Both the position numbers and the translations under genes were made by a program. Positions 1 through 36,604 of a DNA stretch of 36,604 nucleotides are shown one piece after another. Positions within the stretch are counted from its first letter, which is position 1; each line of letters begins with the position of its first letter. This stretch comes from Candidatus Sphingobacterium stercoripullorum. GTDB taxonomy: Bacteria; Bacteroidota; Bacteroidia; Sphingobacteriales; Sphingobacteriaceae. The notes below the pieces were generated by a model. It did not search any database. It was not told the DNA's origin and worked only from the letters and a program-made list of their open reading frames with translations. The stretch is taken from NCBI GenBank assembly GCA_019114715.1, contig DXEZ01000222.1, positions 1 through 36,604 of the forward strand, written 5' to 3'.

Positions 1-51
1 AGTTCAAATATTACAAATAATTTGTCTATATATCAAAAAGAAAACAACTAC

Positions 52-1029
52 TTAACTCAACCTATTTAAAAGTGCATGAGATAATCCATTTAATAGCACC
101 TTCTTTCCTTCATCAACCGGCAAACTTTCAAGAATTTTAAAAGCTTTATTACTATAGTATTCTTTAAGCTTTGTTGCTTCTTCAAGCACATTGTGCTCTC
201 TATATAAAGCCATCACCTGTTGGATTTTATCTTGCTCACGGTCGTAATTCCTATGCAGTGTGATTTTCAATTCTCCCCTATCTTTTTCCCCTAACCGCTC
301 CATGAGTGTAACAAGTAAGATCGTCTTTTTATTTTCAAGAATATCCCCTCCTATTTGTTTGCCGACTCTATTTTCATCTCCATAAACATCTAAAATATCA
401 TCCTGAAGCTGAAAAGCAATTCCTAGGTTCACGCCGTACTCGTAGATAGCCTGCTGATTAGTTGCATTAGCACCAGCGCAGATAGCACCCATTTTCAATG
501 CACACCCCAGCAAAACGGAGGTTTTTAGGCGTATCATATCTATATACTCTTGCTTACTAATGAAATCTAGGCTCTCAAAGTCCATATCTAGCTGCTGTCC
601 TTCGCACACTTCCACAGCAACTGCATTAAATACCGCTAATACTTCAGCGAGAATAGACTCGCTACACCTAGAGATCATCTGGTATGCTTTTACCAACAGT
701 ACATCTCCCGAGAGGATTCCTACATTGGTATTCCATTTCTTATACACTGTTTCTTTTCCCCTTCTTAATGGGGCATTATCCATAATATCATCGTGTATCA
801 GTGTAAAATTATGGAATAGCTCAATGGCAAGAGCTAAAGGCATTACATCAGAGCGATCTTGCCGACCAAACAATTCAGCACCTAATAAAACTAAAGCGGG
901 GCGGATTCTCTTTCCTCCCAAGTCAAACATGTAAAGTAAAGGTTCATATAGTTTTTTAGGAGCAGCAGGTAATTGAATAGCAGCTAATGCTTCCTCTATT
1001 TCCTTAACGTAAGGTTTAATCCTTTCCAT
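52..1029 (-). CDS. Polyprenyl synthetase family protein (isoprenyl diphosphate synthase)
   Basis: DDxxD motifs LIHDDIMD and LQDDILD, plus GGKRIRPALVLL near the N-terminus. The ORF track extends to 1098 using a TTG start; ATG at 1029 (MERIKPYVKEIEEAL) looks more typical. Confidence 0.9.
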   Translation of the reverse strand: MERIKPYVKEIEEALAAIQLPAAPKKLYEPLLYMFDLGGKRIRPALVLLGAELFGRQDRSDVMPLALAIELFHNFTLIHDDIMDNAPLRRGKETVYKKWNTNVGILSGDVLLVKAYQMISRCSESILAEVLAVFNAVAVEVCEGQQLDMDFESLDFISKQEYIDMIRLKTSVLLGCALKMGAICAGANATNQQAIYEYGVNLGIAFQLQDDILDVYGDENRVGKQIGGDILENKKTILLVTLMERLGEKDRGELKITLHRNYDREQDKIQQVMALYREHNVLEEATKLKEYYSNKAFKILESLPVDEGKKVLLNGLSHALLNRLS

Positions 1030-1248
1030 ATCTCGTTTTTTTCTAGTGCGAAGATAAGTATTAATATCATTATATGCAGAGGGCTGCAGACTTTTCAAGC
1101 TTCCTAACCTATGGATCTAACCCACAAAATCCTTGCACAAGAAGCTCCAAAAGCCTTGACAGAGTATCCTATAGTGAATATTCGAGAATTGTTAGCCGAT
1201 AGTTCACTTTTTTTAACCATCTTGCATTTAAAATCAAGTCGCCAAAAC

Positions 1249-2442
1249 ATGCGTATTTTTATCATTCATAATTATTATCAAGATCCTGGCGGTGAAGATG
1301 GCGTGTTTCACCAAGAAGCACAATTACTCGGTAAAACACATACCGTAAAGACCTACTCAAAAAAAAACAAAAAAGGACTTAAAGGGCTTAGAGACTTCCT
1401 ATTTTACCCTTATAATATATTCAATACAAGGCAGGTATTACGGGAGATAGCTGCTTTCAAGCCCGATGTTGTGCATATACACAATTTGCATTATACATTC
1501 GGACCGCAGCTTATCCAAGCAATCAAAAAGAGGGGCTATCCTCTCGTGTTTACGTTGCACAACTTCCGGCTATTATGCCCGTCGGCAACTTTATTTCAAA
1601 AGGGTAAGGTTTATAAAAAGAGTCTAAAAAACGGATACCCTTTTCAGGCCGTAAAAGATAAGGTACTCGATAACAGTTGGTTTAAAACTTGCTGGACTGC
1701 ATGGACTTATTACCTGCATCGCCAGCTGGGGACCTTCTTAAAAGTTGACAAATACATAGTCCTTTCTGAGCTTACAAAGCGGCTATTGCAGGGACCACCC
1801 ACTCATATTCCCGACCAGCAAATCTCTATAAAGCCCAACTTCATTCCTCAAAAATATGCGGCAATAGGAACGGAGAAATCAACACCTCGAGGAAGTGATT
1901 TCTTATACATCGGGAGGCTCACCCAGGAAAAAGGGATTTTAAAACTTATGCATCATATAAAGGGCACAAACTTGAAGCTAAATATAGCGGGAGACGGCCC
2001 CCTTAAGGGAGAAATAACACATCTATGTAAAAAACATCCCGATCAATTCCATTACCTGGGGTTTCAGTCCAAGGTGCAGATCGCACATTTATTAAAAACA
2101 TGTACCGCATTAGTATTTCCATCGGTATGGTACGAAGGGATGCCACTCACCTCCCTAGAGGCTTTATCAGCAGGGACTCCTATTATAGGTAGCAAGCTCG
2201 GGGTACTCCAAGAAATGATTAAACCGGGACAAACGGGTCTACTTTTTGACCCTCATTCAAAAAACGATACTTTAAACACCCTAAATAAATGGTTATCTTT
2301 GACAGAAGCTTCAAAATCAATTATCGGTAGTAATTGCCTAAATGAATATCGAGAACATTATTCAGAGGCAATAAATCTACAGAAGCTGGAAAGGATATAT
2401 AAAGACGTTTTAAAGGCAAATAAAACAAAAACACATGAGTAA
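1249..2442 (+). CDS. Glycosyltransferase family 4 (GT-B) protein
   Basis: N-terminus MRIFIIHNYYQDPGGEDGVF, YIGRLTQEKGI, PSVWYEGMPLTSLEALSAGTPII. The ORF opens at 1111, but the domain begins at the internal ATG at 1249. Confidence 0.85.
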   Translation: MRIFIIHNYYQDPGGEDGVFHQEAQLLGKTHTVKTYSKKNKKGLKGLRDFLFYPYNIFNTRQVLREIAAFKPDVVHIHNLHYTFGPQLIQAIKKRGYPLVFTLHNFRLLCPSATLFQKGKVYKKSLKNGYPFQAVKDKVLDNSWFKTCWTAWTYYLHRQLGTFLKVDKYIVLSELTKRLLQGPPTHIPDQQISIKPNFIPQKYAAIGTEKSTPRGSDFLYIGRLTQEKGILKLMHHIKGTNLKLNIAGDGPLKGEITHLCKKHPDQFHYLGFQSKVQIAHLLKTCTALVFPSVWYEGMPLTSLEALSAGTPIIGSKLGVLQEMIKPGQTGLLFDPHSKNDTLNTLNKWLSLTEASKSIIGSNCLNEYREHYSEAINLQKLERIYKDVLKANKTKTHE

Positions 2443-2767
2443 TATTATTATACGTGACGAATTAGGAATAAAAGACCAAATCATCGAAACGCTGCATACG
2501 GTAATCGACCCCGAGTTGGAGCCAGCAAGTATCGTTGACATAGGTTTGGTTTATGAAATCATCACCAAGGAAGACGGCACTAGCAAAGTCATCATGACGC
2601 TTACGGCCCCTGCTTGTCCTGTAGCTGGACAGTTAATGGAAGAAGTACAGCAAAAAATCGGAAAGTTAGATAAGGTCAAAAAATCTCTGGTTGAGCTTAC
2701 TTTCGAACCGCCTTGGACTAAAGACATGATGAGTGAGGAAGCTAAACTAATGCTTGGATTGTTTTAA
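2435..2767 (+). CDS. DUF59/MIP18-family (SufT/PaaD-like) Fe-S assembly protein
   Basis: TLHTVIDPELEPASIVDIGLVYEI and TLTAPACPVAGQLMEEV are typical DUF59 motifs; start overlaps the end of the GT gene by 8 nt. Confidence 0.85.
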   Translation: MSNIIIRDELGIKDQIIETLHTVIDPELEPASIVDIGLVYEIITKEDGTSKVIMTLTAPACPVAGQLMEEVQQKIGKLDKVKKSLVELTFEPPWTKDMMSEEAKLMLGLF

Positions 2768-2790
2768 CCCAAGCCTAGTTCAAAAATTAC

Positions 2791-2824
2791 AATTACCCAT
2801 TTACAAGATGGTAGATGGGTAATT
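2791..2824. terminator. Bidirectional hairpin between convergent genes
   Basis: AATTACCCAT (2791-2800) pairs with ATGGGTAATT (2815-2824); sits between the DUF59 and MBL genes. Confidence 0.6.
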
Positions 2825-3615
2825 TATACTGCATCGACAAGTTTAAAGGTTCCATCAGACTTTTGTTCTGCCTTCCCAATGGTTATGTTTTTGGAGTGGT
2901 AGAACAGGTAAATCCATCCTTCTTCTCTACCCTTTTCCCAGTACTGCTTTCTTAAATCTCTTGCAAGCCTACCATCCAAGTCATATTTAGCGACAAAGCT
3001 TACGAAAAGCTCCTCGGGCTCGGGCAATACGTCGCCACCAAAAAAGCATTTCCCCAGTTCTGTATCTATAAAAAACACTTGATGGTTCGCTGTATGAGCG
3101 CCATTATGCTTGAACTCAATAAAACCATCCACCTCACCATCGCCCTCCACAAAAAGCATTTTATTGGATTTCTCAAGGATATCGAAAATCTCTTGTATCT
3201 CTGGCTCAGCTGTTTTCCTAGCTTCCTGCCACTCACCTTCTTGGATCACATACTTCGCATTTGGAAAGGTTATCTCCCCAGTTTTCGTATCTGCTAGACC
3301 GCCTACATGATCTTGATGCAAGTGCGACATTAACACGTAACGAACTTCTAGCGGGCTAAAACCTAGCTTGCGAATGTTCTCGGTGATGATTAGCTCTCCA
3401 TTCTCCTGACGGTGTCCTAAGCCCGCATCACAAAGTACGAGGCCATTGGGTGTATCAATTAAAAACGGATGAACGTGAATAAAAAGAGAACCCGGACGAT
3501 CTTTAGGATCATGAATTTTAGGATCAAACGGTTTGAAAACCTTAGTTTTATCTACCGAATAAGACCCTTCGTATAAAGAATAAATTGCACTCATATTTTT
3601 CAAGTAAAAATTCAT
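2824..3615 (-). CDS. MBL fold metallo-hydrolase
   Basis: HxHxDH motif in MSHLHQDHVGGL; CDAGLGHR; HNGAHTANHQVFFI; FFGGDVLP. Confidence 0.85.
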   Translation of the reverse strand: MNFYLKNMSAIYSLYEGSYSVDKTKVFKPFDPKIHDPKDRPGSLFIHVHPFLIDTPNGLVLCDAGLGHRQENGELIITENIRKLGFSPLEVRYVLMSHLHQDHVGGLADTKTGEITFPNAKYVIQEGEWQEARKTAEPEIQEIFDILEKSNKMLFVEGDGEVDGFIEFKHNGAHTANHQVFFIDTELGKCFFGGDVLPEPEELFVSFVAKYDLDGRLARDLRKQYWEKGREEGWIYLFYHSKNITIGKAEQKSDGTFKLVDAV

Positions 3616-3667
3616 AAAGGTAAAAGATAGGACATTTGCTTATCTTTACGCTCAAGAGGACAAATAT

Positions 3668-5395
3668 ATGGAAAAAAGATGGGTAGTTAAACCAATTCAT
3701 GACAAGCAAGCAGTCTATGAGCTAAGTCATGAACTCGGCATAAGTAATATATTAGCACGGCTTTTAGTGTTACGAGGGATTTCTACTTTTCAACAATCCA
3801 AAGACTTCTTTAGGCCATCATCCAACCAAATCCACTCTCCCAGCCTACTCAAAGACATGGACCTCGCTTTATCTCGAATTATGCGAGCCATCGAAACTGA
3901 GGAAAAAATATTAATTTATGGAGATTACGATGTGGATGGCACCACAGCCGTAGCGTTACTCTACCAATTTATTCGCAATGAACTGGGCTATAAGTTACTT
4001 TCTTATTACATTCCAGATCGCTATAATGAAGGGTATGGCGTTTCCAAACAAGGGGTGAAATACGCCATTGAAAGCGGATATACACTGATCATAACCTTGG
4101 ATTGTGGGATTAGTGATTTCAACTCTATTGCTACAGCTAAGGCCAACCGAATCGATGTGATCGTCGCTGATCATCACATGCCCTCTACGGAAACACCCGC
4201 TGCACTGGCCATCATCAACCCAAAACAAAAAGACTGTAGCTATCCTTACAAGGAACTCTCGGGCTGCGGCCTCGCCTTTAAAATCATTCAAGGTTTAGCA
4301 CAGCGGTATGAATTACCCAAAGAAAGCTATTTGCAGTATTTACAGCTGGTGGCAATTAGCAATGCTTGCGATATTGTGGAAATCAAGGGTGAAAATCGCA
4401 CCCTAGCCTCCTATGGCCTGAGACAGCTCAATGAGTCGCCTAATAAAGGGCTAAGGGCACTGATTGAATTGTTTAACGTCAATAATACGCCGCTATCATT
4501 TGAAGATGTGGCCTTTCAAATAGGACCTCGCATAAATGCTGCTGGAAGAATTGCACATGCTAAACTGGCAGTAGAGCTGCTACTCGCTGAGACCGCAACA
4601 AAAGGCCATGAAATTGCAAACCAGCTGAACGACCTAAACTCTGAAAGAAAAACACTTGATAAAAGCCATACCCAAGAGGCCATTACTGAGCTAAGTAGCG
4701 CCGAAGGATCGCCCGCTTTAAACCAGCACTCGGTAGTTGTATACAACTCTAGCTGGCATAAAGGGGTCATCGGTATCGTAGCCTCACGGTTAGTGGAGAA
4801 ATACCACCGGCCTACTATTGTCTTAACACAATCCAATGGCCTACTTACCGGTTCTGCACGATCGGTCAAGGGAATAAACATCCATCAAGCCATCAGTGAA
4901 TGCCAGCATTTATTAAAGGCCTATGGTGGACACCAAAGTGCTGCAGGGCTGAGCATGTTCGAGGATAACTTAAATCATTTTCAAAAACACTTCGATCAAA
5001 CCATAAACCAACAAACAGGTGGCAGCCCAATCATTCCCGAGCTGGAAATAGATGCAGAGGTGGAACTATCGGATATATCTCCGAAGTTTATCCGTATCTT
5101 AAAACAATTCGAACCTTTTGGACCAGGAAATATGCAGCCTGTGTTTATAACAAAAAACATCACAGAATATGCAGCATGGAAGATTACTGGAAATAATCAT
5201 TTAAAATTTATAATTAAACCAAGTGATTCTATTATATTTGACTGTATTGGTTTTAATCTGGGAGATTATGTAGATTTATTTTTAGCGGGCCAGTCTATTG
5301 ATATTTGTTATACAATAGCTGAGAAATGCTGGAATAACAAGACATTTATACAATTTTTCATCAAGGGCATAAGACCACATAACGAAGACAATTAA
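3668..5395 (+). CDS. recJ: Single-stranded-DNA-specific exonuclease RecJ
   Basis: ILIYGDYDVDGTTAVALLY, VIVADHHMP, GPRINAAGRI, GGHQSAAGLS; 575 aa. Confidence 0.95.
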   Translation: MEKRWVVKPIHDKQAVYELSHELGISNILARLLVLRGISTFQQSKDFFRPSSNQIHSPSLLKDMDLALSRIMRAIETEEKILIYGDYDVDGTTAVALLYQFIRNELGYKLLSYYIPDRYNEGYGVSKQGVKYAIESGYTLIITLDCGISDFNSIATAKANRIDVIVADHHMPSTETPAALAIINPKQKDCSYPYKELSGCGLAFKIIQGLAQRYELPKESYLQYLQLVAISNACDIVEIKGENRTLASYGLRQLNESPNKGLRALIELFNVNNTPLSFEDVAFQIGPRINAAGRIAHAKLAVELLLAETATKGHEIANQLNDLNSERKTLDKSHTQEAITELSSAEGSPALNQHSVVVYNSSWHKGVIGIVASRLVEKYHRPTIVLTQSNGLLTGSARSVKGINIHQAISECQHLLKAYGGHQSAAGLSMFEDNLNHFQKHFDQTINQQTGGSPIIPELEIDAEVELSDISPKFIRILKQFEPFGPGNMQPVFITKNITEYAAWKITGNNHLKFIIKPSDSIIFDCIGFNLGDYVDLFLAGQSIDICYTIAEKCWNNKTFIQFFIKGIRPHNEDN

Positions 5396-5402
5396 CTAGG
5401 GC

Positions 5403-6137
5403 ATGATACTGAAAGCTGATAATCTTGTAAAAAAATACAAACAAAGAACGGTTGTTAACAACGTTTCTTTTCATGTTGAACAAGGAGAAATCGTAGGGTT
5501 ATTAGGGCCTAATGGTGCAGGAAAAACAACTTCCTTTTACATGATTGTGGGCTTAATAAAACCTAATTCTGGGAAGGTGTTTTTAAACGATGTAGAAATC
5601 ACCAAAGACCCTATGTACAAAAGGGCACAAAAGGGAATCGGTTACCTTGCTCAAGAAGCATCGGTATTCCGGAAGCTTTCGGTAGAAAACAACATCATGG
5701 CGGTGTTGGAGATCCATTACCCAGATAAGGAAGAACGCAAAGCGAAATTAGAGGAGCTCATCGATGAATTCAGTTTGCACAAAGTTCGCAAAAACAGGGG
5801 CGATCTGCTCTCTGGTGGTGAACGCCGAAGGACAGAGATTGCCCGAGCATTAGCTGCAAATCCGAACTTCATTTTACTAGATGAGCCTTTTGCGGGGGTA
5901 GACCCCATTGCTGTGGAAGAAATACAGTTTATTGTATCGAAATTAAAACAAAGGAAAATAGGTATATTAATCACTGATCATAACGTACAGGAAACCCTGT
6001 CCATTACCGATAGAGCCTACTTGCTTGCAGAAGGAAAAATTATGCTAACGGGTACGCCAGAGGAAATTGCGGACAACGAGCTGGCCCGTAAATTCTACTT
6101 GGGCCGCAACTTTGAGTTGAGGAGAAAAAAACTTTAA
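5403..6137 (+). CDS. lptB: LPS export ABC transporter ATP-binding protein
   Basis: Walker [10 protein letters not shown], signature [16 protein letters not shown], Walker [17 protein letters not shown]; LptB-like length and order. Confidence 0.92.
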
Positions 6138-6143
6138 TAGCAC

Positions 6144-7661
6144 ATGGTGATACTGAACTCTTTATTTAGCTGGTTCATGAAAAAGCGCATCCATCAGATT
6201 GAGCTTTTCATGAAGTACCCTCATGATGTTCAAGAGGAGTGGTTTCACGCACTTATTGCAAGTGCAGAAGCTACTGAATGGGGAAAACAGTACGACTACA
6301 AGTCCATCTATACGCTCGAGCAGTTTAAAGAAAGAGTGCCTATTCAAAATTACGAAGATATCAAGCCCTATGTAGATCGCATGATCAAAGGCGAGCAAAA
6401 CTTACTATGGCCTTCGGATATCAAGTGGTTTGCAAAATCATCGGGAACCACTTCCGAACGGAGTAAATTCATTCCAGTAAGCGAGGAAGCACTAGAGGAG
6501 TGTCACTACCAAGGAGGAAAAGATATGGTGGCTATCTACTGCCACAACCGACCTGACAACAAGCTATTTACAGGAAAAAGCGTAGTACTTGGAGGAAGCT
6601 CACAGATCAACTCCTTTATGTCGGACTCCTACTATGGAGACTTGAGCTCTATCCTCATAAGGAACCTTCCATTCTGGGCGGAGTTTAAAAGAACACCTAA
6701 CTTGGAGGTTACATTAAACCCTAATTTTGAGGAGAAGATAAATGACGTCGCTAAAATCACCATCCAAGAGAACGTGACGAGCCTAGCGGGTGTACCGACA
6801 TGGAATATCGTCATGGCAAAGAAGATCCTTGAACTTACAGGAAAGAGCAATTTACTGGAGGTCTGGCCGAATTTAGAGCTATATACGCATGGAGGAGTAA
6901 GCTTTAAACCCTATGTAGAACAGTTTAAAAAGCTGATACCGTCAGATTCTATGTATTATTTAGAAAATTACAACGCTTCGGAAGGGTATTTTGGCTTACA
7001 GGACCGAGCGGACTCTCAAGACCTGCTGTTGATGCTCGATTACGGTATTTATTACGAATTTTTACCGCTTGAAAATATCAACGACGAAAAACCACAAACG
7101 TTATCGTTAGACCAAGTGGAGCTGGGCAAAAATTACGCATTGATTATTTCTACCAATGCGGGCTTGTGGAGGTATTGCATTGGCGATACGATTAGGTTCA
7201 CAAATCTACACCCTTATAGGTTTCAAATATCGGGAAGAACGAAGCACTTTATCAATGTGTTTGGGGAAGAGCTCATTGTAGACAATGCCGATGAAGCCAT
7301 CCGCAAAGCATGTAAAGAAACATCAAGCACCGTAAAAGATTATACAGCCGGGCCTATTTACTTCCAAGAGAACGGGGATGCAGGAGGTCATGAATGGATC
7401 ATCGAGTTTGACACACCACCAAAAGACATCGAGTTGTTTAAGAAACTCTTAGATAAGGGTTTAAGAGAAGTCAATTCAGATTACGACGCTAAGCGTTATA
7501 AAGATATGGCTCTAGCAGCGCCAACCATTCACATCGCACCTAACGGCACATTTTACAAATGGCTAAAATCTAAAGGAAAGCTAGGCGGGCAAAATAAAGT
7601 CCCTAGGTTATCCAACGATAGGACCTACTTAAAAGCTATCCTTCCTTTCATAAAAACATAA
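6144..7661 (+). CDS. GH3 auxin-responsive promoter family protein (acyl-adenylating fold)
   Basis: WFAKSSGTTSERSKFIPVS (nucleotide-binding motif), YNASEGYFGLQ, GLWRYCIGDTIRF, FGEELIVDNADEAI. Confidence 0.88.
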   Translation: MVILNSLFSWFMKKRIHQIELFMKYPHDVQEEWFHALIASAEATEWGKQYDYKSIYTLEQFKERVPIQNYEDIKPYVDRMIKGEQNLLWPSDIKWFAKSSGTTSERSKFIPVSEEALEECHYQGGKDMVAIYCHNRPDNKLFTGKSVVLGGSSQINSFMSDSYYGDLSSILIRNLPFWAEFKRTPNLEVTLNPNFEEKINDVAKITIQENVTSLAGVPTWNIVMAKKILELTGKSNLLEVWPNLELYTHGGVSFKPYVEQFKKLIPSDSMYYLENYNASEGYFGLQDRADSQDLLLMLDYGIYYEFLPLENINDEKPQTLSLDQVELGKNYALIISTNAGLWRYCIGDTIRFTNLHPYRFQISGRTKHFINVFGEELIVDNADEAIRKACKETSSTVKDYTAGPIYFQENGDAGGHEWIIEFDTPPKDIELFKKLLDKGLREVNSDYDAKRYKDMALAAPTIHIAPNGTFYKWLKSKGKLGGQNKVPRLSNDRTYLKAILPFIKT

Positions 7662-7687
7662 AACCCCTGAATAACTCCAGGGATTTT
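7658..7687. terminator. Bidirectional intrinsic terminator
   Basis: AAA-C-CCCTG (ending 7669), 8-nt loop, CAGGG-A-TTTT (7678-7687), between convergent GH3 and BCAT genes. Confidence 0.65.
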
Positions 7688-7707
7688 AATTGGATAAGTG
7701 TATGTTA

Positions 7708-8775
7708 TTAAACGATAAAGTTCCAACCGAAGGGGTCTTCACTCTCTCCGTATCTCAATTGATTTAAATAATCGAGCACTCTTTTTGAAAACTCTCTAGT
7801 TTCCACCTCAGGTAGCTCAAATAACTCACCATTATAACCAATCGTAGAGATCGGTGTAACAGTAGCAGCTGTACCTGCCGCAAAGGCATCTAATACAACA
7901 CCTTCTTTTATACCGTTTAAAAGCTCTTGAACAGACACCTTGCGCTGTTCGGTTTCATAGCCCCAGCTTTCAGCCAGTTCCATGATCGTCTTCCGAGTAA
8001 TTCCGTGGAGGATAGTGTTCCCATGAGGCGTGATGATTTTATTGCCAATTTGGAATATTAAATTAGCGGTTCCCGCTTCCTCAATGTACCGGTGCTCCTT
8101 AGCATCGGTCCACATCAGCTGATCAAAACCCTCGTTATTGGCGAGCTGTGTAGGGTATAAGGAAAGCGCGTAGTTACCCGCATTTTTTGAGAAACCTACA
8201 CCGCCTTCTGCAGCTCTCGTGTAGTGTGTTTCCACTTTCAACTTTAAGGGCTTGCTGTAATATGCACCGACGGGGCTGGTGATAATAATGAACTTATAAG
8301 ATTTTGAAGGATGCACCCCTAATGCCGACTCTGTGGCAAACATAAAGGGTCTTATATATAAAGAGGTACCTGGGCGATCTGGAACCCAACTGCTGTCCAC
8401 CTGAAGAAGTTTCTTCAAACCATCCAGAAAAATCTCCCTTGGAACCTCTGGCATTTGCAATCTAGCAGCCGAACGGTTAAAACGCTCCCAGTTTTGATCT
8501 GGCCTGAATATACTCACTGTTCCATCTTTGAATTTATAGGCTTTAACTCCTTCAAATATGGACTGCCCGTAATGAATGGACGATAATGCCGGACTGATAA
8601 CAAGATCCTGATAAGGAATAATCGAAACTTGCTGCCAATCACCATCGTCGTATTCTGCTACAAGCATATGATCAGACATAATTTGTCCGAATTTCAAATT
8701 ATCAAAGTCAACTTGATTCAACCTTGAGTTATTGGTTTTTTCTATTGCTATAGAATACTTATTTGGTATATCCAT
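7708..8775 (-). CDS. ilvE: Branched-chain amino acid aminotransferase (PLP class IV)
   Basis: HYGQSIFEGVKAYKFKDG, YIEEAGTANLIF, LHGITRKTIMELA, FAAGTAATVTPI; 355 aa. Confidence 0.92.
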   Translation of the reverse strand: MDIPNKYSIAIEKTNNSRLNQVDFDNLKFGQIMSDHMLVAEYDDGDWQQVSIIPYQDLVISPALSSIHYGQSIFEGVKAYKFKDGTVSIFRPDQNWERFNRSAARLQMPEVPREIFLDGLKKLLQVDSSWVPDRPGTSLYIRPFMFATESALGVHPSKSYKFIIITSPVGAYYSKPLKLKVETHYTRAAEGGVGFSKNAGNYALSLYPTQLANNEGFDQLMWTDAKEHRYIEEAGTANLIFQIGNKIITPHGNTILHGITRKTIMELAESWGYETEQRKVSVQELLNGIKEGVVLDAFAAGTAATVTPISTIGYNGELFELPEVETREFSKRVLDYLNQLRYGESEDPFGWNFIV

Positions 8776-8811
8776 GATCCGTTTTATAATTTAATTTAAT
8801 GGCCTTATTAA

Positions 8812-8839
8812 CAAAAGTATCCAAATTTGATTAAAACAA
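8812..8839 (-). promoter_or_regulatory. Putative Bacteroidota promoter for ilvE
   Basis: Minus strand TTG (8837-8839), 17 nt, TACTTTTG (8812-8819). Confidence 0.5.
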
Positions 8840-8904
8840 TGGGTATTATTTAATATACTTTGCTATTTTTTTAATGAGCTTAAATATACTCATAAAACTT
8901 GGTT

Positions 8905-9228
8905 TTAATATTCCAACTCATCGATCAATTCTTGATGCGCCTGACGGAGTTCCCGTAATGCATTCGAGTCTCTCATTTTTGTGGCCACCTGTATCCCCTC
9001 TTCGTAGATACGCAAAGCCTCTTTTTCATCATCCAGCTTTTCAAGCAATTTCCCCAAATGGTAATAAGTGCCTACATAGTCTGGATCGGACTCCACTAAC
9101 TTATAAAAATGTTCAGCTGCCTCCTTCTCATTCCCTAGTTTCAAAATCTCCGTTGCAATAGCGTATTTTAAAAATGGATCGTTAGGAGACTCTTTTAAAA
9201 ACTCTTGTAATTTCTCTAATCTACTCAT
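8905..9228 (-). CDS. Small TPR-repeat protein
   Basis: TPR-like helices (PDYVGTYYHLGKLLEKLDDEKEALRIYEEGIQVA); start refined to ATG at 9228 (MSRLEKLQEFL). Confidence 0.75.
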   Translation of the reverse strand: MSRLEKLQEFLKESPNDPFLKYAIATEILKLGNEKEAAEHFYKLVESDPDYVGTYYHLGKLLEKLDDEKEALRIYEEGIQVATKMRDSNALRELRQAHQELIDELEY

Positions 9229-9468
9229 CTTAAATTCTAACTTTAAACCCAATTATAATTCTCTGTAACTACTTTAGTATCGGCAGAGAAAAAACTATGC
9301 TAACATAGTATTTTACATTACTATAACAAAAGCTTCTCGAGCTTGTTTTTTTACTAAATCCTCAATTTAAAGCGATATTTTAGCTAAAAAAGTAATTTCT
9401 CACGGGATACACAACGCTTCAACAAACAAAATCTAATTCACCCGATCGTAAGAAACAAGCTATAACAT

Positions 9469-9498
9469 TTGTTTTTTTCATAAAAAATCTTAGGTTTG
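9469..9498 (+). promoter_or_regulatory. Bacteroidota sigma-ABfr-type promoter of etfB-etfA
   Basis: TTG (9469-9471), 19 nt, TAGGTTTG (9491-9498), then an AAAGGAG ribosome-binding site before ATG at 9518. Confidence 0.75.
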
Positions 9499-9517
9499 TA
9501 TACAAAGGAGATCAATT

Positions 9518-10255
9518 ATGAAAATATTAGTATGTATTAGCCACGTGCCTGATACCACCTCAAAAATAAGCTTTTCTAGTGACGCCACAGCATTTAATAG
9601 TAGCGGATTGCAATTTGTTGTTAATCCTTACGATGAGATTGCTTTAGCGAAGGCTGTAGAAATAGCTCAGAGCCAAAACGGTGAAATTACTGTAATCAAT
9701 GTAGGGGAATCTGAAACAGAGCCTACTATTAGAAAAGCACTAGCCATTGGCGCTGATAAAGCCATTAGGGTAAATGCTAAACCGAAAGACGGCTGGTTTG
9801 TGGCGAACCAAATTGCTAGTCACGCAAAGGACAACGCATATGATTTAATATTAACTGGCCGGGAGTCTATCGACTACAACGGCACACAAATCGCTGCTCT
9901 TGTCGGAGAACTACTGGGCATACCTTCTGTTTCCTTAGCGAAAAAGCTTCAAATAGAAAACGGAAAAGCCCAAATAGATCGTGAGATCGAGAATGGAGTT
10001 GAAAAATTAGAAATCAACCTTCCACTAACGGTAGGTACATCTGAAGGTGTTGCAGAACCTAAAATCCCTAACATCAGAAATATCATGGGCGCTAGAAGCA
10101 AGACCATTGAAGTGGTAGAGCCTATCGAAGTTCCTGAGCTTTCAAGCATAAAAGACTATGAGCTACCGCAACCTCGGGAAAGTGTTACTATGATCCAAGC
10201 GGATCAAGTTGAAGAGCTGGTTAACTTATTACACAGCAAATCAAAAGTAATATAA
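9518..10255 (+). CDS. etfB: Electron transfer flavoprotein subunit beta
   Basis: MKILVCISHVPDT, VVNPYDEIALAKAVE, LTGRESIDYNGTQIAALVGELLGIP. Confidence 0.93.
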   Translation: MKILVCISHVPDTTSKISFSSDATAFNSSGLQFVVNPYDEIALAKAVEIAQSQNGEITVINVGESETEPTIRKALAIGADKAIRVNAKPKDGWFVANQIASHAKDNAYDLILTGRESIDYNGTQIAALVGELLGIPSVSLAKKLQIENGKAQIDREIENGVEKLEINLPLTVGTSEGVAEPKIPNIRNIMGARSKTIEVVEPIEVPELSSIKDYELPQPRESVTMIQADQVEELVNLLHSKSKVI

Positions 10256-10286
10256 CACACCTTTTATAACAATAAACTAGAAACAA

Positions 10287-11261
10287 ATGGCAATTTTATC
10301 CTATATAGAACACAACGAAGGCACCTTTAAAAAATCTGCCTTCGAAACAATGACCTTTGCGAAAGATTTAGCAGATAGTATCGGCCAGAAGGTGGTCACC
10401 GTAACCATTGGTGAGGTCGCAGAAGACGAGCTCAAAAAGCTAGGGCAATACGGTGCCGATAGAATCCTTCATATCAATCAGGAAGGGCTTAAAAGATTTT
10501 ACAATGTTTCCTATACGAACATTTTAAGTCAGGTGGTTGAAAAAGAAGACATTTCTACGATCGTTTTATCTAGCTCCTTTGCTGGGAAAGAGCTAGCCCC
10601 TCGATTAGCAGGAAAATTAAAAGCAGCCTACATCAATGGTGCTTTGGATACCCCAATAAATGAGGGTGGCAACTTACAAGTTAAAAAATCGGTCTTTTCC
10701 AACAAAGCATTTGCCAATGAGCTACTGACTTCTGAAAAGCGGGTTATCACGGTCAACCCCAATACATACGCTGTCAAAGAAAGCCAAGGAACCTCCGAGG
10801 TGGAAGCCTACCAACTAGAGAGTGCTAGCAATGCTGCAGAGGTTATCTTTGGAGAAATCGCAGCTTCTTCCGATAAGATATCCTTACCTGAGGCGGAAAT
10901 AGTAGTTTCAGGAGGACGCGGCATGAAGGGACCTGAAAACTGGGGGTTAATTGAAGAACTAGCGGAAGCACTAGGCGCCGCAACGGCTTGCTCGAAGCCT
11001 GTATCGGATGCCGGCTGGAGGCCACACTCAGAGCACGTGGGGCAAACTGGAATAGCCATTAGTCCAAAATTATATGTTGCCGTAGGTATTTCTGGAGCCA
11101 TACAACATCTTGCAGGAGTCAGCTCCTCTAAAGTGATAGTTGTTATCAACAAAGACCCCGAAGCACCGTTTTTTAAGGTTGCCGATTACGGAATTGTAGG
11201 CGATGCCTTTGAAGTGCTACCCAAGCTAACTGAAGCTATAAAAGCCTACAAAAACTCTTAA
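10287..11261 (+). CDS. etfA: Electron transfer flavoprotein subunit alpha
   Basis: VSGGRGMKGPENWGLIEELAEALGAATACSKPVSDAGWRPHSEHVGQTG and GISGAIQHLAGV (FAD-binding C-terminus). Confidence 0.95.
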   Translation: MAILSYIEHNEGTFKKSAFETMTFAKDLADSIGQKVVTVTIGEVAEDELKKLGQYGADRILHINQEGLKRFYNVSYTNILSQVVEKEDISTIVLSSSFAGKELAPRLAGKLKAAYINGALDTPINEGGNLQVKKSVFSNKAFANELLTSEKRVITVNPNTYAVKESQGTSEVEAYQLESASNAAEVIFGEIAASSDKISLPEAEIVVSGGRGMKGPENWGLIEELAEALGAATACSKPVSDAGWRPHSEHVGQTGIAISPKLYVAVGISGAIQHLAGVSSSKVIVVINKDPEAPFFKVADYGIVGDAFEVLPKLTEAIKAYKNS

Positions 11262-11291
11262 ATAGAATAACAAATAATTCATGATTATTTT

Positions 11292-11328
11292 GTAGCTTGT
11301 TGGAAAGAGAACAAGCTACTTTTTTTTT
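11292..11328 (+). terminator. Intrinsic terminator downstream of etfA
   Basis: GTAGCTTGTT (11292-11301), 8-nt loop, AACAAGCTAC (11310-11319), T9 tract. Confidence 0.9.
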
Positions 11329-11370
11329 GCACCAATATTTCAGATATTTGTAACATAGCTAAATTAAAAA

Positions 11371-11985
11371 ATGGATAAAGTCAGGTTAGACATTGTTGGG
11401 TTATCATTCAGTGAAACACAATCTGGTGCTTATGCACTTGTTTTTGCTGAACAATCGGGGAATAGAAGATTACCAGTAATCATAGGTGGATATGAGGCGC
11501 AAGCAATTGCAATAGAGATTGAAGGAATGGAACCGAGCAGACCTCTAACCCATGATTTACTCAAGGCCGTGTTTATAAAAACAGAAGTCGAGTTAATCGA
11601 AGTACTCATTTACGACTTGCAAGATGGTGTGTTCTATGCTAAGCTGATTTGTAAGCAAGGTGAGGAAACCTTTGAGATCGATTCCAGAACCTCCGACGCC
11701 ATTGCTTTAGCAGTACGCTTAAATTGCCCCATTTTCACGCGTGAATTTATCCTAGATGAAGCGGGAATCATTATAGACAGTGACGATTTTGCTTTTTTAG
11801 AAAATTTAGAAGGCACCACTGAGCAAGAAGTTTCTAGTAGTCCAAAAAAGAAAAAGAGCGCATACTCTTCTTACTCTAATGAACAACTAGAGGAAAGGTT
11901 ACAAAAAGCTATTAATGACGAACAGTATGAAATGGCCGCTGAAATACGTGATGAAATAGATAGAAGAAGTAAGGATAAGAGGTAG
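11371..11985 (+). CDS. Bifunctional nuclease family (DUF151) protein with C-terminal UvrB/UvrC motif
   Basis: RLPVIIGGYEAQAIAIEIEG, SRTSDAIALAVRLNCPIF; C-terminal EQLEERLQKAINDEQYEMAAEIRDEIDRR. Confidence 0.88.
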   Translation: MDKVRLDIVGLSFSETQSGAYALVFAEQSGNRRLPVIIGGYEAQAIAIEIEGMEPSRPLTHDLLKAVFIKTEVELIEVLIYDLQDGVFYAKLICKQGEETFEIDSRTSDAIALAVRLNCPIFTREFILDEAGIIIDSDDFAFLENLEGTTEQEVSSSPKKKKSAYSSYSNEQLEERLQKAINDEQYEMAAEIRDEIDRRSKDKR

Positions 11986-12014
11986 TTTCTATACTGGGTT
12001 TTGCCCTTATTTAA

Positions 12015-13379
12015 ATGGACATAAAAGTTAGACTAACGATAATCAACTTCCTACAGTTCTTTGTATGGGGGGCATGGTTAATTACTTTAGCAAATTATTG
12101 GTTTGGAACCAGGCAGTGGGACGGAACGCAGTTTGGTACCGTGTTTGCCACTATGGGCATTGCCTCCTTATTCATGCCTACTTTAATAGGCATTATTGCT
12201 GACCGTTGGGTGAATGCAGAAAAGCTATACGCCTTATTGCATGTATGCTACGCTGGCACATTGGTTGCCCTCACGCAAGTGGATAACCCGCAAACTTTTT
12301 TCACCATCATGCTACTAGCCATGTGTTTTTACATGCCCACACTTGCCCTATCCAACTCGATAGCTTATTATGTTCTTAGTAAACACAATTTAAGTGTGGT
12401 TAAAGCCTTCCCACCCATTCGGGTTTGGGGCACAATAGGCTTTATAGCGGCAATGTGGACAACAAACCTTTCGGGAAGCAAATCCACTATAGGACAGTTT
12501 ATGATTGCTGCAGTTGCCTCTATTGCCCTGGCAGCCTTCTCTATACTGGCGCTCCCTAAAGTTAAAAGCGGCATTGACCAAAAAAGCAACCAATCTAGCT
12601 GGTCCAGCGTCTTAGGTCTGGATGCTTTTAAGCTATTTGCAAACTACAAAATGGCCTTATTTTTTATATTTTGTATGTTTTTAGGTGCCGCATTACAACT
12701 GACAAATGCATACGGGGATATTTATATAGATGATTTTAAATATTTCCCCAAATATGCGAACCTTCGTGTCATAAAATATTCGACCATCATCATGTCCATC
12801 TCTCAGATATCTGAGACGGTATTTATCCTAGCCATACCTTTCTTCCTGCAGCGATACGGTATAAAAAAAGTCATACTCATCTCCATGGTGGCCTGGGTAT
12901 TAAGGTTTGGATTATTTGCTTTTGGAGATCCCGATGGGGGTCTTTGGATGATTATACTCTCGTGTATTGTCTACGGCCTCGCCTTTGACTTTTTCAACAT
13001 TTCGGGGTCTTTATTTGCGGAAACATCAGTCCCAGCACGAATCAGATCTTCCGCTCAGGGGCTTTTTATGATGATGACCAATGGAATAGGAGCCATCTTT
13101 GGGTCGATTACCTCGGGGTGGTTAATCGATAACTATTTCACGAAAAAGTTTACCAGTGTTCATGAACTAGCACAGTTCTTAGAAACGAGCATCAACAATG
13201 CCTATTTATTAGAAACACTGAGCTTGAAAGGGATATCCATAAAAAACGGCCTACTTTCAAGCCCTATTTACTTAAAAGATTGGCCAGCTATTTGGATTTC
13301 TTTCTCCTTGTATGTGGTTGCTATTGCAATTCTATTTGCTCTACTCTTCAAGCACAAACACGAGCCTAGTAAGGAATAA
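12015..13379 (+). CDS. MFS transporter, nucleoside:H+ symporter-like permease
   Basis: About 12 TM segments; N-terminus FLQFFVWGAWLITLANYWFG and repeated hydrophobic segments similar to NupG/XapB-type permeases. Confidence 0.8.
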   Translation: MDIKVRLTIINFLQFFVWGAWLITLANYWFGTRQWDGTQFGTVFATMGIASLFMPTLIGIIADRWVNAEKLYALLHVCYAGTLVALTQVDNPQTFFTIMLLAMCFYMPTLALSNSIAYYVLSKHNLSVVKAFPPIRVWGTIGFIAAMWTTNLSGSKSTIGQFMIAAVASIALAAFSILALPKVKSGIDQKSNQSSWSSVLGLDAFKLFANYKMALFFIFCMFLGAALQLTNAYGDIYIDDFKYFPKYANLRVIKYSTIIMSISQISETVFILAIPFFLQRYGIKKVILISMVAWVLRFGLFAFGDPDGGLWMIILSCIVYGLAFDFFNISGSLFAETSVPARIRSSAQGLFMMMTNGIGAIFGSITSGWLIDNYFTKKFTSVHELAQFLETSINNAYLLETLSLKGISIKNGLLSSPIYLKDWPAIWISFSLYVVAIAILFALLFKHKHEPSKE

Positions 13380-13386
13380 TAAGGCT

Positions 13387-14325
13387 CTAGCTTCTTTTAC
13401 CAGCAAGCAAGTAAAGTACAGCCATACGTACTGCTACACCATTTTCAACTTGATCTAGAATAATCGCATGATCGCTATCAGCGACATCGGAAGTCACCTC
13501 TACCCCCCTATTTATTGGCCCCGGGTGCATAACTGTAATGGGTTTATCTAGGCTATCTAAAATCTCTTTGTTTAACCCGTAAAGCATCACATATTCTCTT
13601 AGCGAAGGAAAATAGGCTATATCCTGCCGTTCTAACTGAATTCTTAGCATATTTGCCACATCGCACCACTCCAAGGCCTTGCGCAAATTGTGCTCAACCT
13701 TCACGCCCAATGAGTCGATGTATTTAGGGATTAACGTGGTAGGGCCGCAGACCATCACCTCTGCCCCCAATTTCTGCAAACATAGGATATTCGATAATGC
13801 AACCCTAGAGTGCAAGATATCACCAACAATAACCACCTTTTTCCCAGCTACCTCTCCTAAGCGTTCACGAATGGAGAATGAATCCAGCAAAGCCTGAGTA
13901 GGGTGTTCGTGGGCACCATCACCCGCATTAACAATATGTGCGTCGATATTTCTACTCAAAAAGCGCCCCGCTCCAGCAAAAGGATGCCTCATCACAACAA
14001 TATCTACCTTCATAGCCAATATATTCTTCACCGTGTCGATTAAAGTTTCTCCTTTGCTTACTGAGGAAGAGGAAGCCGAAAAATTGATAGTATCGGCAGA
14101 CAGCCTTTTTTCAGCAAGCTCAAAGGAAAGCCTTGTGCGCGTGGAGTTTTCAAAAAATATATTTGCTATTGTTATGTCTCTTAAAGAGGGAACCTTTTTA
14201 ATTGGCCTGTTTAAGATATCTTTAAAATTCTGAGCCGTATCTAAAATGAGCTCTATATCTTGCTTATTTAAATCCTTTATTCCTAAGAGGTGATTAGTGC
14301 TTAATTGCTCTTGCTTCTCGTTCAT
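13387..14325 (-). CDS. pyrB: Aspartate carbamoyltransferase catalytic subunit
   Basis: FFENSTRTRLSFELAEKRL, VVMRHPFAGA, NAGDGAHEHPTQALLDSFSI, MHPGPINRGVE. Confidence 0.95.
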   Translation of the reverse strand: MNEKQEQLSTNHLLGIKDLNKQDIELILDTAQNFKDILNRPIKKVPSLRDITIANIFFENSTRTRLSFELAEKRLSADTINFSASSSSVSKGETLIDTVKNILAMKVDIVVMRHPFAGAGRFLSRNIDAHIVNAGDGAHEHPTQALLDSFSIRERLGEVAGKKVVIVGDILHSRVALSNILCLQKLGAEVMVCGPTTLIPKYIDSLGVKVEHNLRKALEWCDVANMLRIQLERQDIAYFPSLREYVMLYGLNKEILDSLDKPITVMHPGPINRGVEVTSDVADSDHAIILDQVENGVAVRMAVLYLLAGKRS

Positions 14326-14335
14326 AGCTTATAGA

Positions 14336-14884
14336 TTAATCGTTAGATTCAGTCAATAACATGATACTATCTTTATCATCTACTTCTTCCCATTCCACAG
14401 ATACCCTTTGAGAGTCAATTGTGTCCACCTGCATGCCTATAAAATCCGGCTGAATGGGAATCTCTCTGGAAAACCGACGATCTACAAGCACTAAAAGCTC
14501 GATTTTTGTGGGCCTACCGAAAGCTTGCAAAGCGTCCATAGCGGAACGGATAGTTCGCCCAGTCCATAGGACGTCATCCATCAGAACTACCTTTTTATCA
14601 TCAATAATAAAATCTATTTCTGTTGAATTGGCGATTATTGGTCCTGAGCCTTTTTGACGAAAGTCATCTCGGTAAAATGTAATATCTAATAGCCCAAGCT
14701 TCACTTTGACTTGGGTCATTTCATAAATTTCTTCTTGCAAGCGCTGGGCTAGAAATGTTCCTCTAGGCTGTATGCCAATAAAAACTACATCTTCAAACTC
14801 TTGATGTGTTTCGATTAACTGCTGGCACAATCTCCTGAGCGTTATTTGGAACTTTTTCCCGTCTAATAAGGTCGACTGTTTCAT
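14336..14884 (-). CDS. pyrR: PyrR family bifunctional regulator / uracil phosphoribosyltransferase
   Basis: PRPP loop VVLMDDVLWTGRTIRSAMDAL, FIGIQPRGTFLAQRL, ITFYRDDF. Confidence 0.9.
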   Translation of the reverse strand: MKQSTLLDGKKFQITLRRLCQQLIETHQEFEDVVFIGIQPRGTFLAQRLQEEIYEMTQVKVKLGLLDITFYRDDFRQKGSGPIIANSTEIDFIIDDKKVVLMDDVLWTGRTIRSAMDALQAFGRPTKIELLVLVDRRFSREIPIQPDFIGMQVDTIDSQRVSVEWEEVDDKDSIMLLTESND

Positions 14885-14899
14885 AACGATTTATTTGGG

Positions 14900-14907
14900 C
14901 AAACTTA
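14900..14907 (-). promoter_or_regulatory. Putative -7 element for pyrR-pyrB
   Basis: TAAGTTTG on the minus strand, about 15 nt before the ATG; no clear TTG at the -33 position. Confidence 0.4.
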
Positions 14908-14950
14908 ACATATTTTTCTCCTAAAATACAGAAAACTGCTAATCAAGTGA

Positions 14951-14979
14951 AAAAAAATCCGCAACGTGAATTGCGGATT
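14951..14979 (-). terminator. Intrinsic terminator of the DUF2723 gene
   Basis: Inverted repeat AATCCGCAA (14956-14964) / TTGCGGATT (14971-14979), followed by a T-run on the minus strand. Confidence 0.85.
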
Positions 14980-14999
14980 GTATTTTTTTATGATTGATT

Positions 15000-17900
15000 T
15001 TATTCCATCAGATACATTTTATACTGCTCAAATAGCGCTTCTGCTTCTTTGGTAAATTCCTCATCTACATTCTCGTTGTTTTGTGCGATATTGTAATAAC
15101 GCATAACGGCAGATAGGCCTATTTGGATATTCCGCAACTCCATCTCTGGGCGCATGCCAGTAATATCGAAGTAATACTCCATGTTATCTTTTACATACTT
15201 GAGGTTTCGCAGCCCCATCTCACGGCCCAAGTCAACAGCACCTGCTTTATAAGCTGCATCTATTAACACAGCATAACCAGCAGCTTCCCCAATAGTATAT
15301 GTCTTATCGGGAAGGCTCTTATGAGCTTCCTCAACCACGGACTTAGCACCCTGGTTATTACCTTCTAAGATCAAGTTCTGCGCTGTCTGTCCAAATACAG
15401 AACCTGCAAATAAAGAGAAATACCTGTAAGAATCTGGATCTAGATACTTAGCATCTGCAATATTCCCCCACTGGTAGTTCTCCATAATATTTTTATAGGT
15501 TGCCTCGGTATTCACTAAAGTGGAAGGCTCTCCTTCTTCTAACCCTAGATCCACTGGCATCAGCCTAAGGGCAAAACCCTCGGATACTAAATAGCGATCT
15601 AGACCAATGTAATTGGTCTCTGGTGTGGTGATTGTAAAATATACAGGCCGCTCCCAATTGTTATTTGCTAAGATCGACAAGATGGATAGCTCCGCTCGCG
15701 TTATCACATTCCCCGAGAACTCCCAAGTCATCGTATCGGTAATATAATCGTTCCACTTCTCGGGAACCACCTGATTGGATAACACATCGGATTTATTCAC
15801 CTTAAACTGCATCTTTTTGGTCGGTAGCACGTTGGCATATTCACCGCTTTGCAGCTGCACCATATTTTGTCTATTATCTGATAACATAATGGTTAGTAGA
15901 TCTTCTATATCGACATGCCTATCGATATTGTGATCTACATAGTAAATAACATCTCTTACGCCGTCTTTAATTTTCTCAGGATCGATATTAAACGGCAAAG
16001 CGTCGGCATCGTTCACCTTGTTCATCATTTGCTTCATATACCAATCCGATCCGAGCAAACTCAGATTAACAACGCGCACATCAGTTCTATAGCCTTCTAC
16101 CTCCTGCACATACCAAAGAGGATAGGTGTCGTTGTCACCATAGGTGAACAGTATAGCATTGGGCGCACAAGAGTTCAAATAGTTCTTGGCCATATCTCTA
16201 GCTAAGAACTTCTCGGACCTATCGTGATCTACCCAGTTTTCTTTAGCCAGTAAAACTGGCCCTGTTATTAAGCAAATGGCCGTTGCTACAAGCGCTGCAT
16301 TTTTAGCGTTCATCTTCTTGCTAAACCATTCCCAAAGGGCAAGTACAGCAAGCCCTATCCATATACAGAATGCATAAAAAGAACCAGCATACACATAATC
16401 ACGTTCTCGAGGTTGCATAGGTGTATCGTTCAGGTATAGAACAATCGCGGCACCCGTAAAGAAAAAGAGTAGCGTCACCACCCAGGCGTCTTTGCGAGTC
16501 TTTTTAAAGTGCCACAACACGCCAACAAGCCCTAAGATTAGAGGTAAGAAAAAATAGGTATTTCTTCCAGGGTTGGTCCTCTCGGATTCTGGCAGCTTAT
16601 CCTGACTCCCAAGAACAAAAGAATCTATAGGTTTAATACCACTCAACCAGTTCCCCTCGGTTAAGGACCCTAAGCCTTGTTGTTGATTTTGCCGTCCCAC
16701 GAAGTTCCACATAAAATACCTACCGTACATATGTCCCAATTGGTAGCCCAAAAAGAACTTGATGTTATCCACCATGGAAGGTTTCTCGTTGGGTCCCAGC
16801 CCTAAGAAATCCCTATAAAACTGAACATGCTCACCGCGTTCGCTATGTACCCTAGGGAATAACGTCTCTCTATCAAAATTATAATCTATCCGCTTACGAG
16901 CCACCTCGTATTTTTCTTTATCTTTCCTATAAACCTTCCCTCCCTCTTTCACGTCAACCACCTCAGAATCGAAATAACGACCTTTAATCAAAGGATTCGA
17001 AGCGTATTGTTCTCTATTTAAATAACGTAAGAATGAGAAAGCATTATCAGGATCACTATTATTCAAACTGGTGTCCGCTTTAGCACGAATTAAAATCATA
17101 CTAAAGGAGCTGTAGCCAAATAAAATCAATGTCAAGCTCAACATAATAATATTGAGCAAAGGCTTCGCTTTTTTAATCGAATAATAAATAAGATAAACTA
17201 TCAACCCTACCAGTAGAACTGCAAAGAACAGTACCCCCGAGCCGAAACCCAGCCCCAAGGAATTCACAAAGAATAAATCAAAGTAGGCTGCTAGCTTAAT
17301 AGTATATTGAATTACACCCCACAAAATAAACCCTAACACCAACACTCCTATACCTAAAGCTTTAGCAATACCGCCTTTTGTGACCTTAGAGGTTCTACGG
17401 AAATAGATAATCAATGCTATGGCAGGAATAACCAGTAAGTTCAGCAGGTGAACGCCAATGGATAGTCCCATGATATAGGCGATAAGCAAAAGCCAACGAT
17501 CTCCAGTTGGCTCATCGGCCCTTCTCTCCCACTTTAAAATGGCCCAGAAAACTGCCGCCGTACAGAGCGAGGACATGGCATACACCTCAGATTCGACAGC
17601 TGAAAACCAAAAAGTATCGGTATATGTATAGGCTAAGGATCCTACAATACCTGCTCCCATGATAGCAATCAACTGTCCCAGGGTAAGGTTATCTTCAGAA
17701 GAATACCCTACAAATATCTTTCTGGCCAATGCCGTTATACTCCAAAACAAAAACAATATGGTGATACCACTACACACTGCAGACCCCACGTTCATCCAAA
17801 AAGCAATCTGTTCGGTATTTCCCAATGCGAAGTTGGAAAACACATTTTGGATCATTAAAAACAAGGGTGCTCCAGGCTGGTGAACAATTTGCATTTTATA

Positions 17901-18026
17901 GGCAGAAGCTATAAACTCGCCGGTATCCCACCAACTCAATGTCCTCTCAGCTGTCAAAACATAGGTTAATGTGGCTATCAATGCGCAAGCCCATCCCACT
18001 AAATTGTTAATACGGTTATATCTCAT
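15000..18026 (-). CDS. DUF2723 family membrane protein (GT-C/PMT-like)
   Basis: N-terminus NLVGWACALIATLTYVLTAERTLSWWDTGEFIASAYKMQIVHQPGAPLF is typical of DUF2723; many TM segments and a long soluble C-terminal region; 1008 aa. Confidence 0.88.
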   Translation of the reverse strand: MRYNRINNLVGWACALIATLTYVLTAERTLSWWDTGEFIASAYKMQIVHQPGAPLFLMIQNVFSNFALGNTEQIAFWMNVGSAVCSGITILFLFWSITALARKIFVGYSSEDNLTLGQLIAIMGAGIVGSLAYTYTDTFWFSAVESEVYAMSSLCTAAVFWAILKWERRADEPTGDRWLLLIAYIMGLSIGVHLLNLLVIPAIALIIYFRRTSKVTKGGIAKALGIGVLVLGFILWGVIQYTIKLAAYFDLFFVNSLGLGFGSGVLFFAVLLVGLIVYLIYYSIKKAKPLLNIIMLSLTLILFGYSSFSMILIRAKADTSLNNSDPDNAFSFLRYLNREQYASNPLIKGRYFDSEVVDVKEGGKVYRKDKEKYEVARKRIDYNFDRETLFPRVHSERGEHVQFYRDFLGLGPNEKPSMVDNIKFFLGYQLGHMYGRYFMWNFVGRQNQQQGLGSLTEGNWLSGIKPIDSFVLGSQDKLPESERTNPGRNTYFFLPLILGLVGVLWHFKKTRKDAWVVTLLFFFTGAAIVLYLNDTPMQPRERDYVYAGSFYAFCIWIGLAVLALWEWFSKKMNAKNAALVATAICLITGPVLLAKENWVDHDRSEKFLARDMAKNYLNSCAPNAILFTYGDNDTYPLWYVQEVEGYRTDVRVVNLSLLGSDWYMKQMMNKVNDADALPFNIDPEKIKDGVRDVIYYVDHNIDRHVDIEDLLTIMLSDNRQNMVQLQSGEYANVLPTKKMQFKVNKSDVLSNQVVPEKWNDYITDTMTWEFSGNVITRAELSILSILANNNWERPVYFTITTPETNYIGLDRYLVSEGFALRLMPVDLGLEEGEPSTLVNTEATYKNIMENYQWGNIADAKYLDPDSYRYFSLFAGSVFGQTAQNLILEGNNQGAKSVVEEAHKSLPDKTYTIGEAAGYAVLIDAAYKAGAVDLGREMGLRNLKYVKDNMEYYFDITGMRPEMELRNIQIGLSAVMRYYNIAQNNENVDEEFTKEAEALFEQYKMYLME

Positions 18027-18215
18027 AGTTACACTAATACAAAAGGCTAATATACGCCATATTTAAATTTGACATCGAAAATACAGATTTATTACCTATA
18101 ATAAAGAATTTTCACCAACGAATTTAACGAAACATAACAATTCAAAGGCTCCAAAAATAATTCTATTGACATCCAATAGGTTATCTAGTAAAAGAAAAAT
18201 ATTCCTAGAAATATT

Positions 18216-18245
18216 TTGACATAATGAAAAAACGTTATACCTTTG
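18216..18245 (+). promoter_or_regulatory. Bacteroidota promoter of tRNA-Gln
   Basis: TTG (18216-18218), 19 nt, TACCTTTG (18238-18245). Confidence 0.75.
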
Positions 18246-18306
18246 CCAGTGTTAAGACGAAAACAACCCGAGGAGATATCCAGAGAGTTGATAGTCTGAA
18301 TAGAAT

Positions 18307-18380
18307 TGCCCGATAGTATAAAGGTAGTACAAATGGTTTTGGTTCATTTAGTTCAGGTTCGAATCCTGGTCGGGCAACCA
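18307..18380 (+). tRNA. tRNA-Gln (anticodon UUG), CCA encoded
   Basis: Acceptor arms TGCCCGA (18307-18313) and TCGGGCA (18370-18376); anticodon loop TTTTGGT; T-arm CAGGTTCGAATCCTG; ACCA end. Confidence 0.93.
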
Positions 18381-18412
18381 AAAAAAGCTAAGCAGTCCCG
18401 CTTAGCTTTTTT
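18381..18412 (+). terminator. Intrinsic terminator of tRNA-Gln
   Basis: AAAAAAGCTAAGC (18381-18393), loop AGTCCC, GCTTAGCTTTTTT (18400-18412). Confidence 0.9.
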
Positions 18413-18462
18413 TGTTCCTCCACTTTAAACCATTCTCCGCCGCTTCTATCTATATTAGAATT

Positions 18463-18491
18463 TTGTTATTAAAAAGTTATCACTAAATTTG
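18463..18491 (+). promoter_or_regulatory. Putative prs promoter
   Basis: TTG (18463-18465), 18 nt, TAAATTTG (18484-18491); ATG is ~190 nt downstream. Confidence 0.6.
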
Positions 18492-18683
18492 TCGCAAAGA
18501 TACTTACGATTTATATGAAGACGAGATATAGGAGGTGTACAACCTTTGATCATATTTATCAACCAACCAGTTTTTGTTACAATCAACAACTACAGGGAGA
18601 CCTATCTGATTATACCAATTCAAATACAATCTTTATTAAAAATTCATAATACAAATTATATATAAAACTATAAACATAGCACA

Positions 18684-19640
18684 ATGTCTTCACCACTCAA
18701 CAATGTAAAGTTATTTGCAGGCTCAGGAACAGAAGAACTTGCAGAGAAGATCTCAAAATCTTACGGAGCAAAATTAGGCGATAAGATTTTATCTCGTTTT
18801 AGCGACGGAGAAATCCAGCCTTTTTATACCGAGTCCATTCGTGGGAACGATGTATTTATCATCCAGTCCACCAACCAGCCGTCAGATAACTTAGTAGAGT
18901 TATTATTAATGATTGACGCCGCTAAACGTGCGTCTGCACACTATATCACTGCCGTTGTACCCTATTTTGGTTATGCTAGGCAAGACAGAAAAGACAAGCC
19001 TAGAGTATCAATCGGCGCTAAGTTGATTGCCAACTTAATTACTGCAGCTGGTGCCCACCGCATCATGACTATGGATTTACACGCTGCACAAATCCAAGGA
19101 TTTTTTGACATCCCAGTTGACCACCTAGATGGGGCGATCATCTTTGTACCGTATATAAAGTCATTGAATCTACCGAACTTAACGATTGCATCTCCAGATA
19201 TGGGTGGGTCCTATCGCGCTCGTACTTTCGCAAAATACTTCAACGCTGAGGTAATCATTTGTGATAAGCAAAGAAAAAGAGCTAACGAGGTAGAGTCCAT
19301 GTCCATCATTGGTGATGTTACAGACCAAGACGTAGTCTTAATAGATGACATTTGCGATACAGCGGGAACATTGACTAAAGCTGCTGCTTTAATCATGGAA
19401 AGTGGAGCAAGATCTGTTAGAGCTGTATGTACACACGCAGTACTATCGGGTGAAGCATACGAGCGAATAGAAAATTCGATGCTTGCTGAAATGATTGTTA
19501 CAGACACTATACAGGTAGATCCAGAAAAACTAAAGCAAAGTAAAAAATTAAAAGTACTATCTACAGGTGAGCTATTTGCTGATGCAATTACTAGAGTTCA
19601 CGAGCACGGAACAATTTCTGAGCTTTTTCAAGTAGACTAA
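18684..19640 (+). CDS. prs: Ribose-phosphate pyrophosphokinase
   Basis: KLFAGSGTEELAEKI, YFGYARQDRKDKPR, DLHAAQIQGFFDIPVDHL, VVLIDDICDTAGTLTKAA. Confidence 0.96.
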   Translation: MSSPLNNVKLFAGSGTEELAEKISKSYGAKLGDKILSRFSDGEIQPFYTESIRGNDVFIIQSTNQPSDNLVELLLMIDAAKRASAHYITAVVPYFGYARQDRKDKPRVSIGAKLIANLITAAGAHRIMTMDLHAAQIQGFFDIPVDHLDGAIIFVPYIKSLNLPNLTIASPDMGGSYRARTFAKYFNAEVIICDKQRKRANEVESMSIIGDVTDQDVVLIDDICDTAGTLTKAAALIMESGARSVRAVCTHAVLSGEAYERIENSMLAEMIVTDTIQVDPEKLKQSKKLKVLSTGELFADAITRVHEHGTISELFQVD

Positions 19641-19660
19641 TTACACCCTAAAGAGCTTAT

Positions 19661-19693
19661 AAACCTGAGAGACTGATGTTTCTCAGGTTTTTT
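19661..19693 (+). terminator. Intrinsic terminator of prs
   Basis: AAACCTGAGA (19661-19670), 10-nt loop, TCTCAGGTTT (19681-19690), then T-run. Confidence 0.85.
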
Positions 19694-19835
19694 AGTTACC
19701 TGCTAAGGCAAAGCTAATGTGCCCTAAAACTTAGAGCAGGCGACTTTCTAGAATGCTTCCTATCGCTATTTCATAAAAACAATCAATAATGCATTCTTTT
19801 ATACACCATCTCTTTATTATTCAAAGATATAAGCG

Positions 19836-19843
19836 TATATTTG
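19836..19843 (+). promoter_or_regulatory. Putative -7 element of rplY/ctc
   Basis: TATATTTG, 32 nt before the ATG; -33 region is weak (TTT/TTA). Confidence 0.45.
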
Positions 19844-19875
19844 CAACTTTAATTAACATTATTATTTAAAACAAC

Positions 19876-20457
19876 ATGAAATCAATTGCTATTAGCGGTT
19901 CTGTTAGGCAGAACGTAGGGAAAAGAGACACTAAAGAACTTCGTTACGAAGGTCGTGTACCGGCTGTTTTATACGGTGGTTCTGAGCAAATTCACTTCTC
20001 AGTGTCCGCAGCTGATTTGACTCCAGTATTTTATACTGCAGATGCTCAATTCATTGAACTGGATATCGACGGCGATAAGCGCAAAGCTATCGTACAAGAT
20101 TCACAGTTCCACCCTCTTACTGAACAAGTACAACACATTGACTTTTTAGAATTATCTGACGACAAGGAAGTAACAATGACTATTCCTATCGTATTAACAG
20201 GTACTTCTGCAGGAGTTAGAATGGGTGGTAGATTAGCACAAAAGCTTCGTACTTTACGAGTTAAGGCTCTTCCAGGCAACATGCCACAAACAATTGAAGT
20301 TCCTATCAACTCGTTAGAAATCGGCAGCTCATACCGTGTTGAGAAAATTGAAATTGAAAACGCAAAGATTCTAAATAATAGCGACGACACTATCGTTTCT
20401 GTATTAGCATCTAGAGCTTCTAAGCAAGCTGCTACAGAAGAAGAAGAAGCTAAGTAA
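19876..20457 (+). CDS. rplY: 50S ribosomal protein L25/general stress protein Ctc
   Basis: GKRDTKELRYEGRVPAVLYGG, FHPLTEQVQHIDFLELSDDKEVTMTIPIVLTGTSAGVRMGG, acidic tail. Confidence 0.93.
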   Translation: MKSIAISGSVRQNVGKRDTKELRYEGRVPAVLYGGSEQIHFSVSAADLTPVFYTADAQFIELDIDGDKRKAIVQDSQFHPLTEQVQHIDFLELSDDKEVTMTIPIVLTGTSAGVRMGGRLAQKLRTLRVKALPGNMPQTIEVPINSLEIGSSYRVEKIEIENAKILNNSDDTIVSVLASRASKQAATEEEEAK

Positions 20458-20491
20458 TTGAGCGACTTCCGTAAAAGAATCGATATTCTTA

Positions 20492-20529
20492 ATACAATAA
20501 AAGGCATTTAACGATGCCTTTTATTGTAT
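20492..20529 (+). terminator. Intrinsic terminator after rplY
   Basis: ATACAATAAAAGGCAT (20492-20507), 6-nt loop, ATGCCTTTTATTGTAT (20514-20529): perfect 16-bp stem. Confidence 0.8.
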
Positions 20530-20618
20530 ACAGTATTTTTTATACAGATGCGCCAAAAAACAAAATAAAACCATTACCTTCATAGCATCTAAAAGTTAAT
20601 TCACAAGGACATTTTATC

Positions 20619-21182
20619 ATGAAATATCTTATCGTAGGACTAGGAAACATAGGAAAAGAATATGAAGATACCCGTCATAACATAGGCTTTATGGTGGCGG
20701 ATCAACTCGTTAAAAACTCCAACGCTTCGTTCTCCACTCTCCGATATGCGGCTTATTCGGAGTTCACTTTAAGAGGCAGAAAGGTGCATGTAATCAAGCC
20801 CTCGACATTCATGAATTTAAGCGGAAAAGCAGTAAGCTATTGGATGAAGGCATTAAAGATACCCATCCAAAATGTACTGGTTATTGTGGATGATTTAGCA
20901 ATCCCCTTTGGCTCGCTTCGAATTAAACCAAAAGGCTCCAATGCTGGACACAATGGGTTAAAGTCAATTGAACAGCTGTGTGGAGGGTCTAATTATCCAA
21001 GACTGCGGTTTGGAATTGGAGACAATTATCCTAGAGGACATCAGGTTAATTTCGTTTTATCACCATTCGACTCGGAAGAAACAAAAGAACTACCTGAATT
21101 AATCGAACATGCCGTAAAAATGTGCGAAAGCTTTATCCATGTGGGTTTAGAGCTCACTATGACCCAGCTCAACAAAAAATAG
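20619..21182 (+). CDS. pth: Peptidyl-tRNA hydrolase
   Basis: MKYLIVGLGNIGKEYEDTRHNIGFMV, KPSTFMNLSGKAV, VDDLAIPFGSLRIKPKGSNAGHNGLKSI. Confidence 0.95.
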   Translation: MKYLIVGLGNIGKEYEDTRHNIGFMVADQLVKNSNASFSTLRYAAYSEFTLRGRKVHVIKPSTFMNLSGKAVSYWMKALKIPIQNVLVIVDDLAIPFGSLRIKPKGSNAGHNGLKSIEQLCGGSNYPRLRFGIGDNYPRGHQVNFVLSPFDSEETKELPELIEHAVKMCESFIHVGLELTMTQLNKK

Positions 21183-21271
21183 ACTCACGCTATATTTAAG
21201 CATTTTACAGAAACGTTCTCCACTCTGCTCTCATTTATGCTGACGAGTAGGAAACAATGCGTCAGCTCAAT

Positions 21272-21306
21272 CAAAAAGAAAAGGGCCACCTCGAAAGAAG
21301 TAGCCC
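21272..21306 (-). terminator. Intrinsic terminator of the His-rich lipoprotein gene
   Basis: On the minus strand GGGCTACTTC-TTTC-GAGGTGGCCC followed by TTTTCTTTTT; all ten pairs form when G-U is allowed. Confidence 0.8.
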
Positions 21307-21345
21307 AAAATCATTTAAAAACTAAATTTTTTATTTTTTGTATTC

Positions 21346-22167
21346 TTAATCTTCAAGAAGTTTAACGTCTCTTTCAATTGATGTGTTATCACCAACAACT
21401 TGGTTCCCTTCTGCATCAACTAAAGTCAATTTTACTTTAAGATCACCAAAAGGAGCTCCAGTAATCTCATACGGTTGCCAAGAGTCTAAAGTAAACTCTT
21501 CACCATTCACTTCCGCTAATACTTTATTGCCATCAGCACCAATAGTTGTGTTGACCAAGAAAAAGTCCAATAGAATATTTTCTGTATCGGCACCCACATA
21601 CTCTCCTTTAGGTCTACTGTAGAATAATCCTGGCTCATCAGGAAGCTCTTGCTCTTGAATCTGACCGTTTTCATCTACGTGAAACTTAATCAATTTATGA
21701 GCATCTGGAGTCTTTATAGACTCGTGATAAGATCTAGATAAGAACGACAATAAATAATGATCGGAGTTCAAAGGAACCGTAACCTCATGTTCAGGTGCAT
21801 ACAATGCGTCGTATGGCTTATTATCCAAAATGAAATGGATGTGCTGACCATCGTGAGAATTCGCTAAATGATTAGCGTGATCGTGCTCTGTCATACTAGT
21901 AAGTTCGAAGTTATTCACTGTATATTTCACAGTGATTTTCGCTTCGCTATCATTAATTTTCTCTCCAGTGATTGACTCAATTAGCAACTCAGCTCCAGGA
22001 AACTCCTTGGAGTGATCAATTGGGTTAACTTGAATATCACTTGCTTGTACGTCTTCAACGTTAGCGTCATCGGAACTTTCAGAATTATTACCACTTGGGT
22101 TACAAGCGACCAATAAACCTGCAAATAAAGCGACTCCTAACGATGAATTAAAAAATAATTTCCTCAT
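21346..22167 (-). CDS. His-rich lipoprotein, function unknown
   Basis: Start refined to MRKLFFNSSLGVALFAGLLVAC (lipobox LVAC, ATG at 22167). His-rich stretch MTEHDHANHLANSHDGQHIHFILDN. Confidence 0.75.
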   Translation of the reverse strand: MRKLFFNSSLGVALFAGLLVACNPSGNNSESSDDANVEDVQASDIQVNPIDHSKEFPGAELLIESITGEKINDSEAKITVKYTVNNFELTSMTEHDHANHLANSHDGQHIHFILDNKPYDALYAPEHEVTVPLNSDHYLLSFLSRSYHESIKTPDAHKLIKFHVDENGQIQEQELPDEPGLFYSRPKGEYVGADTENILLDFFLVNTTIGADGNKVLAEVNGEEFTLDSWQPYEITGAPFGDLKVKLTLVDAEGNQVVGDNTSIERDVKLLED

Positions 22168-22204
22168 AATACTGCTGTTAATTTTATCAAATTTAATAAA
22201 ATAC

Positions 22205-23521
22205 TTATTTAATTTCATATAAAAGATCCATTGCTTCGGTAAAATGTTTGAAAACCTCTTCCAAATCCTCCTTACTGTGGGCACCAGACATAAAGCAAAC
22301 TTCATATCCAGATGGACCTAAATACACGCCACGATTCAGCATTTCCCTGTGCAATTTCTTAAAATTCTCCATGCTTTCAGGGTCAATCTGACTAGCCTTG
22401 GTAATATTCTTTAGATTCGAAAAAGCGATCCAAAATAAAGACCCCACTTGGTTGATCTGGATCGGGTAATTTTTCTCGCTAATATAGCCTCGAAGTCTTT
22501 CTACAAACTCCTGCGTTTTCTGGTTCAACTTCTCATAAAACCCATCCTCAAGCAACTGTTTCATGGTTGCAATACCAGCAGTCATGGCAATAGGGTTCCC
22601 AGAAAGAGTACCCGCTTGGTATACTCCTCCATCTGGAGAAATATATGACATAATCTCTGCAGAAGCACCGTACGCACCTACTGGCATACCACCACCAATA
22701 ATCTTACCGTAAGTGATGATATCCGGCTGTACATCATAATAGGCTGCTGCACCCTCAAAACCTAACCTAAAACCTGTAATGACCTCATCAAAAATCAACA
22801 AAGCCTTGTTTTCGGCAGTAATCTCCCTCAGGAAATGAACATACTCTTTTGATTGTAACAACAAACCGTTATTTGCAGGTATCCCTTCAATAACTACTGC
22901 TGCTATCTCTCCTTCGAACTCTTTAAAAGCCTGAATTAAAGCTTCCTTGTCATCCAGTTCGAGAACTAGCGTCTCATCGGCAAAGGCCTTAGGAACACCA
23001 GCGGAGGAAGTTTCTCCGAAAGTAACCAGACCTGAGCCTGCTTTCACTAGTAAACTGTCTGAGTGGCCGTGGTAACAACCCTCAAACTTGATTATTTTAT
23101 CACGCTTGGTATATCCTCTTGCAAGTCTAATGGCTGACATGACAGCTTCGGTACCGGAACTCACAAAACGAATCTTCTCTACGTATTTGTTATTAGCTAG
23201 GATAAGTTCAGCCAATTCATTTTCAAGAGCAGTAGGTGCTCCAAAGCTCAATCCGCTGTCTAGTTGCTTAGCAACTGCATCGGTAACCTTTGAGTTGGTA
23301 TGTCCTAGGATCATAGGCCCCCAAGAACAACAAAAATCAATAAACTCATTACCATCTGCATCCCACACTCTGCTTCCTTTTGCTTTCTCAATAAACAAAG
23401 GGGCACCGTGTACTGATTTAAATGCTCTAACTGGAGAGTTTACACCACCAGGGAAATAATTAACTGCAACATTATAAAGTGCAGTCGACTTCTCTCTCGA
23501 TATATCTTTATAGGAACTCAT
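22205..23521 (-). CDS. hemL: Glutamate-1-semialdehyde 2,1-aminomutase
   Basis: YFPGGVNSPVRAFKSV, RFVSSGTEAVMSAIRLARGYT, FEGCYHGHSDSLLVKAGSG, TYGKIIGGGMPVGAYG. Confidence 0.96.
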   Translation of the reverse strand: MSSYKDISREKSTALYNVAVNYFPGGVNSPVRAFKSVHGAPLFIEKAKGSRVWDADGNEFIDFCCSWGPMILGHTNSKVTDAVAKQLDSGLSFGAPTALENELAELILANNKYVEKIRFVSSGTEAVMSAIRLARGYTKRDKIIKFEGCYHGHSDSLLVKAGSGLVTFGETSSAGVPKAFADETLVLELDDKEALIQAFKEFEGEIAAVVIEGIPANNGLLLQSKEYVHFLREITAENKALLIFDEVITGFRLGFEGAAAYYDVQPDIITYGKIIGGGMPVGAYGASAEIMSYISPDGGVYQAGTLSGNPIAMTAGIATMKQLLEDGFYEKLNQKTQEFVERLRGYISEKNYPIQINQVGSLFWIAFSNLKNITKASQIDPESMENFKKLHREMLNRGVYLGPSGYEVCFMSGAHSKEDLEEVFKHFTEAMDLLYEIK

Positions 23522-23540
23522 ATTTTTCGTATTATAAATC

Positions 23541-24515
23541 TTATTTTAACCACCCTTTTTCTAGAACTTCCTTCGCGTGGTAGGTCAATATAGCTGTAGC
23601 TCCTGCTCTTCTAAAACCTATCAACGTTTCCATAACGGCAAGTTCTTCATTTAACCAACCGTTCTGACTAGCTGCTTTTAGCATGGAATACTCTCCGCTT
23701 ACATTATATGCAGCAATAGGTAAGTCAAAGCGCTCGCTCAGTGCGCGAATTACATCTAGGTAAGGAAGCCCCGGCTTGACCATCAGGAAGTCCGCTCCCT
23801 CGTATGCATCCAGTTCAGCTTCTATAATCGCTTCTTTCACATTGGCGGGATTCATCTGATATGTTTTCTTATCACCAGCCTTTGGAGCTGAGTTTAGAGC
23901 ATCACGGAATGGCCCATAAAAAGCGCTGGCATATTTTGCTGTATAGGACATCAAAGAAACATGCTTAAACCCGTGGGAGTCTAAATGCTCTCTGAGGTAA
24001 CCAATTCGACCGTCCATCATATCCGATGGTGCAATGATGTCGGCTCCTGCTTGTGCATGCGCTAATGCCATCTTAGCTAGGACCACTAACGTTTCGTCAT
24101 TTAAGATCTCACCATCTTGGACAATACCATCGTGCCCGTCGCTGCTGTATGGATCCATCGCGACATCGGTAATCACGCAAGCCTCAGGAAACTCTTTCTT
24201 AACCTGCTGAATGGCTTTTAGGTAAAGATTCCCTTCTCTATAGCTCTCTGTAGCAAGAGGATCTTTCAAAGACTCATCTATACTGGGGAATAGATCAAAA
24301 GACCGCAATCCCAAGTTCATACTCTCTTCTACTTCTTTAAGAAGATTATCAATAGAGAACCGGTAAATCCCGGGCATAGATACTACTTCCTCTTTCTTAT
24401 TTTCTCCATCGATAATAAATATGGGATAAATAAGATTACTGGAATTCAGATGGCTTTCTTGGACCATGTCACGAATAGCCGCTGACTTTCTATTTCTTCT
24501 TGGACGAATTAACAT
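23541..24515 (-). CDS. hemB: Delta-aminolevulinic acid dehydratase (porphobilinogen synthase)
   Basis: RPRRNRKSAAIRDMVQE, APSDMMDGRIGYLRE, MVKPGLPYLDVIR. Confidence 0.96.
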   Translation of the reverse strand: MLIRPRRNRKSAAIRDMVQESHLNSSNLIYPIFIIDGENKKEEVVSMPGIYRFSIDNLLKEVEESMNLGLRSFDLFPSIDESLKDPLATESYREGNLYLKAIQQVKKEFPEACVITDVAMDPYSSDGHDGIVQDGEILNDETLVVLAKMALAHAQAGADIIAPSDMMDGRIGYLREHLDSHGFKHVSLMSYTAKYASAFYGPFRDALNSAPKAGDKKTYQMNPANVKEAIIEAELDAYEGADFLMVKPGLPYLDVIRALSERFDLPIAAYNVSGEYSMLKAASQNGWLNEELAVMETLIGFRRAGATAILTYHAKEVLEKGWLK

Positions 24516-24531
24516 GTTTTTTTATTTTGAA

Positions 24532-26139
24532 TTATATGTCCAAACCAAAAACAGCTTCCGCAAGACCTATTTCATCAGGTGAATACGGCAAGGAGTACTT
24601 AACTCCTAAGCGGTCTAAAACTTTCCCTGTGGAATGTCCTATGCTAATAACTTTTTGACTTGGATCTAACAAGTTTTCTGCAAAGTAGGCCTCTACGTTA
24701 CTAGGGCTAGTAAATATTAACACATTGGCACTTGAAGCTGGGATTTCCTTCTTTAATACCGTTTCATAAACGGGAAGATCAATGACTTTCGTCTTCTCGT
24801 CTAAGTATTTCTGCATACTTAGCAAAGAATCTTTGGCCCTAGGGAATAACACCGTCTGTCCGCTAACGATAGTTGCAAACTCCATGGCTATTTCATCCAT
24901 TTGGATTCCAAAAGCTTCTCCCGAGTAATCCGGCTCTTTACCAAATTGTTTTAACTTATCTGCCGATCCACTTCCCACTACGCCAAACTTTGTTTTCTTT
25001 GAAAGAATAGGTTCTAGTGCAAAGAAGTGTTCTATGGCATTTTTACTATTAAAAAAAATCCAATCTACATGCTTTAGGATATAAGAATCCAGCTTTTTAA
25101 CGATTGGAAAAATATTAATTAACGAGCGTGCATCCAACTGGATTTTCAAATCTTCCATAGCGCGCCCGAAATACGAATGCTCGTCGATTTCTCTAGAGAT
25201 AAAGACACGCTCCGGAAACTTACGCTCTGTTTTGAATGCTTTATAAACTTTCTCTACTAGAACATCAGCATTTTGCTCTTTGATATACAGCCTTTGCGGA
25301 AAATCATCTGCGGTATCGGCTACCGATGTCCAGCACTCGTAATGGTCATCTGTTTTGATGCAGTAGCTTCCCAGTGGCGCATGACAGCCGGCATCAAACA
25401 AATTCAATATCTTACGCTCTATTCCGATATTATCAGAAACTTCAGCCTCGTGAATATTCGATAGCACCTCTTTCAGCTGCGTATCGTCCTCACGAATCTG
25501 TATAGCTAGCGCACCTTGCGCGGGAGCAGGAATAACTTCTAATGGTGAAATTTCAATCACGTGGAAATCCGATAGATCCATCTCTACACGCACGACGCCG
25601 GCTTTCGCTAATACAATAGCATCGTACTGCTCATCTCTGAGCTTTTGTAAGCGCGTTTGAATGTTTCCCCTTAGGTCGGCAAACTCCAAATCAGGCCTTA
25701 AGCCTGCAAGTTGTGCCTTTCTCCTATTGGATGAGGTTCCCACTGTAGCATTGTGCTTTAACATGAGCTTCTTGCTCAAGTCAATGCAATCTTTATGTAC
25801 AATTAGTAATTCGGCAGGATCTTCCCGTTCGGTCACCGCGGCAATGATGAGCCCCTCAGGGTTTACCGTCGGCAAGTCCTTATGGGAGTGTACCGCTAAA
25901 TCTATTTCTTTTTTAAATAAGGATTCTTCTAATTCCTTTGTAAAAAAACCTTTTCCTTCGATCTTATCGAACCGCAAGTGTTGAATGATATCTCCTTGGG
26001 TTTTTATTACTTTTAGGTCCGCTTGATAACCTAGGGCTACTAATTTATCTTTAATATAATTAGCCTGCCACATAGCAAGCTTACTTCCTCTTGTACCAAT
26101 TATTAATTTCCTATCCAATTGCAATTGAGTTTTAGACAT
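24532..26139 (-). CDS. hemC: Hydroxymethylbilane synthase fused to uroporphyrinogen-III synthase
   Basis: HemC: IGTRGSKLAMWQANYI, AVHSHKDLPT, cofactor Cys in DAGCHAPLGSYC. C-terminal HemD-like part: FFNSKNAIEHFF, IFTSPSNVEAYF, ISIGHSTGKVLDRLGV. Confidence 0.92.
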   Translation of the reverse strand: MSKTQLQLDRKLIIGTRGSKLAMWQANYIKDKLVALGYQADLKVIKTQGDIIQHLRFDKIEGKGFFTKELEESLFKKEIDLAVHSHKDLPTVNPEGLIIAAVTEREDPAELLIVHKDCIDLSKKLMLKHNATVGTSSNRRKAQLAGLRPDLEFADLRGNIQTRLQKLRDEQYDAIVLAKAGVVRVEMDLSDFHVIEISPLEVIPAPAQGALAIQIREDDTQLKEVLSNIHEAEVSDNIGIERKILNLFDAGCHAPLGSYCIKTDDHYECWTSVADTADDFPQRLYIKEQNADVLVEKVYKAFKTERKFPERVFISREIDEHSYFGRAMEDLKIQLDARSLINIFPIVKKLDSYILKHVDWIFFNSKNAIEHFFALEPILSKKTKFGVVGSGSADKLKQFGKEPDYSGEAFGIQMDEIAMEFATIVSGQTVLFPRAKDSLLSMQKYLDEKTKVIDLPVYETVLKKEIPASSANVLIFTSPSNVEAYFAENLLDPSQKVISIGHSTGKVLDRLGVKYSLPYSPDEIGLAEAVFGLDI

Positions 26140-26219
26140 GAATTTTAATCCAAATTTAAAAAAACAGATTTAAAAGAGCATAATGCACTTTACATCTGTT
26201 TCCCAAAGTTAAGAATTAA

Positions 26220-27455
26220 TTAATCTATTGTAGTATGTTGAATCAAGATATCCTTCGCCATTACCATAGGAACTTTAATATATTTTTTCTCCATGTAATT
26301 AATGACTTTCTCTAATGTTTCTTTTGCCTCAGGATCTAATTTGCCCACATCATTGGCAAAAACTTCATTTAAAGCAAAAGACTTTATTTCTTTAATTGTA
26401 TTTGGAACTTCACGCATGGCGACCTCCACCCTTCTCTGCTTTACAATTGGTAAAAATTCTTTAATATTTTCATCAATTATTTTTCCAGCATGCTCTAATT
26501 CGCCGTAACGTTCCTGAATATTATTCTCCGCTTCTTGTTGTAGGGAACCTATCTCGATATAATGCACAGGGAATTGCTGTATAATTTCTTTATCTATATC
26601 GTGAGGAACTGCTAAATCAATGATAATCTTTCTATCTTCTTCCCCATTCAGGAGTTTACTATATAGATCTTTATTAACAACTGCATTCGCTGCACCGGTA
26701 CAGGTAACTAATATATCAAAGCCTTTATCGTAAGTTTCAAGATCTTCTAGAGTGAATGCCTTCCCTTTTAATTCGGCGGCAAAAGTTTTCGCTCTTTCTA
26801 AAGTACGATTAAAAACGGCAAAGTTCTGATATTTATGTTTGGAAAGATATTTCGCAAAGTTTTGATTTGTCTCCCCAGCACCAACCACTAAAATCCGCGG
26901 CTGCTCCGGCAATTTCAAGCTGCGCAGTTTACGATATGCTAAAGATACTACGGAGATAGGATTTCTAGATATATTGGTTCTAGTATAAACTTCTTTAGAG
27001 GTTATTACAAGCCGGTCCATCATTAGGCGTAAAAAATCTCCTGTAAGGCCATCTTTTCTAGACTGCTCGTAAGACCGTCTAACTTGAGACAAAATTTCTT
27101 TTTCACCCACAACTAGACTCTCCAAAGAACAGGACATTCTAAACATGTGTTGCAAAGCATCGATACCTTGATATCTAGAACCGCCCTCAACAAATGTCTT
27201 TAATAAGTCATCGCTAAAGTCAAATTTCATAGCAATGAGTACCTGCTTAACAAATTCATCTGTTAATTCTTCAGGAGTATAAAAAACGAATTCTACACGG
27301 TTACAAGTACCTAAATAGAATAGCTCAGGAATCGCGAGTTCGTGTTTTAACTTTGACAAGCGACCTTCTAACTCCTCACAATCAACTATAAGCCTTCCTA
27401 AATCGTGTAATTCAAAATGCTTATGAGTAAATGCTATAACTCTTAAATTCTTCAA
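26220..27455 (-). CDS. hemA: Glutamyl-tRNA reductase
   Basis: YLGTCNRVEFVFYT (catalytic Cys), SCSLESLVVGEKEILSQVR, ILVVGAGETNQNFAKYL, VFNRTLERA. Confidence 0.95.
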   Translation of the reverse strand: MKNLRVIAFTHKHFELHDLGRLIVDCEELEGRLSKLKHELAIPELFYLGTCNRVEFVFYTPEELTDEFVKQVLIAMKFDFSDDLLKTFVEGGSRYQGIDALQHMFRMSCSLESLVVGEKEILSQVRRSYEQSRKDGLTGDFLRLMMDRLVITSKEVYTRTNISRNPISVVSLAYRKLRSLKLPEQPRILVVGAGETNQNFAKYLSKHKYQNFAVFNRTLERAKTFAAELKGKAFTLEDLETYDKGFDILVTCTGAANAVVNKDLYSKLLNGEEDRKIIIDLAVPHDIDKEIIQQFPVHYIEIGSLQQEAENNIQERYGELEHAGKIIDENIKEFLPIVKQRRVEVAMREVPNTIKEIKSFALNEVFANDVGKLDPEAKETLEKVINYMEKKYIKVPMVMAKDILIQHTTID

Positions 27456-27496
27456 TGTGCTTTTAGATAATCAGACTACTTCAAGATTCCTAACCG

Positions 27497-27504
27497 CAAA
27501 TGTA
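27497..27504 (-). promoter_or_regulatory. Putative -7 element of hemA
   Basis: TACATTTG on the minus strand, about 40 nt before the ATG; no TTG at the expected spacing. Confidence 0.4.
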
Positions 27505-27751
27505 GACTAAAAACCCCTGTAAATGTGTCAAAAATCTGTCAATTAGATTAATTTAGAACCTTTTCAAATTAGGTAAATGACTTTAAAACTACCCGTGGTT
27601 ACACTGTAGAGACATACCTGTAAACTGTAAGTGCCAAGTAACTCAAATACGGTCCCTTAGGCTTAATATGCACTCAATTAGCCGGAATCAACAAATTATG
27701 GGTATAGCTCCTTTTGTGAAAAGACAAGCTAACCAAGGACGCTAAATCTTT

Positions 27752-27785
27752 AAAAAAGAAAAAGAGTAAGTCCGAACACTTACTC
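27752..27785 (-). terminator. Intrinsic terminator of rbfA
   Basis: On the minus strand GAGTAAGT-GTTCGG-ACTTACTC followed by TTTTTCTTTTTT; the rbfA stop codon lies in the stem. Confidence 0.85.
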
Positions 27786-28148
27786 CTCCTCATCATCCTT
27801 TTTTATTTTCTTAAATATTTCATCCATCTTCTCCACATAGACGTTAGTATCGTCTAAAAAGAATTCCAGTTCTGGAACGATGCGAACCACATGGCGTATA
27901 CGATTACCAAGCTTATAACGAATCTCACTGGTGTGCTTTTTCAATTTCTCTAAATCCTCTTCCGCGGATTTGATATTTAAAAAACTAAGATAAACCCGTG
28001 CTACTGATAAATCAGGCGTAGATCGTACTACTGTAACTGTAATAAAGGCACCTGGAACCCAGCCCATCGCTTCTTTTTGAAATATATCAGCTAACTCTTC
28101 CTGAATAACAGCTGAAAATCTCTGTTGTCTTTTACTTTCACTCCTCAT
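27780..28148 (-). CDS. rbfA: 30S ribosome-binding factor A
   Basis: MRSESKRQQRFSAVIQEELADIFQKE, FITVTVVRSTPDLSVARVYLSFL, PELEFFLDDT. Confidence 0.9.
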   Translation of the reverse strand: MRSESKRQQRFSAVIQEELADIFQKEAMGWVPGAFITVTVVRSTPDLSVARVYLSFLNIKSAEEDLEKLKKHTSEIRYKLGNRIRHVVRIVPELEFFLDDTNVYVEKMDEIFKKIKKDDEEE

Positions 28149-28174
28149 AAAATCTATTCCCTGTTATATTTTTT

Positions 28175-28182
28175 CAAAGATA
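28175..28182 (-). promoter_or_regulatory. Putative -7 element of rbfA
   Basis: TATCTTTG on the minus strand, 26 nt before the ATG; TTG at a suboptimal 15-nt spacing. Confidence 0.4.
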
Positions 28183-28359
28183 TATAAATTAGGTGAACAA
28201 CTTAGATTGTTAAATCTTGTTAATAACACCCGATAAATTAACTACAGATTCAATATACAATTTGACAAAGGAATGTCCTACTAAAAGCTGAAATACTTTT
28301 TTAATAACCCAAGGATAATCCAAGATAAAAAGTAAGTGTATACTTTACAATAAGTCTAT

Positions 28360-28397
28360 AAAAGTAAAAGGCATGAACGTTCATGCCTTTTACTTTT
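28360..28397. terminator. 38-bp perfect palindrome, terminator-like on both strands
   Basis: AAAAGTAAAAGGCATGAACGTTCATGCCTTTTACTTTT is identical to its reverse complement. Confidence 0.8.
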
Positions 28398-28546
28398 CAG
28401 TGTTTATAACCGGATAGAATGCAATGTCTTTCCTAGGGTAGTCAGCCCTATCATTCATCAAAAAATTTTGGTTTATTATTGGTGTTGTAAAAGTAAGCTT
28501 TAACTTACAAAATGTCTTGTCTTTAAACTTTCCATTCTCCCATTAC
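28361..28546 (-). ncRNA. Candidate small structured RNA, possibly 6S-like
   Basis: Promoter at 28552-28581, no ORF, strong terminator palindrome at 28360-28397. Ends pair as TAAtGGgAGAATG / CATTCTatCCggTTA, with internal hairpins GTAAG-TTAAAG-CTTAC and TAGGG-CTGACTA-CCCTA. Confidence 0.6.
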
Positions 28547-28551
28547 GACAA

Positions 28552-28581
28552 CAAACATAGAGATATAAAACATTCTCACAA
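28552..28581 (-). promoter_or_regulatory. Bacteroidota promoter of the candidate ncRNA
   Basis: Minus strand TTG (28579-28581), 19 nt, TATGTTTG (28552-28559). Confidence 0.7.
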
Positions 28582-28700
28582 AATGTTTTTACAACAAATA
28601 GTAATCACTCACTCACTGCGTGTCAACCTTACACATACCAAAACGTAAGTGTTAAAAAACCTTAACACTCTATTAATCAATACTTAAATAATCTGTAAAA

Positions 28701-28716
28701 ACAATGCTAGCATTGT
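28701..28716. repeat. 16-bp perfect palindrome
   Basis: ACAATGCTAGCATTGT. Confidence 0.8.
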
Positions 28717-29099
28717 AATAAAATCCTATTATAAACGTTATGTATTTTAATACTTTTTTTCCCCACCACCTACAATTGCAACAAAAATGTTAGAAACAAT
28801 CTAATGACGCAAAATAATTACGGGTAGTTTGTTGATTTCTCCATAGGTAATAGCAACACTTTAATCACCCCTACTGATAGTCTTAAAAAGAACCTCAAAA
28901 CCAATTATAAAGCAGGTAGAAGACCTTTAACACATTAATCTCTCCCTAACATTGAAATGATTGAAAAAAGGCCATAAACAAGCTAAAAACAAGCCGTATA
29001 TTTTATTACAGTAATAAGTCTTAATAGGCCGAAAGAAATATGGTAGATTATAATTAAGGCGAGTGGTAAGTCAGCTTGTAAGAAGGAAGCTTATAATAA

Positions 29100-29136
29100 C
29101 TCCTTGGTTATTTTTTTAGGGTAAATAACCAAGGAG
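29100..29136 (-). terminator. Hairpin at the 3' end of the cytochrome oxidase operon
   Basis: CTCCTTGGTTATTT (29100-29113), 9-nt loop, AAATAACCAAGGAG (29123-29136): perfect 14-bp stem; only a weak T-tract follows. Confidence 0.7.
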
Positions 29137-29146
29137 CACCATGTAT

Positions 29147-29605
29147 TTATAAAAATACTCGAGCGTGCCAGCTATTTTTAAGAGGCACTTCCCATTTATT
29201 TAAAAAATCCTCATGATTATTTACCAAGTTATTAAACACAACAGTCTGCTCTCCAACAATACCATTCTTTATTAACTCAGTAAATTCTTCTTTTGATGCC
29301 AGCTTAATTACATTATCCTGATCCCTATAGGAGATAGACCACCTATCAAATAAATTAAGTGCAAATTCCTTTTCTAGATCCTTTAAAAAGTAAGTAGACT
29401 TATCGATAGAGCAACCTGTTACAGCGGCTTGTTGTTCATTTACGCGAAGAACAATAAATAAATTATGCAATATTTCAAAACTACCAGCTAAAGCAGAACC
29501 GTGGGCAGTCCACTGTTCAATAAAACCTGATAGATTAATCTTAAGTTTTTCAACTTCTGTTTCCGTTAGAAACCTATTACTTTGATAAACCCAAACTCTC
29601 TCCAT
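29147..29605 (-). CDS. Small conserved protein at the end of the cox operon, function unknown
   Basis: Intact 152-aa ORF, 10 nt after the DUF420 gene; no Walker A or other catalytic motif seen. Confidence 0.75.
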   Translation of the reverse strand: MERVWVYQSNRFLTETEVEKLKINLSGFIEQWTAHGSALAGSFEILHNLFIVLRVNEQQAAVTGCSIDKSTYFLKDLEKEFALNLFDRWSISYRDQDNVIKLASKEEFTELIKNGIVGEQTVVFNNLVNNHEDFLNKWEVPLKNSWHARVFL

Positions 29606-29615
29606 AACAACTCTT

Positions 29616-30155
29616 TTAAAAATTATAATAAGGGGAAATCAGTAAATAAACAACCACTCCAGATACCGCTACATACAACCATAAAGGAAAAGTATACTTA
29701 GCAATTTTGCGATGCCTCTCATAAGAACCAACCAGCCCTCTAACAAAAGTAATTAACACAAAAGGAATAACAACAATAGAAAGAATAATATGGCTTATTA
29801 AAACAAAGAAATACACTGTTTTAATCCAACCCTCTCCTCCAAAGGGTGTGGACTCGGAGGTCATATGATAAGCCACATATAAAGAAAGAAACAAGGCTGA
29901 ACATACTAAACAGATCTTCACCAAAGTTTCATGCAGTTTAATATTCCCTTTTTTAATGGCAACAACAGCACAAATTAAAAGCACAGCGGTCAATGCATTA
30001 ATAGAAGCATAAATAGGAGGTAAAAACGTTAACGGTTCAACATCATATCCCAGATCCTTTAGATTAACGCCAAACAGAGCTGCAACGATAAGTGGAATAA
30101 TAACTGATAAAGCGACAATTAACTTATTGTATCTTTTTTCTTTTTGCATATCCAT
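29616..30155 (-). CDS. DUF420 family membrane protein
   Basis: Several TM segments with NIKLHETLVKICLVCSALFLSLYVAYH and FFVLISHIILSIVVIPFVLITFVRGL, as in YozB/DUF420 proteins near oxidase genes. Confidence 0.8.
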   Translation of the reverse strand: MDMQKEKRYNKLIVALSVIIPLIVAALFGVNLKDLGYDVEPLTFLPPIYASINALTAVLLICAVVAIKKGNIKLHETLVKICLVCSALFLSLYVAYHMTSESTPFGGEGWIKTVYFFVLISHIILSIVVIPFVLITFVRGLVGSYERHRKIAKYTFPLWLYVAVSGVVVYLLISPYYNF

Positions 30156-30158
30156 AAA

Positions 30159-30842
30159 CTAAGTAGATTGTACTCCCCTTAAATTTTCAATTAATAAAAC
30201 TTTTATATCCTCCTCAATAATTTTGTAGACTTTAGGATTGTCCGAGTTATATATCCCTCTTAAAAACCCATTTTTATCAATAAGTACGATTTGATTAGAA
30301 GGCAGAACATTCGTATCAAATTCACTATAGTATAAAACATCTAACAATAAATTATCCCTAATAAAGCCATATGCTTGTTCATTACTGGGTTGAATATAAA
30401 ACCAATTCTTATTAAAAAAGTCTCGATAAGGTAAAATATAATCATCAGCATCAGCAAAGCCAGCTAGGGTATCCACATTGATAGAATAAAACTTTAAGTT
30501 ATTGAAAGTCTGAAAACGGTCAACGACCTTCTCTAAGGCATCGGTAATGTTCCTAGAGTAACTAGGAGAGCCCAAGGAAATCAAATGAAAAACGCGAATA
30601 GTTGTATCGCTATTAAACACTATATCTTCACCGCCGAGGTTTTGAAATTTTGCGTCTGGAATATATACACTGCTAAGATCCACCTGTCCACTAGTTAAGC
30701 CTTCAGTAGAGTAATAAGGAAGCGTTAAATAGGAATTATTCGCTACGCGAACAAAGGTGAGATACAAAAAACCTGGCAATAGTAGAACTAAAGCCAGGAG
30801 TATAATAGTAAGTTTACTTTTCTTTTTTTTATTATTTGCCAT
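30159..30842 (-). CDS. SCO1/SenC-like protein lacking the CxxxC copper site
   Basis: N-terminal TM anchor and thioredoxin-like layout (VFHLISLGSPSYSRN, FYSINVDT, QIVLIDKNGFLRGIYN), located in the cox operon. No cysteine in the protein. Confidence 0.7.
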   Translation of the reverse strand: MANNKKKKSKLTIILLALVLLLPGFLYLTFVRVANNSYLTLPYYSTEGLTSGQVDLSSVYIPDAKFQNLGGEDIVFNSDTTIRVFHLISLGSPSYSRNITDALEKVVDRFQTFNNLKFYSINVDTLAGFADADDYILPYRDFFNKNWFYIQPSNEQAYGFIRDNLLLDVLYYSEFDTNVLPSNQIVLIDKNGFLRGIYNSDNPKVYKIIEEDIKVLLIENLRGVQST

Positions 30843-30845
30843 TAA

Positions 30846-31202
30846 TTAAGGATTTGGCCATAAAGGATAAGTATTGTACGCACCATTTAAGAAAGCTCCT
30901 TCTGTATACATAAGAGCAACAAAGTAGGTGAGTAGTATTAGTGCAGAAGCACAAGTAATAATAAACCCAGATTTCTCAAACTTTAGGTGCATAAAGTAAG
31001 CAATAATATAATATGCTTTAGCGAAGGTCAATAGAACATATACGGTAATAACAAATACACCTTTTTCCAAAATACCTTTATGAACTAATCCAAGAGCGAT
31101 AAAGAATTCCAATGCGGTCAGTGCTAATAATATAAAAAACACTTTCCAAATTTGCTTAGGTCCCATCGCACTCTCTTGATGATCTTGTTGAATATGTGCC
31201 AT
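30846..31202 (-). CDS. Cytochrome c oxidase subunit IV family protein
   Basis: Three TM segments: IWKVFFILLALTALEFFIALGLV, YYIIAYFMHLKFEKSGFII; position in operon. Confidence 0.8.
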   Translation of the reverse strand: MAHIQQDHQESAMGPKQIWKVFFILLALTALEFFIALGLVHKGILEKGVFVITVYVLLTFAKAYYIIAYFMHLKFEKSGFIITCASALILLTYFVALMYTEGAFLNGAYNTYPLWPNP

Positions 31203-31222
31203 ATCTTATAATATTAATATCG

Positions 31223-31957
31223 TTAAACTAAATAGAAGAAGGTAAATACAAAAACCCATACAAGGTCAACAAAGTGCCAGTACAGACCAATCTTCTCAAC
31301 CATAAGGTAGGTTCCTCTCTTCTCGTATGTATTGTTTAAGGTCTGAATCAAAGCTATAGTAATCAGTATCAAACCAATAGTTACGTGAAGACCGTGGAAT
31401 CCTGTAATTGCAAAGAATAAATTCGCAAACTGCAATGCAGAAACATGGGAAATGTCATTAGTAAAATAAGGCAGTAGCGCTTCCTTAACGGCATCACCTT
31501 CTAAGCCACTAGATGGAGCTTGACCGAACCAAAAACCAGAATGGCTTAAGTGAGTCCACTCAATAGCCTGACATCCTAAAAAGCAGAGTCCACCTATTAA
31601 AGTAAATATGAGCCACTTGACAACATCTTTCTTTCTACCATTATGTCCAGCATCTACGGCCAACACCATAGTCACAGAAGACACAATTAAAATAAATGTC
31701 ATTATACCCACAAACACTAGCGGATGCCCCTCATCGGCGATCATAGGTATAGATTGGAAAATCTTATCGGCATCAGGCCAAGTAACATGGGCTACACGCT
31801 GCGAGGCATAAAACAATAGAAATCCAGTAAATGTAAATGCATCAGAGACCAAGAAAAACCAAATCATAATTTTTCCATACTCGATGTTCCATGGCGACTT
31901 TCCGCCGCCCCAAGGGCCTTCTTTAACCTTGTCCAATTGTGTTGTAACAGTACTCAT
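31223..31957 (-). CDS. Cytochrome c oxidase subunit 3
   Basis: ITGFHGLHVTIGLILI, GLYWHFVDLVWVFVFTFFYLV. Confidence 0.9.
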   Translation of the reverse strand: MSTVTTQLDKVKEGPWGGGKSPWNIEYGKIMIWFFLVSDAFTFTGFLLFYASQRVAHVTWPDADKIFQSIPMIADEGHPLVFVGIMTFILIVSSVTMVLAVDAGHNGRKKDVVKWLIFTLIGGLCFLGCQAIEWTHLSHSGFWFGQAPSSGLEGDAVKEALLPYFTNDISHVSALQFANLFFAITGFHGLHVTIGLILITIALIQTLNNTYEKRGTYLMVEKIGLYWHFVDLVWVFVFTFFYLV

Positions 31958-31979
31958 CTTTATAAATATAGACTATTCG

Positions 31980-32570
31980 TTATTGATTCAAAAGTAAAAA
32001 TACATATATAAAAAGCCACACAAAATCTAAAAAATGCCAGAAAATGGTAGCTAATTCTGTTCTAAAAACATTCGATTCGACTGAGCTTCTAAGACTCAGT
32101 ACATAGCACCGAAGCAATACCCACAGCCCCCCAATAATATGCGCTAAGTGCATACCGGTAAAGATGTAAATGAAGGACTGAGAAGCATTAGTATTTACAA
32201 AATACACGCCTCTTTCGGTAAGTATTCCCCAAGAGTTAACCTGAAGAATGAAAAACACTATCCCTAAAACTGTAGTAATTAAAACCAGCAGCTGTTGAAG
32301 TTTTACATTCCCCTTTTTTATAGCAGAGTAAGCCAGGTGCATGGTAATACTACTAACAACTATAATAATAGTGCTGTAAATAAACGTATCGGGCAAGATT
32401 GTTTTTAGCCCTTTATCTGGTGAACTTGCTGTATAGACAATAAATCCACTAGAAAGAGCGGCAAACATCATAAACATACCGATCATCCCAAGCCATAAAT
32501 TGAAGCGTTGAGCCCTACGTTTACGTGTTATTTCCTGTTCTAAATTCATATTAGGAATTGCTGAAATCAT
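31980..32570 (-). CDS. Cytochrome c oxidase subunit 3 family protein (second copy)
   Basis: FTGMHLAHIIGGLWVLL, IFWHFLDFVWLFIYVFLLL. Confidence 0.88.
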   Translation of the reverse strand: MISAIPNMNLEQEITRKRRAQRFNLWLGMIGMFMMFAALSSGFIVYTASSPDKGLKTILPDTFIYSTIIIVVSSITMHLAYSAIKKGNVKLQQLLVLITTVLGIVFFILQVNSWGILTERGVYFVNTNASQSFIYIFTGMHLAHIIGGLWVLLRCYVLSLRSSVESNVFRTELATIFWHFLDFVWLFIYVFLLLNQ

Positions 32571-32588
32571 CTCTATCTATTAATACAA

Positions 32589-33542
32589 TTATAAGGCAAT
32601 AAAATCAAACAACAAAGCCAATTGTGAAACCGGTAAATAGATGATAGACATAAACATCACCTTTTTAGCTGTTTGTGTATCCTTTTTTATTAAATGTTTA
32701 TAACCTAACCAAGAAAATGCAATTCCTAAAAGTGTGGTAATTACTACAAAGTAAATCCCTCCAAAACCGTAGTGTAAAGGTAGGAACCCAGCAGGAACCA
32801 TGATTACACATGAAATAAATAACATAACAGCAGAAACGGTATCTTTCTTTTTTGTAGGTAATAAACGTATACCAGCTTTTTTGTAGTCTTCATCAGCTAC
32901 CCAAGCAATAGCCCAAAAGTGAGGGAACTGCCATAAGAATTGAATGAAAAATAAAACAGCAGGTATTAATATTATAGCTCTTTCGTTATACTGACTATAC
33001 AAAGCCAAGTTATCTTGACTAAATGCTGCAAAATACCCTATCAATGGAGGTAAAGCACCTGGTAGTGCTCCAACCCATACTGCTATAGGAGATTTTGATT
33101 TCAATGGTGTATAAACAAAAGCATAAAGAATTAAAGAAAAAACAGATATTATTCCCGCTACAAAATTTAAGTGCGAAAGAATAAGTGTACCTGATATCCC
33201 TAAAAACAAACTGATAACAAGTGCCTGACCGGTGGTCATCCTATTTGCAGGAAGTGGCCTTTGAGCAGTACGTTTCATCAATTTATCTGAATCCTTTTCA
33301 ATGATCTCATTAAACCCATTAGCAGAGCCAGTAACAAAGAACCCACCGATAACAAGGAAAAACCAATTGATCCAATCAATACTACCTTGCTGTTTTGCGC
33401 CTAGTAAAAAGGCTATTGAAGCCGAAAGAACAACCGTCAAGGTTAATCTCAACTTTACTAATTGCGTAAAATCAGTTATAAAATTCTTAAACCCAGATTT
33501 CACTTGCTCGCTACTTGAGGTAACATAATCTCTAACTTGCAT
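32589..33542 (-). CDS. ctaB: Protoheme IX farnesyltransferase (heme O synthase)
   Basis: NGFNEIIEKDSDKLMKRTAQRPLPANRMT, FVYTPLKSKSPIAVWVGALPGALPPLIGY. Confidence 0.94.
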   Translation of the reverse strand: MQVRDYVTSSSEQVKSGFKNFITDFTQLVKLRLTLTVVLSASIAFLLGAKQQGSIDWINWFFLVIGGFFVTGSANGFNEIIEKDSDKLMKRTAQRPLPANRMTTGQALVISLFLGISGTLILSHLNFVAGIISVFSLILYAFVYTPLKSKSPIAVWVGALPGALPPLIGYFAAFSQDNLALYSQYNERAIILIPAVLFFIQFLWQFPHFWAIAWVADEDYKKAGIRLLPTKKKDTVSAVMLFISCVIMVPAGFLPLHYGFGGIYFVVITTLLGIAFSWLGYKHLIKKDTQTAKKVMFMSIIYLPVSQLALLFDFIAL

Positions 33543-33561
33543 GACTACACATTATATATGA

Positions 33562-34608
33562 TTAATAAGTCGCCTTATTTGTAAGTAACATTAAATAATA
33601 TACTGAAGAGAAAAATAGTATACTAAATAATAGATGTAAAGGTTGCGCAAACGCTGGTAAGTTATATCTACCCAAAATAACCCCAGTAATCAATTGCAAT
33701 CCTCCAAATAACAGTACAAAAGTAACTGTTTTACTTTGGATAGAATTTGGAGCAAACCGACTTCTTATTAACCAAAATAAAAACAATATAAAAGCAGTAC
33801 AAATATATCCGAAAATACGGTGACGCATATAAGATGAACTTATAAAATCAAGCCACTGATTTCTATCTACACCACTTTTGAGCATAACATCCACTTCTTC
33901 TCTTACTTGCGTACCCCAAATAACTTGAACAAGCAATAGGAGAATAAAAGCAATGCATACGTATTTAATGCCGATGAAAGAATGATTAATCAAAATATCT
34001 TTGTTCCTTAACGTCGTTGCTTTGTAGAAAGTATAGATACTCATACAAGCAATTGCAATGGCAAGGAGCATATGCACTGTAATTACCCAAGGGGTTAGAT
34101 TTGTAGAAACTACTATAGATCCAAACCATGCTTGGAAGGTTAGTGCAAAAAGATTAATCAGACTAACAATAAAAATAATTGGTTTAACTCGTAAATAAGT
34201 AAATGAGAAAACCAATGTTAATAAAACCCCAATTCCTGAAAGAACGCCGAACAATCTATTGCCATACTCGGTCCAAGTTTTAGCAACGTTAAACGGTTCA
34301 TGCGCCAATAAAGACTCATCGTGCCGTATTAAATCTGCTTCTTTTTGAAAACCTACTTTTTCAAGTATGTTGGCAAATCGCTCATTTTTTTTCGCCCTAT
34401 GCTCTATATAATGTTCCTCATACCCTTCTGGTAATTGATCCACACTGGTAGGGGGAACTATTCTATTGAAACATTTTGGCCAATCTGGACATCCCATTCC
34501 AGATCCTGTACTTCTAACTACACTACCAGCTAAGATAACTGCAAAGATTAAGAAAATAGTAATCCTATTAACTCGAACAAATCTTTTTTCTGAAGCTGGA
34601 TACATCAA
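33562..34608 (-). CDS. ctaA: Heme A synthase (COX15/CtaA)
   Basis: GSVVRSTGSGMGCPDWPKCF, TEYGNRLFGVLSG, VQVIWGTQVREEVD. Confidence 0.92.
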   Translation of the reverse strand: MMYPASEKRFVRVNRITIFLIFAVILAGSVVRSTGSGMGCPDWPKCFNRIVPPTSVDQLPEGYEEHYIEHRAKKNERFANILEKVGFQKEADLIRHDESLLAHEPFNVAKTWTEYGNRLFGVLSGIGVLLTLVFSFTYLRVKPIIFIVSLINLFALTFQAWFGSIVVSTNLTPWVITVHMLLAIAIACMSIYTFYKATTLRNKDILINHSFIGIKYVCIAFILLLLVQVIWGTQVREEVDVMLKSGVDRNQWLDFISSSYMRHRIFGYICTAFILFLFWLIRSRFAPNSIQSKTVTFVLLFGGLQLITGVILGRYNLPAFAQPLHLLFSILFFSSVYYLMLLTNKATY

Positions 34609-34668
34609 TAAACTGATTATTTTATGTAGTTAACTAAATGAACTCATTTAAGAGAAATAACCTTACGG

Positions 34669-36552
34669 TTACTTCTCTTCTACTACTCGATTATTTTCTC
34701 TATTCCATTCTTCTTGAATTCTAATCGCTTCTTCATCTCCTTCAAAATCATGAGGAAGGTTCGAGCTCATAGTTTCAGAGAAAGGAACTGTTTGAGGGAT
34801 AAAATCTTCGTCGTGCCCTGGCTTACTGTAATCGTATGCCCAACGGTGTACTGTTGGTATTTCGCCAGGCCAGTTTCCGTGAATGTGCTCTACCGGAGTA
34901 GTCCATTCCAGCGTATTGGATTTCCAAGGGTTCTGAACTGCTTTCTTTCCTTTAAATATGGAGTAAAAGAAGTTGTATAAGAACGCAACCTGTACTAGAG
35001 CTGCAGTAATAGTTGCCCATGTAATTAACAGGTTAACAGAAACCCATTTCTCCATAAATGCAAACTCAGTAAAGGAGTAGTAACGACGTGGTACACCGTC
35101 AATTCCTAAAAAGTGCATCGGGAAGAAAACAAGGTAAGCACAAACAAAAGTTACCCAGAAGTGAATGTAACCTAGTCGTTCATTCATCATTCTTCCAAAC
35201 ATTTTAGGGAACCAATGGTACACACCCGAAAGCATTCCAAAGATAGAAGCTGAACCCATTACTAAGTGGAAGTGAGCAACAACAAAATATGTATCGTGAA
35301 TATTGATATCAATTACTGCGTTACCTACGTGAAGTCCTGTAAGACCACCCGAAATAAAGAAAGAAACCATTCCTATAGCGAACATCATAGCTGGGGTGAA
35401 CCGTAAGTTCCCTCGCCATAAAGTAGCGGTATAGTTAAAGGCTTTTACTGCTGATGGCACAGCAATTATCAATGTTGTAATCATAAATACTCCTCCAAGG
35501 AATGGATTCATACCTGTTACAAACATGTGGTGTCCCCAAACTAAGAACGATAAGAATGTAATAGCCATCAAAGAATAAACCATCGCGTGGTAGCCAAAAA
35601 TAGGCTTACGTGCGTTTGTAGAAATTACTTCAGAAGTAATACCCATAGCCGGCATTACAACAATATAAACTTCAGGGTGACCTAAGAACCAGAATAAGTG
35701 CTGGAATAAGATTGGTGATCCACCTTCGTTAGGTAAAATCTCTCCACCGATTACTAAGTCTGATAGGTAAAACGAGGTCCCAGCAGAACGATCAAAAATA
35801 AGAAGTACTACTGCAGAAACTAATACAGGGAAAGAAAGTAAACCTACAACAGCAGTTAGAAAGAAAGCCCATACTGTTAGTGGCATTCTCCAAAAGGTCA
35901 TACCTTTAGTACGCATATTCAATACTGTACTGATGTAGTTAACACCTCCTAAAATTTGTGAAATAATAAAAAGAACCATACTGATTAGCCACATAGTCAT
36001 TCCCAGACCGGAACCCGATATGGATTGGGGCACAGCGGATAAAGGAGGATATACCGTCCATCCCGCGGCAGCTGGTCCACTCTCTACAAAGAAAGTAGCA
36101 ACCATTATTACACATGATGTGAAAAAGAACCAAAATGAAAGCATATTCATAAATGGTCCAGCCATATCACGAGCACCAATTTGATAAGGAATAAGAAGGT
36201 TACTAAATGTACCTGATAAACCGGCAGTTAATACAAAAAACACCATCATGGTACCATGAATGGTAACCAACGATAGGAAAAAATCCGGTTTAATACGACC
36301 ACCTTCAGCCCATTTACCTAAAAACACTTCTAGTATGGGAAATTCTTTATCTGGCCAAGCAAGTTGTATACGGAATAAGACCGATAGCAACATCGCTATA
36401 ACAGCCATAACAATACCCGTAATTAAAAACTGCTTTGCGATCATTTTATGATCGGTAGAAAAGACATACTTCGTCCAAAAAGAACCCTTATGATCGTGAT
36501 GATCATGAGATTCACTTCCTGCGGACTGATGAGAGATAACTACACTTGACAT
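34669..36552 (-). CDS. ctaD: Cytochrome c oxidase subunit I (aa3 type)
   Basis: FWFLGHPEVYIVVMPAMG, WGHHMFVTGMNP, HDTYFVVAHFHLVMG; 627 aa. Confidence 0.96.
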   Translation of the reverse strand: MSSVVISHQSAGSESHDHHDHKGSFWTKYVFSTDHKMIAKQFLITGIVMAVIAMLLSVLFRIQLAWPDKEFPILEVFLGKWAEGGRIKPDFFLSLVTIHGTMMVFFVLTAGLSGTFSNLLIPYQIGARDMAGPFMNMLSFWFFFTSCVIMVATFFVESGPAAAGWTVYPPLSAVPQSISGSGLGMTMWLISMVLFIISQILGGVNYISTVLNMRTKGMTFWRMPLTVWAFFLTAVVGLLSFPVLVSAVVLLIFDRSAGTSFYLSDLVIGGEILPNEGGSPILFQHLFWFLGHPEVYIVVMPAMGITSEVISTNARKPIFGYHAMVYSLMAITFLSFLVWGHHMFVTGMNPFLGGVFMITTLIIAVPSAVKAFNYTATLWRGNLRFTPAMMFAIGMVSFFISGGLTGLHVGNAVIDINIHDTYFVVAHFHLVMGSASIFGMLSGVYHWFPKMFGRMMNERLGYIHFWVTFVCAYLVFFPMHFLGIDGVPRRYYSFTEFAFMEKWVSVNLLITWATITAALVQVAFLYNFFYSIFKGKKAVQNPWKSNTLEWTTPVEHIHGNWPGEIPTVHRWAYDYSKPGHDEDFIPQTVPFSETMSSNLPHDFEGDEEAIRIQEEWNRENNRVVEEK

Positions 36553-36604
36553 ATTCTTCTATTCTGATAGTTGTTTCGTTTCGAAAGTTGTTAATTAATT
36601 ATTC

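Follow-up and report, generated by a model that had tools for sequence, protein, structure and literature searches.

The minus strand of the window, the 36,604-nucleotide stretch of DNA analysed here, contains a predicted stand-alone gene for a small RNA (sRNA) of a new family, and the RNA is probably a trans-acting regulator. Comparisons with related genomes show this candidate to be a conserved, non-coding and independently bounded RNA gene. The window belongs to a draft genome (355 contigs, 85% complete), and 94 genomes served as the sample of its genus. The TAnnTTTG promoters, together with the 6S-Flavo and Bacteroidales-1 matches seen in its class, place the genus in the Bacteroidota. The original prediction, made from the letters of the window, had proposed an unannotated non-coding transcription unit at this place, with a promoter, two small interior hairpins, a strong hairpin terminator and no open reading frame, and had suggested from its paired ends that it might be a 6S-like RNA. 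The transcription unit and its parts were recovered in the analyses described below, but the 6S assignment did not hold.

The RNA gene has its own promoter and terminator

The following features were assigned in and around the RNA gene.

28357-28546, minus strand: small non-coding RNA of about 185-190 nt, with its predicted 5' end near 28546 and its 3' end in a U stretch near 28357
28552-28582, minus strand: promoter, read directly, consisting of TTTG (28582-28579), a 19-base spacer and TATGTTTG (28559-28552)
28600-28613, unstranded: palindromic operator-like site AGTRA-N4-TYACT, about 55-68 bases upstream of the start
28493-28508, minus strand: hairpin 1 (GUAAGU UAAA GCUUAC), a conserved helix
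28434-28450, minus strand: hairpin 2 (UAGGG...CCCUA)
28360-28397, minus strand: intrinsic terminator hairpin AAAAGTAAAAGGCATGAACGTTCATGCCTTTTACTTTT of 17-19 bp, identified by sequence and fold
28175-28182, minus strand: separate promoter element of rbfA, TATCTTTG, behind the sRNA terminator
27780-28148, minus strand: rbfA (ribosome-binding factor A; Pfam RBFA, E 3.8e-25), the downstream neighbour, outside the RNA

The sigma factor consensus of the Bacteroidota consists of TTTG at -33 and TAnnTTTG at -7 (PMC7366714), and the sRNA promoter, which had been noted as TTG-N19 and is seen as TTTG-N19-TATGTTTG, fits this consensus. Nearly all homologous loci contain TATGTTTG with TTG or TTTG located 17-20 bases upstream, and the RNA and the promoter block are conserved together. 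Starting from near 28546, the predicted transcript would have a length of about 187 nt, up to the hairpin at 28397-28360. The terminator hairpin is present at the equivalent place in relatives, where it shows many compensatory double changes. The sRNA segment folds better than 200 of 200 shuffled sequences (z -3.9), a value to which the terminator contributes much, and it does not contain an ORF of 100 aa or more.

The neighbours of the sRNA gene on the minus strand are the cytochrome oxidase operon (COX3, COX4, DUF420), rbfA and the glutamyl-tRNA reductase gene. The long hairpin CTCCTTGGTTAT...ATAACCAAGGAG at 29100-29137 probably terminates the cytochrome oxidase operon. Between this terminator and the sRNA promoter lie about 470 AT-rich bases (28620-29095) lacking an ORF of at least 100 aa, and in many relatives a divergently oriented argH gene is present in place of this stretch.

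The RNA is present in single copy throughout the genus

Plain blastn searches of the RNA against the genus resulted in short 5' matches only. The best of these (locus L002) corresponds to the start of a lipoprotein-like gene and was discarded as a chance match. Homologues were revealed by reading the sequences that precede rbfA in relatives. Of the 29 loci read, 27 contain a unit that is clearly related and shares the promoter, the hairpins and the terminator, and in the two remaining ones (genomes G030 and G076) the RNA is located 1.6 and 2.1 kb upstream of rbfA. A covariance model, named R1, was built from 24 relatives with the window left out. R1 scores 38.3 bits (E 1.5e-4) at 28548-28398 of the window, as against 15 bits (E 1.1) at the next-best place. 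This independent model thus matches exactly at the locus, far beyond chance.

Exactly one copy of the RNA was found per genome in all 94 genomes of the genus, and this, together with the conserved promoter, hairpins and terminator, strongly supports the predicted sRNA unit. In 60 of the 61 genomes in which both elements were located, the RNA is present upstream of rbfA on the same strand, with a median gap of 140 bases, measured from where the model match ends; in the 61st, the RNA is at a contig end. For one locus (G074:C264:20561-20916), rbfA matches in two pieces with a stop, which is probably an assembly or frameshift error. In a sample of 201 genomes of the order, the RNA was detected, in one copy each, in four genomes of one other genus of the family, and in no further genus. 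In those four genomes, the RNA and argH are divergently oriented neighbours and rbfA lies elsewhere, and thus the RNA is maintained outside the rbfA neighbourhood. Several members of the window's genus likewise have argH in divergent orientation to the RNA; in other genera of the family, the RNA was not found upstream of argH in the loci examined.

Conserved segments are mostly unpaired

Both interior hairpins are conserved. For hairpin 1, 95.8% of the alignment cells are paired, and one pair varies, from G-C to G-U and A-U. For hairpin 2, all cells (100%) are paired; its stem is AGAC/GUCU in all relatives versus AGGG/CCCU in the window, which corresponds to two compensatory pair changes in the window copy (A-U to G-C and C-G to G-C). 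In the model alignment as a whole, 97.9% of the cells pair, as compared with 32-48% when the alignment is slid. Compensatory changes are seen in hairpin 2 of the window and, many times over, in the terminator; covariation inside the RNA is modest, because its short helices mostly do not vary.

Most of the conservation lies in segments left unpaired by the model, namely GGGAGAUGA, UGAUAGAC..GUCUUAAAACUUG and CUAACCAAUUAUAAACUA. In the second and third of these segments, the window copy deviates in part. The conserved stretches UUAAAACUUG and CUAAUUUUG are incomplete in it, and due to this partial loss the window copy could be functionally altered.

An operator-like site is located upstream of the promoter

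In relatives, the palindromic site upstream of the promoter has the sequence AGTRANCACTYACTTT, followed by a T/A tract, and the two are located at about -50 to -65. The sole exact match to AGTRANNNNTYACT in the window is the one at 28600-28613, and AGTRANCACTYACTTTWTTT was present in 24 of the loci compared. The motif is found at the RNA promoter in most genomes of the genus, mostly as one site per genome, and the possibility that it defines a large regulon was rejected on this basis. Some genus members (L194, L205 and L222, within the motif set L193-L222) have a second conserved AGTRANCACTYACTTT site upstream of an ExbB-like gene. In the window, a copy with one mismatch, AGTATACACTTACTT, is located on the minus strand at 28330-28344, just behind the sRNA terminator and before rbfA.

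The RNA is distinct from 6S RNA, from an mRNA and from an rbfA leader

The RNA might be 6S RNA, or a second copy of it, and bind the RNA polymerase holoenzyme by mimicking an open promoter; its length of about 185 nt and the pairing of its two ends around an open interior in the window are in line with this. The end pairing is real for the window copy, with a z of -3.1 against shuffled 3' ends, but this part of the original prediction does not extend to the family. The 28 homologues, with the window counted among them, have a mean z of -0.28, and z is below -1 in 5 of the 28. The end pairing was consequently rejected as a conserved stem. The G-G/C-C pairs at the RNA ends are invariant, but the end pairing as a whole beats shuffles only in the window, and hence the feature suggesting 6S is not a property of this RNA. 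Moreover, the interior consists of two separate small hairpins side by side instead of a single long apical arm with a central bubble. The proposed search with the Rfam 6S models (RF00013, RF01685 and RF01693) yielded no match at the sRNA locus with E values up to 10, nor in nine relatives with E values up to 1. Matches to 6S-Flavo in other families of the class, of 76 and 49 bits, are sub-threshold but credible, and the 49-bit one also matches Bacteroidales-1, which is labelled in Rfam as suggested 6S-Bacteroidales. These matches are located between zapA and rny (gene names inferred from the neighbouring protein sequences). In the genus, the zapA-rny slot contains a different, highly conserved RNA with a length of about 175 nt and a closing stem that continues into a terminator. 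The copy in the window's genome is the following.

G000:C5:860-1031 (L115:361-532), minus strand: predicted 6S RNA of the window's genome, in the zapA-rny slot; also present in L090-L111 upstream of rny

This RNA folds as a closing stem, a central bubble and an apical arm. A model built from the zapA-rny RNA of the genus, R2, matches the 6S slot of two loci from other families with 30 and 28 bits. R2 does not match the window sRNA, and R1 does not match the 6S loci. By position, fold and model match, the zapA-rny RNA is the predicted real 6S RNA of the genus. Since a separate 6S RNA occupies the zapA-rny slot of the same genome and genus, and the two models do not cross-match, the window RNA is not a 6S RNA, an identity that is now scarcely credible. 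That it might be a second polymerase-binding RNA is conceivable but has nothing in its favour. Rfam appears to be blind to the 6S lineage of this genus: RF00013 gave a match in 0 of 41 genus genomes, and RF01685 gave none in the window's own genome. In genome G005 (L114), rny matches in two pieces with a stop, probably reflecting an assembly or frameshift error.

Two further explanations concern translation and the neighbouring gene. An AUG in GGGAGAUG, which is invariant in the aligned relatives and preceded by a purine-rich tract, could start a very short peptide for which the RNA would be the mRNA. This is very improbable, given that the frame opened by the AUG mostly has 2-13 codons, reaching 29 at two loci, that there is no shared peptide sequence, and that conservation of the RNA runs far past the stops of the short frames, in unframed segments; the short frame of the window, MESLKTRHFVS*, is not conserved in relatives. 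The invariable location of the RNA upstream of rbfA in the genus, on the same strand, at a median gap of 140 bases and with the terminator in between, would suit a cis-acting leader or attenuator of rbfA whose terminator is switched to control read-through. However, in 28 of 28 loci TAnnTTTG is present in the interval from the sRNA terminator to rbfA, with 2.35 expected from shuffled sequences, and rbfA therefore has its own predicted promoter. Two genomes have gaps of 1.6-2.1 kb between the RNA and rbfA, and at least one of these gaps contains a further gene, the RNA does not adjoin rbfA in the other genus, and no alternative antiterminator pairing was seen, all of which makes a leader quite unlikely. 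The comparisons across loci show that the predicted RNA is untranslated and does not serve rbfA as a leader. A role of rbfA as base-pairing target was also rejected: pairing with its start region is no better than with shuffled sequences (mean z +0.2). In view of this lack of a pairing signal, the rbfA neighbourhood of the RNA is probably merely positional.

Discussion

We propose that RNA polymerase would initiate at a strong housekeeping promoter preceded by a dedicated palindromic site, and that expression would probably be set by a factor binding at AGTRA-N4-TYACT. The conserved signals suggest that a transcript of about 185 nt would end at its own hairpin terminator, and this RNA would most likely be a regulator acting in trans. 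Contacts with mRNAs or a protein may be made by three strongly conserved open segments, namely AAGGGAGAUGA close to the 5' end, GUCUUAAAACUUG next to hairpin 2 and CUAACCAAUUAUAAAC ahead of the terminator, and hairpins 1 and 2 may serve to hold these segments open.

The main alternative to a trans-acting base-pairing regulator is a protein or ribosome partner, i.e., the RNA would work through the ribosome, a sigma factor or as a sponge of an RNA-binding protein, and not by base pairing. The highly conserved unpaired sequence, including a Shine-Dalgarno-like purine tract, fits contact with a protein or the ribosome as well as it fits a pairing seed. Predicted pairing with the 16S tail is nevertheless weak and shifts between sites, and we consider a partner of this kind somewhat unlikely. 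Less probable still is a broader proposal, namely that this is a housekeeping-like RNA, universal in the genus, that acts in a new way; it might, for instance, be dedicated to binding the ribosome or the polymerase, be specific to this branch of the Bacteroidota and be controlled by its own transcription factor.

To our knowledge, sRNAs have received little study in Bacteroidota other than Bacteroides and Flavobacterium. The presence of this RNA in every species of the 94-genome genus, its dedicated conserved promoter and its absence from Rfam make it well suited as a starting point for sRNA studies in this group. The check also led to the predicted real 6S RNA of the genus, located between zapA and rny and missed by the Rfam 6S models tried.

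Comparison with known RNAs

No Rfam 15 family reaches its threshold at the sRNA locus, and the predicted RNA is therefore a new, unnamed sRNA family; a description of it was not found in the part of the open literature that was covered. Sub-threshold Rfam matches (ohsC, sraA, STnc40 and plastid 3'UTRs) were rejected as artefacts of the terminator stem. The ohsC match, which is on the opposite strand, scores 30.8 bits versus a gathering threshold of 50, and the likeness of ohsC, sraA and STnc40 to the window RNA is limited to a long A/T-rich terminator stem. The 6S RNAs (RF00013, 6S-Flavo RF01685 and Bacteroidales-1 RF01693) resemble the window RNA in length, intergenic location, single copy number and genus-wide conservation. 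In contrast to them, the window RNA lacks the long single hairpin with a central bubble, its closing stem is not conserved, it has a separate terminator hairpin and it is located at a different locus.

Intergenic trans-acting sRNAs have been mapped in Bacteroides thetaiotaomicron (PMC7366714), and the Rfp RNAs are trans-acting sRNAs of Flavobacterium psychrophilum (PMC9723704). Whereas the window RNA differs from both in having no family-level Rfam match, it is like them in being an independent unit of about 180 nt with a TAnnTTTG promoter and no ORF.
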